A stretch of 64,000 nucleotides of DNA from assembly GCF_900116765.1 (NCBI RefSeq), contig NZ_UETC01000014.1, positions 1 through 64,000 of the forward strand, in the 5' to 3' direction. Shown piece by piece: positions 1-64,000 of the stretch. This DNA is from Jannaschia seohaensis (GTDB lineage Bacteria; Pseudomonadota; Alphaproteobacteria; Rhodobacterales; Rhodobacteraceae). A program made the translations under genes and the position numbers. How positions within the stretch are numbered: position 1 is the stretch's first letter; every line of letters begins with the position of its first letter. The notes beneath the pieces were generated by a model. That model was not told the origin of the DNA, did not search any database, and was given only the letters and a program-made list of their open reading frames with translations.

Positions 1-92
1 GCCTCGGCGTATTTTGCGATGGCGGAGCTCGACCGCCGGTCGAAGTGATGGTGGATTTCATCGAGGCGCATCGTGATGCGCATGGGGTCGAG
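1..92 (+). mobile_element. IS3-family transposase remnant (orfA 3' end and orfB start)
   Basis: The first 48 bases read in frame as the end of an IS3-family OrfA (ASAYFAMAELDRRSK, then TGA). An ATG at 48-50 overlaps that stop and opens a second frame, MVDFIEAHRDAHGVE, which is the usual start of the IS3 OrfB integrase. The overlapping orfA/orfB layout is the family norm. Similarity ends near base 92: the expected continuation of OrfB and its DDE domain are absent, so this is a truncated copy. The 5' part lies outside the window. From 93 to 378 I see no gene and no second IS end. Confidence 0.7.
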
Positions 93-378
93 GCGCGCGT
101 TCGTCGCGCCCCTTTCGCGCGCGATCTCGATCAAAGGGCCGTTTTACCGCGCCGGGCTGGCGCGAGGCGACGATGCTGGCATCTTCGGTCATAAGCGTAA
201 CGCTCCCTCGGGAGGTTGTGGCAGAGTTCATCACCCGCCTCGATACGCCGCCTACTCAACCCTTATCATCCCTCCTCGGCCCTAGCTCTCGTTTGGCGGA
301 GGAGGCCCAGGCCATTGGGTACGCATTCTCAAGGCCCTGGCCGATCCAGGCGGCCCACCCGGGCCACGTTCCCTTCGC

Positions 379-3114
379 TCAGCTCTCCGCAAAGACCTCG
401 TCAATCATTTGTGCGTAGCGTGCCGCCGAGCCGGGCATCTCTCCTCCGAGCGGGGGGCGGGACCGCGGCGCGCGCGCCAGGACCGCGCGCACCCGATCCA
501 CGAAGTCCTGCCGGTCAGAGGCGACCTGGACATCCTCATGCTCCGACATCCCCGAGACCTCGGTGGTCACGACGGGCAGGTTGTAGGCGCGGTACATCTC
601 CAGCTTGAGCGGGTTCATGAACCGTGAGACCTCGTCGTCGAGATGCGGGATGATCGCCACGTCGCAGCGCAGGCACAGCGAGGCGGTCTGAAGCTCTGTG
701 AGCGCGCCCCAGTAGACCACGTTGTTGTTGTCTTTCAGCGCCGCCTCGATCTGCGCCGTGGCGCGACGGCCGCTGCCCGCTATGTGTAGCCGCGCGCCGT
801 CCAGCATCGCGCTCAGCATCTCTATGAGCTTCCAGTCGATCCGGTCGTTCAGATTGCCGCTGTAGAAGATATCGGCGGGGCCCTCAGTCCTGAGAGCGGG
901 CATAGGAAGCGACAGCGCGTCGTCCGGCACCTGATACCAGTTGGGGATCACCGAGAGGCGCGCACCAACCTCGGGGGGCACGAAGCCCGCATCGGAGAAG
1001 AAGGTCCGGTTGTTCTCGGAGTTGAACACCGTCCGCCGCGACGACCGCAGCAGGGCAGCGTATTGCATCACGCTGTCGGCATGGGTGTTGGTCTGCCAGG
1101 AGAAGTGGTTGTCGACCACGTCCGCGATCACTCGATAATCGTCGAGGATGCGGGCGATGTGCTTGTACATCCTGATGATCGGAAACAGGATCATCACCCC
1201 GTTGTCGGGGAAGATCCGCTCCTCCATGAGGTAGTCCGAGAACCTGTCCTCGACCTCCGAAAGTCTGGAGCACGAGATGCTGTGATACTCCACGCCGTCG
1301 GTGCCGAACGGCCTGCGCCGGTCCTTGTCACGCATGGCCTGCGCCTGGATGTGGAAGTCTGAGTTGAACTCCCCGCGGCCCGCAAGGAGGCTCTCAGCGG
1401 TGGTGTTGTGGCTCAGTTCCAGCACGATAACCCGAGCGGCGGGATCAGTTCGCTTGTAGGAGCGCGCGATCTGGTCGATGCGGCGCCCGTAGATCCCTGC
1501 ATCGGTCTGCTTCCAGATCAGCAGCACCGTCTTTCGCAGCGGGCCGCGCGTGGGTGTGTCATTGACGGCGAGCGTGTGCAGAAGCTCGGTGCCCCCGCGC
1601 GCTGCCTCCGAACCAGCGACGCGCTCGAAGACCTCCGAGGCTCCCTCCACCGAGAAGTCGCGGGGCAGCGTCGGCGGCGTCTTGCGCGAGAGCGCGGCCC
1701 CGAGCTGCTGGGTGAAGTCCTGCGGTGAGAACAGGTAGACCCCGTCGATCCCCGCGAGATCGGCCACGCTTTCGGAGCGGGGCACGAGCACCGGCTTGCC
1801 ATGGGCCAGCCCATCCCCGATTTTGGAAGAAATCTGGTAGGTCTGGACCGCGGCGTCGTCGGCGCTGGTCGGATAGCCGGTCAGCACTGCGTCGAAGGTC
1901 GCGATGTTGCGGGAGAGCTCATCATAGGGGATCGTACCCTTGGTCGTCGCACCGAGCTCCTCCAGGGTCTGGCGCAGCGCCGGGGGATTATAGGTCCCAT
2001 AGATGTGGAGCGCGATCTTGCGCCCTGTCCGCCAGCTGAAGTGCTTGATCGCGCGAGCGGCTTCGATCAGGCCCTTATGCGGGCGCACCGTGCCGATGAA
2101 GCCGACTGTCGCGAAGACCTCCTCCTCCGCCTCCTCGGGCATGGCGGGCGCGTTGCTATCTTCGGCGGCGGCCGCCACGCTCTCCTCGGAGTCTGGCGCC
2201 GTCTCTGGTGGCTGCGGCGCGGGCTCGGGCGGCGGCAGGTCGGAGATGTCGACCTCGCGGCGCGCGTGGCGCACCAGCTCGGCGCCGCGCTCCTGCGCCA
2301 GGGTGGCGCTGGCGGCGGTATGGCAGGCGAACTCGCGCGACAGCACCTCGGTGAGCGGGGTCGTCAGCCGCCCGTAGAAGCGCAGTCGCGCGGCGTTGCT
2401 CGACGAGAAATGCGCTTCGTTGTCGTCATGGTCGACGATGACACGGGTGTTTTCGCCAATCAGTTGGCTGGCTAGTTCGAAGGCGGGCAGGCGTTCCTTA
2501 CTGATCCAGACCGTGTCGAACACGACCCCGCGGGCGCGCAGCGCGCGGTGGAAGACGTGCCGCTCGACCCATGGAATCGCCAGCAGGGTGATGTTCTCGC
2601 GCAGTAGCGGCTCCCATATGCGGGTCCCAAACTCTTCGAACTGATAGGTGATCAGCACGGTGGGCCGGGTCTCGCGGGCGATGTCGTAGAGCACCTTGGC
2701 CCGCCCGATCGGGTTGTGTCCGCCCTCCCAGCAGACGATCGCCGTTGCGCCGGGTTCGCGCGAGAGGCGCGCGACCTGGTTCAACTGGCTCAGGACGTTC
2801 TGGGCGAGTTTGGTGGCCTGGGCGATTTTTTCGGCTATCTTGAGCAGGCGGCCGCCGTCGAACCCGAAGAGTTCGACCCGCTCGCCGGGGGCGATCCGCG
2901 AGATTAGGAACTCGAAGCCGCTGTTGGGATGCAGGCCCGTCACTTCTTCGACATCGGGGCGGGGTTGGCCGTGAGCCTGCGGAAAGGCGTAGCGGCCGCC
3001 TATCAGCAGCACGGGCGTCACGTTTCCGGTTACCGAGGATATCCAGCCGATGATCCGGTCCTCGCCGATGGCTTCAATACGTCCGTCGACCGAGTTCTCG
3101 ATAAATTTCTTCAA
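379..3114 (-). CDS. tandem two-module GT-B glycosyltransferase
   Basis: This 911-residue protein probably transfers sugars during surface polysaccharide synthesis at the cytoplasmic face of the membrane. Residues 1-100 form a beta-rich domain with GWISS and FGFDGG motifs, of the kind found at the front of large polysaccharide glycosyltransferases. Residues 105-290 and 335-510 look like one GT-B enzyme split by a Pro/Glu-rich acidic linker (about 293-335); FIGTVRPHKG and the later PVLVPRSES region are typical of GT4. Residues 525-880 form a second GT-B unit with YSGNLNDRIDW, HIAGSG and IIPHLDDEVS. The ATG overlaps the preceding gene by 4 bp, suggesting translational coupling. Donor and acceptor sugars cannot be read from the sequence. 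Confidence 0.85.
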   Translation of the reverse strand: MKKFIENSVDGRIEAIGEDRIIGWISSVTGNVTPVLLIGGRYAFPQAHGQPRPDVEEVTGLHPNSGFEFLISRIAPGERVELFGFDGGRLLKIAEKIAQATKLAQNVLSQLNQVARLSREPGATAIVCWEGGHNPIGRAKVLYDIARETRPTVLITYQFEEFGTRIWEPLLRENITLLAIPWVERHVFHRALRARGVVFDTVWISKERLPAFELASQLIGENTRVIVDHDDNEAHFSSSNAARLRFYGRLTTPLTEVLSREFACHTAASATLAQERGAELVRHARREVDISDLPPPEPAPQPPETAPDSEESVAAAAEDSNAPAMPEEAEEEVFATVGFIGTVRPHKGLIEAARAIKHFSWRTGRKIALHIYGTYNPPALRQTLEELGATTKGTIPYDELSRNIATFDAVLTGYPTSADDAAVQTYQISSKIGDGLAHGKPVLVPRSESVADLAGIDGVYLFSPQDFTQQLGAALSRKTPPTLPRDFSVEGASEVFERVAGSEAARGGTELLHTLAVNDTPTRGPLRKTVLLIWKQTDAGIYGRRIDQIARSYKRTDPAARVIVLELSHNTTAESLLAGRGEFNSDFHIQAQAMRDKDRRRPFGTDGVEYHSISCSRLSEVEDRFSDYLMEERIFPDNGVMILFPIIRMYKHIARILDDYRVIADVVDNHFSWQTNTHADSVMQYAALLRSSRRTVFNSENNRTFFSDAGFVPPEVGARLSVIPNWYQVPDDALSLPMPALRTEGPADIFYSGNLNDRIDWKLIEMLSAMLDGARLHIAGSGRRATAQIEAALKDNNNVVYWGALTELQTASLCLRCDVAIIPHLDDEVSRFMNPLKLEMYRAYNLPVVTTEVSGMSEHEDVQVASDRQDFVDRVRAVLARAPRSRPPLGGEMPGSAARYAQMIDEVFAES

Positions 3115-3797
3115 TTCAATCTACCTTCCGAAGAGCCATTCAACGATCCGGGGCCGGCGGATGCGGGGCGCGCCCACGCTTGGCCCGCGTCCGGGACTAC
3201 GCGGCGGGCTGAGTGGCGGCAACCGCGAAGCGCTGCCTTCGGCCGTGCGCGGGCCTGCATCGCCTCGCATAGGGCCGGGTCGCGGGCGGCGGTTTGGCAC
3301 CTGCCGCCGGAACTGAGTGCGGCGCGCAGCCGGGCGACGGTACTCTTTGATCCGGCGCGGCCCTCGAACATTCGGCGGTCCTCCTCCTCAATCGTGGCCC
3401 GCTTCTGCTCTCGATGGGATTCAAGCATCGTGATGCGCTCCATGACGTCGCGATCGACGGTGTCGGCGCTCTGCTGGTGACACTCGGGCTTGGCGCAGCG
3501 GGTCACGTGGACCCGGCGCTGTTCCGACAGATCGGCGTCGGCGGCGCGAAGGCGCGCGACCTCGGGGCGCAACTCCACGAGTTGACCCTGCGCCGCCGCC
3601 TCCGTGCTGACGCCCAGCGTGACCAAGCTTTGCGGGCGCAGGTCGTCCATCGGCGAGAACAGCGGCGGAAAATCCGCCTGGAACTCGAAAGCGGCGATGC
3701 ATTTCCGACGCCAATCGATTTCGCTGCGCGAGACGGGAAGCATGGTGTCCAGGCTGGGCGGCGAGGCTTCCGGCTTGGGTGCGGTCTTGGGGCTCAT
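3111..3797 (-). CDS. hypothetical coiled-coil protein upstream of glycosyltransferase
   Basis: I do not recognise a family. From the ATG at 3797 the protein has 228 residues; an in-frame ATG further out (3854) is possible. The first 150 residues look coding: a proline-rich start, a W/F-rich stretch, then heptad-like segments (DVMERITMLESHREQKRATI). The last 80 residues are Arg/Ala-rich and could reflect a frameshift or degeneration. Its stop overlaps the start of the tandem glycosyltransferase by 4 bp, which supports a real gene in that operon. It may be a small scaffold or chain-length factor, but this is only inferred from position. Confidence 0.45.
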   Translation of the reverse strand: MSPKTAPKPEASPPSLDTMLPVSRSEIDWRRKCIAAFEFQADFPPLFSPMDDLRPQSLVTLGVSTEAAAQGQLVELRPEVARLRAADADLSEQRRVHVTRCAKPECHQQSADTVDRDVMERITMLESHREQKRATIEEEDRRMFEGRAGSKSTVARLRAALSSGGRCQTAARDPALCEAMQARARPKAALRGCRHSARRVVPDAGQAWARPASAGPGSLNGSSEGRLN

Positions 3798-4185
3798 CTC
3801 GCAGGCTCTCGGGCAGAGGGTCTGGGGCAGCGCCCCTTCGAGGAGCGTGCGCATGTCGAGGCATCATAGACGGATATTATGTCGAGGTGCGCAAGGCCTA
3901 TCTGGGCGCCCATCTGGACCATCACAGGATGCGGACCGAGGGGCGGCGGAGGGGGCCTTGCGCTGGCCCGGCGACCCGGACGAACGGCCCTCTCTAGTGC
4001 CCGCGTTGATGCGGCCGGACCACGCCCGCGCGGCAGTCTTCCGCCCACGGCGGACACGTCGTGGTTGGAGAGCAGCCGATCATGGTCCGCGGCCTGAGCA
4101 GAAACGCCGACCGCGCTCTCCGGTGAGGGCGCGCGTGTCGATCAGGACTTGCCAGAGGAGGCGAGCGCCGGGCCGCTCCGTCTGC
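3798..4185. other. intergenic, no supported gene
   Basis: This 390-base gap separates the pyruvyl transferase stop from the hypothetical coiled-coil gene on the same strand. The open frames here have Arg/Pro/Gly-rich, shadow-like composition. A short plus-strand stretch near 3870-3920 (VRKAYLGAHLDHHRM) resembles the end of an ABC-transporter ATPase but is too short to support a call. I see no clear terminator. Confidence 0.5.
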
Positions 4186-5088
4186 TCAGGCGCTGAACGG
4201 GTCTTGCGTCACGGCTTCGCCCTCGAAGGTCACGTGGGGGAAGTGGTCCCGCATGCTGTGCATGTAGACCCCCGAGATTTTACCGTAGTTATTGTCGAGG
4301 AGGACCGTCTCGATCCCTGCCAGCCCCGCGGCGATGCCGACATGCAGGCGGTTCGTCCTGACCGTCCGTCCAAGCCTGACGAACTCGGCCAGCATCCAGG
4401 CGGCCTTCTCGGCACCTCCGGGCAAGACGCCGAAGCGGAAATAGGTCGAAGCGTCGAAGTTCCGCCCCTGGCGCTTGACCGTCCCTTCGGCGCCACCGCG
4501 GATGCAGGACAGGTCCTTGCCGCGCAGCGCTTCGGGCGAGATGCCGGCCTTCTCGGCAACCATCTCGGCAAATTCCCCCGCGAAGCCCTCCGCCTGCGCC
4601 TGCGCGTCGAGCAGATCGAGATCAGCATAGAGCCCCAGGTCGTGTCCGAAGTGCACTTGGGCCCGGGCGGCATGACGCCTGGCATGTTCGAAGCTCAACG
4701 CCTCGCGGCAGAACAGGACGGTCTCGGGCGGAAGCTCGGCAAGGAGTTCCTCGTTGCCGCGCACCGAGTGCGGCAGCAGGACGACGCGGTTGGCGCGCCC
4801 GATGGCGGCGCGCATCAGGGTGGCCATGGTGCTGTAGAGCGGGACGAGGTTTCCGCCCCCGCCCAGGAGGATCGTCCGGCCCTCGACCCGCGCTAGGTGC
4901 TGCGGCGCGCTCATGACCTCGTACTCGACGCCGTAAGTCGCCAGCAGCTGGTAGGTCGCCGCGGCGATCAGCGAGTCGCCGGCATTGCCGTGATTGGGGA
5001 CGTAGATCACTGTCTCGCCCGACAGCTCCTTCAGGAGCGCGACGAGATCGGCGTTCTGATCCTCGAAGCGGGAGCGGAGCGCGGTCAT
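4186..5088 (-). CDS. polysaccharide pyruvyl transferase family protein
   Basis: Members of this family add ketal-pyruvate from phosphoenolpyruvate to sugars of exopolysaccharides, giving them negative charge. The 300-residue product has the family hallmarks: an N-terminal YVPNHGNAGDSLIAAATY segment, a glycine loop ILLGGGGNLVPLYS near residue 78, and a C-terminal RLHVGIAAGLAG segment. The ATG at 5088 lies one base after the upstream stop and is preferred over an outer in-frame start at 5118 that would overlap it. It sits between two glycosyltransferases, which fits pyruvylation of the polymer they make. Some relatives are involved in cell-surface glycan synthesis without proven pyruvyl activity. 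Confidence 0.85.
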   Translation of the reverse strand: MTALRSRFEDQNADLVALLKELSGETVIYVPNHGNAGDSLIAAATYQLLATYGVEYEVMSAPQHLARVEGRTILLGGGGNLVPLYSTMATLMRAAIGRANRVVLLPHSVRGNEELLAELPPETVLFCREALSFEHARRHAARAQVHFGHDLGLYADLDLLDAQAQAEGFAGEFAEMVAEKAGISPEALRGKDLSCIRGGAEGTVKRQGRNFDASTYFRFGVLPGGAEKAAWMLAEFVRLGRTVRTNRLHVGIAAGLAGIETVLLDNNYGKISGVYMHSMRDHFPHVTFEGEAVTQDPFSA

Positions 5089-5089
5089 A

Positions 5090-6100
5090 TCACGAGCCCT
5101 GTTCGGATGGCTGCACAAGCGACCATTCGTTGACCTGCTTATCCTCCATACCGGGGCGCGACTTCACGTTCATCCAGATGTCGGCGATGCTGCCGACATC
5201 GATGGCGATGCCGCCGCGTTGCTTGATGAGGGTGCAGTAGCTCTTCGAGAGGATGCCCGCAGCGACGATGTAAATCGTGCCCGGCGCGGGCGGGGCGATC
5301 TCCTCGCAGATCTTCTCGTAGACCTCCGGGTAGTGGCCGATATCGCCGTCCAGGCCCCGGCGGCGCTTGGTCTGGTGAGCGATCGAGGCCTGCATCGGGG
5401 TCAGGTGCTCGGTGACGGCCCCGATGTTGCAGCGCGCCTTCATCAACCCGGCCAGTTCCTCGTAGCAGGTGATGAAGCCGACATGCGGCCGGTCGGCGAG
5501 CAAGGTGAAGTAATGCGGCAGCAGCGAGCGGCTGACCCAGGTCGAGGTCCAGCTAGCCTGCGACAGTCGGGTCAGGTCGTAGCCCTGGCCGAAATAGTTA
5601 TAGACCCCGCGGAAGCCGCATTTGCCGCGAACGTCGTAGGTCTCGCCATAGCCCGAGAAGCTCTTCTCGACCGAGTTGCGCTCGGGCGCGCCGATGCCGT
5701 CGGCCGCCTCGCAGGCCTCGACCACGATCCGGGTGAAGGTCTCCAGTTTGTCGACCATCAGGTCCTTGTTGCCGAAGTAGATGCTGGAGATCTTGGCCAA
5801 GTTGTAGCGCGCCAGATCGGGATAGATCCCGAGGCTGGAGAACAGGACGTTGCCGTCGGCATCGCCCAGCCGGATGTAAGATCCGGGCTCGCCCTTGTCG
5901 GCCTTCTCCTGGATCTCCTTGAGATAGGCCACGCCGCTCTGCGCGTTGGGGATCACCGCTCGGCAGGCGGCGTGGACGCGATCGACCTGGGCGAGCGTCT
6001 CATCCAGGTCGATCTCCTTTGAATAGGAGAAGAATTGCTCGGCTGCCTTTTCGGGCGGCGGGCCCCAGAGGCCGGTCCCGAGACCATAGCTGTTTGTCAA
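5090..6100 (-). CDS. GT-D fold glycosyltransferase-like protein
   Basis: The 336-residue protein resembles GT-D-type glycosyltransferases, which act on polysaccharide or glycoprotein acceptors in the cytoplasm. Supporting motifs are SYIRLGDADGNVLF near residue 75 (the D-A-D could bind metal and nucleotide sugar) and a C-terminal GGIAIDVGSIADIWMN block near residue 300, which is common in GT-D proteins. Translation starts at TTG (6098-6100): a strong GGGAGGAG Shine-Dalgarno at 6108-6115 sits 7 bases upstream and no ATG fits. It is the first gene of the polysaccharide group, one base ahead of the pyruvyl transferase. Substrate unknown. Confidence 0.75.
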   Translation of the reverse strand: MTNSYGLGTGLWGPPPEKAAEQFFSYSKEIDLDETLAQVDRVHAACRAVIPNAQSGVAYLKEIQEKADKGEPGSYIRLGDADGNVLFSSLGIYPDLARYNLAKISSIYFGNKDLMVDKLETFTRIVVEACEAADGIGAPERNSVEKSFSGYGETYDVRGKCGFRGVYNYFGQGYDLTRLSQASWTSTWVSRSLLPHYFTLLADRPHVGFITCYEELAGLMKARCNIGAVTEHLTPMQASIAHQTKRRRGLDGDIGHYPEVYEKICEEIAPPAPGTIYIVAAGILSKSYCTLIKQRGGIAIDVGSIADIWMNVKSRPGMEDKQVNEWSLVQPSEQGS

Positions 6101-6120
6101 CTGGTTTCTCCTCCCTGGAG

Positions 6121-7020
6121 GTGTGAAACGTAGGCTCAGACGGGTTGCGCCGTCATTCCCGCATGCCGCGGCCGGAAGAAGGCGGTCGTTCCCGCCCCTC
6201 CCCGGAGGCGTGGCGCGCGCGACACAACGGAAATGTCGCCCGGTAAGGCTCCACCCGATCGGGGGCCGGCCACGTCTGCCTAAGTTTCAAGGGTTTGTTC
6301 CGTTCGTAGAGGGTGCCTCGACTGCGCGGACACTGGCGTATTGCGGATATGGGGTCAAGTGGCCCCCCCGGGGGGGCGGAGGGCCCTGTCAGAAGGGTGT
6401 CCCGACGCCTTCGGGGACGCGACGCAGGAGGTGGGCGACCCGCTCGGCGAGCGCGCGGGGGCGGTCGCCGAGCGGCCCGGCAGGGACGTGGACCCACTGG
6501 CCGGAGACGTCCAGCACTGAGATCTCGGCGGCCGCAGGCAGGCCGACGATCAGGCTGTGGCTGAAGCGTCCGTCGAAGGCCGTGTGCACATAGGCGCGTA
6601 GGAGCAGGTTCGCGAAGGGCCGGTGCGCGCCGGTCTGCGGGGATCGACTTAGCCGGGAAGGGCTTGACCTCGGCGCTTTCGTCCGACCGCAGAGCGGGCA
6701 GGCACCCGTGATTCTGGTCTCGAGCGCGGCCGGCGGCGGCGGCATTCGCATCCGCACACAACCGCCCCCGTTCGCCGTGCGGGTCAGCCGAGTGTCGACC
6801 CGGACGGGCGACCCGCCCGGACCGGGCCTCAACTCGGTGGGCAGCCCGTCCTCCAGGACGATCTCGCTCTCGGCGGGACACCGGCCCCTGCGTGCGGGTC
6901 GTGCGGCTTGAGGGGGCCGAATTCTGTTTGACCATCCCTCGGACCGATGTCGGGGGAGGGGGCGCCGGGGTCCAGGAGCGCGTGTTGCATCGTCGAAACC
7001 CGATCTATACGAGTCGGCCC
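6121..7020. other. intergenic 0.9 kb with a possible degenerate minus-strand gene
   Basis: No gene is clearly supported. A minus-strand open frame (6389-6832, 147 codons) has a C-terminal half that looks protein-like (AYVHTAFDGRFSHSLIVGL, then a WVHVPAGP segment) behind an Arg/Pro-rich first half. It could be the remnant of a longer gene. Just past its stop is a 16-bp perfect GC palindrome, seven C then seven G flanked by G and C (6362-6377), which could end transcription or simply be a G/C run. The promoter of the polysaccharide genes should lie near 6120-6200. Confidence 0.4.
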
Positions 7021-7686
7021 ATGCCGTTCTTTCGCTCGGGCGATAAGCTCATATACTTCATACACGTACCGAAATGCGCTGGGACGTCGGTCGAGTTCTA
7101 TCTGGCCGAGCGGTTCGGACCGCTGGCTTTCAAGGACTCGGAGCACTACCGCCGCCCCGAACGCGAGCGATGGTCCAAGAGCTCGCCGCAACACGTCTTG
7201 CTGCCCGATCTGACCCGGCTCGTCCCGCTCGAGATGTTCGACGCGATGTTCGCGGTGGTGCGCCACCCGGTCGACCGCATGGCCTCGGCCTATCTCTTCA
7301 AACGCGAGGTCGAGCGCCAGGTCCCGCCCGAAATGAGCTTCGATGCCTGGCTCGATGGGCTTGAGGCCGTGCGCGCGGAGGATCCCTACGCCCTCGATAA
7401 CCATGTCTGCGCGGCCGTGGAGTTCGTGCCCGAGGAGGGGGCTGCGGTCTTCCGCCTCGAGGATGGTCTCGGCGCGCTGGTCGAATGGCTCGACACGCAG
7501 GTTGGCTCGGCCGACGGGCCGCGCGAGATCGGGCACAAGCAGAACCGCGCCAACTGGTACGCCCGCCGCAACAAGCCCACCGCGGAGTTCTCTGTCGGCC
7601 CCGAGGCACGTGCGCGTATCCGCGAGATGTACGCCCTAGACTTCGAGCGCTTCGGCTATGGGATCGACGACGAAACCGCCTACTGA
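7021..7686 (+). CDS. sulfotransferase family protein
   Basis: It probably transfers sulfate from PAPS to a carbohydrate or other cell-surface acceptor. The 221-residue protein carries the 5'-phosphosulfate loop IHVPKCAGTS at residues 14-23, and VVRHPVDRMASAY near residues 79-91, where R81 and S89 match the 3'-phosphate site. A start at 7021 (MPFFRSGDK) places the first loop at the usual distance; an outer in-frame start at 6892 would add an Arg/Gly-rich tail not expected in the family. It lies divergently beside the polysaccharide group, so the product could be decorated with sulfate as well as pyruvate; that link is inference. Confidence 0.85.
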   Translation: MPFFRSGDKLIYFIHVPKCAGTSVEFYLAERFGPLAFKDSEHYRRPERERWSKSSPQHVLLPDLTRLVPLEMFDAMFAVVRHPVDRMASAYLFKREVERQVPPEMSFDAWLDGLEAVRAEDPYALDNHVCAAVEFVPEEGAAVFRLEDGLGALVEWLDTQVGSADGPREIGHKQNRANWYARRNKPTAEFSVGPEARARIREMYALDFERFGYGIDDETAY

Positions 7687-7984
7687 GAGCGCCGATCAAG
7701 ATCTCGATTGGGGCATTTGGTGGTATCGCCTTTGTCCTTCCTGAGGCCGCCCTGAGTATCACGGTGGGCGCATGATCTGACGGCTCGACTGCTTTGGGTT
7801 GAGCTGCCGCTGACCATTACGCTCAAAAGGTATCCCTCGGATGGGGGCGTGACAAAGGTTGGCGGAGCGACTGCAATCCGGCATGCTCGGGCGCGGCAGT
7901 CGATCCGCTTTCGCGGCTAGGTTTCCTGTTTGGGTGTGCTGGCGATAGCACGGTCGGGTTGATGCGCGGGTTCGGACTTCGCGG

Positions 7985-9869
7985 GTGACCCCGCTCGACG
8001 GCATCACTTTCGCGACCGGCATCATCGGCTCGGTCGAGTTGACCGCCGAGGCGCTGGGCGTGATGCCCACCGGCGCAACCGATGGCCCCGGCGGACAGAC
8101 CGCCTATGTCGCGACCGGCTCCCACGGGCTGGCCATCGTGGACACTGCCGGCTTCCGGGCTCCGATCCTCCAGGCCGAGCTCGACCTGCCTGCCATTGCC
8201 GAGCAGGTCGCCGTCGATGCGGCGCGATGCCGAGCCTATGTCGCGATTGGCGCGGGCGGATTGCAGGTGATCAATGTGATGCCCTTCAACGCCAGGGGCG
8301 TGGGCCCCAGCGTCAGTTTCGATGTCGAGGCCGCGGATGCGGATCCCGGCCGCGCCGGAATCCAGGTCGAGGAGGGCGCGCAGATCTGCCTGTCGCGCGA
8401 CATTTCCGACGATGTGCAGTTGCGCAATGTCGAGTTGCCGCTCGACGGCCGGGTCTTCGTAAACGACGTCTCTGCGCCGTTCGAGCTGGCCTCCGACGTG
8501 CCGACGCTGGCCAGCCTCGCGGATGATCGGATGGAGATCCTGCTGCGGGCGACGGATACCGGCGGCAACGCGACCGTCACTGATTTCGCCACGGTGCTGG
8601 TGATCGAGGACATCACCGCGCCCGCGTTGTCGGCGCGACGCCCGAAGGCGAGCAGCTTGTGTTGACGCGGACCGACGCGATCACCGTCGCCTTCTCGGAG
8701 CGGATCGACTGGGGCACGCTCGGTGCGGCGGACTTCGCCCTGACCCGCGTGGGCGGACGGGGCCGAGATCGTCGCCAAGGCGGTCGCCTGTCTGGTCGGC
8801 CTGCCGGAACGGGCGCTCGGCCGCCATGAGATCACCATCGACCTGGATGGCGTGACCGACCTCGCGGGCAACGAGATCGGCCTGCGGGGTATCCCGCGGC
8901 TTCAAGGTCGTGGACGCGACCTCCGTTTGGCAGAGCCCCGCCGGCGGTGTCTGGGAAGACCTGACCAATTGGAGTGGGAACCGCCTGTCCACGGCCGAGG
9001 ATGTCGTCGCCATCGTTCTCTTGGACGGGGGCAAAGCGAGGCTGCGGACGGAGGCGGAGGTCGCGTGGCTGCGGCTCGACGGCGGGCTGCGCGTCACCAA
9101 TGGCAGCCTGACGACGACGGACCTGGAAGACGCACGGGGCGCTCTGATCCTGGATGGCGGCGGCCTGGCCCATGCGACCGTGACCGGCCGCAATGGTTTC
9201 TCGGTCGAGTTCGAAGGGTTCAGCATCGTGCTCCGGGACGTGACGTCGGAGGTCGACGCGACGGCCGGGCGCAGGACCGAAATCGACATGCTCTATGTCG
9301 AGGACTCTATGTCGAGGAGGGTTTGACCGTGAACGGCACGCCCGCGGTCAGGATGGAGGATTCGGTCCCGACCAACCTGCAATTCGAGGGCGCGCAATCG
9401 CTGGACGGTGGCGGAGAGGTCCTGCTTCGGGACGACGAGGCCTATGTGTCGCCCAACCGTCAGACGTTCGGCACGCCCGAGCGTCTGGCCATCGGGCCGG
9501 ACATCGCCGTCCGCGGGGACGGGGCGCTTTTCGTCTACGATGTCGAGGATGCGATCTTGATTCTGGGCGCCGCGGGGGGGCGCGACCCTGGCCAGCCGGG
9601 ACGCCTTCGTCCTGACCGGCGCGGCGCGGACGGAGATCGGGCTGGATGCGGAGGGGTCGGGACGGCTCGACCTCTCGGGCGCGGCGACCCTGGCGCTGGA
9701 GATTGCGGAGAGGGTCACGGCAGTCCTCGGCGACCGGTTCGAGAGCGCGCAGCTCACGGGCGACCGGACGGGTGCGTTCACGTCCTTCGAAGGGTTCGAG
9801 CTGGAGGGCGATCTGGCCTGCGTGCTTTTGACCGAGACCGACAGCTTGAGCCTGGAGGTCACGACCTAG
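7985..9869 (+). pseudogene. decayed LVIVD-repeat / adhesin-like surface protein gene
   Basis: Pieces of one large extracellular protein can be followed through all three plus frames. They begin without a start in LVIVD-type repeats (AYVATGSHGLAIVD, then AYVAIGAGGLQVIN), continue into Ig-like segments (DAITVAFSERIDWG) and end in a WQSPAGGVWEDLTNWSGN module with a terminal TAG at 9867-9869. Frame changes are needed near 8630, 8755, 8900, 9291-9318 and 9580. The fourth is caused by an exact 14-bp tandem duplication (9291-9304 and 9305-9318); the fifth lies near a run of seven G. The 5' part is missing. The 298 bases before it hold nothing I can identify. Confidence 0.8.
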
Positions 9870-9934
9870 ACTGCCGCCTTCCTCTGAGCCGAGCTGGGGC
9901 AGCGCGCTCGGCCTGCGCATCTCTCCAAGTTTTG

Positions 9935-9954
9935 TTGATTGACTGGTCAATCAA
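9935..9954. promoter_or_regulatory. BetI-type operator palindrome
   Basis: TTGATTGAC-TG-GTCAATCAA is a perfect 9-bp inverted repeat with a 2-base centre, ending 32 bases before the betI start. TetR-family BetI repressors bind palindromes of this kind in the bet promoter and release it when choline is present. Its placement ahead of betI-betB-betA supports autoregulation of the whole operon. Confidence 0.75.
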
Positions 9955-9986
9955 TATCCGGCAGAGCTCTCCGCAGGAGGGCCGCC

Positions 9987-10556
9987 ATGCCGAGAACAGG
10001 AACCGAAGCGCCGCGCCGGGCGGCTCTGGTCGATGCGACGATCGCCGAGATCGGCGCTTGCGGGTCGCTCGAGGTCACGGTGGGTTCCATCGCGCGCCGC
10101 GCCGGCATGTCCACGGCCCTGGCGCATCACTATTTCGGCTCCAAGGACCGCATCCTGGCCGCCGCCCTGCGCCACCTTTTGGTCGAGCTCGACGCCGCCC
10201 ACCGCGCCGCCCGCGCCGGCGCCCGCACGCCCCGCGCGCGGCTCGGCGCGGTGATCCGCGCCTGTTTCGCGCCCGAGAGCTTCCGCCCCGACGCGGTCGC
10301 GGCTTGGCTGGCCTTCTATGTCTCCGCGCAGGCCGGAGGGGAGGCGCGGCGGCTCCTGCGGGTCTACCGCGCGCGGCTGCGGTCCAACCTAGTGGCGGCG
10401 CTCCGGCCCCTGACGGACCGGCCCGAGGACTTGGCCGAGACGGCGGCCGCCTTGATCGACGGCCACTACATCCGCGAGGCGCTGCGCGACGAACCCGCCG
10501 ACGGCGCCCGGCTCGCGGCGCGGGTGGAGGCGGCCATGGACCGGCTGCTGACATGA
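9987..10556 (+). CDS. betI: TetR-family repressor of choline oxidation, BetI
   Basis: This 189-residue regulator represses the choline-to-glycine betaine genes until choline is available. The helix-turn-helix lies at residues 31-56 ([20 protein letters not shown] followed by GSKDRIL), matching BetI closely. The C-terminal ligand half contains [13 protein letters not shown], a typical BetI segment. The ATG at 9987 follows an AGGAGG at 9975-9980; an outer in-frame start at 9939 would run through the operator and is unlikely. It is the first gene of betI-betB-betA, with an intergenic repeat before betB. Confidence 0.95.
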
Positions 10557-10557
10557 G

Positions 10558-10632
10558 CGGGGGCAGGGGGGCTTTGCCCCCCGTCGGCCGGGGGCCGACT
10601 CCCCCCAGAGTATTTTTGGCCAGAAGAAGGAG
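10558..10632 (+). repeat. Rhodobacteraceae intergenic repeat, copy A
   Basis: A G-rich arm and matching C-rich arm (GGGGGGCTTTGCCCCCC, then GGGGGCCGACTCCCCCC) lead into AGAGTATTTTTGGCCAGAAG and end in AAGGAG. The same element occurs at 53761-53832 and, diverged, at 27901-27963. Here the terminal AAGGAG (10627-10632) lies 6 bases before the betB ATG, so the repeat supplies its ribosome binding site. The strong GC hairpin may also attenuate transcription or protect mRNA between betI and betB. Confidence 0.85.
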
Positions 10633-10638
10633 CATCGG

Positions 10639-12090
10639 ATGATCGCCCAGCCTGTCGCCAGCCATTTCATAGATGGCGCCTATGTCGAGGACGCCACCGG
10701 GGCGGAGCTCCTGTCGCTCTACCCGGCCACCGGCGCGCCGGTCGCGCGGCTGCACGAGGCGACGCCGGCCCTGATCGACCGCGCGCTCGCTGCCGCTCAA
10801 CGCGCGCAGGCCGAATGGGCCGCGACCGATCCGACCGCGCGCGGCCGCATTCTGCGCCGGGCCGCGGATCTGATGCGCGCCCGCAACCGGGAGCTGTCGG
10901 AGTTGGAGACGCTCGATACCGGCAAGCCGCTCCAGGAGACGCTGGTGGCCGACGCGACCTCCGGCGCGGATGCGTTCGAGTTCTTCGGTGGCCTCGCGGC
11001 GGATCTGCGCGGCGACACGATGGGGTTCGGGGGCGACTGGGCCTATACGCTGCGCCGCCCCTTGGGGGTCTGCGTCGGGATCGGGGCTTGGAACTACCCA
11101 ACGCAGATCGCCTGCTGGAAGGGCGCGCCGGCGCTCGCCGTGGGCTGCGCGATGGTCTTCAAACCCTCCGAGACGACGCCGCTCTGCGCGCTCAAGGTGG
11201 CGGAGATCCTGACCGAGGCCGGGCTGCCGGCAGGGCTCTATAACGTGGTGCAGGGGCGCGGCGAGGTCGGCGCCGCGCTGACCGCCGATCCCCGCGTGGC
11301 CAAGGTGTCGCTGACCGGCTCTGTGCCCACGGGACGCCGCGTCTACGCCGCCGCCGCCGCCGAGATGAAGCAGGTCACCATGGAGCTGGGCGGCAAGTCG
11401 CCGCTGCTGATCTTCGACGATGCCGACCTGGAGGATGCCGTCTCCGGCGCGATAAACGGGAATTTCTATTCCTCGGGGCAGGTCTGCTCCAACGGCACGC
11501 GAGTTTTCGTGCAGGCGGGGCTGCGTGACGCTTTCCTGGCCCGCCTGACCGAGCGGCTGGCGGGCGTCGTCACCGGGGATCCGTTGGATGAGGCCACGAA
11601 TTTCGGGCCGATGACCACCGAGGCGCAGATGAACATCGTGTTGGACCACCTGGAGCGCGCCCGGGCCGAGGGGGCCCGGGTCGTCGCGGGCGGAGGGCGC
11701 ATGGAGCGGGAAGGCTGGTGGATCGAGCCCACGGTCCTGACCGACCTGACCGACGACATGATCTGCGTCCGTGAGGAGATCTTCGGGCCGGTCATGTCGG
11801 TCCTCAGTTTCGACACCGAGGAGGAGGCCGTGGCCCGGGCCAACGACACGCCCTTCGGACTTTCGGCCGGCGTCTTCACCCGCGATCTGGCGCGCGCGCA
11901 TCGGGTCGTCGCGCGGCTCAAGGCCGGATCCTGCTGGATCAACCAATACAATCTGACGCCCGCCGGTCTGCCCTTCGGCGGCTCCAAGGCGTCGGGGATC
12001 GGGCGGGAGAACGCGCGGGTCACCTTGGATCACTTCACCGAGGTGCAGTCGGTTTATGTCGGCATGGGCAAGGTGGAGTCCGCCTTCTGA
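10639..12090 (+). CDS. betB: betaine-aldehyde dehydrogenase
   Basis: BetB oxidises betaine aldehyde to glycine betaine with NAD(P)+, the second step of osmoprotectant synthesis from choline. The 483-residue protein has the aldehyde dehydrogenase catalytic set: N152 in GAWNYPTQ, E249 in [12 protein letters not shown] and nucleophile C283 in [11 protein letters not shown]. Length and motif positions match bacterial BetB. It uses the AAGGAG at the end of the intergenic repeat and its stop overlaps the betA start by one base (TGATG). Confidence 0.96.
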
Positions 12091-13748
12091 TGCGGGCCGA
12101 TTACGTCATCGTCGGCGCCGGCTCCGCCGGTTGCGCCATCGCCTACCGGCTGGCGGAGGCCGGAAAGTCCGTGCTGGTGCTGGAGCATGGCGGCACCGAT
12201 GCCGGCCCGTTCATCCAGATGCCGGGGGCGCTCAGCTTTCCGATGAACATGGCGCGCTACGATTGGGGCTACCGGAGCGATCCGGAGCCGCATCTGGGCG
12301 GCCGCCGTCTTGCCTGCCCGCGCGGCAAGGTCATCGGCGGGTCCAGCAGCATCAACGGCATGGTCTATGTTCGCGGTCATGCCCGCGACTTCGACCATTG
12401 GGCGGAGCAGGGGGCCGATGGCTGGGCCTACGCGGACGTGCTCCCCTACTTCAAGCGGATGGAGAACTGGGACGATGGCGGCCATGGTGGCGATCCGGCC
12501 TGGCGCGGCACCGACGGGCCGCTGCACGTCACCCGCGGCGCGCGGGAGAACCCGTTGGTGCGGGCCTTCGTCGAGGCGGGGGTGCAGGCGGGCTTCGGCG
12601 AGACGCGCGACTACAACGGCGAACGGCAGGAGGGCGTCGGCCCCTTCGAGATGACGGTGAAGGGCGGGCGCCGCTGGTCGGCGGCTAATGCCTATCTGAA
12701 ACCCGCGCTGCGCCGTCCGAATTGCGACCTGATCCGCGCCTTCGTGCGCCGCGTGGTGATCCGCGAGGGCCGTGCGGTGGGGGTGGAGATTGCTCGGGGC
12801 GGCCGCGTCGAGACGGTCGAGGCGGGGGAGGAGGTGATCCTCGCCGCCTCCGCCATCAACTCGCCGAAGGTCCTGATGCTGTCGGGCGTCGGCCCCGCCG
12901 GCCATCTGGCCGAGCATGGCATCCCGCTCGTCGCCGACCGGCCTGGCGTGGGCGCCAACCTGCAAGACCACCTGGAGGTCTATGTGCAGCAGGCCGCCAG
13001 CCAACCCGTCAGCCTGTTCCGCTACTGGAACCTGCTCGGCAAGGGCTATGTCGGCGCGCGCTGGCTGTTGACGCGCACGGGGCCGGGCGCGTCGAACCAG
13101 TTCGAGAGCTGCGGCTTCGTGCGGTCGCGCGCGGGGGTCGACTACCCGGACGTGCAGTTCCACTTCCTGCCCATCGCCGTGCGCTACGATGGGCAGGCGG
13201 CGGCGGAGGGGCATGGCTTCCAGATCCATACCGGCCCGATGCGCTCCGAGAGCCGGGGCCGGGTGCGTCTGACCTCCGCCGATCCCGAGGCCGCCCCCTC
13301 GATCTTGTTCAACTACATGAGCTGCGAGAGCGATTGGCGCGATTTCCGCACCGCGATCCGGCTGGCGCGGGAGATCATCGCCCAGCCGGCCTTCGACCCG
13401 TATCGGGGGCATGAGATCCAACCGGGAGAGGCCGCGCAGTCCGACGCCGAGATCGACGCCTTCGTCCGGGAGCATGCCGAGAGCGCCTATCACCCCTGCG
13501 GCACCGCCCGTATGGGGCGCCGGTCCGATCCGGACGCGGTCGTCGATCCGGAGTGCCGGGTGATCGGCGTGGCGGGCCTGCGCCTGGCGGACAGTTCGAT
13601 CTTTCCGCGGATCACGAACGGCAACCTCAATGCGCCCTCGATCATGGTGGGGGAGAAGGCGGCGGATCACATCCTCGGCCGCGCGCCGCTCTCGCCCTTG
13701 AACGCGCAGCCTTGGATCCATCCGGAGTGGCGGACCGCGCAGCGATAA
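12090..13748 (+). CDS. betA: choline dehydrogenase (GMC oxidoreductase)
   Basis: BetA is a membrane-associated FAD enzyme that oxidises choline to betaine aldehyde and passes electrons to the respiratory chain. The 552-residue product opens with the FAD-binding [10 protein letters not shown] at residues 9-18, has the GMC signature [15 protein letters not shown] near residue 86, and a C-terminal [10 protein letters not shown] with the catalytic histidine, followed by [17 protein letters not shown]. Its ATG overlaps the betB stop. No choline transporter gene is adjacent in this window. Confidence 0.96.
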
Positions 13749-14183
13749 AGACGGGTCAGGTCTCGTCGATGGGGGAAGACGGGCGGGAAGTCGAGCCTTT
13801 CCGGGATCGGCCTTCTATCCGCGTTGCGCGGCATGCGTCCCTCCGTCGCCAGCATCTCGGAACGCTTCCAGGTTCGGCTCGCCGCTGTCCCGCGGGCGGG
13901 GCAAGCAGCCGCTCCGGGTTCGGTTTCGGGCACGCCTTCGCGCATTGCGGTGAGAGCTCTCTGCCGCGATGACCCGCAGCGACAGGCCGTCGAGCCTGAA
14001 GTCATTGAGGATCTCAAGCCAGGCGGCGACCAGGGCTGGTTTGAGAGCCCCGTGGTGACAGGTCTTTCTCCGCAGGCTCGGATGCCTGCACTTTTCTTCG
14101 CCCGAGCGGGGACGGCGGCGATGACCGGATGAACTGTGCTGCGCCTGCCGCTGCTCCCGCTCGGCTGAAAGACGGGCCAGGCG
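13749..14183. other. intergenic between betA and SDR, no supported gene
   Basis: This 435-base gap lies between convergent genes. Open frames on both strands have Arg/Ser/Ala-rich composition without recognisable motifs. A minus-strand phrase near 13960-14020 looks vaguely protein-like but is too short and broken to name. No clear terminator hairpin with a T-run was seen for either gene. Confidence 0.5.
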
Positions 14184-14906
14184 TCAGTAGGTCGCCCGAC
14201 CGCCCGAAAGGTCGAAGGCCGCCCCGGTCGTGAAGGAATTCGCCGGAGAGACCGCCCAGACGATCATCTCGGCGGCTTCCTCGACCTCCAGGAAGCGGCC
14301 ACGCGGGATCTTGGAGAGCATGTAGTCGATATGCTCCTGGCTCATCTGGTCGAAGATCGGCGTGCGGGCGGCGGCGGGGGTCACGCAGTTCACGGCGATG
14401 TCCATGTCGGCCAGCTCCTTGCCGAGCGACTTGGTGAAGCCGATCACCCCGGCCTTTGAGGCGGAATAGGCGCAGGCGTTCGGGTTGCCCTCCTTGCCCG
14501 CGACCGAGGCGATGTTGAGGATCCGGCCATAACCCTGCGCGCGCATCCCCGGCACCAGGGCGCGGTTGACGTGGAAGGTGCCGGTCAGGTTGACGGCGAC
14601 GATGCGCGCCCAGTCCTCCAGCCCATACTCGGCGACGGGCGCGTTCGGCCCCGCGATTCCGGCGGAGTTCACCAGGATCTGGGGCTGGCCCAACGCTGCG
14701 ACCGTCTCGGCCAGCGCCGCCTCGACCGACGCATAGTCGCTCACGTCGCAGGTCACCGGCACCACGCCTTCGGCGGCGGCGGCCGCGTTGCGCTCGGCAT
14801 TGGCGTCCCAGGACGCAACGCGCACGCCCTCCGCCCGCAGCCGCGCCACGACCGCAAGTCCGATTCCCTGCGCGCCGCCCGTGACGACCGCCACCTGATC
14901 CTTCAT
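14184..14906 (-). CDS. SDR family NAD(P)-dependent oxidoreductase
   Basis: A 240-residue classical short-chain dehydrogenase; the substrate is unknown, probably a hydroxyacyl, sugar or polyol compound. It has the cofactor motif TGGAQGIG (residues 9-16), NSAGIAG near 80, and the catalytic S134, Y147 and K151 (YSASK). The ending TGAAFDLSGGRATY is the family's standard C-terminal pattern. The ATG at 14906 lies 9 bases after GGAGGAG (14916-14922); the ATG at 14912 is only 3 bases away and less likely. Relatives in this clade act in sugar-acid or acetoacetyl reduction. Confidence 0.88.
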   Translation of the reverse strand: MKDQVAVVTGGAQGIGLAVVARLRAEGVRVASWDANAERNAAAAAEGVVPVTCDVSDYASVEAALAETVAALGQPQILVNSAGIAGPNAPVAEYGLEDWARIVAVNLTGTFHVNRALVPGMRAQGYGRILNIASVAGKEGNPNACAYSASKAGVIGFTKSLGKELADMDIAVNCVTPAAARTPIFDQMSQEHIDYMLSKIPRGRFLEVEEAAEMIVWAVSPANSFTTGAAFDLSGGRATY

Positions 14907-14993
14907 GTCCATAGGCTCCTCCGTTTTCGCCGCGACCATAGGCCGGGGGAAATCGGCGGTCGACCGGTGATCGCGCGCCGGCCGGTTCGGGCC

Positions 14994-16175
14994 TCAGCCT
15001 AGGCCCGCGCGCGTCTCGGTGGAGAGACGGTCGATCTCGTCGGTCTGCACGAAGCCTTCCGCGTCGCCGAGGAACAGGCCGATGCGGCGCAGGCGCGGGA
15101 CGGAGTCGCAGACCACCTTGACGACGATCAGCATCGGCACGGCCACGACCATGCCCATCACCGACCAGATCCAGGCGAAGAACGCCACGGCCAGGAACAC
15201 CGCCACCACGTTCAGGCGCAGGCGCTGGCCCACCAGGGTCGGCGTCACCAGCTGACCCTCGATGGCGGTCAGCGCGTAATAGGTCGCGCAGATCAGGAGC
15301 GCCGTCCACAGGCTGCCCCATTCCACGAAGGCGATCACGGCCACGACCAGCGCGCCGACCACGGCCCCGACGAAGGGAACGAAGTTCAGCGCCATCGCCA
15401 TCGCGCCGATCATGACGGGAGTGGGCATCCCCCACACCCACATCGCCAGACCGATCACGAGGCCAAGCCCGGCGTTGATCAGCGTGATCGCGCCGAGGTA
15501 ATTGCCCAGCCGCGCTTCGATCATCCGGATCGTCGTGAGGGTGTTGCGCTTGTCCTCGAACCGGTCGGCCGCCTGAACCGCCTTCTGGATGAACAGATCC
15601 CCGGAGGCGACCAGGAAGTAGAGCAGCACGACGGATAGGACGAGCTGGCTGAGCAGGCCGGGCGCCAGGCTCACGACCGAGCCGCCGAGCCCCTGTCCCT
15701 CGTTGACGACCTCGACGGCCAGGGGCGCCGCTTCGCCGCGCGCGGACTGCGCCTCGCGCATGGCCGCCTCGGTCGCGTCCGCCGCGCGGGAGAATGGCTC
15801 CAGAAAGCCGCCGGGACCCTGCAAGCTGGCGAGGCCCTCCTGCAGGAGGACCGGGATATCGGTCACGAACGCATACATCGGGTCGGCCAGGGCCAGACCG
15901 CCCAGAAACAGCGCCGCCACCAGCAGGATCGCGAAGAACGCGGCGGAAACGGCGTCCGGCACGCCCAGACGCGCCAACCAGCGTCGTGGCGCGTTCAGCA
16001 GGAAATATCCCAGGATCGACGCGGTGATCGGCACCAGCAGCTCCGACGCGAAGATGAGCGCGTGGATCATCAGAATCCAGAAGATGCCCCAGATCGGAAA
16101 GGACAGCCGTGTCAGCCGCCCGACCAGGAGATCGGTCGGATCGGGACGGTCCGGCAGGTCGGGCCGTGGCGGCAC
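14994..16175 (-). CDS. AI-2E family transporter (PerM/YdiK-like permease)
   Basis: A polytopic inner-membrane protein of the AI-2E (PerM) family. Some members export autoinducer-2 or move ions; the substrate here is unknown. Paired hydrophobic segments near the N-terminus (FPIWGIFWILMIHALIFA and SILGYFLL), a long periplasmic region, then several C-terminal helices including PTPVMIGAMAMALNFVPFVG and ATYYALTAIEGQLVTPTLVG give the usual layout. The start is uncertain: no in-frame ATG fits after 16295, so I chose GTG at 16175, just past the end of the YihY remnant, though no Shine-Dalgarno is clear. Confidence 0.82.
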   Translation of the reverse strand: MPPRPDLPDRPDPTDLLVGRLTRLSFPIWGIFWILMIHALIFASELLVPITASILGYFLLNAPRRWLARLGVPDAVSAAFFAILLVAALFLGGLALADPMYAFVTDIPVLLQEGLASLQGPGGFLEPFSRAADATEAAMREAQSARGEAAPLAVEVVNEGQGLGGSVVSLAPGLLSQLVLSVVLLYFLVASGDLFIQKAVQAADRFEDKRNTLTTIRMIEARLGNYLGAITLINAGLGLVIGLAMWVWGMPTPVMIGAMAMALNFVPFVGAVVGALVVAVIAFVEWGSLWTALLICATYYALTAIEGQLVTPTLVGQRLRLNVVAVFLAVAFFAWIWSVMGMVVAVPMLIVVKVVCDSVPRLRRIGLFLGDAEGFVQTDEIDRLSTETRAGLG

Positions 16176-16188
16176 GCCGCCGATGTCG

Positions 16189-16848
16189 TCACTGCGCCGC
16201 GCCAAGCTCGCCCGCCTTCCTTGCGCCCCGTTCGCCCCCGGGCGCGTTCGCGCCCACCGTCGTGTCGTGGCGCGTCTGCGCCTCCATTTCCGCATTCACC
16301 TCGGCTGCGATCAGCCCGATATGGGCCGACAGCCATATCCAGGTCAGCAGCAGCACTACCCCGGCGAGGGAGCCGAAGGTCTCGTTGTAGCTGTCGAAAT
16401 GGCCGACGTAGATCGGGACGCCGACCGACATGGCGCGCCACAGGCTCAGCGCCGCCGCGGCCAAGATCCCCAGAAGCACCCTTGGCGTCCACCCGCCCAT
16501 CTGCGACTCGCTCACGGTCGTCGCCTGGTTCAGCAGGATCGTCGAGACCTCGCCGGGGTCCAGGGGGGAGACGTGCTCCAGGGCGCCGACCACCTCACCG
16601 GGGTCCAGCACGAGACCGGCGATGGAGAGCAGAGGGGGCAGTGCGGGGAACACGGCGAGCAGGCCTTAGGACGCAGATCCGGAGGCGCCGAGTTCGACGC
16701 GATCAGCTGAAAGCTGGCGCTCCCCGCGCGGCAGGATGCCCTTCCATCCCGGGCTCGGGATCTCGGCCGGCGTGGTCGCGGCGCGGCCGCGAGCCTCCGG
16801 GCGTTCATCCAGTCGGATGTTGTGGGAAGGGGCGGCGGAGCGGTCCAT
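16189..16848 (-). pseudogene. YihY/BrkB family membrane protein, inactivated
   Basis: The frame begins with a segment typical of alphaproteobacterial YihY proteins (TPAEIPSPGWKGIL, then LSADRVELGASG) but meets an in-frame TAA at 16666-16668 where the family has a tyrosine. Reading continues in the same frame with LLAVFPALPPLLSIAGL. After MGGWTPRVLLGILAAAALSLW it jumps to VPIYVGHFDSYNETFGSLAG, leaving out roughly 70 residues of the middle transmembrane region. It ends with WIWLSAHIGLIAAEVNAEME. One nonsense codon plus an internal deletion make function unlikely. It abuts the AI-2E permease gene. Confidence 0.75.
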
Positions 16849-16873
16849 GGGGGCCTCGGGATGCGAACGGTCT

Positions 16874-17278
16874 TCAGGAAACGCTGTTCGGGCCGCGTTG
16901 TTCCGTTGCAGGCGGGATTTGGAAATGCTCGCGGAGCAGGGCGACGTTGCGCTGGTTCGACTTCAGCCAGATGTCGAGGAGATCCCCCAGTAGAGGTACG
17001 CTGTCCACCAGCCAGTCCAGCGCGGTATGCGCCGCCATCCGTAGCGTGACGCGGGGCGGCGCCCCCATCCGGTGCGCTTCCAGCAGGATGTAGGCGGCCG
17101 GACCCAGGGCGGCGGCGTCGCCGATGCCGGGAATCAGGCCGAGCAGCACATCCAAGCCGAAGCGGATGCCCGGGACGCCGAACCGGCTATCCAGAGAGGT
17201 GGCTAGTCGGTCCAGGCGGTCGAGACGCCGGGCAAGCGCCTCCTGCGACGGGGGTATGACGGCCTCGGCTTGGGTCAT
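16874..17278 (-). CDS. DUF4112 domain-containing protein
   Basis: A 134-residue protein with the DUF4112 pattern: LDSRFGVPGIRFGLDVLLGL followed by IPGIGDAAALGPAAYILLEA and VDSVPLLGDLLDIWLKSNQRN. The two hydrophobic segments suggest a small membrane protein of unknown role. The ATG at 17278 (MTQAEAVIPP) gives the family's usual length; a longer in-frame extension would run back through the att site at 17392. It is the last chromosomal gene before the tRNA-Tyr island. Confidence 0.8.
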   Translation of the reverse strand: MTQAEAVIPPSQEALARRLDRLDRLATSLDSRFGVPGIRFGLDVLLGLIPGIGDAAALGPAAYILLEAHRMGAPPRVTLRMAAHTALDWLVDSVPLLGDLLDIWLKSNQRNVALLREHFQIPPATEQRGPNSVS

Positions 17279-17391
17279 GGAGGCGAGACGACCGGGGGGC
17301 TGCCTGCGCATCCCTCCGGGAGTCCGCGCCCACGGACCGGCCGGGGCTAGCGCCGGCCATGCATGCGTTTCAGAACGCTTGCGGTCGTTTG

Positions 17392-17411
17392 AAATGGTGG
17401 GCGACCCTGGA
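17392..17411. repeat. att duplication, distal end of island
   Basis: These 20 bases equal 21811-21830 exactly and correspond to the CCA end, acceptor 3' strand and part of the T-arm of tRNA-Tyr, plus three A. No tRNA body follows, so this is the displaced tRNA end produced by integration. A short inverted repeat (GGTGGGCGA with TCGCCTACC, one mismatch) spans this end. Confidence 0.85.
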
Positions 17412-17475
17412 TCGCCTACCATCCCAATAAGCCATTGAACCTGTTGCAGCCGCCGAGCGGGCAGGTTGCGATTTG

Positions 17476-17496
17476 TCCCACCTGTATGGCCCACCG
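17476..17496. repeat. subterminal direct repeat, possible integrase arm site (left)
   Basis: The 21-mer TCCCACCTGTATGGCCCACCG matches 18 of 21 bases of the site at 21755-21775, in the same orientation. Each copy lies just inside an att repeat (about 64 bases inside on the left, 35 on the right), where tyrosine integrases usually have arm-binding sites. The role is inferred from position. Confidence 0.5.
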
Positions 17497-17816
17497 TCCG
17501 AATCGAGGCAAATACTACGGCCATCTACTCCAACCTGCCGTTGGACCGGCTGCCGACGAGTGGAGACGATGTCGGTGCGACTTTTCCAGCGAACGTTTGC
17601 CGCCGACGGCACGCGACCGTGCAGTAACGGACGCCGTCAACTGAGAGCGCGCGCGCATCCGTGGGCATGGCACTTAGTAGGGGCTTCTTCTCGTCGGATT
17701 TTAGATCTTCCCCTTGGTCATGCAGCTTTAGGTGGGCCGATCGGATTGTTCGGCGTTGGGTCATATCCTATCCCGATACCTTCAGACTACCGAGCACCGC
17801 GACAGGACAGCCTGCA

Positions 17817-20126
17817 ATGATCCCCACAACTGTGAACTCACCCAACCCTTTGATTGACGGCAATCCCGACATCGCCGCCCTCGCGGATGGCCGGGCTGCG
17901 ATCGCCTATCAGTCTCGGCGTGCGGACGACGAGTTCGACATCATGCTCCGGCTGCGCGAGGCAGACGGAAGCCTGGGGCCAGAGACGCGGCTGGATGGCG
18001 ACTGGACGCGGGCGCGGGTGCCCGAAGCGACCACACTGAGCGATGGATCGATCCTGCTGACGTGGACCGCGGACGTGTCTTCGGCGGAGGGGCTCCGGTC
18101 TCAGGTGCTGGCCCAGCGCTTCGACGCAGAGACCGGGCTTGGCTTCTCGGGCGTGTTCGTCGTGGCCGACCGCGCCGTGGAGGCCGGGCGCTTCGTCGAC
18201 ATTTCCGTCACTGCTCGGCCCGAGGGCGGGTTCGTGGCGAACCTCACGCAGGAGGTCGACGCGGATACGGTCTTCGCAGTCGATCCCCGCTCGTCCAGAT
18301 TTCCCGACCGCTTCACCCGGGTCGAGTTCGACGCGGACGATGCGCTCTTCCCGTCTGAGACGGGAAGAGCGCACGAGATCCCGCTCGCGGATGGCGGTCG
18401 AGCGACGATCGCAAACATCAAAGCTTGGGACCAGGCGGATCGTGTCTTGATCGCTTCTCCGGATGATGAACCCTATTCCGGAATAAATTACGGTATTTTA
18501 CCGCGCTATGAGCGGAACCTGACCTGGGAGTACGTGGATACCAGCGATGACGGGGGCTGGCGGGTCCCGTTGCTCGTGGATGTCGATCGCCGCATCGTCG
18601 CACTCGACGACGGGACGGCCGTCCTGGTCGTCGACAACCCGATATTGTCGCCCGGGCCCAACTTCGCGTCGTTGCACGCCTTCATCCTGGATCGCGAGGA
18701 GCCGGCCTATTGGCAGGACTATAAGTACCCCGCGATCACGTTCATCCCCGAGGATCGCATCCGCCGAGAGCCGATGGAGTCCTATGACGTGGCCCCGCTC
18801 GACGGCGGGGGGTTCGCCGCCGTGTGGAGCGACGGCGCTGACATCCGTGCGCAGCTCTTCAACGCGGAGGGCGCCCCGATCGGGGACAACTACGTCGTCG
18901 CCGCCACAGACTTCCCCGAGGCCCGGCCTTCGGTTACGCAACTGAGCGACGGCGACCTTCTCTTCGGATGGCAGCAGAACCGGGACGGCGACGTCGACGT
19001 TCTCGCCCGCGAGGTGGCCTATACCGACATGGCTGAGGGCACCTATACCGTTGTCGGCGTGCCGTTCCTCGAGGTCGAGGGGGAAATCGTCGGGGTCCCG
19101 CGCGCGGAGGAGACCCTTCGCGCCGCGGGCGAGGTCGACACCAACTACGGGATCGCCGGCTTCGAGGCGCAGTGGTTCCGCCGGTTGCCGGAAAATTCCG
19201 AGTGGGAGGCGATCTCCGGCGCGACCGAGCTGACCTACACGCTGGGCGCCGCCGATATCGGCCACGTCATCAAGCTGGAGGGCACGGTCTTCGGCAAGAC
19301 CGGCCTTGAGACGCCCTTCCAGGAGGAGTTCCAGGCGGATGGGCAGCTGGCGGAGATCGGCCCGGCCGCGCAGGTCGTGCAGCGTGTCGTCGAGATCGAG
19401 GGCAGCGCCATGCCGGGCGCGACGCTGATGGCCCGGGCGATGCTCGTGGATCCGGACGGCCCCATCGTCGGCCCCTACTTCTATCAGTGGTTCCGCGACG
19501 ACGCGCCCATCCCTGGCGGGTTTCGCCCGACATACACGGTCACGCCCGATGACGCGGGCGCCGAACTCACGGTCACGATCCGGTTCGAGAGCGAGCCGGG
19601 CGAGCGGGAGACGGTCGAGGCGGAGCCGCTCAAGATCGCCGGAGACCCGAGCCCGGACGACGACCTAATCATCGGCAGTGACGGTGCCGATCGGCTCGAC
19701 GGCCTCGCGGGCGCGGATACGATCGACGGTGGCGGAGGCGACGACGTATTGATCGCGAATGGCGCGGACGTCATGACGGGCGGGTCCGGAGCCGACGTTT
19801 TCGCCTTCGTGCTCGGCGCGGATCCGGGACCAGCGCGGATCGCGGATTTTGTGTCGATCGGGCCCGAGGCTGATCGCATCGCCATCGACGACCGCTTCCT
19901 GGGTCTCGGCGATGGCTCGGTACAGCCGCGTCCGGTGTCCTGGCCGGAGATCCGCGATGCGCTCGCAGCGGCCCGGCTCGACTGGTCAGCAACCGACGCG
20001 TCGCGCACAGAGTTCGTCATGTCGCTCGAGATGGGTGGCTCGGCAGGCGCCGTTACAGTGGCGACGGTGGTGGGCGCGGACGGCGGTCCGATCGACCTCG
20101 GGCTGGAGAATGTCCTGATCTTCTGA
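17817..20126 (+). CDS. secreted RTX-like protein with Ig-like domains and calcium-binding repeats
   Basis: A 769-residue protein with no N-terminal signal peptide, probably exported by a type I secretion system. Residues 1-420 contain repeated ALADGR/LSDGS units (PDIAALADGRAAIAYQS; VTQLSDGDLLFGWQQ) that look like a beta-propeller. Two Ig-like domains follow (TYTLGAADIGHVIKL; FYQWFRDDAPIPGGF). Near residues 620-670 there are hemolysin-type nonapeptides (GADRLDGLAGADTIDGGGG, TGGSGADVFAF) and a serralysin-like C-terminal region. ATG 17817 follows AGGACAG. No secretion genes are nearby. As the only island cargo it may be an adhesin or enzyme; no catalytic motif was recognised. Confidence 0.78.
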   Translation: MIPTTVNSPNPLIDGNPDIAALADGRAAIAYQSRRADDEFDIMLRLREADGSLGPETRLDGDWTRARVPEATTLSDGSILLTWTADVSSAEGLRSQVLAQRFDAETGLGFSGVFVVADRAVEAGRFVDISVTARPEGGFVANLTQEVDADTVFAVDPRSSRFPDRFTRVEFDADDALFPSETGRAHEIPLADGGRATIANIKAWDQADRVLIASPDDEPYSGINYGILPRYERNLTWEYVDTSDDGGWRVPLLVDVDRRIVALDDGTAVLVVDNPILSPGPNFASLHAFILDREEPAYWQDYKYPAITFIPEDRIRREPMESYDVAPLDGGGFAAVWSDGADIRAQLFNAEGAPIGDNYVVAATDFPEARPSVTQLSDGDLLFGWQQNRDGDVDVLAREVAYTDMAEGTYTVVGVPFLEVEGEIVGVPRAEETLRAAGEVDTNYGIAGFEAQWFRRLPENSEWEAISGATELTYTLGAADIGHVIKLEGTVFGKTGLETPFQEEFQADGQLAEIGPAAQVVQRVVEIEGSAMPGATLMARAMLVDPDGPIVGPYFYQWFRDDAPIPGGFRPTYTVTPDDAGAELTVTIRFESEPGERETVEAEPLKIAGDPSPDDDLIIGSDGADRLDGLAGADTIDGGGGDDVLIANGADVMTGGSGADVFAFVLGADPGPARIADFVSIGPEADRIAIDDRFLGLGDGSVQPRPVSWPEIRDALAAARLDWSATDASRTEFVMSLEMGGSAGAVTVATVVGADGGPIDLGLENVLIF
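18341..18373. repeat. 33-bp perfect palindrome inside the RTX gene
   Basis: TGCGCTCTTCCCGTC at 18341-18355 is repeated as its exact reverse complement at 18359-18373, separated by TGA (out of frame). It encodes part of the propeller region (DALFPSETGRAHEIP). Fifteen perfectly paired bases with a 3-base loop are unusual within coding sequence. Confidence 0.9.
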
Positions 20127-20254
20127 CCGACCTTACGGATTACCTCAGGGCAGCAGTGCCTCTTTTCCTGGGTCTTGCATGTCCGAAGCCAGCGGACGTT
20201 GTCCGGCCTTTTTGCGCGGATCCCCTGAGGGACCGAGCGCCTCTTCGGACGGGC

Positions 20255-21760
20255 AAGCCTAGTGACCATCGTGTGGCGCAGGCAGTGAAACACAAGACCT
20301 TTCCCGCCTAGCTCAAGCTCCACAAGCAGGCGTTCGTTAAACCAGCGGCCCGCATTGCGGCCATATCCGTTTTGCCGTGAGTAAGTGAGCGTGGGGAAAA
20401 GGCGGGCATGCCCTTGTTCCCTCTGCGACCTGCAAAAGTCGAGGAAGCCTTCCTCCGCAAGTCTGTCATGTACTGGAACGCGGCGCTTTGATGACGCACT
20501 CTTGAGGCGCTTATTGTCATCACCGTCTGGCGTAACGTTGATGCACCATACTCCGTCTTTGAACTCGACGTCCTGGGTCTCTAGTTGAGCAATCTCATTG
20601 AGTCTCATCCCGGTGAACATGCCGATCAGCGCGGGCCACTTGTGTATATCCTTGCGGACAAGCCTGCTGTTGGGGTCGGTAAGGTTCGTGAAGATGAGCC
20701 GGAGTTGGTCGGCCGAGAAGGCCATTCGGCCTTCGCTGCTATTCCGGGATGTCCTTCTAATACGGAGGCCCTGAAACACGTTCTCGGAAGCATACCCATT
20801 GCTCAATGCCCAACTAAAGAAATGCTGCATGTGCCCCAGGTACACGTTAACTGTTCGCGCTGAGATGCGTTCAACTCCGGGCAGTTCGAGAATGGCGTCA
20901 AGCCGTAGGTCTCTCGTTTTCGGGTTCTTGCTGCGGTTCTTTGGTAGCTTCAATAGCGCAGCCTTCACTTCTTGCGCATCGGTCTTTGACATGAGTGCCG
21001 GTGCTTTGTGTTTCGTGAGTTCTCCCATAAGGGCCAATGCGTCCCTCTTCTCACTCTCGGTCTTGGCCGCCAGTCCGCCGGAACGCAGAACCTCTTCGAA
21101 GTATCTTGAGAGGACTTCGGAGAGTGGAAGATGATCCGGCGTCGCAGTGGCGTGTACGTCTTTCGTCGGGGCAGTCCCGTTCGCGGCGTGGGGCAACTGA
21201 TCGAGGCTGAGCGTGTCGAACTCTGCCGTATGCTCTAACGCTCGGGCTATGTACTCACGGTAGCCTTTATGTAGCTCAGTCACGAGCAACTCTGCGGCTC
21301 GTCCCTCGGGGACGTCTGGGACCCCTTGTTTAGCACAGAAGGCGCGTACAAGTTCGTCCCTGGTCTGGTACGGCGATAGGTCGAGCCAGTCTTGGATCGA
21401 CTCGCCAACGATGGCTTCGGAAGTCTTCAGGGATGCCAGTTCGATCCCCTCAACAGGTCCGGCATCCGCGCTCCGCGCGCGGAAGTGACGCAGCATCTCC
21501 GTGAAATGCTGCCGGACGTGTTCCCGCATGTCTTCATACCGCATAGCGCGGACCATTGGGTGGCCCAAGACCGCTCGTCCAGCCACCACGAGGCATCTTG
21601 CCCAGTCTCGGGCGGAGCTGGGTTCCCTCGTGCTTAGAGATACCTTGATATGCGTCCGCCGCTTCATCGGGTGGCGCGCTGGCGGAATCGGGAAGCGGAA
21701 GTAGAAGATGCCGTGTCTTGAGGCGTAGAGATAGGCTGCGAAGCGCACCGTGTGTCCCAC
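20255..21760 (-). pseudogene. tyrosine-type site-specific integrase lacking its C-terminal end
   Basis: The product begins with RFAAYLYASRHGIFYFRFPIP, the usual front of large proteobacterial tRNA-site integrases. It has a core-binding domain (about 190-300), TVNVYLGHMQHFFSWALSNG, the first catalytic arginine in FTGMRLNEIAQLE and the H-x-x-R box in HCLRHTMVTRLA. After that box (near 20255) similarity stops: the segment with the nucleophilic tyrosine is absent, and the frame runs on into low-complexity sequence antisense to the RTX gene, down to 19484. I mark it a pseudogene. It starts at GTG 21760, inside a subterminal repeat, 50 bases from tRNA-Tyr. Confidence 0.8.
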
Positions 21761-21775
21761 CGTTGTGGCCCACCG
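21755..21775. repeat. subterminal direct repeat, possible integrase arm site (right)
   Basis: Partner of 17476-17496 (18 of 21 bases). It overlaps the first codons of the integrase and lies 35 bases inside the tRNA-side att repeat, so binding here could also repress integrase expression. Inferred from position and similarity only. Confidence 0.5.
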
Positions 21776-21813
21776 GCGGACTCAGCAACCTAAGTCTCTG
21801 ATCTTTCTCAAAA

Positions 21814-21897
21814 TGGTGGGCGACCCTGGAATCGAACCAGGCGTGAGTCGCCTCGAGGGAGTTACAGTCCCCTGCCACACCTTGCGGCCTGTCGCCC
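21814..21897 (-). tRNA. tRNA-Tyr (GTA)
   Basis: The minus strand folds as an 84-nt class II tRNA with encoded CCA. The acceptor pairs GGGCGAC with GTCGCCC, the anticodon loop is CTGTAAC (anticodon GTA), there is a long variable arm, and the T-arm is CCTGG-TTCGATT-CCAGG with discriminator A. Its 3' end serves as the integration site of the adjacent island and was restored by the element. Confidence 0.97.
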
Positions 21898-22004
21898 ACT
21901 GCGGCGCGGCTTACCGACCTGACCGGGTGGGGTCAAGCGCTGTTGTGGCCGGAATTCGGACGCGCGATAGAGGGGCGAGCGGAAGCGGCCGATGGGACAA
22001 GGCA

Positions 22005-22793
22005 ATGGCGCAGAAACCCAAATGGGTCGTCGATAAGGAACGGGACCGGCGCGCGGCGGCGCAGGCGACTGTCTGGCTGTTCGGCCTGCATGCCGTGCGC
22101 GATGCGCTGGCCAACACGATGCGGGAGCGGCTGCGTCTGGTCCTGACGAAGAACGCCGCCGACCGGCTGGGCGAGGCGGTCTCCGCCTCGGGCATGACCC
22201 CCGAGATTGCCGACCCGCGCAAGTTCCCCGTGCCGCTCGATCCCGGCTCGGTCCATCAGGGCGCCGCGTTGGAGGTGAAGCCGCTCGATTGGGGCAAGCT
22301 GCGCGATCTGGCGCAGCCGGGGCAGGGGGCGCCGCTGCTGGTGCTGCTCGACCGGGTGACGGACCCGCATAATGTCGGCGCGATTCTCCGCTCGGCCGAG
22401 GTGTTCGGGGCCCGCGCGGTGATCGCGCCGACCCGCCATTCCGCCCCCGAGACCGGGGCGCTGGCCAAGACGGCCTCGGGCGCGCTGGAGCGGCAGCCCT
22501 ATCTGCGCGTCGGCAATCTGGGCGATGCGATGGAGACGCTGCGCGACCTGGGCTATCTCACCGTCGGGCTGGACGGAGAGGCGACCGAGACCCTGTCCGA
22601 AGCCGCCCCACAGCTACGGGACCGGCCCGTCGCGCTGGTGCTCGGCGCCGAGGGGCCCGGCCTGCGGGAGCGGACGCGCAGCCTCTGCGACCGGATGGTC
22701 CGGATCGATCCGGCCGGGGCGTTCGGATCGCTAAATGTCTCGAATGCGGCGGCGGTGGCGCTCTATGCCATGCGGGAGGGGCGCGATGCCTGA
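22005..22793 (+). CDS. rlmB: 23S rRNA 2'-O-methyltransferase, TrmH/SpoU family (RlmB-like)
   Basis: It methylates a ribose 2'-OH in 23S rRNA (G2251 in E. coli RlmB) using S-adenosylmethionine. The 262-residue protein has an N-terminal substrate-binding region (WLFGLHAVRDALAN) and the three knotted-fold SPOUT motifs: LLDRVTDPHNVGAILRSAE, ALVLGAEGPGLRE and SLNVSNAAAVALYAM. ATG 22005 follows GGGACAAGGCA; longer in-frame readings extend through the tRNA gene and are excluded. Its end overlaps the next gene by 8 bp. Confidence 0.9.
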   Translation: MAQKPKWVVDKERDRRAAAQATVWLFGLHAVRDALANTMRERLRLVLTKNAADRLGEAVSASGMTPEIADPRKFPVPLDPGSVHQGAALEVKPLDWGKLRDLAQPGQGAPLLVLLDRVTDPHNVGAILRSAEVFGARAVIAPTRHSAPETGALAKTASGALERQPYLRVGNLGDAMETLRDLGYLTVGLDGEATETLSEAAPQLRDRPVALVLGAEGPGLRERTRSLCDRMVRIDPAGAFGSLNVSNAAAVALYAMREGRDA

Positions 22794-23067
22794 CCTGAAG
22801 GTCGCCACCTGCTGCTATTGCGGCGCGCGCACCACCCTGCGCCCCACGGCGCAGGACGGGCATGGCCTAGCCTGCGGATCCTGCGGAGCGCCGCTCACGC
22901 GGATGAAGGCGCTGCGCCCCGAACAGGCCCAGGCCGCCGCGCGCCATCCGACCGCGCCCCATCCCATGCCAATGAAGCCCCCAAAGAAAAAGCGAAAGAA
23001 AAAGAAGAGCCTGTTCCATAAACTCGCGAAGGAGGTTTGGGACGAGATCGAGGAAATTTTCGACTGA
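22786..23067 (+). CDS. small zinc-ribbon-like conserved protein
   Basis: A 93-residue protein with two CxxC pairs (CCYCGARTTL and CGSCGAPLT) that could form a zinc ribbon, then a very basic run (PPKKKRKKKKSLFHK) and an acidic tail WDEIEEIFD. This layout recurs in Rhodobacteraceae as a conserved hypothetical protein. Overlap with rlmB suggests co-translation and a possible RNA-related role, which is inference. A rho-independent terminator follows at 23082. Confidence 0.7.
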   Translation: MPDLKVATCCYCGARTTLRPTAQDGHGLACGSCGAPLTRMKALRPEQAQAAARHPTAPHPMPMKPPKKKRKKKKSLFHKLAKEVWDEIEEIFD

Positions 23068-23081
23068 TCCGATCTCAGGGG

Positions 23082-23106
23082 GGCACGCCTTTCGAGGGTG
23101 CCTTTT
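23082..23106 (+). terminator. rho-independent terminator of the rlmB operon
   Basis: GGCACGCC-TTTCGA-GGGTGCC forms a stem with one mismatch and is followed by TTTT, 14 bases after the stop of the zinc-ribbon gene. Confidence 0.75.
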
Positions 23107-23590
23107 CTGACACCGCAGGCAAAACGAGAAACGAATTGGGCTTGGGGGCCGGGATGTCCGCAGGTAATGCGGTTTCGTGGAAGCGAAAAAAATCGTTTCG
23201 CCAAGGGAACGCCGCCGGGACTCGGGCGTTAACCCTTTGCCTGTAGAGGTCGGGCCTGGAACTCCCGGCTTCGGTTTACTGTCCCTCGTTCCAGACTTCG
23301 GCCCGCGTCCTTTTCGGCGCGGGCCGCTTTTTCTCCGAAATCCGAGCGCGGCAGTCCGGGTTTCGGCTCAGGGCTGCGGGCGCAGTCCTCGACCCCCCGA
23401 CACACCGCCGGGACAGCGCGTCTCGCCCGCGCTTTCACGCCTTTTCGCCTCCGTCCCGCATTGGCCCCGGCCCCCTGCCCATATTTTGGAGCCATCAATT
23501 GCTAAGGTAGTAGACGGACCACCGAATCTCTCGTAGCGTCAACCTCGTTCCCATGAGGGCCTGTTTGCAGGTTGGCCGTCGTGGGAATTC
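23107..23590. other. intergenic region with a second plus-strand terminator
   Basis: No protein gene is supported here. A second terminator lies at 23300-23331, although the rlmB operon already ends at 23106, so a short plus-strand transcript may arise between them (about 23110-23330). I could not match it to tmRNA, 4.5S or 6S RNA by eye. From 23332 to 23590 I see nothing recognisable. Confidence 0.4.
23300..23331 (+). terminator. rho-independent terminator without an upstream gene
   Basis: GGCCCGCG (23300-23307) pairs with CGCGGGCC (23318-23325) around a T-rich loop and is followed by GCTTTTT. It faces plus-ward and lies 230 bases beyond the nearest plus-strand gene. Confidence 0.7.
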
Positions 23591-23632
23591 GCAAGACGAC
23601 ACGATGGTTCCGCACCCGGAGTGTCGTCTTGC
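23591..23632. repeat. 12-bp perfect inverted repeat after hisE
   Basis: GCAAGACGACAC (23591-23602) and GTGTCGTCTTGC (23621-23632) are exact reverse complements separated by 18 bases, starting 5 bases beyond the hisE stop. It may act as a hairpin ending the hisFE transcript, though there is no T-run, or be a protein-binding site. Confidence 0.65.
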
Positions 23633-23637
23633 ACCCT

Positions 23638-23961
23638 TTATCGCTCCGAAGAACGCGACGCCTTTTCCGTTAGGCCCGAGACGCCCGAACGGCGGTCCAA
23701 CTCCGACAGAACCTCGTCGAGCGTCACGCCCCGGGCCGCCAGCATCACGCAGAGATGGAACAGGACGTCGGCGGCTTCCGAGGTGAGCGCGGCCTTGTCG
23801 CCTTTCACCGCCTCGATGATCGCCTCGACGGCCTCTTCCCCGAATTTCTCGGCGCATTTCTCCGGACCCTTCGCCAGCAGCCGCGCTGTCCAGCTTTCGT
23901 CGGGATCCGCATCGCGGCGGGCCTCCACGGTCTGCCAAAGCCGATCGAGCGGATGGGTCAT
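23638..23961 (-). CDS. hisE: phosphoribosyl-ATP diphosphatase
   Basis: HisE hydrolyses phosphoribosyl-ATP to phosphoribosyl-AMP in histidine synthesis. The 107-residue product carries the all-alpha nucleotide pyrophosphohydrolase motif: [13 protein letters not shown], then [19 protein letters not shown], with conserved acidic metal ligands. A stand-alone HisE, without fused HisI, is usual in alphaproteobacteria. Its ATG overlaps the hisF stop by 4 bp. Confidence 0.94.
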
Positions 23962-24719
23962 TCGAGCCTCATGGGGACTCCGGCGGCCGCCATGTAGGCT
24001 TTGGCCTCGGCGATTGTGTAGGTGCCGAAATGAAATATGGAGGCCGCCAACACGGCCGATGCGCCGCCTTCGGTGACGCCTTCGACGAGGTGCTGCAGCG
24101 TGCCGACCCCGCCCGAGGCGATCACCGGGATCGGAACGGCGTCCGAGACGGCCCGGGTCAGGGGAATGTTGAACCCCGCCTTGGTGCCGTCCCGGTCCAT
24201 CGAGGTGAGCAGGATCTCCCCCGCGCCCTTCTGCGCGGCCGTCCGCGCGAAAGCCACGGCGTCGATCCCGGTGGGCTTGCGGCCGCCATGGGTGAAGATC
24301 TCCCACTTGCCCGGGGCCACGGTCTTCGCGTCGATGGCGCAGACGATGCATTGGCTGCCGAACTTGTCGGCGGCGCGGCTCAGCACGTCCGGGTCGGCCA
24401 CGGCCGCCGAGTTGAAGCTGACCTTGTCCGCGCCCGCCAGCAGCAGGTTGCGCACGTCCTCCACCGTCCGCACGCCGCCGCCGATGGTCAGCGGCATGAA
24501 GCAGGCCTCGGCCGTCCGCGTGGCCAGGTCGTACATCGTGCCGCGATTTTCATGCGTGGCGTGGATGTCGAGAAAGCAAAGCTCGTCCGCGCCCGCCGCG
24601 TCATAGGCGCGGGCGCTTTCGACCGGGTCGCCCGCGTCGATCAGATCGACGAAGTTGACGCCCTTGACCACGCGGCCATCGGCCACGTCGAGACAGGGGA
24701 TGATGCGCGTCTTCAGCAT
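23958..24719 (-). CDS. hisF: imidazole glycerol phosphate synthase, cyclase subunit
   Basis: HisF pairs with HisH to convert PRFAR and glutamine-derived ammonia into imidazole glycerol phosphate and AICAR. The 253-residue TIM barrel has catalytic D11 in [13 protein letters not shown] and the second aspartate in CAIDAK; phosphate-binding loops are [10 protein letters not shown] and [12 protein letters not shown]. The ATG at 24719 (MLKTRI) is the family start. It is followed by hisE with a 4-bp overlap and separated from hisA by a plus-strand monooxygenase. Confidence 0.96.
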
Positions 24720-24964
24720 GGGGTCCGTTTGCCTCGGGCCGAAGGGGCTGGCAAGGGCGGCGAAGCGCCCTCGGCACCGAGAGCGCCCGTCAGCGGGCTT
24801 TGGAGCCAGAGGCCGGCCCACCCGATGGCGCAGGGAGGGGCGGCGCTGCGCAGGATTTCGCGGTCCCCGCCTCGTTCTCGGCGCCCTGGAGCGACCGGAT
24901 CGCGGAATCTCGCGCCTGGCGAGCGGATCTGTGCCAGGATGGTCGCGCAGCGAGGGGGACGGCC

Positions 24965-26440
24965 ATGACCGACATGATACGGGAGACAGGGGCGGCAGAG
25001 CCCCGCTTCGACCTCTGCATCGTCGGGGCAGGGGCGTCCGGGCTCAACGCCCTATTCGCCGCGACACGGCACCTGCCCGCCGGCGCGCGGATCGCCCTTG
25101 TCGACAAGCGCGCGGCGCCAGGGGGCATGTGGAACGACGTCTACGACTTCGTGCGGCTGCACCAGGCGCATCCCATGTTCACCGTGGGCAATATCCCATG
25201 GCGGGGGAATGCCCCGCCGCACTACCTAGCTCGCGGCGACGAGGTGCTGGGGCATCTCGGGCATTGCCTCTCGGTGATCGAACGCAGCGCGGACGTGACG
25301 CGCCTCTTCGGCCATAGCTTCGTGGAGGCAGAGGAAGACGGCGCGGGCGTGACGGTGCATCTCGACGGACCGGGTGGGCCGAAGACCCTGCGCGCGGATC
25401 GCGCGATCCTGTCAAGCGGCTACGAGGTGGAGGCGCTGGACCCGCTGCCTCTGAGTTCCGGCGCGGTCCGATCGACCGCGCCGACGCGGCTCAGCGCCGA
25501 GGACAGCGACCCGCAGGCGCCGGTCTACGTGATCGGCGGCGGCAAGACCGGGATGGACACGTGCCATATGCTGATCGGCCGCCATCCGGGGCGGCGCGTG
25601 GTTCTACTCAACGGGAACGGGGTGGCGTTCGGCGTGCGCGAAATCACGACGCCCCGGGGGCTGGCGCGGTGGTGGCGCGGCACGCCCATCGCCAAGATCT
25701 TCAAGGAGATCTCGCTGGCTTATGACGGCACGAACGCGCGGGAGGTGATCGACGGCCCGGCGGGCCGCTACGTCCATTCGCTCGACGGCCAGGCGCGCAA
25801 CTTCCTGTTCGGCATCTTGTCGCGCGAGGAGATGACGACGATCCGCAACGGGCTGAGCGAGGTGATCCAGGACCATCTGGTCGACGTGATCGACGGCGCG
25901 GACGGGCCCGAGATGAAGCTCCGCTCCGGGGCGTCGCGGGGGATCGAGCCTGGCGCGCTCGTGGTCAACTGCACGGGCCATCTGTTGCGGGGCGCTTTGC
26001 CGCCGGCACCGGATTACCTCTCGGAGGGTGGCCGGATCCTGCGGATCACGCCGCGCTCCGCCGTCCACTTCCTCTCGACCGTCTCGGCCTATTTCCTCAC
26101 GCATCTTTGGTATTACGGAAAGCTCCCGCATCCGGACATTCATGCTTGCGACTTCGCAGCGGTGTTTCAGCACGACCGGGAGCTGGCCCGCGTCCTGGGC
26201 GTCGTCGTCTCATTCCAGACGCAATGCGCCTTGGTCCCGAGCCTGCCGTTCAAGGTGTTCGACGAATGCGGACTGGACTTGAACCGGTGGTATCCGCTGC
26301 CGCGCCGCGTACCGATTCTGATCGATCTCAAGCGCAACGGCCCCGCCTATGTCGCGCATTGCCAGACCGTGCTCGATCGGGTCGCGGCCCAGACCGGCCT
26401 GCGGATCGGGCCGTTGATGCCCCGCCCGGTCCCGGCCTGA
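24965..26440 (+). CDS. FAD-dependent NAD(P)-binding monooxygenase-like protein
   Basis: A 491-residue flavoprotein with two Rossmann sites: [13 protein letters not shown] near residues 21-33 for FAD and [14 protein letters not shown] near 182 for NAD(P). The spacing resembles class B flavin monooxygenases and CzcO-type proteins. The FxGxxxHxxxW signature of classical FMOs is not evident, so the reaction is uncertain. It lies on the opposite strand between hisA and hisF. ATG 24965 follows GAGGGGGAC; upstream in-frame sequence is Arg/Pro-rich and not coding-like. Confidence 0.75.
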
Positions 26441-26449
26441 CAGGCCCGC

Positions 26450-26710
26450 TCAGCGCGTCCGCGACAGGCCCACGGCGAGGAAGACCGCGACCCCCAGAAG
26501 CAGCGGCAGCGCCGTGTCCCAGCCCATACCGGTCAGGTCGCGCACCAGCTGTCCCGTCTCGTCCAGGCAGGGCCAGGCCCAGCCGGGCCACCACGCCGTT
26601 GGCGGGCGGCAGGCGAAAGCGTCGGCCAGAACCCGGCCCGTGCCCCAGGTGACGAGCCCCGTCACCACCCCCGCAAGCGCCGCAACCAGAAGGCGCGGCG
26701 GCCGCCTCAT
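26450..26710 (-). CDS. small two-helix membrane protein
   Basis: An 86-residue protein with two hydrophobic segments ([19 protein letters not shown] and [16 protein letters not shown]) flanking a loop with two cysteines and several tryptophans. No family recognised. Its start overlaps the hisA stop by 4 bp, so it is co-translated with hisA. Its stop is 9 bases from the convergent monooxygenase stop. Confidence 0.65.
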
Positions 26711-27426
26711 GCGCGGAGCGCCGCCAGCGCCTCCGCCAGATCGATGGCGCCGTCATAGAGCGCCCGGCCTGAGATCGCGCCGGCGATGGTGCCTTGGGCC
26801 TTGAGCCGCAAGAGATCGTCCAGCGAGGACACGCCGCCTGAGGCGATGACCGGGATCGAGACCGCCCGCGCCAGCGCGTCGGTCGCCTCGACATTGGGGC
26901 CGCCCATGGCGCCGTCCCGGTCGATATCGGTATAGACGATGGCCGCGACGCCCGCGTCTTCGAAGCGCCGGGCGAGGTCGGTCGCGGTCACCGAGGTCTC
27001 TTCGGCCCAGCCCTTGGTCGCGACCATGCCCTTGCGCGCGTCGATGCCCACGGCGACCTGGCCCGGGAAGGCGCGCGACGCCTCGCGCACCAGATCCGGG
27101 TTCTCCACGGCGACGGTGCCCAGGATCACCCGCGCGAGCCCCTTTTGCAGCCAGCCCTCGATCGTCGCCATGTCTCGGATGCCGCCGCCCAGTTGTGCCG
27201 GCACGGTGAGCCGCGACAGGATCGCGTCGACCGCCGCCCCGTTCACCGGGCGGCCCGCGAAGGCCCCGTTCAGATCGACCAGATGCACCCAGTCGCAGCC
27301 CGCGTCCTGGAAAGCGAGCGCCTGCGCGGCGGGGTCGTCGTTGAAGACGGTCGCCGACGACATCTCGCCATGGACGAGACGGACGGCCTGGCCGTCTTTC
27401 AGATCGATGGCGGGGTAGAGGATCAT
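26707..27426 (-). CDS. hisA: phosphoribosylformimino-AICAR ribotide isomerase
   Basis: HisA isomerises ProFAR to PRFAR in histidine synthesis. The 239-residue barrel has catalytic D8 in [13 protein letters not shown], the second aspartate in [10 protein letters not shown], and phosphate loops [12 protein letters not shown] and [15 protein letters not shown] 27426 has GGAAGG eight bases upstream. A 568-base region containing a decayed DUF2147 gene separates it from hisH. Confidence 0.96.
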
Positions 27427-27556
27427 GGGCCTGCCTTCCGTTCCGTTTCGCCCGCGCTTCTGCCGCAATGGGGCGCGAGGTGAAATGCCGAAACGTCACG
27501 CTTGCAGCGATGCGGGGCGGGGTCCCGGGGGCGCGCTCCTCGGGGAGAGACCATCA

Positions 27557-27885
27557 ATGACATGTCTCGCCCTGGCCTTGGCGTCCGCGCTCGACGGTGG
27601 CAGCTTCGCCGGTGTCACTATCGCGCTCTGCGGCGGCAGAGTCTGCGGCGCGATCGCGCGGAGCTTCGATTCGGACGGAGAGGATCGCTGCCCGAGGATA
27701 GGAAAGCGGATCCTTCGCGAGATGGCCCCCCAGGGTGGCGGCGCATCTGAGGGGCGCGTCCGGCGGCCGTCGAACGACAGGGGTTCTCTCGGACAGGTCC
27801 AGCGGAAGGGCGACCGGAGGGCGAGGCCCCGCGGCGGGCGGGCTGCGTTGCGCGCGGCAGATTTGGGTGAAGATCCGGTATGGAG
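27557..27885 (+). pseudogene. decayed DUF2147 family protein
   Basis: From an ATG at 27557 the frame reads a short hydrophobic lead and then GSFAGVTIALCGGRVCGAIA, the diagnostic start of DUF2147, continuing through IGKRILREMAPQGGGA. The expected KIYAP block is scrambled. The family's ending (a cysteine, then ...QTWTRV) is recognisable only in another frame, as CARQIWVKIR near 27855. The signal peptide is too short. Together this suggests a gene broken by indels. It lies antisense to the flanking his genes. Confidence 0.45.
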
Positions 27886-27900
27886 GGGAATTTGCGGCGC

Positions 27901-27963
27901 GGGGGGAGGGGGGCTCTGCCCCCCGCCTTCGGCCCCCCCGAGGTATTTCCGGCAAGATGAGAG
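27901..27963 (+). repeat. Rhodobacteraceae intergenic repeat, copy C (diverged)
   Basis: GGGGAGGGGGGCTCTGCCCC followed by a C-rich arm, GAGGTATTTCCGGCAAGATG and GAG. It resembles copies A (10558) and B (53761), with several changes in the TATTTTTGGCCAGAAG core. It lies between the DUF2147 remnant and the hisH stop. Confidence 0.75.
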
Positions 27964-27994
27964 CCGGTCCCGGGGACGGCGCGGCGTCACCGCG

Positions 27995-28630
27995 TCAGGG
28001 GGTCCAGGTCAGGAAGTTGCCGATCAGGCGCAGGCCGGTGCGCTGGCTCTTCTCCGGGTGGAATTGGGTGCCCACGATATTGTCCCGGGCGATGATGGCG
28101 GTGATGTCGCCGCCGTAATCCACATAGGCCAGCCGGTCGGCCGGATCGGCCATGGTCATCGCGTAGGAATGCACGAAATAGGCGTGGTCGCCGGTCGCGA
28201 TGCCCTCCAGCACCGGATGGGCCTGGGTCAAGACAAGGTCGTTCCAGCCCATATGCGGCACTTTGAGCGCGGGATCGGATGGCACGATCCGCTCCACCAC
28301 TCCGCCGATCAGATCGAAGCCCGCGACCTCTTCGTATTCCAGCCCTTTGGTGGCGAGCATCTGCATTCCGACGCAAATGCCCAGGAAGGGGGCGCCGGAA
28401 TGGACCCGCTCCAGCACCGCTTCCTCCAGGCCGTCGAAGCTTTGCAGGCCCCGGCGGCAGGCGGGAAAAGCCCCGTCGCCCGGCAGGACGAGCCGTTCGG
28501 CCCGCGCGACCACCTCCGGGTCGCTGGTCACCGTCACGGCGCCCGCGCCGGTCTCCCGGGCCATGCGCTCGAACGCCTTCTGCGCGGAGTGCAGGTTGCC
28601 GCTGTCGTAGTCGACGATAACGCAGGTCAC
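27995..28630 (-). CDS. hisH: imidazole glycerol phosphate synthase, glutaminase subunit
   Basis: HisH releases ammonia from glutamine for HisF. The 211-residue class I amidotransferase has the nucleophile in [10 protein letters not shown] and the His/Glu pair in QFHPEKSQ; the N-terminus [12 protein letters not shown] is typical. The start is GTG at 28630, which overlaps the hisB stop (GTGA); no ATG fits. Confidence 0.95.
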
Positions 28631-29214
28631 AGGCTGCCCTTTGTCGAGGGAATCGCATCGGATTTGCGCGGATCGGTGTCGAGCGCATCGCGCAGCGCGC
28701 GGGCGACGGCCTTGAAGGCGGCCTCGGCGATATGGTGGCTGTTGACGCCGCGCAGCCCGTCGACATGCAGCGTGATCCCGCCATGGGTCGAGAACGCCTG
28801 GAAGAACTCGCGCACCAGTTCGGTGTCGAAGCTCTTGATCTGCGGTGCCGTGAACGGAACCTCCCACACCAGATAGGGGCGGCCCGACAGGTCGAGCGCC
28901 GCGCGCACCAGCGCGTCGTCCATCGCGAGATAGCAGTGCCCATAGCGGCGGATGCCCCGCTTGTCGCCCATCGCCTGCGCCAGAGCCTGGCCCAGGGCGA
29001 TTCCGACATCTTCGACGGTGTGATGGTCGTCGATATGCAGGTCGCCGTCGCAGCGCACTTCCATGTCGATCAGCGCATGGCGCGCCAATTGGTCGAGCAT
29101 GTGGTCGAAGAAGGCCGCGCCGGTCCGGTTGTCATAGGTGCCGGTCCCGTCGAGGTCGAGCGTGACCGTGATGTCGGTCTCGGCGGTCTTGCGGGCGATG
29201 GTGGCGCGGCGCAT
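28627..29214 (-). CDS. hisB: imidazoleglycerol-phosphate dehydratase
   Basis: HisB removes water from imidazole glycerol phosphate to give imidazole acetol phosphate. The 195-residue monofunctional enzyme has both histidine-rich manganese motifs ([13 protein letters not shown] variant [12 protein letters not shown] and [14 protein letters not shown]) and the N-terminal [12 protein letters not shown]. The ATG is at 29214. hisB-hisH form an overlapping pair. Confidence 0.96.
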
Positions 29215-29350
29215 GGGCGGCTCCGGTCGGTTGGGGTCGGGGCCTCTTAGCCGAGCCGTCGCGGGCAGGAAAGATCGCGCGCGCGCCGGAGACCGGGGCG
29301 AGTGCCACCGAAGTAGGTAAGGCGCTGAATGCTGGGAGAACTGACCGAAT

Positions 29351-29425
29351 TGGAGCGGGCGATGAGATTCGAACTCACGACCCTTACCTTGGCAAGGTAA
29401 TGCTCTACCCCTGAGCTACGCCCGC
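29351..29425 (-). tRNA. tRNA-Gly (GCC)
   Basis: The minus strand folds into a 75-nt tRNA with encoded CCA. The acceptor pairs GCGGGCG with CGCCCGC, the D-arm is GCTCAGGGGTAGAGC, the anticodon loop is TTGCCAA (anticodon GCC) and the T-arm carries GTTCGAATC. No integration scar was seen beside it. Confidence 0.97.
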
Positions 29426-29574
29426 CCCGTTTCGGTGAGGCGGAGATATGGGAGCGCTCGGGCGGCTGCAAGAGGAAAATCCATGTCGCGGGGCAGAATT
29501 TGACTGCCCTTCATTTGGGCCATGGTGGCAGCGCGCGCTTGCCCATGCGGAAACGGATCCAAAGGGGATTCTAC

Positions 29575-29598
29575 CCTCCGCCGTGCACCCGGCGGAGG
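29575..29598. terminator. possible hairpin beyond the LysR gene
   Basis: CCTCCGCCG-TGCACC-CGGCGGAGG is a perfect 9-bp stem 56 bases past the LysR stop. No T-run follows on either strand, so intrinsic termination is uncertain. Confidence 0.4.
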
Positions 29599-29653
29599 TT
29601 CGAAGGCCCGGTCCGGGGCGGGCCCGGGCATCCCGTCCGGCCGCCACGGCGCG

Positions 29654-30655
29654 TCAGCTCGCGCGGAGGGCGTCCATGCGGGCCTTCGTCTCGGACGCTT
29701 CTTCGGAGATCCAGTCGACGAAGCGGGTCACGGCTGGACGGGCCAACGCTTCGGGCCGGACCCTGATCCGGTATGGATAGGGGGAGACGAGGCTCTCGCG
29801 CGCCGGAAAGGGGAGGCTCAGCGCGCCCCGGTCGAGATCGTCGAGGATGCAGGACAGGCCGCAGACCAGAAGCCCGGCATTCGATTTGACCCCCTCGATG
29901 GCGTTCTTCACGAGCGCGTATCGCACACCCCGTTCGGGCGCGGTGCGGTCATAGGGGTAGCGGGCGAGCCAATCGCGCCATCCCGGCGTCTCGGGCGCAT
30001 CCGCGCGCGGTTTGATGTGCAGGAGCGGATAGCCTTCGAGGCTCCCGCCTTCGGTGTGCCACCACATGCGCGTCTGATCGCTCAACCTGCCTACTGGAAG
30101 GGTGTGATCCAGTCCGACCTCCTTCCAGATCGAACGCGGGTCGCTGAATCGTGCGGCGATTTCGGGGGATCCCACCGGCAGAAAGATTTCCTCGTAGAGC
30201 GGCGCGCCCTCCGCCGCGCGACCGAAGGGATCGCGGTCGACGATGATGTCGGCGGCGCCGAGCCGCATCGGGACGTCGCCCTCGCCATTCACGTTGAACT
30301 GAATGTTTGGATGCTCGGCGCCGAAGGCCTCCAGCCGGGGCAGGAGCCAGAGGTCCGACCAGTCGGGGTCGGCGACGATGTGGATCTCGGCGCTTCGCTG
30401 AAAGTCGAGCGTATCGGTCACCCGGTCGAGCGCCTCGAACGCGGTGCGCAGATCGGCCAGGGCCGTTTGAAGCGCCGGGGTTGGCTGGAGGCCCGACCGC
30501 CCCCGTAAGAGAAGATCGGTATCGAGATACTTCTCCAGCGCCCGAATCCGCTGACCAACGGCTGCGGGCGTAATACCGAGCCGTTCCGCCGCTGCCTGAA
30601 GCGAGCCCTCGCGGGTGGCCATTTCCAGGGCCTGCAGCGCGTTCAGATGGGTCAC
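29654..30655 (-). CDS. LysR family transcriptional regulator (GcvA-like)
   Basis: A 333-residue LysR regulator. The winged helix-turn-helix lies at residues 1-60 (LQALEMATREGSLQAAAERL, ITPAAVGQRIRALEKYL) and the periplasmic-binding-like effector domain at about 90-300 (EIHIVADPDWSDLWLLPRL). The N-terminus resembles GcvA. The start is GTG at 30655. It is divergent from a DUF4242 gene with AT-rich palindromes between, the usual setting for LysR control of a neighbour. The effector is unknown. Confidence 0.88.
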   Translation of the reverse strand: MTHLNALQALEMATREGSLQAAAERLGITPAAVGQRIRALEKYLDTDLLLRGRSGLQPTPALQTALADLRTAFEALDRVTDTLDFQRSAEIHIVADPDWSDLWLLPRLEAFGAEHPNIQFNVNGEGDVPMRLGAADIIVDRDPFGRAAEGAPLYEEIFLPVGSPEIAARFSDPRSIWKEVGLDHTLPVGRLSDQTRMWWHTEGGSLEGYPLLHIKPRADAPETPGWRDWLARYPYDRTAPERGVRYALVKNAIEGVKSNAGLLVCGLSCILDDLDRGALSLPFPARESLVSPYPYRIRVRPEALARPAVTRFVDWISEEASETKARMDALRAS

Positions 30656-30663
30656 GCGGGCGA

Positions 30664-30745
30664 TTGACTAAAGATTATCTTTCAAAATCCGAAAATTTTC
30701 AATCAAGAGGAAAGAATACCTTCGGTTTACTAAGATTTTCTTAGT
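30664..30745. promoter_or_regulatory. AT-rich divergent control region with palindromes
   Basis: Between the LysR and DUF4242 starts there is a perfect 17-bp inverted repeat ACTAAGA-TTT-TCTTAGT (30729-30745), a GAAAATTTTC palindrome (30691-30700) and a TTGACTAAAG...CTTTCAA element near 30664. The base composition contrasts with the GC-rich surroundings. LysR proteins commonly bind T-N11-A palindromes in such regions, so these are candidate operators. Confidence 0.6.
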
Positions 30746-30803
30746 TAGGTGCTGCGCGTCGCTCCGTGCAAGCTGGTCTCGTCACAGTCGAGAGGAGAGA
30801 CCC

Positions 30804-31088
30804 ATGACCCAGTTGAAGCGGTTCATCATCGAGCGCGACGTCCCCGGAATCGGTGAGATGTCGGTGACCGAACTCTGCGGCGCGGCGCGCGCCTCCAACC
30901 AGGCGCTGGAGCAGATCGGCACCATGATCCAGTGGCAGCATAGCTACGTCGCAAGCGACAAGACGTTCTGTATCTATCTCGCGGATAGTGAAGACGCGAT
31001 CCGCAAGCATTCCGAACTGTCGGGCATCCCGGTCTCGTCGATCACCGAGGTGCCGCAGGTCATCGGTCCGCTAACCGCCAACAATTGA
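30804..31088 (+). CDS. DUF4242 (SCO4226-like nickel-binding) domain protein
   Basis: A 94-residue protein with the DUF4242 pattern: KRFIIERDVPGIGEMSVTEL, then IQWQHSYVASDKTFCIYLA and SEDAIRKHSELSGIPVSSI. Structures of this ferredoxin-like family bind nickel or similar metals, with a role not well defined. A GAGGAGA Shine-Dalgarno precedes the ATG. Probably regulated by the divergent LysR protein. Confidence 0.82.
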   Translation: MTQLKRFIIERDVPGIGEMSVTELCGAARASNQALEQIGTMIQWQHSYVASDKTFCIYLADSEDAIRKHSELSGIPVSSITEVPQVIGPLTANN

Positions 31089-31407
31089 GCCGGGAAGAGG
31101 CCCCGCGGGGCGGGCCGTCCCGCGGGATTGGCGCGCCCTTTCTGGGGGGTGCCCGCTGGGATCGGGCGCGGCTGGCTTTACCCGGATTCCGGCTAAAGGA
31201 CCGGCTGCCAAGCTGCAAAGCGTCACCGTCGAGCGAGCCCATCACGAGCCTGTCGAAGGAAACCTCGCGACAGCCGATGCCGTTGGCCGGGTGGGCCGCC
31301 CGGTTGACCGAGCCGGTCGCGCCTGATCCCGAACTCGGTCCGCACGCCATGGGCGAACCAGCCCCGCAGGCTCCGGCGTCGCGCGATGCGCGACGCCGGA
31401 GGCCAGA
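31089..31407. other. convergent intergenic region with strong hairpins
   Basis: No gene is supported. Near 31103-31125 a CCCGCGGGG/CCCGCGGG pair can fold just after the DUF4242 stop. At 31371-31401 there is a perfect 14-bp inverted repeat (CTCCGGCGTCGCGC, loop GAT, GCGCGACGCCGGAG) six bases beyond the pyc stop, likely ending pyc transcription although no T-run follows. Between them I see nothing recognisable. Confidence 0.55.
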
Positions 31408-34400
31408 TCAGGACAGCTCGATCAACAGGTCTTTCGCGTCGATCTGCGCGCCGGGTTGCACGTGGATCGCCGCGATGGTCGCGTCGCGCTCCGCATGCAG
31501 TCCCGTCTCCATCTTCATCGCTTCGATCGTCAGCAGCAGGTCTCCCTGCTTGACCTTCGCGCCGACCGAGACGGCGACCGAGGCGACGACACCGGGCATG
31601 GGCGCGCCGACATGATCCGGGTTGCCGACATCGGCCTTGGGCATCTTGACCGCCGAGCCGGCGATGCGCCGATCCGGTACGCGGATGACACGGGGCTGGC
31701 CGTTGAGTTCGAAGAACACCCGGCGGTCGCCGTCCTCATGTGTCTCGCCCATCGCGACGCAGCGGATTTCGAGCGTCACGCCCGGGTCGATCTCGGCATG
31801 GGTCTCGTCGCCGGGCTCCATCCCGTAGAAGAAGACCGGCGTCGGTAGGGTGCGGACGGGACCGTAGGTCTGATGGCGCAGGGCGTAGTCGGTGAAGACC
31901 TTGGGATACATCAGGTATCCGTTCAGATCCTCGTTATCGACGCTCTCGCCGATCTTGGTCTCCAGCTCCTTGCGGGTGGCCTCCAGGTCGATCGGCTTGA
32001 GATGCTTGCCCGGCCGGTCGGTGAGGGGCTTTTCGCCCTTGAGCGCCTTCTTCTGGATCGCCTCCGGCCAGCCGCCAGGGGGCTGGCCCAGATTGCCCTT
32101 CATCATGTCGACCACGCTGTCGGGGAAGCTCACCTCGACCTTGGGGTCGGCGACCTGCTCGGTCGTCAGGCCCTGCGCGACCATCATCAGCGCCATGTCG
32201 CCCACGACCTTGGAAGAGGGCGTGACCTTCACGATGTCGCCGAACATCTGGTTCACATCGGCATACATCTGCGCCACCTCGTGCCAGCGCTCCTCCAGCC
32301 CCATCGACCGGGCCTGCGCCTTGAGGTTGGTGAACTGCCCGCCCGGCATCTCGTGCAGATAGACCTCGGAGGAGGGCGCCTGCATGCCGGACTCGAAGGC
32401 GGTGTATTGCGCGCGCACCGCGTCCCAGTAGTCGTCGATGCGGCGCAGGGCGGTCATGTCGATGCCGGTATCGCGATCCTGGCCCTTGAGCGCGGAGACG
32501 ATCGTCCCGAAGGTCGCCTGCGAGGTGTTCCCCGACAGCGCGTCCATCGCCACATCGGCGGCGTCGACCCCTGCATCGGCGGCGGCGAGGATCGTCGCCG
32601 AGGCCACGCCCGCGGTGTCATGGGTATGGAAGTGGATCGGCAGGCCGATCTCTTCCTTGAGGGCCTTGATGAGGATCCGCGCCGCGGCGGGCTTCAGCAG
32701 GCCCGCCATGTCCTTGAGGCCCAGGACATGGGCGCCGGCGGCCTCCAGTTCCTTGGCCATGGAGACGTAATATTTCAGGTCGTATTTCGCCCGATCCGGG
32801 TCGAGCAGATCGCCGGTATAGCAGACCGTCCCCTCGCAGACCTTCCCGGTCTCGATCACGGCGTCCATCGCGACGCGCATGTTCTCGACCCAGTTCAGGC
32901 TGTCGAAGACGCGGAACACGTCGATGCCGGTCTCGGCCGCCTGACGCACGAAGCTCTGCACCACGTTGTCGGGATAGACGGTGTAGCCCACGCCGTTCGA
33001 CGCGCGCAGCAGCATCTGGGTCAGCAGGTTCGGCATCGCCGCGCGCAGGTCGCGCAGGCGCTGCCAGGGGCATTCCTGCAAGAAGCGATAGGCCACGTCG
33101 AAGGTCGCGCCGCCCCAGCATTCCATCGAGAAGAGTTGCGGCAGGTTCGCGGCATAGGCCGGCGCGATCAGCTTCATGTCGATGGAGCGCATCCGCGTGG
33201 CCAAGAGCGACTGATGCCCGTCGCGCATTGTCGTGTCGGTCAGCAGCAGACGGTCCTGCGCGGTCATCCAGTCGGCGAGCGCCTTCGGCCCCTCGCGGTC
33301 CAGGATCTGCTTGGTGCCGTCGGGGGGCGTCTCGACCAGCAAGTCCGGGACGACGGGGGTGCGCACATCGGCGGGGGGACGGGCACGGCCCTCGGTCTCG
33401 GGATGGCCGTTGACGGAAATGTCGGCGATATAAGTCAGGATCTTCGTCGCCCGGTCGCGCCGCGGCTTGAAGTCGAAGAGCTCCTCGGTCTCGTCGATGA
33501 ACTTGGTCGTGTATTCGTTGTTGAGGAAGGTCGGGTGCTTCAGCAGGTTCTCGACGAAGGCGATGTTGGTCGAGACCCCGCGCACCCGGAACTCCCGCAG
33601 GGCCCGGTCCAAGCGGGCGATCGCCGCTTCGGGCGTGGGGGCCCAGGCGGTGACCTTTTCTAGAAGCGAGTCGTAGTAGCGGGTGATGACCGCGCCGGAA
33701 TAGGCCGTCCCGCCATCGAGCCGGATGCCCATGCCCGTGGCCGAGCGATAGGTGGTGATCCGGCCGTAATCGGGGATGAAATTGTTCTGAGGGTCTTCGG
33801 TCGTCACCCGGCACTGGATCGCGTGGCCCGAGAGTTCCACGTCATATTGCGTGGCCACGCCGGTCGCCTCGACCAGGCTCTTGCCCTCGGCGATCATGAT
33901 CTGGGCGCGGACGATGTCGATGCCGGTGACCTCCTCGGTCACGGTATGCTCGACCTGAACGCGGGGGTTCACCTCGATGAAGTAGAACTCGCCCGTCTCC
34001 ATATCCATCAGGAACTCGACGGTGCCGGCGCATTCGTAATTGACGTGCTCGCAGATCTTCTTGCCGAGATTGCAGAGCTTTTCGCGCTGGGCGGGGGAGA
34101 GATAGGGGGCCGGGGCGCGTTCCACCACCTTCTGGTTGCGCCGCTGGACGGAGCAGTCCCGCTCCCAGAGGTGATACATGTTCCCGTGCTTGTCGCCGAG
34201 GATCTGAACCTCGACATGGCGCGCGCGGGTGATCATTTTTTCGAGATAGCCCTCGCCATTGCCGAAAGCGGCCTCGGCCTCGCGCCGGCCTTCCAGCACC
34301 TTCTCCTCGACTTCTTTCTCAGAGAAGATCGGGCGCATCCCGCGCCCGCCGCCGCCCCAGGACGCCTTGAGCATCAGCGGATAGCCGATCTCCTTGGCCT

Positions 34401-34848
34401 CCTTCTTGATGGCTTTCATGTCGTCGCCCAGCACCTCGGTGGCGGGAATGACCGGCACACCCGCGTCGATGGCGACGCGGCGGGCCGAGGCCTTGTCGCC
34501 CAGCTTGCGCATGGTCTCGGCGCGCGGGCCGATGAAAGTGATCCCGGCCTCGGTGCAGGCATCGACGAAGTCCGGGTTCTCCGAGAGCAGGCCATAGCCC
34601 GGGTGGATCGCATCCGCGCCCGACAGCTTGGCCACGCGGATGATCTCGGGGATCGAGAGATAGGCCGCGACCGGCCCCAGCCCCTTGCCGATCTGATAGG
34701 CCTCGTCCGCCTTGAAGCGGTGCAGGCCCAGCTTGTCCTCTTCCGCATAGACGGCGACGGTGCGTTTTCCCATCTCGTTGGCGGCGCGCATGACGCGGAT
34801 GGCGATCTCGCCGCGGTTCGCGATCAGGATCTTCTTGAAGTCGGCCAT
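31408..34848 (-). CDS. pyc: pyruvate carboxylase
   Basis: This 1146-residue anaplerotic enzyme makes oxaloacetate from pyruvate, bicarbonate and ATP. Domains in order: biotin carboxylase (about 1-450, ILIANRGEIAIRVMRAA and ATP loop KASWGGGGRGMRP), carboxyltransferase (about 530-800, TTMRDGHQSLLATRMR and HFHTHDTAGV), allosteric/linker region, and C-terminal biotinyl domain with K1112 in EAMKMET. The ATG at 34848 follows GAGGGGACC. The single-chain form is full length. An 18-bp palindrome lies 20 bases upstream. Confidence 0.97.
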   Translation of the reverse strand: MADFKKILIANRGEIAIRVMRAANEMGKRTVAVYAEEDKLGLHRFKADEAYQIGKGLGPVAAYLSIPEIIRVAKLSGADAIHPGYGLLSENPDFVDACTEAGITFIGPRAETMRKLGDKASARRVAIDAGVPVIPATEVLGDDMKAIKKEAKEIGYPLMLKASWGGGGRGMRPIFSEKEVEEKVLEGRREAEAAFGNGEGYLEKMITRARHVEVQILGDKHGNMYHLWERDCSVQRRNQKVVERAPAPYLSPAQREKLCNLGKKICEHVNYECAGTVEFLMDMETGEFYFIEVNPRVQVEHTVTEEVTGIDIVRAQIMIAEGKSLVEATGVATQYDVELSGHAIQCRVTTEDPQNNFIPDYGRITTYRSATGMGIRLDGGTAYSGAVITRYYDSLLEKVTAWAPTPEAAIARLDRALREFRVRGVSTNIAFVENLLKHPTFLNNEYTTKFIDETEELFDFKPRRDRATKILTYIADISVNGHPETEGRARPPADVRTPVVPDLLVETPPDGTKQILDREGPKALADWMTAQDRLLLTDTTMRDGHQSLLATRMRSIDMKLIAPAYAANLPQLFSMECWGGATFDVAYRFLQECPWQRLRDLRAAMPNLLTQMLLRASNGVGYTVYPDNVVQSFVRQAAETGIDVFRVFDSLNWVENMRVAMDAVIETGKVCEGTVCYTGDLLDPDRAKYDLKYYVSMAKELEAAGAHVLGLKDMAGLLKPAAARILIKALKEEIGLPIHFHTHDTAGVASATILAAADAGVDAADVAMDALSGNTSQATFGTIVSALKGQDRDTGIDMTALRRIDDYWDAVRAQYTAFESGMQAPSSEVYLHEMPGGQFTNLKAQARSMGLEERWHEVAQMYADVNQMFGDIVKVTPSSKVVGDMALMMVAQGLTTEQVADPKVEVSFPDSVVDMMKGNLGQPPGGWPEAIQKKALKGEKPLTDRPGKHLKPIDLEATRKELETKIGESVDNEDLNGYLMYPKVFTDYALRHQTYGPVRTLPTPVFFYGMEPGDETHAEIDPGVTLEIRCVAMGETHEDGDRRVFFELNGQPRVIRVPDRRIAGSAVKMPKADVGNPDHVGAPMPGVVASVAVSVGAKVKQGDLLLTIEAMKMETGLHAERDATIAAIHVQPGAQIDAKDLLIELS

Positions 34849-34867
34849 AGAGGTCCCCTCGGGCAAT

Positions 34868-34885
34868 CGTTACGATTTCGTAACG
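34868..34885. promoter_or_regulatory. 18-bp palindrome upstream of pyc, possible operator
   Basis: CGTTACGA-TT-TCGTAACG is a perfect 8-bp inverted repeat ending 20 bases before the pyc ATG, overlapping the expected leader. Its size and symmetry suit a dimeric regulator; the protein is unknown. Confidence 0.5.
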
Positions 34886-34930
34886 GCAACGCCGCGGCGC
34901 GGCAACCGCGGCGCTTGGGGCGAGGACATT

Positions 34931-34962
34931 AACACAGGGCGTCGAGAACACAGGGCGTCGAG
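34931..34962. repeat. exact 16-bp tandem duplication
   Basis: AACACAGGGCGTCGAG occurs twice head to tail (34931-34946, 34947-34962) in the divergent space between pyc and the VPLPA-CTERM gene. It looks like a recent slippage event and may lie in the pyc promoter. Confidence 0.9.
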
Positions 34963-35022
34963 CGATCTGATGTTCAAGCAAGGAAGTCTCCCCTAGGGGC
35001 ATAACGAATTGTGGGGTTAGGC

Positions 35023-35628
35023 ATGGCAATTTCAGAGAGAACGCGGGCCGCGGCGTTCTGTACGCTCCTGGCCGGGGTCGGGCTGACTGGGACACATGCG
35101 CCCGCGGGGGTGGTATTCTCGATCAGCGAGGAAACGAGCGGTGTCGAGATGAACTATTCGGGGGAGATCGACCTTACTGGATTGGTTTTCCTCGGTTCGG
35201 GTGCAGGCTCCGTAGCCGGTCTCAATTCCTCCACTGGTACTCTGGTCAACCAGGTTGGACCTTTTGACAGTTACGTGCCCGGTGCACCTGTTTCCTTCGG
35301 CACGGGGGGGCTGACGGTTGCGTCGTCCGCGACAGGCGATGTCTTCGGACTGGTCGATGGCGTGGACGTTGCCGGTCAAGACGAGCTTCAGCTTCCTGTC
35401 GGCTACGTATCAGGAGCGCCGATTTCGGGTTCTTTTTCCTTCGCGGGGGCGTCCTTCACATCGCTCGGTCTGACATCGGGGACTTCGTTCCTGAACACGC
35501 TGTCCAATGGCGACACCATCCGGATCGACGTGGGGATCTCTGCTGCGGTTCCCCTGCTGGCGACCTTGCCGCTGCTTTTGGCCGGGATCGGAGCGATTGG
35601 CTGGGCGGCACGGCGCAGACGCACCTGA
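35023..35628 (+). CDS. VPLPA-CTERM-like sorting-signal protein
   Basis: A 201-residue secreted or surface protein of unknown function. The N-terminus has a signal peptide (AAAFCTLLAGVGLTGTHAPAG), the middle is rich in Gly/Ser/Thr/Val beta strands, and the end is the sorting pattern VPLL, a hydrophobic helix (LATLPLLLAGIGAIGW) and RRRR. Such tails are recognised by exosortase/archaeosortase-type enzymes, not found in this window. ATG 35023 is chosen; GTG 35011 is possible. Its stop lies 19 bases from the convergent protease stop. Confidence 0.7.
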   Translation: MAISERTRAAAFCTLLAGVGLTGTHAPAGVVFSISEETSGVEMNYSGEIDLTGLVFLGSGAGSVAGLNSSTGTLVNQVGPFDSYVPGAPVSFGTGGLTVASSATGDVFGLVDGVDVAGQDELQLPVGYVSGAPISGSFSFAGASFTSLGLTSGTSFLNTLSNGDTIRIDVGISAAVPLLATLPLLLAGIGAIGWAARRRRT

Positions 35629-35647
35629 TCTCCGCTCGACCGAGAAA

Positions 35648-36598
35648 TCAGGCGCTGCGGCGCAGGAGAGCCAGACCGCCAAGGGCCGCGAGCATCAGCC
35701 AGACCGCCGCAGGCAGCGGAACCGCGGCTACGAACTCACCGCCGGCCGCCTCGATGAAATTGCGCGCCTCTGTGTGACTGACGTCGGTCCACCAGGAGAT
35801 GTCGCCATAGGCGCTGGTCGACGTGGTGCCGCCCAGTAGAATACCTGCGACCGTCCACTCGCCGTTCCGCTTGACCAGGAGCGGACCGCCGCTGTCGCCT
35901 GGGGCGGTGGTGCCCTCGTAAAGGATCGCGTCGGGCGAACTGTTGAAGACCCCGCCGTCCAAGGTGTTCGAGGTGCCGTCAGGGCTATCGAAATCCGTGC
36001 TGATAATATTGGCGCCAGCGGCATAGAAGGTTCCCCCTTCGCCCCCAGGCGCGCCGATCCAATCGACCACGTTGTCCGCCGCCCAACGAGCCCCGTCAGT
36101 CGTGCCCTGATGGCCCACATCGCCCGTGCCGTTCGCACCGTAGCCGACCATCCGTGCCACCTCTCCGACCACGAGGTCGGCGGCGAGTTTGAAGGGGGTG
36201 TAGCCGACGATGGCCTGGGTCATGCGGACGATCGCGAGATCGGTGCCGTAGAAGTCAGAGGGAGGGCTGCTCATATAGCTGATTTCCGAGACGCTTCGCG
36301 ATGCCTGCGTCGCCCCGGCCCCGTTCGTGAAAAGAACCTCGAGTGCGCTCGGGCTGGCGGTGTCGAAGCAGTGTTTTGCCGTCAGCACGGTCGTGGTCGA
36401 GATCAGCGCGCCAGTGCAGAACGGGGAGAAGCCGTTCAAGCTGAAGGTCACGACATTGTCGAAGGGATCACCGAGCGCCTTCGAGGTCGCGATGCCATCG
36501 ACGCTGTTGATGACGATGGCCGGAGCCATCGATGTCGTCAAAACCAAAACGGCGGCGGCGGCGCGGACACGCCGGAACAGGTTTGCGATCGTCTTCAA
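35648..36598 (-). CDS. trypsin-like serine protease with VPLPA-CTERM tail
   Basis: A 316-residue exported S1-family protease. Signal peptide at residues 1-27; catalytic histidine in LTAKHCFD, aspartate in GTDLAIVRM and serine in APGDSGGPLLV. The C-terminus is VPLPAAVWLMLAALGGLALL then RRSA, a VPLPA-CTERM sorting signal that should place it at the envelope. The start is TTG at 36598: the frame opens only there and GGGAG/GGAG precede it. It is convergent with another CTERM protein, which could be its substrate; that is inference. Confidence 0.85.
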   Translation of the reverse strand: MKTIANLFRRVRAAAAVLVLTTSMAPAIVINSVDGIATSKALGDPFDNVVTFSLNGFSPFCTGALISTTTVLTAKHCFDTASPSALEVLFTNGAGATQASRSVSEISYMSSPPSDFYGTDLAIVRMTQAIVGYTPFKLAADLVVGEVARMVGYGANGTGDVGHQGTTDGARWAADNVVDWIGAPGGEGGTFYAAGANIISTDFDSPDGTSNTLDGGVFNSSPDAILYEGTTAPGDSGGPLLVKRNGEWTVAGILLGGTTSTSAYGDISWWTDVSHTEARNFIEAAGGEFVAAVPLPAAVWLMLAALGGLALLRRSA

Positions 36599-36808
36599 GG
36601 CTCCGGGGCTCCCTTGTTGCGGTCCCAGACGACAGGCGCGCGCACCGAACTCGTCATAGGAAAGAGGCTAGCGAGAGACTTGCCCTACCGGCAAGCGGTC
36701 TCTTGGCGATCCGGAGAGAGTTTTCCCGAGAGTGGCGCGAGGGCGCATGGGGAACGCAGCGCGAACACCGGCCTTCCCTCGCCCCCTGGCCCGGTCTATC
36801 TGTCCTCT

Positions 36809-39232
36809 ATGACCCAGTTCGACGACTCAGACGCCTTCGAGGCCGCCAGCCTCTCCGCGCGCGCGATGCAGGCGCGGCCCGCGCCCTATCTCGACGGTCT
36901 CAACCCCGCGCAGCTTCGAGCGGTTCAGACGCTCGACGGCCCCGTGCTGATGCTGGCGGGCGCGGGCACGGGCAAGACCCGCGCGCTGACCGCACGCATC
37001 GCCCATCTGATGGCGCAGGGCCGCGCCCGCCCGAACGAGATCCTGGCTGTGACCTTCACCAACAAGGCCGCGCGCGAGATGAAGGAGCGGCTGGGCCGGA
37101 TGATGGGTCAGGCCGCGGAGGGGATGCCTTGGCTCGGCACCTTCCACTCGGTCTGCGTCAAGCTGCTCCGCCGCCACGCGGAGCTGGTGGGCCGCACGAT
37201 CCATATCAACGGCGAGCCGCGCGAGCTGCATCTGCGGTCGAACTTCACCATCCTCGACACGGACGACCAGAACCGCCTGCTCAAGCAGCTGATCGAGGCG
37301 GCCGATATCGACCCCAAGCGCTGGCCGCCCCGGATGCTGGGCGGGATCATCGACCATTGGAAGAACCGCGCCTGGACGCCTGACAAGGTTCCGACGCATG
37401 AGGCCGGGGCCTTCGACGGCAAGGGCATCGCGCTCTACCGCCAATATCAGGACCGGCTGCTGACGCTGAACGCCTGCGATTTCGGCGACCTGCTGATGCA
37501 TGTCATAGACATCCTCCAGCGCCATGAGGACGTTCTGGCGCAGTATCGCCGCTGGTTCCGATATATTCTGGTCGACGAGTATCAGGACACCAATGTCGCG
37601 CAGTATCTGTGGCTGCGGCTGTTGGCGGGCGGGCACAAGAATATCTGCTGCGTGGGCGACGACGATCAGTCGATCTACGGCTGGCGCGGGGCGGAGGTCG
37701 GCAACATTCTCCGCTTCGAGCAGGATTTCGAGGGCGCCGAGGTCATCCGGCTGGAGCAGAATTACCGCTCCACGCCGCATATCCTGGCTGCTGCTGCGGG
37801 CGTGATCCAGGGCAACAAGGGGCGGCTGGGCAAGACGCTCTGGACCGAGCTGACCGAGGGCGAGAAGGTCCGCCTGATCGGCCATTGGGACGGCGAGGAG
37901 GAGGCGCGCTGGATCGGCGAGGAGGCCGAGGCGATGACCCGCGGGACGCGCGGCCTCGACCCGTTCAGCCTGGACGGCATGGCGATCCTGGTCCGGGCGG
38001 CCCATCAGATGCGGGCCTTCGAGGACCGGTTCCTGACCATCGGTCTGCCGTATCGCGTGATCGGCGGCCCCCGCTTTTACGAGCGGCTCGAGATCCGGGA
38101 CGCGATGGCCTATTTCCGCCTCGTCGTCAGCCCCGACGACGACCTCGCCTTCGAGCGGATCGTCAACACGCCCAAGCGCGGCCTGGGCGACAAGGCGCAG
38201 CAGACGATCCAGGTCATGGCCCGGTCGAACGGTGTGTCGCTGTTGGAGGGCGCGCGGCTCTGCGTCCGCTCCAAGACGATCGGTGGCAAGGGCGGCCGCG
38301 CGCTGGGGGAGCTTTGCGACGGGCTCGCGCGCTGGCGGGCCGAGATGCTGGATGGGCGCGACCACATCCATCTGGCCGAAGAGATCCTGGACGAGTCGGG
38401 CTATACGGGCTTCTGGCAGAACGAGAAGACGCCCGAGGCCCCCGGCCGGTTGGAGAACCTCAAGGAACTCGTGAAGGCGCTTGAAGCCTTCGAGAACCTC
38501 CAGGGCTTCCTGGAGCATGTCAGCCTCATCATGGACAACGACTCCTCCGGCGAGGAGGAGCCGAAGATCACGCTTATGACCCTCCACGCCGCCAAGGGGC
38601 TGGAGTTTCCGGTCGTGTTCCTGCCCGGCTGGGAGGACGGGCTGTTCCCGTCGCAGCGCTCGATGGACGAGAGCGGCGTCAAGGGCCTGGAGGAGGAACG
38701 TCGGCTGGCCTATGTCGGCATCACCCGCGCGGAAGCGGTCTGTACCATCAGCTTCGCCGCCAATCGCCGCGTCTATGGGCAGTGGCAGTCGGCCCAGCCT
38801 TCCCGCTTCATCGACGAGTTGCCCGCCGAGCATGTCGAGGTGCTGACGCCTCCCGGTCTCTATGGCGGCGGCTTCGGCGCGACCGGCATGGCGGCAGCGC
38901 AGCAGATGGCAATGGGCGGCGGCATGGCCTCCGACCTGACGGACCGCGCGGCCAAGGCCGATGTCTACAATTCGCCGGGCTGGCGGCGGCTGCAATCCAA
39001 CGCGACCCGCACCCTGCGGCAACCCGCCGAGGCGAAGAACCTCGTGATCGATGCGACGGCGGTCAGCGCCTTCGGCCCGGGCGACCGCGTCTTCCATCAG
39101 AAGTTCGGCTATGGCGAGGTGATGGGGGTCGAGGGCGACAAGCTGGAGGTCGAGTTCGACCATGCCGGCACCAAGAAGATCGTGGGGCGCTTTCTGCTCC
39201 CGGCGGATCAGGCGGGCGACACGCCCTTTTAG
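36809..39232 (+). CDS. uvrD: UvrD/PcrA-type ATP-dependent DNA helicase
   Basis: A superfamily 1A 3'-5' helicase for nucleotide-excision and mismatch repair and for clearing stalled forks. The 807-residue protein has Walker A GAGTGKT at 51-57, motif II VDEYQDTN, motif III GDDDQSIYGWRGA, motif V TLHAAKGLEFPVVFLPG and the C-terminal Tudor-like region FHQKFGYGEVMGVEGDKLEV found in PcrA/UvrD. The ATG at 36809 is the first with coding-like sequence. A hairpin (36674-36703) lies upstream. Just past its stop begins the CcsR-like array on the other strand. Confidence 0.93.
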   Translation: MTQFDDSDAFEAASLSARAMQARPAPYLDGLNPAQLRAVQTLDGPVLMLAGAGTGKTRALTARIAHLMAQGRARPNEILAVTFTNKAAREMKERLGRMMGQAAEGMPWLGTFHSVCVKLLRRHAELVGRTIHINGEPRELHLRSNFTILDTDDQNRLLKQLIEAADIDPKRWPPRMLGGIIDHWKNRAWTPDKVPTHEAGAFDGKGIALYRQYQDRLLTLNACDFGDLLMHVIDILQRHEDVLAQYRRWFRYILVDEYQDTNVAQYLWLRLLAGGHKNICCVGDDDQSIYGWRGAEVGNILRFEQDFEGAEVIRLEQNYRSTPHILAAAAGVIQGNKGRLGKTLWTELTEGEKVRLIGHWDGEEEARWIGEEAEAMTRGTRGLDPFSLDGMAILVRAAHQMRAFEDRFLTIGLPYRVIGGPRFYERLEIRDAMAYFRLVVSPDDDLAFERIVNTPKRGLGDKAQQTIQVMARSNGVSLLEGARLCVRSKTIGGKGGRALGELCDGLARWRAEMLDGRDHIHLAEEILDESGYTGFWQNEKTPEAPGRLENLKELVKALEAFENLQGFLEHVSLIMDNDSSGEEEPKITLMTLHAAKGLEFPVVFLPGWEDGLFPSQRSMDESGVKGLEEERRLAYVGITRAEAVCTISFAANRRVYGQWQSAQPSRFIDELPAEHVEVLTPPGLYGGGFGATGMAAAQQMAMGGGMASDLTDRAAKADVYNSPGWRRLQSNATRTLRQPAEAKNLVIDATAVSAFGPGDRVFHQKFGYGEVMGVEGDKLEVEFDHAGTKKIVGRFLLPADQAGDTPF

Positions 39233-39250
39233 TCTTAGCCCCCCAAAGAA

Positions 39251-39941
39251 GCGGCGGCGCCCGAGGGGATGAGGGGGGGCGCCGCCGCGCTTGGGACGTC
39301 GCGCCGATGGGCGACTGTCGGCCACATGTCGCTCCGGTCGATGGCGATGAGGGACACCACGCGCCGGAGACTGGAGGGGAAACGGCGCGGTCCCGTTTCG
39401 GTTCCCGGCGTCATCGTGAAAGAAGAGAGACAGGTTCCGGCGATGCCCTCAGGGAGGAGGAGGAGGGCATCGCCGGCCCGTGGTGTTCGGCAGCCCCGGG
39501 GAGGCGGGGCGCCGAGGGCCGGTCCGATGGAGGAGGGGACCGGCCGGTCACGGCGACGCCCCAAGGGAGGAGGAGGCGGCCGCGATCCGAGTATCTCGTG
39601 CTTTGGGCCCGGCAGGTCCCTCCGAGGAGGGCCGCCGGGCCGGCTGCACAGCGCCTTTGAGGGCGCCGGGGCCTCTCCCACGGCAGGACGGGACAGGCCG
39701 GGAGCGGTCGGGCAAAGGAACGTCATGCCACGGACCGCGCCAAAAATCTTGGCGGGTTCCGGCGACGCCCCCAGGGAGGAGGAAAAGGAGCGCCGCCGGC
39801 CCGTCTGGTCGGCCTCTCCGGGAGGGGAGAGACCGGGGCCGATCCAATGGGAGGAGGGATCGACCCGGTGCGTCGCGACCCAAATGGGAGGAGGGGGCCG
39901 CTTCGCGTCCCGGTCTCGCGTCTAGGGAGGAGACGACGCGA
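39251..39941 (-). ncRNA. CcsR-type small RNA array (about eleven stem-loops, CUCC-rich loops)
   Basis: Read on the minus strand, downstream of a DUF1127 gene, a chain of hairpins carries CCUCCUCCC-like loops. Arms (plus coordinates): 39916-39922/39935-39941; 39875-39881/39895-39901; 39840-39845/39857-39862; 39811-39819/39826-39834; 39759-39768/39790-39799; 39606-39613/39634-39641; 39551-39560/39575-39582; 39517-39525/39537-39545; 39493-39497/39506-39510; 39437-39450/39463-39476; 39251-39262/39277-39288. Several mismatches are G-U pairs in the minus-strand RNA. The third-last stem is CGGC-bulged; the stem at 39437 is 14 bp perfect. In R. sphaeroides such CcsR RNAs are stress-induced and processed from the 3' UTR of a DUF1127 gene. 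The last hairpin lacks the motif and is followed by CTTCTTT, a likely terminator. Confidence 0.82.
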
Positions 39942-39955
39942 TACCGGGTATCTTG

Positions 39956-40180
39956 TCAGCCGCGCTTGCCGTATGCGGCGTCCATGGCGATCGATTTGAT
40001 CATCGAACGGTTCAAGCCGAGATCGGCGAGATCGCGGTTCGACAATTTGGACAGCTCGGCATGGGTCCGGCGATACAGGCGCCAGCGGCCCCAAGCCTCG
40101 CGCAGCGCGCTCAGGCGGGCGCCGAAGTCGTGGCGCAGGGCGTCGGTGCGGATCGAAGAGCCGAATGCAGTATTGGCCAT
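39956..40180 (-). CDS. DUF1127 small protein (CcaF1/RSP_6037-like)
   Basis: A 74-residue basic protein ending in the DUF1127 motif (YRRTHAELSKLSNRDLADLG followed by LNRSMIKS). Such proteins act in RNA or stress regulation in alphaproteobacteria. The R. sphaeroides homologue encoded ahead of the CcsR RNAs is an RNA-binding factor influencing sRNA maturation. The ATG at 40180 follows AAAGGAAAA. The first stem-loop of the array starts 15 bases beyond its stop, so the small RNAs should form its 3' UTR. Family certain; equivalence to CcaF1 inferred from synteny. Confidence 0.85.
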   Translation of the reverse strand: MANTAFGSSIRTDALRHDFGARLSALREAWGRWRLYRRTHAELSKLSNRDLADLGLNRSMIKSIAMDAAYGKRG

Positions 40181-40268
40181 GATATTTTCCTTTCGCGTCT
40201 GGGGGCGTCCGGCCCCCCGGTTCGCAGCCTGGCCGGATTGCCGGGGCCGCCGTGTTTCGTTGATCCCA

Positions 40269-40297
40269 AATTGGTGCCGATGCTGCGGTTGCACAAC
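40269..40297 (-). promoter_or_regulatory. possible RpoH-type promoter of the DUF1127-array transcript
   Basis: On the minus strand GTTGTGC (40297-40291) is followed, after about 16 bases, by CCAATT (40274-40269), loosely like alphaproteobacterial heat-shock sigma promoters (TTG... and CCAT-T). This would give a leader near 80 nt. The match is weak and rests mostly on the known RpoHI/RpoHII control of the R. sphaeroides locus. Confidence 0.3.
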
Positions 40298-40377
40298 TGT
40301 CCCGATGGTCAATGCTGCCATGCAGCATGTGCATGGCCCGGCAGGGAACTTTACGTTGAGGCAAGACGTCTAGACGC

Positions 40378-41577
40378 ATGTCCGCTTTTTCTCATCCCGG
40401 CTTCCGGGCCTATTTCCTCGCCGCCGTCCCTCTCGTCCAAGCGCTCTGGGCGCAGCGCGTCACGCTGGGCTGGCTCGCCTGGGAGGCATCGGGATCGGCC
40501 GCCTTCGTCGGGCTGGTCGCCGCGCTGACGCTGGCGCCGATGCTGATCTCGGGGCCGGTCTTCGGAGTGCTGGTCGATCGGACCGACATCCGTCGGGCGA
40601 TCCGCACGACCTCGGGGGCGATGGCGATGCTCATGGTGGTGGCGGCGCTCCTGGCGGGCGGTCCGGGTCTGAGCCAGGCGATGCTCGTGACCTTGGCGCT
40701 GGCGATCGGGGTGGTGTCTTCGGCCCATCACCCGGTGCGTATGTCGCTGGCCCCCCGGCTGGTTCCGGTAGGCGAGGTGCAGAGCGTCGTGGCGCTGACG
40801 GCGCTCAACTTCAATCTCGCGCGGCTGGTGGCGCCGGCCCTGGCGGGGCTGGCCCTGGCCAGTGTGGGTCCGGTGGCGACGCTCTGGGCTGCGGCCGCGC
40901 TTTATGTCCCGATGCTGGTGGCGGTGCGGTGGATGGCTCCGCGGCCGCTGCCCGTCACCGGCACGCGGGGGTCGATCCGCGAGGGCTTGCGGGACGCGGC
41001 GCGCTTCATCTGGGTCACGCCCGTCGCGCGGCAGGCGATCGTGCTGACGGCGGTCATGGCGGTGCTGGTGCGCGGCTATCTCGAATTGCTGCCGGTCATG
41101 GCCGAGGGCATCCACGGCCGCGGGGCCGAGGGCCTAGGGCTCCTGACCGCCTCGGCCGGGGCGGGGGCGCTGCTGGCCGCGCTGGCCAAGACGGCCGGCC
41201 ACGGGCAGGTGCGCGACGGCGTGCCTGGCCTGATGCGGGTGATCCTGGTGATCGGCGTGCTGGGCCTGGCCCCTCTGGGCCTCGTCGAGGCGTGGTGGGC
41301 CGCGATGGTCTGGACCGCGCTCGCGGGGTTCTCTTCGACCTTCTGCGGCGTGACGCTCCAGGCGATGGTGCAGATGGAACTGCCCGACGATCTGCGCGGG
41401 CGCGTGATGTCGCTTTGGGTCGTCGTCGGGATCGGGGCGGTCGCGCTCGGCTCCGGCGGGCTGGGCTGGTTGGCGGGACTGTTCGGGCTACCGGCGGTCC
41501 TGGTCGGGGCGGGGCTGGCCGGAGGGGCGGTCACTGCGGCGATGGTCTTGCCTTCCCGGAGCGGGCGGCCCACGTAG
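40378..41577 (+). CDS. MFS transporter
   Basis: A 399-residue major facilitator with about twelve hydrophobic segments. The inter-helix loop FGVLVDRTDIRRAIRTTS (residues about 62-79) is the MFS motif A region. It resembles the enterobactin-exporter/EntS-like subfamily of drug or siderophore exporters, but the substrate cannot be assigned. Divergent from the DUF1127 gene; the start at 40378 has only a weak Shine-Dalgarno. Confidence 0.85.
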   Translation: MSAFSHPGFRAYFLAAVPLVQALWAQRVTLGWLAWEASGSAAFVGLVAALTLAPMLISGPVFGVLVDRTDIRRAIRTTSGAMAMLMVVAALLAGGPGLSQAMLVTLALAIGVVSSAHHPVRMSLAPRLVPVGEVQSVVALTALNFNLARLVAPALAGLALASVGPVATLWAAAALYVPMLVAVRWMAPRPLPVTGTRGSIREGLRDAARFIWVTPVARQAIVLTAVMAVLVRGYLELLPVMAEGIHGRGAEGLGLLTASAGAGALLAALAKTAGHGQVRDGVPGLMRVILVIGVLGLAPLGLVEAWWAAMVWTALAGFSSTFCGVTLQAMVQMELPDDLRGRVMSLWVVVGIGAVALGSGGLGWLAGLFGLPAVLVGAGLAGGAVTAAMVLPSRSGRPT

Positions 41578-41604
41578 CCCCCGCAGACAAACGGGGGGAC
41601 ACTC

Positions 41605-42684
41605 ATGGCAACGCGCGACGACATTATGGCGGCCCTTTCGCGCATTTCGCTGCCGGTGGGCGGGGATCTGGTCTCGAAGGACATGGTGCGCGCCGTGACT
41701 GTTTCGGGCGATTCGGTCAGCTTCGTGATCGAGGCGCCCGCGCCGGAGATCGCGCGCCAGATGGAGCCGATCCGCAAGGCCGCCGAGGCCGCCGTCGCCC
41801 GCCTGCCCGGCGTGGGCCGTGTGCAGGTCGTGCTGTCGGCGCCGACCGAGACCAAGCAGCCGCCCTCGCTCAAGATCGGCGGCCACCCCAAGCCGCAGGA
41901 GGGCCCGGCCCGCGTCGCCGGGGTCAAGCGGGTGATCGCAGTGGCCTCGGGCAAGGGCGGCGTGGGCAAGTCTACCGTTTCCGCTAACCTCGCCGTGGCG
42001 CTGGCGCGGCAGGGCCGCAAAGTCGGGCTGCTCGATGCCGACATTTACGGGCCGAGCCAGCCGCGCATGATGGGCGCCAATAAGCGGCCCGCCTCGCCCG
42101 ACGGCAAGACGATCCACCCGCTGATCGCCCATGACGTCACGCTGATGTCCATCGGTCTGATGCTGGACCCCGACAAGGCGGTGGTTTGGCGGGGGCCGAT
42201 GCTGATGGGGGCGCTCCAGCAGATGTTGGGCCAGGTGGCCTGGACGCATCACACCGGGGGCGCCCCGCTGGACGTGCTGATCGTCGATCTGCCGCCCGGC
42301 ACGGGCGATGTGCAGCTGACGCTCTGCACCAAGGCGGTGGTGGACGGGGCCATCGTCGTGTCGACGCCGCAGGACGTGGCGCTGCTCGATGCGCGCAAGG
42401 CGCTCGACATGTTCGCGACGCTGAAGACGCCCATCGTCGGACTGATCGAGAACATGAGCCTCTTCCACTGCCCGAACTGTGGACACGAAGCCCATGTCTT
42501 CGGTCATGGGGGCGTCAAGGCCGAGGCGGAGCGGTTGGGCCTGCCGTTCCTGGGCGCGCTGCCCATCGATCTCGACACCCGGCTCGCGGGAGACGCGGGC
42601 CGCCCGGTGGCTGCGGGCGAGGGCGTTGTTGCCGACGCCTTTGCCGATCTGGCCCGAGACCTGGTCGCGCGCGACCTCGCTTGA
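41605..42684 (+). CDS. mrp: Mrp/NBP35-family iron-sulfur carrier ATPase
   Basis: Mrp (ApbC) binds and transfers Fe-S clusters using ATP. The 359-residue protein has an N-terminal MIP18/DUF59 domain (1-90), a deviant Walker A GKGGVGKST at 116-124, the Mrp signature DIYGPSQPRMMG, and a CPNC pair at C289/C292 for the bridging cluster. It starts at ATG 41605 after GGGGGGACAC, 28 bases beyond the MFS stop. A long hairpin follows the stop. Confidence 0.93.
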   Translation: MATRDDIMAALSRISLPVGGDLVSKDMVRAVTVSGDSVSFVIEAPAPEIARQMEPIRKAAEAAVARLPGVGRVQVVLSAPTETKQPPSLKIGGHPKPQEGPARVAGVKRVIAVASGKGGVGKSTVSANLAVALARQGRKVGLLDADIYGPSQPRMMGANKRPASPDGKTIHPLIAHDVTLMSIGLMLDPDKAVVWRGPMLMGALQQMLGQVAWTHHTGGAPLDVLIVDLPPGTGDVQLTLCTKAVVDGAIVVSTPQDVALLDARKALDMFATLKTPIVGLIENMSLFHCPNCGHEAHVFGHGGVKAEAERLGLPFLGALPIDLDTRLAGDAGRPVAAGEGVVADAFADLARDLVARDLA

Positions 42685-42693
42685 GCCTTCACG

Positions 42694-42738
42694 GCGCCTG
42701 CGCGGGGCGAATCACGATCCTGTGATTCGCTCAGGCGC
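42694..42738 (+). terminator. hairpin after mrp
   Basis: GCGAATCAC (42707-42715) and GTGATTCGC (42722-42730) pair perfectly around GATCCT, extended by an outer GCGCCTG/CAGGCGC pair (42694-42700, 42732-42738). It begins 10 bases after the mrp stop. No T-run, but a strong candidate 3' end. Confidence 0.6.
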
Positions 42739-42966
42739 GCGGATTCCCAACAAGTATCAGAAAATTATCCTCTTTTCAGGGAGGAGGTCGCAGGCTGCCG
42801 CGCTGTTGCGCGGTTGGCCCAATTTTCGTGCGGTGTCCGACTGCGGCCTTCGGTGTGATCCTTGCGCCACGCGGCGCGTCACGATGGAAGGATATTGGGC
42901 ATTCTTGGGCATCTATAAGTTCTTAATTTCTCTTAATAGAGCACTACATCTTGTGTCTTCTGGGGG

Positions 42967-42998
42967 ATATCCACCGGTTTTCCACATTCTGTGGATAA
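42967..42998. promoter_or_regulatory. cluster of three DnaA boxes upstream of the dcw operon
   Basis: Three matches to TTATCCACA lie within 32 bases: ATATCCACC at 42967-42975 (7 of 9), TTTTCCACA at 42978-42986 (8 of 9) and a perfect TTATCCACA on the minus strand at 42990-42998. The last two form the inverted repeat TCCACA-TTC-TGTGGA. An AT-rich stretch (about 42911-42960) precedes them. This could be a DnaA-controlled promoter for mraZ or part of an origin-like element. Confidence 0.65.
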
Positions 42999-42999
42999 G

Positions 43000-43266
43000 A
43001 TTTTGCCGGTCCATCCCATTTTTAGGGTATTCAGCCCAATCTGCTTCTGGCAGGAAAGGTGCACGGAAGATGAGGGATCACAGGGGCGCCAAACGACCCC
43101 GATCCGGCAACCAAAAATGGGCAGGACATACAGGCACTCTCACATCTCCAGACGATGAAGACCCTTCTCGCGGACGCGCACATTCATCCCCCCCAGGTGA
43201 CGCGTGAGGAGGCAGCCCAACGATAGGGGCAGGGCGGCGGTCCGGGTTGGCAGACCCCGGATCGCC
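43000..43266 (+). ncRNA. mraZ 5' leader, possible UpsM-type small RNA
   Basis: Between the DnaA boxes and mraZ lies a leader of about 330 bases. In R. sphaeroides the mraZ leader yields the conserved small RNA UpsM by early termination. Here an 11-bp stem with one G-U pair (43236-43246 with 43256-43266, loop TTGGCAGAC) followed by GTTCCCGTTT could be its 3' end. A 45-codon open frame (ATG 43070 to TGA 43207) lies inside and might be a leader peptide. The 5' end is a guess; the identity rests on position. The stretch 42739-42900 between the mrp hairpin and the AT-rich region shows nothing else. Confidence 0.35.
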
Positions 43267-43297
43267 GTTCCCGTTTCCAGGGCACCACATTTCGCGC

Positions 43298-43319
43298 GGG
43301 GTACGCGGGGCGAAAGGAA
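43298..43319 (+). promoter_or_regulatory. candidate MraZ-binding repeats
   Basis: GGGG-TACGC-GGGG-CGAAA-GGAA shows G-rich blocks with the 9-base period of the MraZ box (TGGG-N5 repeats in E. coli). It ends 9 bases before the mraZ GTG and includes its AAGGAAG Shine-Dalgarno, so MraZ binding could repress the operon. Sequence similarity is partial. Confidence 0.45.
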
Positions 43320-43328
43320 GACGGCACG

Positions 43329-43853
43329 GTGGACGACCTCTTCAGAGGCAAGCACCACGTCAAAGTCGACGGGAAGGGGCGGGTCTCCGTCCCGCCTGGA
43401 TTCCGTCGCGCCCTTGAGGCCGCTGATCCGAATTGCGGCCCCGAGCGCAACGCCACGGTCTATATCGCCCATTGGGACGGCGAGCCGTTCCTGACCTGCA
43501 TGACCGTCCGCGGCATGCAGGAGATGACCGAACAGGTCCGCGCCATGCATCCCGGCGACCCCGATCGCGAGGCGCTGGAAGAGTTCCTATATGAGAACGT
43601 GGAAGAGCTCCGACTGGACGACACGCACCGCATCACCATGCCCAAACATTTGCGCGACGCCGCCGGCCTGGAAGGCGAGATGATCTTCGGCGGGCGCGGC
43701 GACCGCTTCCGCATCTACTCGCCCGACGTGCCCAAGCCCGCTGTCAGCCGCCTGGCGCAGCAGATGTCGACGCGCCCCGCTGGCACGTCGCCTTTCGCCT
43801 TGCTGCCCGACCGGCCGCGGCCGCCGGCGCCGGGGCCGCGGCCGGGCGAGTGA
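43329..43853 (+). CDS. mraZ: transcriptional regulator MraZ
   Basis: MraZ is the first-gene repressor of the dcw cluster. The 174-residue protein has two SpoVT/AbrB-like halves: [21 protein letters not shown] near the start and [20 protein letters not shown] near 96, then a proline-rich tail. The GTG start (43329) has AAGGAAG upstream and matches the usual start of this family in the clade. Its stop overlaps the rsmH ATG by one base. Confidence 0.93.
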
Positions 43854-44842
43854 TGGGGGGCTCGAATATGGCCGCCGCCCCGCATGTTCCTGTTCTTCTG
43901 CAACCGATCCTCGACGCGGTCGGCACGCCTCACGGGACTTGGATCGACGCCACCATGGGCGCCGGCGGCTATACGCGCGCGTTGCTCGAAGCCGGAGCCG
44001 ACCGGGTGATCGGTCTCGACCGCGACCCGTTGGCCCACGAAATGGCGGCGGAGTGGGGCGCGGTGTGGCGCGAACGACTCGTTACCGTGAAGACCATCTT
44101 CTCGCGCATGGACGAGGTCGCCACGGGAGTCGACGGGGTGGTACTCGATCTCGGTGTGAGCTCGATGCAGCTCGACCGGGCCGAGAGAGGATTCAGCTTC
44201 ATGAAGGACGGACCGCTCGACATGCGCATGGGGGACGAGGGGCCGACCGCCGCCGACATCGTCAACCAGGCGCCCGAGGGCCTGCTGTCCGACATCCTCC
44301 ACCGCTACGGAGAGGAGCGCGCCGCCCGGCGCATCGCTCGGGCCATCGTCCGCGAGCGCGCCACCACGCCCTATACCACGACCGCGCAGCTGGCCGAGAC
44401 CGTCGTCGCCAACCTGCCGCGTTCGAAGCCGGGGCAGAGCCACCCGGCCACCCGCGCGTTCCAGGCGATCCGCATCGCCGTCAACGACGAGTTCGGCGAG
44501 CTGGCCGAGGGGCTGCAAGCGGCCGAGCGGGCGCTGGCCCCGGGCGGCTGGCTGGCCGTCGTCACCTTCCATTCGGTCGAGGACCGCGCGGTCAAACGCT
44601 TCCTCGCCGCCCGCTCCGACACCGGGGGCGGCGGCTCCCGCCACCTGCCGGAGCGCGCGGCCCGCGAGCCGGCCTTCGTGCTCCACGGCAAGGCGATCTC
44701 CCCGTCCGAGGCCGAGATCGCCGCCAATCCCCGCGCCCGCTCCGCCCGCCTGCGGCTGGCGCGGCGCACCGATGCTCCCGCCGCTCCGGTCGCCCGCCGC
44801 GACCTGGGGCTCCCTGAAATCACGCTGCCCCGGAGGTCCTGA
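43853..44842 (+). CDS. rsmH: 16S rRNA (cytosine1402-N4)-methyltransferase
   Basis: RsmH (MraW) methylates C1402 of 16S rRNA using S-adenosylmethionine. The product begins [14 protein letters not shown], has the SAM loop [17 protein letters not shown], the [11 protein letters not shown] motif and [17 protein letters not shown]. The ATG at 43853 overlaps the mraZ stop; ATG 43868 has a better-placed G-rich Shine-Dalgarno and is an equally good start. Confidence 0.95.
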
Positions 44843-45271
44843 ATGCGCGGATTCATCTATACGGTGTCCACGGTGATCGTCGTCCTTCTGGGCGTTTGGG
44901 CCTATCACGAGGGCTATGAGACGCGCGCCACCGAAAAGGCCGTCGCCCAATTGGAGCGTGAGATCGGTCAGCGCCATCAGGAGCTGTCGATGCTGCGCGC
45001 CGAATGGGCCTATCTCAACCGCCCCGACCGGTTGCAGGCCCTGGCGGAGATGAATTTCGAGCGGCTTGAACTGATGCCGCTCTCCTCCGACCACTTCGCA
45101 CTGATCGAACAGGTCGGCTATCCGCTGCCGGTGCTGGTGGCCGAAGCGCCGGTGGTCGCGGCCGAGGATTTCTCGGACGTCATCATCATGAACCACCGCT
45201 ATGGCGCCGACACCCAGCCCCGCGTGATCGCGCCGCCCACCCTGGCCGACGATGGGGAGCAGTTGCCATGA
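44843..45271 (+). CDS. ftsL: cell division protein FtsL
   Basis: FtsL is a bitopic membrane protein of the FtsQLB complex. The 142-residue product has a short cytoplasmic start, one transmembrane helix (YTVSTVIVVLLGVWAY, residues 5-20) and a coiled coil (KAVAQLEREIGQRHQELSML) ending in YLNRPDRLQALAE, the FtsL/DivIC signature. It starts directly after the rsmH stop with GGAGG upstream and overlaps ftsI by 4 bp. Confidence 0.9.
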   Translation: MRGFIYTVSTVIVVLLGVWAYHEGYETRATEKAVAQLEREIGQRHQELSMLRAEWAYLNRPDRLQALAEMNFERLELMPLSSDHFALIEQVGYPLPVLVAEAPVVAAEDFSDVIIMNHRYGADTQPRVIAPPTLADDGEQLP

Positions 45272-47067
45272 TCTTCCGCCGCCGCCCACGCCCGGAGCCG
45301 ACCGACCCGTTTCAGCCGGTTCCGACCCGCGTGCCCCGCGCCGCGCCCGCGCCGGTGGCGCAGGCTCCCCGCGAGAACCCGGAAAAGGTGCGCCTGCGCG
45401 CCGAACGGCGGCTCAAATTCACCGCCGCGTGTTTTGTGATGGGCTTCGCCACCGTCGCGGTGAAGATGGGCGCCATCGCCGCCTCCGAGGCGCGGGAGCC
45501 GTCGACCGGATCGCTCTCCGGCGCGACCATCGTCAACGCCCGCGCCGATATCACCGACCGCGAGGGGCGGGTGCTTGCGACCAATGTGACCGCCACCGCG
45601 CTCTACGCGCAGCCCCACAAGATGCTGGACCCGGTCGCCGCCGCCGAGGGGCTTGCGCGGATCTTCCCCGACATGGACGCGGAGACCTGGGCCCGGCGCT
45701 TTACCTCCGGCTCCAAGTTCTTCTGGCTCAAGGGGAATATCTCGCCCGAGCAGCAGCAGGCGGTCCACGATCTGGGCGAGCCGGGGCTGCTGTTCGGCAG
45801 CCGGGAGATGCGGCTCTATCCCAACGGCCCGCTCGCCGCCCATGTCCTGGGCGGCGCCCGCTATGGCGCGCAGGACGTGCGCGCGGCCGAGATCGTGGGC
45901 GTGGCCGGGGTGGAAAAGACCTTCGACGCCTATCTCTCCGACCCCGCGCAGGAGGGCGCTCCGCTGCGTCTCTCGCTCGACCTGCCGATCCAGGCCGCGG
46001 TGGAGCATGTGCTCGATGGCGGCATGAAGCTGATGAACGCCAAGGGCGCCGCCGCGATCCTGATGGACATCAAGACGGGCGAGGTCATTTCCCTCGCCTC
46101 CCTGCCGGATTTCGACCCGAACTCCCGCCCGCGCCCGGCGACCGAGGGCGATCCGGCCGACAGCCCGCTCTTCAACCGCGCCGTGCAGGGTGTCTACGAG
46201 TTGGGCTCCACCTTCAAGATCTTCACCACGGCGCAGTCGCTGGAACTGGGGCTGACCAATGCGGGCACGATGATCGACACGCGCGGGCCGCTGCGCCAGG
46301 GTCGGCACAGCATTCGCGACTTCCGCAATTACGGGCCGCAGCTGTCGGTCGCGGACGTGATCCGGCACTCGTCGAATGTCGGGACCGCACGCATGGCGCT
46401 CGATATCGGGGCGACCCGGCAGAAAGCCTTCCTGGAGAGCCTCGGCTTTTTCGAGCCCACTCCCCTGGAGATGGTCGAAGCGGCGTCCGGGCGTCCCATC
46501 GTGCCCGAGCGTTGGCCCGACATCACCACCATGACCGTCAGCTACGGGCACGGTCTCTCGACCTCGCCGCTGCATTTGGCGGTGGGCTATGCCTCGGTTC
46601 TCAATGGCGGAACCCGGGTGACGCCGACCCTGATGGCGCAGGAGACGCCGCCGCCCCTCGGCCCGCGCATCGTGTCTGCCCGCGTCTCCGCCGAGTCGCG
46701 GCACATGCTGCGCCGGGTCGTCACCGATGGAACGGCCTCCATGGGCGAGGTGCCGGGCTACCATGTCGGCGGCAAAACCGGGACGGCGGACAAGCCGAAA
46801 CATACGGGCGGCTACTGGGAGGATAAGGTGATCGCCACCTTCGCCTCGGTCTTCCCAGCCCATGACCCGAAATACGTGCTGATCGTGACCCTGGACGAGC
46901 CAGAGATCCGCGCCGCCGGAGAGGATCGGCGCACCGCCGGCTGGACCGCCGTGCCGGTCGCGTCCGAGATCGTGCGGCGGGTCGCGCCCCTGCTCGGCGT
47001 ACGGCCGGATTTCGATCCGGCCAAGGACGATTTCGGTGCATATCTGACACAGATGGCGCGGCGCTGA
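45268..47067 (+). CDS. ftsI: peptidoglycan D,D-transpeptidase FtsI (PBP3)
   Basis: FtsI cross-links septal peptidoglycan. The 599-residue protein has a proline/arginine-rich cytoplasmic tail, a transmembrane helix (about 48-70, FTAACFVMGFATVAVKMG), a pedestal domain with RADITDREGRVLATN, and the transpeptidase domain with S314-T-F-K317, S368-S-N370 (SSN) and K503-T-G505. ATG 45268 overlaps the ftsL stop. A 68-base gap precedes murE. Confidence 0.96.
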   Translation: MIFRRRPRPEPTDPFQPVPTRVPRAAPAPVAQAPRENPEKVRLRAERRLKFTAACFVMGFATVAVKMGAIAASEAREPSTGSLSGATIVNARADITDREGRVLATNVTATALYAQPHKMLDPVAAAEGLARIFPDMDAETWARRFTSGSKFFWLKGNISPEQQQAVHDLGEPGLLFGSREMRLYPNGPLAAHVLGGARYGAQDVRAAEIVGVAGVEKTFDAYLSDPAQEGAPLRLSLDLPIQAAVEHVLDGGMKLMNAKGAAAILMDIKTGEVISLASLPDFDPNSRPRPATEGDPADSPLFNRAVQGVYELGSTFKIFTTAQSLELGLTNAGTMIDTRGPLRQGRHSIRDFRNYGPQLSVADVIRHSSNVGTARMALDIGATRQKAFLESLGFFEPTPLEMVEAASGRPIVPERWPDITTMTVSYGHGLSTSPLHLAVGYASVLNGGTRVTPTLMAQETPPPLGPRIVSARVSAESRHMLRRVVTDGTASMGEVPGYHVGGKTGTADKPKHTGGYWEDKVIATFASVFPAHDPKYVLIVTLDEPEIRAAGEDRRTAGWTAVPVASEIVRRVAPLLGVRPDFDPAKDDFGAYLTQMARR

Positions 47068-47135
47068 TGGACGAGGCGGGCCGGCCGGTCTAAGGGGACA
47101 GGCCGAGGCATCTGCGCAAGAGTGGGGGGCGTTGG

Positions 47136-48584
47136 ATGAGGACTCTCTCCGAATTGGGGCTGGCGGGGCCGGACGGACTGAGCGTGTCGGGCCTTGCCGT
47201 CGATAACCGTCTGGTGCGTCCCGGCGACCTGTTTGCCGCACTGCCCGGAACCAATGTGCATGGCGCGCGCTTCGCGGCCGACGCCTTGGCGCGCGGGGCC
47301 GTGGCGGTGCTGACGGACCGGGCCGGGGCCGCGATGTTGCCCGAGGGCACGCCGATGGTCGTCGTCGAGGAGCCCCGCGCCGCGCTCGCCTTCGCCGCCG
47401 CGCTGATGGCGGGCCGTCAGCCCGAGACCATGGTCGCCGTCACCGGCACCAACGGCAAGACCAGCGTGGCCAGCTTCACCCGCCAGATCTGGGAAGCGCT
47501 GGGCCTGCAAGCCGCCAATCTCGGCACGACGGGGGTGGAGGGCGCCTTCCACGCGCCGGCGCTTCACACCACGCCCGAGCCGATCACGCTGCACGCCCTG
47601 CTGGCGGAGATGGCCGAGCATGGCGTGACCCATGCGGCGATGGAGGCGTCGTCCCACGGGCTCGACCAGCGGCGGCTGGAGGCGGTGCGGCTGGCCGCCG
47701 CCGGCTTTACCAACCTGACCCAGGACCATCTGGATTATCACGGCACGATGGAGGCCTATTTCGAGGCCAAGGCGGGACTCTTCGATCGGCTCTTGCCGGG
47801 GGAGGGCGTGGCCGTTGTCAATATCGACGACCCTTACGGGCTGGAATTGGCCGCCCGCTGCGAGGGGCGCGGGCAGGAGGTGATCGGCGTCGGCCGGGCG
47901 GAGCAGGCGCGGCTGCGCCTGACCGGCCAGCGTTTCGACGCGACGGGGCAGGAAGTCTTGTTCCGTTGGCAGGGGGCCGCCTCTTCGGCCCGGCTGGGCC
48001 TCATCGGCGGGTTCCAGGCGGCGAACGCGCTGCTGGCGGCGGGGTTGGTGATCGGTGCGGGGGAGGAGCCCGAGGCGGTCTTCGCCGCCCTGCCCAAGCT
48101 CATGGGCGTGCGCGGGCGGATGCAGCTGGCCGCGACGCGGGACAGCGGCGCCGCCGTCTTCGTCGATTACGCCCACACGCCCGACGCGGTGGCGACCGCG
48201 CTCAGGGCGCTGCGCCCGCATGTCATGGGCCGGATCGTCGCCATCGTCGGCGCCGGCGGCGACCGGGACCGGGGCAAGCGGCCGCTGATGGGCGCGGCGG
48301 CACAGGAACACGCCGACGCCGTCATCGTAACCGATGACAATCCGCGCTCCGAGGACCCCGCCGCGATCCGCGCTGCCGTTCTGGCTGGCGCGCCCGAGGC
48401 GGTCGAGGTGGGCGACCGGGCCGAGGCGATCCTGCGGGGCGTCGACATGCTGGAGGCGGGCGACGCGCTCCTGGTGATGGGCAAGGGGCACGAGACCGGG
48501 CAGACGGTGGGCGATATGGTGCTTCCCTTCGACGATGTGGAGCAGGCCTCGATTTCGGTCGCCGCGCTGGAGGGGCGGGCATGA
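47136..48584 (+). CDS. murE: UDP-MurNAc-L-Ala-D-Glu:meso-diaminopimelate ligase
   Basis: MurE adds meso-diaminopimelate to the peptidoglycan precursor. The 482-residue ligase has the ATP loop VAVTGTNGKTSVASF, the central YAHTPDAVATAL and the DAP-specific DNPRSEDP motif (DNPR in DAP-type MurE). Its stop overlaps the murF start by 4 bp. Confidence 0.96.
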   Translation: MRTLSELGLAGPDGLSVSGLAVDNRLVRPGDLFAALPGTNVHGARFAADALARGAVAVLTDRAGAAMLPEGTPMVVVEEPRAALAFAAALMAGRQPETMVAVTGTNGKTSVASFTRQIWEALGLQAANLGTTGVEGAFHAPALHTTPEPITLHALLAEMAEHGVTHAAMEASSHGLDQRRLEAVRLAAAGFTNLTQDHLDYHGTMEAYFEAKAGLFDRLLPGEGVAVVNIDDPYGLELAARCEGRGQEVIGVGRAEQARLRLTGQRFDATGQEVLFRWQGAASSARLGLIGGFQAANALLAAGLVIGAGEEPEAVFAALPKLMGVRGRMQLAATRDSGAAVFVDYAHTPDAVATALRALRPHVMGRIVAIVGAGGDRDRGKRPLMGAAAQEHADAVIVTDDNPRSEDPAAIRAAVLAGAPEAVEVGDRAEAILRGVDMLEAGDALLVMGKGHETGQTVGDMVLPFDDVEQASISVAALEGRA

Positions 48585-49957
48585 CGCTCTGGACGGCGGC
48601 GGAGGCGGCGGCGGCCACCGGGGGCGAGACTCGGGGTGACTGGTCCGTCACAGGGCTCAGCATCGACACCCGCACACTCCGCCCCGGAGAGCTGTTCGTC
48701 GCGCTGAAGGCCGCGCGGGACGGGCACGATTTCGTCGGCCAGGCCATCGCTGCCGGGGCGGGGGCCGCGCTGGTCTCCCGCGTGCCGGAGGGCTGCGAGG
48801 ACGCGCCGCTTTTGCTGGTGGAGGACGTCCAGCGCGCCTTGGAGGATCTCGGCCGCGCCGGGCGCGCCCGCAGCCGCGCCCGCGTTATCGCCGTCACCGG
48901 AAGCGTCGGGAAAACCTCCACCAAGGAGATGCTGCGCCACGTCCTGGCGCCCCAAGGCCAGGTCCATGCCGCCATCAAGAGCTTCAACAACCATTGGGGC
49001 GTGCCGCTGACGCTGGCCGCCATTCCGCCCGAGGCCGACTATGCGGTCGTCGAGATTGGCATGAACCATCCCGGCGAGATCGCTCCCCTGGCCGAGATGG
49101 CCGCGCCGCATGTCGCCATGGTCACGATCGTTGCCCCCGTTCACCTGGAGGCCTTCGACGACGGCATCGAGGGGATCGCCCGCGAGAAGGCCGCGATCTT
49201 CACCGGGCTCGGGCTGGACGGCGTCGCGATCTACAACGCCGATGTGGAAACCGCGCCGATCCTGGCGGAGCGGGGCAATGTGTCCTTCGGGACCGGTCCC
49301 GCCGATTGGCGTCTGCTCCAGGTCGAGGCGCAGCCCGACGGCACCTCCTGCCGGGCGGAGACGCCGCTGGGCGAGGTCGCCTATCGCATCGGCGCGCCGG
49401 GGGCCCATTTCGCGCTCAACGCGCTGTCGGTTCTGGCGGCGGTGCATCACGCAGGGGCGGATGTGGCGCGCGCCGCCATCGCCCTGGCGAACTGGGCACC
49501 GCCCGATGGGCGCGGCCGCCGCCACGCGGTGATGCTGGACCGCGAGGCGCCGCCGCTCGATCTGATCGACGACGCCTATAACGCGAACCCGGCCTCGGTC
49601 GGGGCGGCGCTGGCCCTCCTGGCCGGCACCGAAGTGCCGCGGCAGGCGCGCCGGATCGCCATCCTGGGCGACATGAAGGAACTTGGGCCGACCGGCCCGG
49701 ACCTGCACGCCGCGCTCGCGGAGCACCCGGCGATGGGCGCGCTCGACACCGTCCACACGGTCGGCCCGGTGATGCGGCATCTCCACGACGCCCTCCCGCC
49801 CGCCCTGCGCGGCCGCCATGCCGACACGTCGGAGGCGCTGGCCGCCAGCCTGCGGGAGATCGTGGCGCCGGGCGACGCGGTGCTGGTCAAGGGGTCTCTT
49901 TCGATGAAGATGGCCGTCCTGGTGGACGGCCTGCGCGCCTTGGCGCGTCAGGAGTGA
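48581..49957 (+). CDS. murF: UDP-MurNAc-tripeptide:D-Ala-D-Ala ligase
   Basis: MurF adds D-Ala-D-Ala to complete the pentapeptide. The 458-residue product has [20 protein letters not shown] at the front, the ATP loop [17 protein letters not shown], the [10 protein letters not shown] motif and [12 protein letters not shown]. The start overlaps murE by 4 bp; mraY begins 4 bases after its stop. Confidence 0.96.
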
Positions 49958-49961
49958 TGAC

Positions 49962-51040
<1,079 letters not shown>

Positions 51041-51044
<4 letters not shown>

Positions 51045-51433
51045 GCCGCGTCACCGGAACCGCGATGATCGCGGAGATGAACCCGCACCGCCATCCCGGG
51101 GCCTGGGTCTTCGTCACCTGTCCCGAGGATCGGCCGGATCTGGTCGCGCGGGCCATCGCCACCATGCGCGAAGGCGAGGGGCTGTCGCTGATCCTGCCCG
51201 ATGGCGCGCTGCCTTTCGCAGAGGGGCCGCGCATGGCCTGGATCGAGCTCAGGGTGAATTCGGCGCTGGACGGGGTCGGGCTGACGGCGGCGGTGGCGAC
51301 GGTGCTCGCCGGGGCCGAGATCCCGTGCAATGTCGTGGCTGGGCACCATCACGACCACCTCTTCGTGCCCGAGGACATGGCGGATCGCGCCCTGGCCCTG
51401 CTCCGGGCGCGCGCCCGAGAGGAGAGGGCATGA
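51041..51433 (+). CDS. ACT-like domain protein inserted in the dcw cluster
   Basis: A 130-residue protein resembling a tandem ACT/CASTOR-type domain ([21 protein letters not shown], then [20 protein letters not shown] and [10 protein letters not shown]). Such proteins bind small molecules, often amino acids, but the ligand is unknown. It overlaps mraY and the following SDR gene by 4 bp each, so it is embedded in the dcw operon although not a dcw gene. Confidence 0.65.
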
Positions 51434-52074
51434 CGACGGCGCTCGTGACCGGTGGAAATCGCGGCATCGGCCTGGCCATCGCGCGCGCGCTGCACGCCGA
51501 GGGGATGGATGTTTGCCTCGCCGCCCGCTCCGGCGGAGAGGCGGCGGCGCAGGAGATCGGCTGCCGGTTGGTCGAGATGGACCTCGCCTCGGACGCTTCC
51601 ATCGAGGCTGGGCTCGCGGCGGCGGGGCCGGTCGATGTGCTGGTCAATAACGCAGGCGTCCTCTGGGAGGAGGGGCTGTGGGACGATCCCGGCCATTTTG
51701 ACGAGAGCTTCGCCGTGATGGTGCGGGCACCCTTCCGCCTGATGCGCGCGCTGGTCCCCGGGATGGGGCCGGAGGGCCGGGTCGTGAACGTCTCCTCGGG
51801 CTGGGGCAGCTTCGACGAAGGGCTGGGCGGCGGCGGCGCCTATGGCCCGGCCAAGGCCGCGCTGAACGCGCTGACGGTCCGCGCCGCGGAAGAGGCCCCG
51901 GAGGGCGTCAAGATCAACGCGATGTGCCCGGGATGGGTGCGAACGCGCATGGGCGGGCCGGGCGCCAACCGTTCCCCCGAACAGGCCGCCGGCGCCGCTG
52001 TCTGGCTCGCCACCTTGCCGCCGGACGGGCCAACGGGAGGCTTTTTCCGCGACCGGAGGCCGATCCCATGGTGA
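51430..52074 (+). CDS. SDR family oxidoreductase in the dcw cluster
   Basis: A 214-residue short-chain dehydrogenase with TGGNRGIG at residues 7-14, NNAGVLWEEG near 74, and YGPAK as the catalytic Tyr/Lys pair. The C-terminal part is short and ends RDRRPIPW. The substrate is unknown; relatives include carbonyl reductase-like enzymes. The ATG overlaps the ACT-gene stop and its end overlaps the next small gene by 7 bp, so it is co-transcribed with division genes. Confidence 0.82.
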   Translation: MTTALVTGGNRGIGLAIARALHAEGMDVCLAARSGGEAAAQEIGCRLVEMDLASDASIEAGLAAAGPVDVLVNNAGVLWEEGLWDDPGHFDESFAVMVRAPFRLMRALVPGMGPEGRVVNVSSGWGSFDEGLGGGGAYGPAKAALNALTVRAAEEAPEGVKINAMCPGWVRTRMGGPGANRSPEQAAGAAVWLATLPPDGPTGGFFRDRRPIPW

Positions 52075-52343
52075 AGCTGCGCAACCCGCTCATCGCCCGC
52101 GAGGGGCCGCCGGTCGCGCTTAACGTGCGGGCGGCGCGCTGGGGCGCCTTGGCCTGCGTCGCGGCCGTGGCGGTGATGGCCGGGCCGATCCTGCGGGGCC
52201 ATGGCGATGCCGAGGCCTGGCTCGCCGCGCGCCCGGAGGCCTGCGGCACCCGTCCCGAGGCGCGGGTCGCGCCGCCGGATGCCTCCGATTTGCGCGCGGC
52301 GTCGGCGCTCTGGTTCATTGAGACATGCGAGGTTGCCGAATGA
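52068..52343 (+). CDS. small single-pass membrane protein before murD
   Basis: A 91-residue protein with one hydrophobic segment ([15 protein letters not shown], about 27-41) and a periplasmic tail with two cysteines ([19 protein letters not shown]) that could form a disulfide. No family recognised. It overlaps the SDR by 7 bp and murD by 4 bp, so it is translated within the operon. Confidence 0.6.
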
Positions 52344-53722
52344 TTCCCGTCCGAGGCTATGAGGGGGCCACCATTGCGGTGCTGGGCCTGGGCCGCTCCG
52401 GCTTGACCGCGGCGCGTGCGCTCCGCGCCGGCGGCGCCGAGGTGATCGCCTGGGATGACGGCGCCAAGGGGCGGGAGGCGGCGGAGGCCGAGGGCTTCAC
52501 CCTGCGGGAGCTTTCCAAGCCCGGCGCGCTGGACGGCGTCGCGACGCTGATCACCAGCCCGGGCATCCCGCATCTCTACCCCGCGCCGCACCCGGCCATC
52601 GCCGCCGCGTGGCGCGCGGGCGTTGCGGTCGACAACGATGTCGGCCTGTTCTTCCGCTCGCTGGGTTGGGACGACAGCGCCCCGCGCGTCGTCGCCATCA
52701 CCGGCTCCAACGGCAAGTCGACCACGTCGGCGCTGCTGCATCACATCCTGGTCGAGGCGGGCAAGCGGGCGCATCTGGCGGGCAATATCGGGCGTGGCGT
52801 GCTGGATCTGGACCCCCCGGAGGAGGACGAGATCATCGTGCTGGAGCTGTCGAGCTACCAGACCGAACTCGCACGCTCGCTGACGCCCGACGTGGCGGTC
52901 TTCACCAACCTCTCGCCCGACCACCTGGACCGGCATGCGGGCTTCGGCGGCTATTTCGCGGCCAAGCGCCGGCTTTTCGCCGAGGGCGGGCCGGACCGCG
53001 CTGTGATCGGGGTGGACGAGAACGAGGGGCTGTTCCTCGCCAACCAGCTTCAGGAGGCCGCGGTGGACGACCGGGTGATCCGGGTCGCGTCGGGGAAGCT
53101 GGAAGGCCCGGGCTGGACGGTGACGGCGCGCAAGGGCTGGCTGGCGGAGACCCGCAAGGGACGGCAGGTCGCTTCGGTAGATCTGCGCGACATCGCGGGC
53201 CTGCCCGGCAAACACAACCATCAAAACGCCTGCTGCGCCTGGGCTGCCGCGCGCAGCCTGGGTTTGGGGCCGCGGGAGATCGAGGCGGGGCTGCGCTCCT
53301 ATCCTGGCCTGCCTCACCGGTCCCAGCGGATCGCGGAGCGGGCGGGCGTGGCCTATGTCAACGACTCGAAGGCGACGAATGTCGACGCGGCGGTGCAGGC
53401 GCTCCAGGCTTTCGAGCGGATCCGCTGGATCTGCGGCGGTTTGCAGAAGGAGGGCGGGCTGGAGGCGCTGCATCCCCACCTGTCCTGCGTCGCCAAGGCC
53501 TATGTGATCGGACGGGAGGCCGCGGGCTTCGCGCTGGGCCTGGGTCAGGGCGTGGAGGTCGAAGTCTGCGGCGACATGGCGACCGCGGTCGCTGCCGCCG
53601 CGCGGGACGCGCAGCCGGGCGAGACGGTGCTACTGGCCCCTGCGGCGGCCAGCTTCGACCAATATGACAGCTTCGAGCGGCGCGGCGAGGATTTCGCCGC
53701 CCGGGTCGCGGCTCTGGATTGA
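52340..53722 (+). CDS. murD: UDP-MurNAc-L-alanine:D-glutamate ligase
   Basis: MurD adds D-glutamate to UDP-MurNAc-L-Ala. The 460-residue ligase has an N-terminal Rossmann motif [16 protein letters not shown], the ATP loop [48 protein letters not shown] and [14 protein letters not shown] 52340 overlaps the previous stop. It is the last dcw gene here: ftsW, normally next, is missing, and an intergenic repeat follows 38 bases later. Confidence 0.95.
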
Positions 53723-53760
53723 GCCGGCCCCCTGATCCTGGCGGAGGCACGCCACGGAAG

Positions 53761-53832
53761 CGGGGGAGGGGGGCTCTGCCCCCCGTCGGCAAAGCCGACT
53801 CCCCCCGGAGTATTTTTGGCCAGAAGAAGGAG
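53761..53832 (+). repeat. Rhodobacteraceae intergenic repeat, copy B
   Basis: It has the same organisation as copy A: GGGGGGCTCTGCCCCCC, a TCGGC/GCCGA stem, CCCCCCGGAGTATTTTTGG and CCAGAAGAAGGAGGG. It lies directly after murD, where the dcw cluster stops. The core after the C-rich arm is identical to copy A over about 25 bases. Confidence 0.88.
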
Positions 53833-53908
53833 GGACGGGCGCGCAGGGCGGCTGCCCATCGGCCCTGAGCCGTGGCAGAATGGACAGACAGCAGATCAGG
53901 AGGATGCC

Positions 53909-54178
53909 ATGCCCCTTTCCAACATCCGTGTCGAGGATGAGGTCTTCACCGCCGAGGGCGACGTCGGTCTCGGCGCCGTCCGGGAGATCCTGCCCGATCA
54001 CCTATGGGTCAGTATCGAAGGCTATGGCGACATCCGCATCGACCCCGAGCAGATCGTCGCGGCCCATGACGGCAAGGTCGTGCTCGATGTCACGAAGCTG
54101 CCGGAGCACCTTCAGACGTTGATTGCGCATGTTCATGACGGAGAGGTGCAGCAGCCGTCGGAGGCATCCGAAGGCTAG
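53909..54178 (+). CDS. small PRC-barrel-like / DUF2171-like protein
   Basis: An 89-residue acidic protein: NIRVEDEVFTAEGDVGLGAV, ILPDHLWVSIEGYGDIRIDP, EQIVAAHDGKVVLDV. The pattern (a conduit from a regulatory turn to IAAHDGKVVLDVTKL) resembles PRC-barrel and DUF2171 proteins found near photosynthesis or stress genes. Function unknown. CAGGAGG precedes the ATG at 53909. Confidence 0.6.
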   Translation: MPLSNIRVEDEVFTAEGDVGLGAVREILPDHLWVSIEGYGDIRIDPEQIVAAHDGKVVLDVTKLPEHLQTLIAHVHDGEVQQPSEASEG

Positions 54179-54600
54179 GTTCGGGCCTCGTAGCGCGTCT
54201 GGACGGTGGCTGCGAGGACGGCTGCGGCGTGCAGGGGCGCGCCGCGTCCTCCGGTGCATCCCCCAGGCCCCGGAGCGCGGGACAGGAACGGCCCTGATCC
54301 CCCGGCGGTCACTGCGCATCAGGCCGCGCATATCCGGGGCAAGAGCGGGTCCAGTTGGCCCCCCTTTCCGTCACTTGGCCTGACGGGAGCCCAATTCAGC
54401 CTCCGCCCCCCGGCCGGACCCACCGGAGAGGGCCTACGGATGAGGGGCGGGCGGTCCCTCGGTCGCTCCCTGCGCCACCCATGTCGCGTCCTTCCCGGGA
54501 CGCGCGGCGATTGGCTCAGCGGCCTCGGATCGGAGGCCCCCGCATTGCGCGCGCTTGATCCGGACCGTCCGGCAGCGCATCGTCGCGGCGGGAGGAGCAC
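54179..54600. other. intergenic, no supported gene
   Basis: 422 bases between the PRC-like gene and an SDR. Open frames are Arg/Pro-rich and mutually overlapping, as expected from high-GC noncoding DNA. I see no clear promoter or terminator; the SDR has GGGAGGAGC just before its ATG. Confidence 0.5.
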
Positions 54601-55317
54601 ATGGCGGACAGGACCCCACAGGCCGTCGTCATCGGCGGCACCAGCGGGATCGGCGCGGGGGTCGCCGCGGCCTTGCTCGACCGCGGCTGGGACGTGCTCG
54701 CGACGGGGCTGTCCGAAGCGGAAGCGGCAGGCTTCGCGGCGGCGGAGCCCCGTGCGCGGACGGCCGCGCTCGACGTGACGGACGGGGCGGCGGTGGCCGG
54801 GCTTTTCGCCGCGCTGGACCGGCTCGACGGGCTGGTCTGTTGCGCGGGCATGATCGCGCGGGGGGCGGAGTTCGAGATCGAAACCTTCGAGAAAGTCATC
54901 GACGTGAACCTGACCGGCACCATGCGCTGCTGCGTGGCGGCCCGCCCTCTGCTGGCCGCGTCCGGGGGCGCCATCGTCACCACGGCCTCGATGCTGAGCT
55001 ATTTCGGCGGCCCCCTGGTGCCCGCCTATTCCGCCTCCAAGGGCGGCGTGGCGCAGTTGACCAAGGCGCTGGCCGTTGCCTGGGCGGCCGAGGGCATTCG
55101 CGTCAACGCCATGGCCCCCGGCTGGATCGAGACCGAGATGACGGCGCCGCTGCGCGCCGACGCGGCCCGCGCGGAGCCGATCCTGGCCCGCACGCCCCAG
55201 GCGCGTTGGGGCCGGCCCGCAGAGGTCGGCGCGCTGGCCGCCTGGCTTCTCTCCGACGACGCTTCCTTCGTGACCGGAAGCGTCTATCCCGTGGATGGCG
55301 GCTATGCCGCGATGTGA
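54601..55317 (+). CDS. SDR family NAD(P)-dependent oxidoreductase
   Basis: A 238-residue classical SDR with GGTSGIGAG near 12-20, CCAGMIARG near 81, and YSASKGGVAQLTKAL supplying the catalytic Tyr/Lys; the ending VTGSVYPVDGGYAAM is typical. Substrate unknown. It ends 6 bases before a cupin dioxygenase, implying one transcript and a shared catabolic pathway. Confidence 0.88.
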   Translation: MADRTPQAVVIGGTSGIGAGVAAALLDRGWDVLATGLSEAEAAGFAAAEPRARTAALDVTDGAAVAGLFAALDRLDGLVCCAGMIARGAEFEIETFEKVIDVNLTGTMRCCVAARPLLAASGGAIVTTASMLSYFGGPLVPAYSASKGGVAQLTKALAVAWAAEGIRVNAMAPGWIETEMTAPLRADAARAEPILARTPQARWGRPAEVGALAAWLLSDDASFVTGSVYPVDGGYAAM

Positions 55318-55323
55318 GGACCG

Positions 55324-55851
55324 ATGCCCCTAGAGACCCCCGACGCCGACGAACGCACCCCCTACCAGCTGCCCTTTCCGCAGGATGCGCTGCCCGAGAT
55401 CGTGATCCCCGACGCGATCCCGGAGGATGAGCGTATCTGGGTGCCGCAGACCGAGACGGTCAGCTTCCGGCCGCTCTGCCTCAACCGCTCCCAGGGCTAT
55501 TGGATGAACCTGCTGCGGGTGCGGCAATCGGGCGTCCTGTCCCGCCACCGCCATCCGCAGCCGGTGCATGGCTTCGTGCTCAAGGGCCGCTGGCACTATC
55601 TGGAGCATGACTGGACTGCCGAGGCCGGATCCTACGTGATGGAGAGCCCGGGCGAGACGCATACGCTGGTTGTCCCCGACGATGTCGACGAGATGATCAC
55701 GATGTTCCAGGTGAACGGGGTGATGCTTTATGTCGATCCGTGGGGGAAGACGATGGGCTATGAGGATGTCTTCACCAAGATCGAGATGTGCCGCAAGCAC
55801 TATGCGTCCGTCGGACTGGGGGCCGACTATGTCGACCGGTTTGTGCGCTGA
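55324..55851 (+). CDS. 2,4'-dihydroxyacetophenone dioxygenase-family cupin protein
   Basis: A 175-residue cupin resembling 2,4'-dihydroxyacetophenone dioxygenases, which cleave aromatic side chains with non-haem iron. The metal-binding cupin motif is visible in GVLSRHRHPQPVHGFVLKGR and the later ETHTLVV. The C-terminal block YVDPWGKTMGYEDVF is family-typical. True substrates are often not acetophenones. Paired with the upstream SDR. Confidence 0.78.
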   Translation: MPLETPDADERTPYQLPFPQDALPEIVIPDAIPEDERIWVPQTETVSFRPLCLNRSQGYWMNLLRVRQSGVLSRHRHPQPVHGFVLKGRWHYLEHDWTAEAGSYVMESPGETHTLVVPDDVDEMITMFQVNGVMLYVDPWGKTMGYEDVFTKIEMCRKHYASVGLGADYVDRFVR

Positions 55852-55899
55852 GATGACAGCGCAACAGCGTCCAGCCGTCCGATCGCGGGCGGCCCCTAG

Positions 55900-56499
55900 A
55901 TGACCGGACCGGACTCCATGCAGGTCTTGCTGCGCCGCCTGCTGGCCCTGGGCGGCTTCGTGGCGGCGCTTTGGGCGATCCAGGGCCTGAACTTGGTGCT
56001 GGGCTATCGCCTGAACCCGGCCTTCGGGCTGATCCCGCGCGAACTGGCCGGGCTGGACGGGATCGCGGCGATGCCATTGCTGCATGGAAGCATGGCGCAT
56101 CTGTCGGCGAATACGCCGCCGCTTCTGGTGATGGGGGCGCTTTTGGCGGCGACGGCGACGCGGGCGCTGCTGACGGTGAATGTGGTGATCGTGGGCTTGG
56201 GCGGGGCGCTGGTCTGGCTGCTGGGCAGCACGGCGATCCATATCGGTGCGTCCGGGCTGGTCTTTGGCTGGCTCGGCTTTCTGATGGCGCGCGGGCTGGT
56301 GGATCGCTCCCCGGTCACGCTGACGGTCACCGGTATCGTCGGGTTTCTATACGGCGCGATGTTTTGGAGCGTGCTGCCCGAACAGCCCGGCATTTCCTGG
56401 GAGGCCCACCTCTTCGGGGCTCTGGCGGGGGTCGCGGCGGCGCTGGCCATCCGCACCCATGTGCATGCGCCACGGCTGCGGCGGGTGGAGCGGCGCTAG
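55900..56499 (+). CDS. rhomboid family intramembrane serine protease
   Basis: A 199-residue membrane protein with about six helices. The rhomboid signature is HGSMAHLSAN (conserved HxxxxHxxxN), the catalytic serine in HIGASGLVFGWLGF and the catalytic histidine in WEAHLFGALAG. It should cleave transmembrane substrates within the inner membrane. ATG 55900 is chosen; an inner ATG at 55918 is possible. Convergent with the DUF502 gene. Confidence 0.88.
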   Translation: MTGPDSMQVLLRRLLALGGFVAALWAIQGLNLVLGYRLNPAFGLIPRELAGLDGIAAMPLLHGSMAHLSANTPPLLVMGALLAATATRALLTVNVVIVGLGGALVWLLGSTAIHIGASGLVFGWLGFLMARGLVDRSPVTLTVTGIVGFLYGAMFWSVLPEQPGISWEAHLFGALAGVAAALAIRTHVHAPRLRRVERR

Positions 56500-56512
56500 G
56501 CCGGGCCTCGCC

Positions 56513-57223
56513 TCAGCGGACCAGGATCGCGCCGTCGGGGGCTTCGTCGGCGGGCTTGTTGCCGGGATAGACCAGCCCGGCCGAGATCACGAGCTTCGCC
56601 GCGTCCTCGACCGACATGTCGAGCAGGACGACGTCCTCCTCGGGGACGAAGAGCAGGAAGCCGGAGGTTGGGTTCGGCGTGGTCGGCAGGAACACCGACA
56701 TCATCGGCACGGCGGCCCGCGCCGCGATCTCGCCCTTGGCCGTGGTCGAGATAAAGGCGATGGCCCAGATCCCCTTGCGCGGATATTCGACAAGGCAGGC
56801 GCGCTCGAAGCTTTGCTGATCCTGGCTGAGGATCGTCTCGGCGATCTGCTTGAGACCGCCATAGACCGAGCGGATCACCGGTGTCTTCTGCACCAGGTTC
56901 TCGCCCCAGCGAAGGATCGAGCGGCCGATATAGCCCTTGACGACCCAACCGACGACCAGGGTGAAGAGCAGGAAGAACGCGACCCCGATGCCGCGGATAT
57001 TGACCTCCAACCCGAAGCGCTGGAGCAGCCAGATATCCGGGCGGTAGCCCTGCGGCACGAAGGGCAGGACCCAGCTGTCGAACCAGCCGATCACAGTCCA
57101 GATCAGCCATGTGGTAAGGCCGATGGGGGCGATCACCACCAGGCCGGTCAGGAAATTGTTCCTGATCCGGGTCAGCAGGCCCGGCCGCTGGACTCGGGGG
57201 GGATGGTCGTCTCCAAGCTGCAT
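56513..57223 (-). CDS. DUF502 family membrane protein
   Basis: A 236-residue protein with two helices near the N-terminus (FLTGLVVIAPIGLTTWLIW and GIGVAFFLLFTLVVGWVV), then the DUF502 core RVYG variant IRSVYGGLKQIAETIL and VFLPTTPNPTSGFLLFVP. Function unknown; the family is widespread in bacteria and plants. ATG 57223. Confidence 0.88.
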   Translation of the reverse strand: MQLGDDHPPRVQRPGLLTRIRNNFLTGLVVIAPIGLTTWLIWTVIGWFDSWVLPFVPQGYRPDIWLLQRFGLEVNIRGIGVAFFLLFTLVVGWVVKGYIGRSILRWGENLVQKTPVIRSVYGGLKQIAETILSQDQQSFERACLVEYPRKGIWAIAFISTTAKGEIAARAAVPMMSVFLPTTPNPTSGFLLFVPEEDVVLLDMSVEDAAKLVISAGLVYPGNKPADEAPDGAILVR

Positions 57224-57738
57224 GGGGCCGTCCGGTCATTCGTCGGATCCGACATAAGCGGCAGGGGGCACGGGAACAAGCGCGGAGCGGGCGGGGCGGT
57301 CGGGCAAGCGCCAGATCGTGAGGCAGGTGCCCTGTTTTTCGGCAAGGCGGACGGGTCTGTCTCAGGCGCCGGCACGGCATCGGCAGAGCGTCCGATTGCG
57401 TGGCGATGGGCAGGGCGAGACGGGTCGGGTGCTTCATCCGAACCGACCCGGATGCGGGGCGCGTTGCTTCGTTCTGCTGATCGCGCCCGCCCCTCCGGGA
57501 GACGCACAGGGGGCAGCGGTCTACTTCTCTGTCGCCGGCGCTCAGGGGGCCGTCGGGGAGACATCGCCGCGGCGCCCGCCGGGCCAGACTGTGAGGTGTG
57601 GGACGAGAGGGCGCCTCGGCGCGTGCTCTGCCTATCCGGTCATGACGCAGAGGCAGGCCTCGCTCAGGACGGGGTCACGGGGGGGCGTCCGGTCTCCCTA
57701 TGGCATGGTTGCCGAGGCCGGATCTCGAGCGCGGCCGG
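57224..57738. other. intergenic between two minus-strand genes, no supported gene
   Basis: 515 bases upstream of DUF502 and downstream of the PfkB kinase. Frames on both strands are low-complexity Arg/Gly/Pro. I see no RNA gene, repeat or convincing terminator; a fossil gene cannot be excluded. Confidence 0.5.
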
Positions 57739-58611
57739 TCAGTACGTGTCGCCCGACACATAGGTCGCCGCCGCGTCGACGGCGCGGCGGAGCGCGGCCT
57801 CCGGCCCGGCACCTTCGCGCTCGGCGGCGATATGGGCGGCCATGAACGTGTCGCCCGCGCCGGTGACTCGCGTGACCATCACGTCGGGCGGGTGGTGCGC
57901 CTCCACGCCATCGGCATGGGCGCAGGCCGCGAGGCGCGGTCCATCCGTCACCAGCGCCCGGTGCAGGCCCCGCGCGCGCAGCGCCTGCGCCGCCTCGGCG
58001 GCGTCGGTCTGTGCGCGGTGCAGCAGCAGCCCCGCCTCCTCCAGGTTGACATAGAGCGTGGCCGAGCTGTGAGTGAGGAAGGGCAAGAGCCGCTCCGCCT
58101 TGCCCGGCGAGGCGGGCGCGACGCGCAGATCCGTCGCGGCAAAGCGCGGATCCTGCGCAATCTGCGCCAACAGGTCCGCGGTGAGGTTCCCGTCCAGCGC
58201 GACGGGCCCCTCCCAGCCCTGAAGCTCGTCTTGCAGCGGGCGGAGGATCTTGTCCCCCACCGCCTCCAGCGAATGGGCGTCGGCGATGGCCGCGATCAGG
58301 CCATTCCCGCCCTCGACGGCCATGTAGACATCCGTCGGCAGGTCGTCCGAGCGGTAGAGCGTCCGCGTCACCAGCCCCATGTGATCCAGCGCCGCGACCA
58401 ACTCTTCCCCGGCCGGATCGCGTCCCACCACCGACAGCAGCGCGGGCGTCATGCCATAAGCCTTGGCCGCCATCGCGATGTTCAGCGCCACCCCGCCGGG
58501 CAGCCGGGTGATCCGCCCCGGGCGGTCGGAGCCTTGGGTCATATGCGCGGTCGAACGGCCGATCACGTCCCACAGGACGGAGCCGATGCAGAGAAGGTCG
58601 GGGCGGGTCAT
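57739..58611 (-). CDS. PfkB family carbohydrate/nucleoside kinase
   Basis: A 290-residue ribokinase-like enzyme with GSVLWDVIGRS at the start, the GGVALNIAMAAKAYG substrate-binding block and the C-terminal anion-hole motif VTRVTGAGDTFMAAH with the catalytic aspartate. Size and front motif resemble pseudouridine or ribokinase-type kinases; no psuG glycosidase is adjacent, so the substrate is open. ATG 58611. Confidence 0.85.
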   Translation of the reverse strand: MTRPDLLCIGSVLWDVIGRSTAHMTQGSDRPGRITRLPGGVALNIAMAAKAYGMTPALLSVVGRDPAGEELVAALDHMGLVTRTLYRSDDLPTDVYMAVEGGNGLIAAIADAHSLEAVGDKILRPLQDELQGWEGPVALDGNLTADLLAQIAQDPRFAATDLRVAPASPGKAERLLPFLTHSSATLYVNLEEAGLLLHRAQTDAAEAAQALRARGLHRALVTDGPRLAACAHADGVEAHHPPDVMVTRVTGAGDTFMAAHIAAEREGAGPEAALRRAVDAAATYVSGDTY

Positions 58612-58885
58612 TGCGCCGCTGTGCCACGGCGCGGGGCGTTTCGTCCAGATCGGCCCGGCGCTGCGGGCCTGCTGGAGCTGTCGTTACGTCAGCCTAACAA
58701 TTATCAAACGAATGCCCCTGTCGGCCCGGCCACCGTCGCGGCAATCTCTTCCCTGGATCGACGCGGCAGATGGGTGCGGGATGGCGGGCGAATGGGACAG
58801 GTTCTTGGGCCGCAATGGAAATATCCGGTCATCGGGGTTGGATCCGTTGCGGCCCTTTCGCCGTCCGGCCGCGACCGCAGAGGAC

Positions 58886-59065
58886 ATGGCGCGAACCGAG
58901 CAGGGCCAGCTCAACCTGGTCGCGCTGCATGACCGGATCGCCGAGGCCGAGGAAGAGCTGTCGATGCTGGACGAGCCGGCGGACCTGCGTGAGAAGGCCC
59001 GGGAAATCGATCTGCTGCACCGCGCCCTCGCGCAGGAGGTCGCGGCGCTACGCGATCTCGGCTAA
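58886..59065 (+). CDS. small coiled-coil protein
   Basis: A 59-residue frame MARTEQGQLNLVALHDRIAE continuing with heptad-like EEELSML and KAREIDLLHRALAQEVAAL, predicted all-helical. Composition is protein-like in contrast to the Arg/Pro-rich sequence before it. AGAGGAC precedes the ATG closely. No family recognised. The 274 bases between the kinase start and this gene hold no other feature, apart from an AT-richer patch near 58690-58710. Confidence 0.5.
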   Translation: MARTEQGQLNLVALHDRIAEAEEELSMLDEPADLREKAREIDLLHRALAQEVAALRDLG

Positions 59066-59127
59066 ACCCGCATCCGGGAGCCTGGCGCGCGCCCTTGTCC
59101 CGGCCGCGAGGGCGCGGTGGATGGGCT

Positions 59128-59826
59128 TCAGCGCGGCGGGCCTTCGATGCCCCAGCGCGCCTCCAGGGTCTCGATGGCGGCGATGCGTTCCTCTGTCTTC
59201 GGATGGCTCATCAGCCAGGCCGGCATCCCCACTCCACCCATCCCGGTCAGTTTCGAGAGCTTGCCGAACAGTGTCTTTTGCGGCGCCGTGCCGATGCCCG
59301 CCTTGACCAGCAGCGCGCTGGCATAGGCATCGGCCTCGTATTCATCCTGCCGCGACAGGCGCGCGGCGACGAGCGAGGCCAGGACATTGGCGAGATAGGG
59401 GCCAACCCCGGGGACGACCCGGCCCAGCATGCCCGAGAGCACCACGCGGATCGCGTTCTGGCCGCTGAAGTCGATCAGCCGCCGCCTTGCGTGCCCCAGC
59501 GCGACATGGCCCAGCTCATGGGCGACGACGCTGGCCATCTCGGGGGCCGAGACCTCCCCGGCGTGAAACTTCCGCAGAAAGCCTCGGGTGATGAAGATGC
59601 GCCCATCGGGCGCGGCGAGGCCGTTGACGGGGTCCACCTCGTGGACGTGGACGCGGATGCGCTCCACGTCCAAAACGCGCGCCATCTTCGCGAATTCCCG
59701 CTCCAGCTCCGGATCGGCGAGCGGGGTCGCGGTGGCGTCCATCTGGCGCTTCAGACGCCAGGCCGAAAAGAACCAGAGCACGACGCCATAGCCGATGGTC
59801 AGGAGAAGGGCGGGGAGCTTGAGCAT
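59128..59826 (-). CDS. M48 family metalloprotease
   Basis: A 232-residue zinc protease with an N-terminal transmembrane helix (PALLLTIGYGVVLWFFSAW), the HExxH motif in VVAHELGHVALGHARR and a third ligand glutamate in DEYEADAYA. Likely membrane-bound and acting on misfolded envelope proteins, as HtpX/LoiP-type enzymes do. ATG 59826. Confidence 0.9.
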   Translation of the reverse strand: MLKLPALLLTIGYGVVLWFFSAWRLKRQMDATATPLADPELEREFAKMARVLDVERIRVHVHEVDPVNGLAAPDGRIFITRGFLRKFHAGEVSAPEMASVVAHELGHVALGHARRRLIDFSGQNAIRVVLSGMLGRVVPGVGPYLANVLASLVAARLSRQDEYEADAYASALLVKAGIGTAPQKTLFGKLSKLTGMGGVGMPAWLMSHPKTEERIAAIETLEARWGIEGPPR

Positions 59827-60177
59827 GGGCGGAATATGGGAGCGGGTCGGCCCCGCGTGTAGGGTGCGCGGCGAATTCGCCGCGGCCGCTGCGCCGGTGC
59901 CTCAGTGCGGCCCGCGAAACGACCCGCAGGACTGGGGATGCGCGCCCATGCGATCAACCTCCATCGATCCAGAGGCCGGTTCCGTGCCGCTCCAAATTCC
60001 CGGGGCGTATCACGGCATGTCTGTCGCGGGGGATGACATGATTTCGGCAAGATAGACTGAGACCGGAGAGACAGGATGACCGAGGCCGCCCCTTGGGACA
60101 TGGCCTCTCCGACGGCGCTCCCGCGGGCGGTTTCCGAGGGGCTGCCGCCTGCCATCTATCTCCAGAATCGTGCCATG
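59827..60177. other. intergenic upstream of the M48 gene, no supported gene
   Basis: 351 bases between two minus-strand genes. A plus-strand open frame starts at 60076 but its continuation is simply antisense to the VWA gene. The promoter of the M48 gene should lie here; I cannot identify it. Confidence 0.5.
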
Positions 60178-61362
60178 TTACCGCGTGAGGAGCTTCATCC
60201 CTTCCGTCAGTCCCTCCAGCGTCATCGGGACCATCCGATCCTCGAAGATTTCCTGGATCATGCGGATCGAATGGGTGTGACGCCAATGTGCCCGGGGCAT
60301 CGGGTTGATCCAGAGGTTCGAGGCCCATTGCTCCCGTGCGCGTGCCAGCCAGACCTGTCCCGCCTCCTCGTTCCAATGCTCGTTGGCGCCGCCGGGGTAG
60401 GCGATCTCGTAAGGCGACATCGACGCATCGCCCACGAAGATGCAGCGGTAGTCGGGGCCGTAGGTGTTGAGCACCTCGCGCGTCGGCGTCACCGCGTTCC
60501 AGCGGCGGCGGTTGTCGCGCCAGACGCCCTCGTAGAGGCAGTTGTGGAAGTAGAAATGCTCCAGCGTGCGGAACTCGGCGCGGGCGGCGGAGAAGAGCTC
60601 CTCCACGACTTTCACATGCGGGTCCATCGAGCCGCCCACGTCGAGGAAGAGCAGCACCTTCACCGCGTTGCGCCGCTCGGGCCGGGTCTTGACGTCCAGG
60701 TATCCCGCCTTGGCGGTCGAACGGATGGTGCCGTCCAGGTCCAGCTCTTCCGCGGCGCCGTCGCGGGCCCAGGCCCGCAGGCGTTTGAGCGCCACCTTGA
60801 TGTTGCGGGTGCCCAGCTCGACCCCGTCGTCGAGATTGCGGAACTCGCGCTTGTCCCAGACCTTCACCGCCCGCTTGTGGCGAGACTCGTGCTGGCCGAT
60901 GCGCACGCCTTCGGGGTTGTAGCCATAGGCGCCGAAGGGGCTGGTTCCGGCGGTTCCGATCCATTTGGAGCCGCCCTGGTGGCGACCCTGCTGCTCGGAG
61001 AGGCGCTGACGCAGGGTCTCCATCAGCTTGTCGAAGCCGCCCAGCGCCTCGATCTCGGCGCGCTCTTCGGGGGTCAGATGCTTCTCGGCCTGCTTCTCCA
61101 GCCAGTCGGCGGGCAGGTCCATCGCCTCCAGCACCTGTTGCAGGGAGACCTGTTCCAGCCCCTCGAAGGCCGTGGCGAAGGCGCGGTCGAAGCGGTCGAT
61201 ATGGCGCTCGTCCTTCACCAGAGCGGTGCGGGCGAGGTAGTAGAACGCCTCGACGTCATAGGTCGCGAGGCCTGCGGCCATCCCTTCGAGAAAGGCCAGA
61301 TGCTCCCGCAATGAGACCGGAACGCCCGCGGCGCGCAATGTCTCGAAAAAGCGGAGGAACAT
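60178..61362 (-). CDS. VWA domain-containing CoxE-like protein
   Basis: A 394-residue protein with an N-terminal helical region (SLREHLAFLEGMAAGLATYD) and a C-terminal von Willebrand A domain. The MIDAS is FLDVGGSMDPHVK, where the usual D-x-S-x-S appears as D-V-G-G-S. Such proteins usually work with a MoxR-type AAA+ ATPase in metalloenzyme maturation; no partner is in the window. Its ATG directly abuts the stop of a 53-residue membrane protein gene. Confidence 0.85.
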   Translation of the reverse strand: MFLRFFETLRAAGVPVSLREHLAFLEGMAAGLATYDVEAFYYLARTALVKDERHIDRFDRAFATAFEGLEQVSLQQVLEAMDLPADWLEKQAEKHLTPEERAEIEALGGFDKLMETLRQRLSEQQGRHQGGSKWIGTAGTSPFGAYGYNPEGVRIGQHESRHKRAVKVWDKREFRNLDDGVELGTRNIKVALKRLRAWARDGAAEELDLDGTIRSTAKAGYLDVKTRPERRNAVKVLLFLDVGGSMDPHVKVVEELFSAARAEFRTLEHFYFHNCLYEGVWRDNRRRWNAVTPTREVLNTYGPDYRCIFVGDASMSPYEIAYPGGANEHWNEEAGQVWLARAREQWASNLWINPMPRAHWRHTHSIRMIQEIFEDRMVPMTLEGLTEGMKLLTR

Positions 61363-61524
61363 CTAGACCCGCGTCAGCAGGACGATCGCCAGAAGGCCCA
61401 AGAGGCCTCCGATCACGGCCCAGACGGCGGCGTATTGCGCCATGTCGAAGCCATTGCCGTTCTTGCGGCGGACATAGAGGGCGCCCGCGATGGCGCCGGC
61501 GGCGGCGGTGATGAGAGGCAGCAT
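61363..61524 (-). CDS. 53-residue two-helix membrane peptide
   Basis: MLPLITAAAGAIAGALYVRR opens a 53-residue frame that continues KNGNGFDMAQYAAVWAVIGG and ends with a second hydrophobic helix (LLGLLAIVLLTRV). Its TAG is immediately followed by the ATG of the VWA gene, suggesting translational coupling. AGGTGAG lies 5 bases before the start. Unrecognised but coding-like. Confidence 0.6.
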   Translation of the reverse strand: MLPLITAAAGAIAGALYVRRKNGNGFDMAQYAAVWAVIGGLLGLLAIVLLTRV

Positions 61525-61625
61525 GGCGCTCACCTAGAGGCGGCGGGGCGGCGGGGCAAGATGGGGCGCTCTGCCTTGTCGAGCCAGTGCCCTCCCCATC
61601 GAGGCCCGTGCGCCCGCTGCGCCGC

Positions 61626-62990
61626 CTAGCTCGCCGGGCTGAGCGCGTCGATCTCGGCCAGACGGCGGGCCAGCACCCGGTCGCCCCAGGCGTAGCGGCC
61701 CCAGGAAATCGCCTCGCTGCGGACCTCCTGCGAAAGCTCGGCCGCGCCCCGCATCGCAAGTGCCTGGCTGCGGATCATGAGCAGTGTGGAGGTGATCCCG
61801 GCGTTCTGCGCGTCGCGCGCGGCGGGGAGGGCGCGGTCGACGATGCGCAGGGTGGACTCGGGCTGACCCGCGGTCAGCGCGAAGGCGGCGAGCTGCACCG
61901 CCACATGGGCCGCGTGGATGCCGTCGCCATAGAGACGGCGGAAGCCGGTGCCCGCGGCGAGGAAGGCCGCGATGGCGCGGTCGGCATCCGTCGACAGCGC
62001 CGCCCGGCCCAGCGCAAGCTGCGCGAAGGGCAGGCGCGAGTCGCGCCAGCTGGCATCGGTGGCGATGGCGACGGCGCGCTCGGCCTGGGCCAGGCGGTTG
62101 CGGCTCGACCCCGCGGGAGAGAGCGCGCCGCGGATGGAGCGGGTCCAGTCGTCCGGACTCTCGACCGTCGCGGCGCGATCGGGCCGGCGGCCGGCCGGGT
62201 TCACCCGGGCCATCACCTTCGGCAGGACCGCCGCGATCTCCTCCTGGCTCATGCCGGAGCGTAGCGCGGGGTCGTAGGTCGCCCGCAGCAGCATCATGTC
62301 GTAGCTGGTCAGAACGACATGGACATTGTCGTCGTTGAAGACCGAATGGGGCAGCCGGTAGAGGTCGTTGAGCGGGCCGAGCGCCTGGGCCAGTTCCTCG
62401 TGCAGGCAGTCGCGGATTTCCTGGGCCGAGACGTCCCCCGGCAGGAAGATGCTGGCGCGGGTCCGGGTCTTGAGGGTGGTCCAGTCCACGGCGTTGCTGA
62501 AGCGGCGGTCCAGATAATCCTGCCAGCCGGTCACGCGCGGCACGACGAAGCAGGCCGCGCCGGGGACCACCGATTGCAGCGTCTTGCGGGGCAGGGCGGA
62601 GACGGTGATCGACGGCATCTCGCCGCGCCCCGCCCGCGAGACGTCGATCCGCGCCTCGGTCCTGAGCCGCGCGATCAGCGCATCGAGATCGGCATCGAGG
62701 GACGAGGGGGCCTCCCCCTCGACGCCGACGGTGATCGGGCCTTCGAAGCGGGTGAAGACCGGCAATTGGCGCCCGGTCTCCAGCTGGAAGGAGAGCGCCA
62801 TGAAATCCCGCGCCAGCTGGCCGTTGGGCTGCACCGGGATCGGGCGCTGCGGGACGCCGGTGAAGCGGTGGGCGGGGGGCAGGGCCGCGGCACTGACGAT
62901 GCCCGCGCGGCTCGCCACCGGGGGCGCGTCCGCGGGTGTGCAGGAGGCCAGGGCGACCGCGCCCGCGAGGATCAGACCGCGCAGCATCAT
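61626..62990 (-). CDS. DUF2927 domain lipoprotein
   Basis: A 454-residue lipoprotein with signal MMLRGLILAGAVALASC (lipobox LASC, cysteine at 17). The middle is DUF2927 (LPVFTRFEGPITVGVEGEAP; CLHEELAQALGPLNDLYRLP), which may be protease-like, with an HEELAQALG motif reminiscent of a metal-binding helix. The C-terminal half has helical repeats (RAIAAFLAAGTGFRRLYG). ATG 62990 overlaps the GNAT stop by 4 bp. Confidence 0.8.
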   Translation of the reverse strand: MMLRGLILAGAVALASCTPADAPPVASRAGIVSAAALPPAHRFTGVPQRPIPVQPNGQLARDFMALSFQLETGRQLPVFTRFEGPITVGVEGEAPSSLDADLDALIARLRTEARIDVSRAGRGEMPSITVSALPRKTLQSVVPGAACFVVPRVTGWQDYLDRRFSNAVDWTTLKTRTRASIFLPGDVSAQEIRDCLHEELAQALGPLNDLYRLPHSVFNDDNVHVVLTSYDMMLLRATYDPALRSGMSQEEIAAVLPKVMARVNPAGRRPDRAATVESPDDWTRSIRGALSPAGSSRNRLAQAERAVAIATDASWRDSRLPFAQLALGRAALSTDADRAIAAFLAAGTGFRRLYGDGIHAAHVAVQLAAFALTAGQPESTLRIVDRALPAARDAQNAGITSTLLMIRSQALAMRGAAELSQEVRSEAISWGRYAWGDRVLARRLAEIDALSPAS

Positions 62991-63439
62991 GGCCGGTCGT
63001 ATTTGATGAAGGAGGACATCCGCCCGATCCGGTCGTAGAGACGTCGGGCGGTCGCGTTCTCGGCCTGGGTCAGCCAATAGACCCGCGGCGCCCCGGCCGC
63101 GTCCGCGGCGGCATAGACCGCCTCGATCAGGGTCCGCGCGATGCCACGGCCCCGGGCCTCGGGCGCGGTGAACAGATCTTGCAGATAGATGACGCCCTCG
63201 GGCCGCCACATATGCGGATGGTGCAGCCAATGGACGAGGCCGAGGGCCTCCGACCCGTCCCAGGCCAGCAGGCCCTGGAAGGTCGCCGGGTCGTCCGACA
63301 GCAATCGGTCGAACGCGATGTCATAGGTCTCCTCGGGGAGGCGCGTCTCGTAGAAGTCGAGATAGTCGCGCCAGAGCGCACCCCATACCTGCCGGTCGGC
63401 CCGCGCCGGGGGGCGCAGGGCGATCCTGTTCACTGCCAT
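62987..63439 (-). CDS. GNAT family N-acetyltransferase
   Basis: A 150-residue acetyltransferase. The acetyl-CoA loop is visible in LFTAPEARGRGIARTLIEAV, followed by VYWLTQAENATARRLYDRIG, which is typical of GNAT enzymes acting on small molecules or amino acids. Substrate unknown. Coupled to the DUF2927 gene by a 4-bp overlap. Confidence 0.87.
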   Translation of the reverse strand: MAVNRIALRPPARADRQVWGALWRDYLDFYETRLPEETYDIAFDRLLSDDPATFQGLLAWDGSEALGLVHWLHHPHMWRPEGVIYLQDLFTAPEARGRGIARTLIEAVYAAADAAGAPRVYWLTQAENATARRLYDRIGRMSSFIKYDRP

Positions 63440-63514
63440 GCTCGATCTCGCCGGTTTCCGGTCGTTATTGCGGCAGGCTAGGTCGCGATTGGGGCGAAAG
63501 GAAGGCCGATATGC

Positions 63515-64000
63515 TCAGCGCGGCGCGAAGAGATAGGTGGGCGAGCCGAAGCGCCGCCCCCGGTCGTAGCCCAGCCCGTCGAGATAGGCAGTCGTCTCGT
63601 CGAGGACGTCGTCGAAGATCTCGATATAGAGCAGCGGCTTCTGCGACCGGATCGTGGCCTCAGCGCCTTGTAATACCGCGCGTTCCATGCCCTCCACGTC
63701 GATCTTCATCACCGCCACGTCGGTCAGGCCAAGATCGTCGAGGCGCATCACCGGCGATTCCGTCCACTTGCCGTTGATGTCCAGGTCGATGGTGCCGGGT
63801 GCGGCGCCGAGGGCACAGTTCATGATCCGGATATGCTCGGTCATCTTGTTCATGCGGAAGAGTTCGTGGGCGTGGCGCACCCATTCGCCGTAAGGCTCGA
63901 ACCCGATCACCTGCCGCGAGGGGCAGCACAGCGCGAAATAGAGCGCGTGATTGCCGTTGTTCATGCCCGCATCGACATAGGTACCAGGTCGGTTCTGCGC
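63515..64000 (-). CDS. FkbM family methyltransferase (partial, 5' end outside window)
   Basis: The frame is open to the window edge, giving 161 residues of the C-terminal part. It has the SAM-binding start TYVDAGMNNGNHALYFAL, then QVIGFEPYGEWVRHA and the FkbM signature VAVMKIDVEGMERAVLQGAE. FkbM enzymes O-methylate sugars or polyketides; related genes often accompany polysaccharide clusters such as that at the left of this window, but the distance here is large. Confidence 0.88.
   Translation of the reverse strand, partial: AQNRPGTYVDAGMNNGNHALYFALCCPSRQVIGFEPYGEWVRHAHELFRMNKMTEHIRIMNCALGAAPGTIDLDINGKWTESPVMRLDDLGLTDVAVMKIDVEGMERAVLQGAEATIRSQKPLLYIEIFDDVLDETTAYLDGLGYDRGRRFGSPTYLFAPR

Follow-up and report, generated by a model that had tools for sequence, protein, structure and literature searches.

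The 64-kb window analysed here, a stretch of the 4.84 Mb genome of Jannaschia seohaensis, contains a CIN1 locus: a gene for a small DUF1127 protein is directly followed, on the same strand, by an array of cuckoo/CcsR/ar14-type RNAs. The arrangement has already been described under this name and is reported to be often found in alphaproteobacteria (PMC10253847); such hairpin chains behind DUF1127 genes are known and common in Rhodobacteraceae. We consider it likely (probability about 0.8) that the locus produces a single stress-driven transcript that is processed to anti-Shine-Dalgarno (anti-SD) RNAs of the CcsR/cuckoo type. The locus is of a known type at the top of its size range, and duplication of a four-hairpin module is the source of most of its extra hairpins. 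Less expected is a strongly conserved control site 5′ of the DUF1127 gene, and the link between promoter and regulator is the part worth an experiment.

The gene was identified by a Pfam profile search, in which PF06568 matched 40180-39959 on the minus strand. Hairpins 1-5 were defined by scan, fold and genus alignment, hairpins 6-11 by scan and fold, and the terminator by fold:

39956-40180, minus strand: DUF1127 gene, 74 aa, CcaF1-like (PF06568 53.4 bits, cut-off 23.3)
39909-39948, minus strand: hairpin 1, loop GUCUCCUCCCUA
39875-39901, minus strand: hairpin 2, loop CCUCCUCCCAUUU
39836-39866, minus strand: hairpin 3, loop CUCCUCCCAUU
39810-39835, minus strand: hairpin 4, loop CCCUCCCG
39759-39799, minus strand: hairpin 5, loop UUUCCUCCUCCCU
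39606-39641, minus strand: hairpin 6, CCUCC predicted to be paired inside the hairpin, hence no open loop
39548-39585, minus strand: hairpin 7, loop region with CUCCUCCUCCCUU
39517-39545, minus strand: hairpin 8, loop CCUCCUCCAUC
39487-39515, minus strand: hairpin 9, loop GCCUCCCCG
39437-39476, minus strand: hairpin 10, loop CUCCUCCUCCCU
39360-39389, minus strand: hairpin 11, loop UUUCCCCUCCAGUCUC
39251-39288, minus strand: terminator hairpin at the array end

The first-pass annotation had described at least nine minus-strand stem-loops with CUCC loops behind the DUF1127 gene. A mechanical scan of 39230-39955 found 11 minus-strand hairpins with CCTCC in the loop, in addition to the terminator, which is above anything seen in 200 dinucleotide shuffles (mean 3.0, maximum 7). 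The same scan gave seven minus-strand hairpins with a CTCCTCC loop (shuffles: mean 0.31, maximum 2), while the plus strand of the region had one CCTCC hairpin and no CTCCTCC hairpin. For the looser motif CTCC, the shuffles rise to a mean of 6.2 and a maximum of 13 while the array still has its 11 hairpins, so this motif alone would not convince. The exact loop sequence previously noted in several hairpins, CCTCCTCCC, has five copies in the array, with starts at 39452, 39565, 39774, 39849 and 39886. The minus strand has a folding energy z of -8.4, and the plus strand of the array folds well too (z -6.3; 20 shuffles each). The terminator loop of J. seohaensis, CCCCUCAUCCCCUC, does not contain CCUCC. 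Across the genus, 17 of 19 script-picked terminator hairpins have a CCTCC loop (the picks in genomes G002, G006 and G013 are doubtful, and G007 yielded none).

Covariation was analysed for hairpins 1-5 and the terminator using 15-20 distinct sequences from 20 Jannaschia genomes. As the hairpin finder fitted this set with the motif as its anchor, both the native pairing of the seven inner pairs (89.5-99.2%) and the identity of the loops (79-87%, against 36-55% for the 5′ stem arms) are high partly by construction, and the informative part is therefore the swapped-arm comparison: pairing falls to 46-67% when 3′ arms are exchanged between species, and at none of the six positions did any of 2000 permutations reach the native value. 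The array shows the conserved loop and the unconserved, compensating stems of the cuckoo RNA family. The proposal that the stems differ and drift in a compensatory manner under conserved loops is upheld across the genus, as is the conservation of loop motifs in related genomes on which it had been made to depend. Under a strand-neutral stem rule, the 98 distinct loci (described below) have 269 G-U, 70 A-C and 227 other mismatches, and the J. seohaensis array has 6 G-U, 0 A-C and 3 other. The excess of G-U over A-C (269 vs 70) identifies the minus strand as the RNA, and the G-U mismatches do fix the transcribed strand as had been suggested.

Rfam covariance models were run over 39200-40400. CcsR1 (RF02791) matches 39325-39246 with 35.9 bits (E 8e-7) and 39833-39757 with 24.0 bits (E 0.003), and ar14 (RF02344) matches 39951-39831 with 39.9 bits (E 1.3e-5). 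These scores agree with the CcsR-like identity proposed by the first-pass annotation, which had named a search with a CcsR model as a check, and they lie below the gathering scores of 65.3 (CcsR1) and 58.8 bits (ar14), so that at gathering level the array locus has no Rfam match. In the related locus L023, ar14 scores 67.4 bits and is above gathering.

Like the ccaF1-CcsR1-4 locus of Rhodobacter sphaeroides, the J. seohaensis locus has a DUF1127 gene, a same-strand array directly downstream, CCUCCUCCC-type loops, a putative RpoH-like promoter and a final terminator. For the R. sphaeroides CIN1 locus, co-transcription, processing by RNase E, an RpoHI/RpoHII promoter and a final terminator are reported; RSs0680a of the same species is reported to have two stem-loops. 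The present locus, described from its sequence, differs in having about 12 hairpins instead of four CcsR RNAs, a looser loop consensus, a CcsR1 score below gathering and a duplicated module. With the cuckoo/ar14 RNA NfeR1 of Sinorhizobium meliloti it shares variable stems, conserved CCUCCUCCC loops and an upstream TGCA-N6-GCAT box. Cuckoo RNAs are described as having 2-4 hairpins with conserved loops (PMC4504443), against about 12 in the whole locus here, and NfeR1 has a sigma-70 promoter, whereas here the DUF1127 gene leads the predicted transcript and the promoter looks RpoH-like.

The J. seohaensis genome also holds a stand-alone two-hairpin cuckoo-type RNA on the plus strand of C17 at ∼414094-414184 (L061 795-885), with no apparent adjoining DUF1127 gene and an ar14 score of 32.0 bits (E 0.017), below gathering. 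Two double motif matches on C18 (L062, L063) were dropped as they resemble coding sequence.

The spread of the array was assessed over 103 loci, an uneven sample of the family made up of 23 loci and the best 80 of at least 525 confirmed places; 98 are distinct after removal of five Jannaschia loci that duplicate other genomes, and the duplicates are kept in counts of 103. Among these loci, chosen by their DUF1127 gene, an array of at least two hairpins was found in 101 of 103 (96 of the 98 distinct); only G020 and a Pseudooceanicola MAG are without one. In all 20 Jannaschia genomes examined, the own one included, an orthologue of the gene is immediately followed by an array of 6-11 CCUCC hairpins. 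A uvrD-type helicase gene runs convergent with the array and ends at 39232. Within the flanks examined, 70 of 103 loci likewise have the C-terminal part of this helicase downstream, facing the array. A search for CTCCTCC-N20-50-CTCCTCC over 120 family genomes matched 113 and was discarded as a count since the backwards control was also high, the motif being near its own mirror image.

With 11 hairpins the J. seohaensis array is in the upper tail, tied with four other loci and below the highest count of 13 in Salipiger bermudensis and a Pelagimonas isolate; these counts are mechanical, and at some array ends they probably take in hairpins of neighbouring genes. The array had been called expanded, which holds in comparison with the four CcsR RNAs of R. 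sphaeroides, but at least seven hairpins are counted in 55 of 103 loci. Most of the extra length relative to the Jannaschia median of 8 hairpins is explained by a duplicated block:

39756-39907, minus strand: four-hairpin module, first copy (hairpins 2-5), aligned to the second copy
39434-39584, minus strand: four-hairpin module, second copy (hairpins 7-10), aligned to the first copy

The copies align over their length with a score of 147 (300 shuffles: mean 47, maximum 75). When the same block from the 19 other Jannaschia genomes was aligned with each of the two copies, the scores were 61-122. The copies are thus closer to each other than to those of other Jannaschia, which points to duplication in the J. 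seohaensis lineage, although later conversion between the copies would give the same pattern. The array is a well-resolved case of RNA growth, in which a four-hairpin module was copied and its stems are drifting. One array in another genus (G086:C4:691718-692437) consists of near-identical tandem units ∼114 bases apart and is homogeneous, not diverged.

Upstream of the DUF1127 gene, an alignment of 20 Jannaschia genomes shows a block of approximately ATGCANNTGCTGCATRGCNGCATTGA, 11-12 bases, TTGTGCANNYGCAGCAT, and then CCATCT or a variant. The elements in J. seohaensis, with a predicted transcription start near 40260, are:

40320-40333, minus strand: box 1, TGCACATGCTGCAT (TGCA-N6-GCAT, T-N11-A type), conserved upstream of family loci
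40310-40324, minus strand: VtlR-like site TGCATGGCAGCATTG, agreeing at 14 of 15 positions with the published Brucella VtlR motif in reverse complement
40280-40296, minus strand: TTGTGCAACCGCAGCAT, putative RpoH-type -35 (TTG) fused to box 2, element in 93 of 98 distinct loci
40268-40274, minus strand: putative RpoH-type -10 (CCAATTT), placed by published position rules (PMC3441632)

The promoters share this composite element: a match to the VtlR motif reported for Brucella (PMC12595884), starting 27-28 bases before TTGTGCA..YGCAGCA, and then an RpoH-like -10. TGCA-N6-GCAT is present upstream in 91 of 103 loci, against a mean of 2.7 and a maximum of 6 in 20 shuffle rounds. The VtlR motif was found with at most two mismatches in 69 of 98 regions; among 980 shuffles this happened twice, and among 360 control windows once. 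The TTGTGC element is missing from 5 of the 98 distinct loci; among the 93 that have it, a VtlR-like site with at most three mismatches stands at the fixed 27-28 bases before TTGTGC in 85, and a weak one (4-8 mismatches) in 8. At the stand-alone cuckoo RNA the VtlR-like box is absent (best match 6 mismatches).

The published RpoHI/RpoHII logos have TTG at -36..-34, A at -12 and T at -9 (PMC3441632), and the J. seohaensis promoter sequence fits this rule. With TTG set at -36..-34, 82% of the 93 loci, which were selected by the TTG element itself, have T at -9; A occupies -12 in 49% of them and -13 in 53%. As the A falls in two registers, the -10 assignment is approximate. Counted from the predicted start, box 1 would lie at -73 to -60. 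In S. meliloti, LsrB is reported to activate the ar14 RNA NfeR1 via TGCA-N6-GCAT at -72 to -60 (PMC10746234). Since our start site is itself a prediction, this agreement is suggestive only.

Among the matches listed, TTGTGCA..GCAGCA occurs once in the own genome, at the DUF1127 locus. Its specificity was examined in 20 chosen regions from 11 genomes with at least two listed matches (the presumed main-array match was omitted in six). Seven of the 21 occurrences precede a DUF1127-like gene, six with 1-2 VtlR mismatches and one with 5; each of the six good VtlR sites stands before a DUF1127 gene that has 2-8 hairpins. In a Pfam search of these seven genes only, cut at 70 residues, six pass 23.3 bits and one scores 20.3. 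The other 14 occurrences have 5-8 VtlR mismatches and no DUF1127-like gene, as judged by eye from one longest printed frame. TTGTGCA..GCAGCA alone is not specific. The strict full composite was found in 2 of 289 genomes sampled class-wide, namely in 2 of the 4 Rhodobacteraceae and 0 of the 285 others. L298 and L303, from two genomes, are apparently second DUF1127-like genes, each with TTGTGCA..GCAGCA and two hairpins; one has a good VtlR-like site and the other a poor one.

A candidate for the protein that binds the conserved site is a LysR-type regulator (LTTR) resembling LsrB/VtlR. A search of 18 Jannaschia genomes with a trxB-linked LTTR from another family of the class (L189) gave a single relative per genome at E 1e-40 or better, with 45-48% identity. 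The J. seohaensis gene, single copy at the thresholds used, is at G000:C17:100837-101700 (L220 1483-2406). The closest solved relative of its product is A. tumefaciens LsrB (9HH1, E 3.9e-70; next 1e-27), and its HTH is 73-80% identical to those of three trxB-linked LTTRs, as expected of an LsrB/VtlR orthologue. LsrB has been called unique to Rhizobiales on the basis of a tree of few species (PMC11975290); at E 1e-60 or better, the LTTR was found once in 116 of 120 sampled family genera (107 of 108 among good genomes). It differs from LsrB/VtlR in its effector part (35-42% identical) and in the absence of the LsrB cysteine pair (C144 and C273 of A. tumefaciens), having a single Cys at 190. An LTTR adjoins trxB in 7 of 12 other-family loci (by eye and a loose pattern) but not in J. 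seohaensis, where trxB is on C14, nor in the Jannaschia genome G013. The own LTTR gene is near a sufE-like gene (by eye).

With LsrB/VtlR it shares a similar HTH and a matching operator motif, and DUF1127 genes are reported among the VtlR targets of Brucella. From the sequence we propose that an RpoH sigma factor and this LsrB/VtlR-like LysR regulator drive transcription of the locus. We would give even odds to a broader proposal, in which the near-universal, single-copy LsrB/VtlR-like protein of Rhodobacteraceae and the RpoH-type promoter control a very small regulon of DUF1127 genes and anti-SD arrays, making LTTR, DUF1127 protein and anti-SD RNA one ancient alphaproteobacterial module. If bound as proposed, the promoter pattern would connect CcsR in Rhodobacteraceae with the rhizobial and Brucella LsrB/VtlR network and would offer a testable reason for the recurrent pairing of DUF1127 proteins with anti-SD RNAs. 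In the literature searched, a partial set, there was no report of LysR-type control of CcsR or ccaF1; none of the CcsR papers matched contained "LysR-type", and in the available text of two ccaF1 papers (PMC12501420, PMC11089165) the term occurred only in a reference title.

It is possible, though we think it unlikely, that another regulator binds the conserved box. What ties the LTTR to the box is similarity of motif and HTH, its gene is not beside trxB, and the cysteine pair is absent. Furthermore, none of 18 Jannaschia genomes has a VtlR-like box before the LTTR gene itself (4-7 mismatches at best), though lsrB is reported to be autoregulated in Agrobacterium; G020 keeps the LTTR and has no box, and in G022, where LTTR and array are both present, the best site has 4 mismatches and the TTGTGC element is missing. 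Against another regulator stand the enrichment of the VtlR motif over shuffles and control windows and the HTH identity of 73-80%.

We propose that a stress promoter would give one transcript encoding the 74-aa CcaF1-like DUF1127 protein and carrying a 3′ chain of ∼12 hairpins. By analogy with R. sphaeroides CcsR and S. meliloti NfeR1, this chain would be cut into short CcsR/cuckoo-type RNAs by RNase E, with the DUF1127 protein assisting or restraining the enzyme. The exposed CCUCCUCCC-type loops of these RNAs would pair with Shine-Dalgarno sequences in many mRNAs, which would then be less well translated or less stable, and the redundant loops would set dose and breadth. Loops of this kind have been described as anti-SD (PMC3927594). 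The anti-SD motifs of NfeR1 are reported to be redundant and needed to silence ntrB, silencing being abolished when all three are mutated. Counting against this model, the Rfam scores stay below gathering, the plus strand folds well too, hairpin 6 hides the motif and the terminator loop is without it. There are 37 extended SD sites (GGGAGGAG before ATG) in the genome, so the mRNA targets of the array are not singled out. The RNA role of the DUF1127 protein is debated: R. sphaeroides CcaF1 is also reported to complement an Agrobacterium phosphate defect that acts through protein-protein contact with PhoR (PMC12501420).

The loops may instead mainly bind the DUF1127 protein or another RNA-binding protein, in which case the array would act as a sponge or a feedback device, with pairing to mRNAs secondary. 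Many copies of one loop suit a sponge, the array is kept in nearly all loci chosen by their DUF1127 gene, and RNA binding by CcaF1 and an influence of it on the maturation of CcsR have been reported. We doubt this explanation and regard it as quite improbable, since the stand-alone two-hairpin RNA has no apparent adjoining DUF1127 gene and ntrB silencing is reported to be lost with the three NfeR1 motifs.

We see very little chance that the hairpins do no more than stabilise the DUF1127 mRNA or terminate it, with a loop motif that has no partner. The last hairpin does look like a terminator, and 3′ hairpins protect mRNAs in general, but loops that are so much better conserved than the 5′ arms are unexpected for a purely structural role. 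That the region is protein-coding is next to impossible, as compensatory stem changes, conserved loops and hairpin spacings that vary between relatives argue against it, and the open frames crossing the array (163 aa on the minus and 218 aa on the plus strand) are expected at 72% G+C.

Elsewhere in the window, the product of 35651-36598 on the minus strand, by eye a trypsin-like protease, carries a VPLPA-CTERM sorting signal (32.3 bits, cut-off 25.35). An ALIL pseudoknot, which we take to be an element of IS3-type insertion sequences, is present at 6-113 on the plus strand (81.7 bits).
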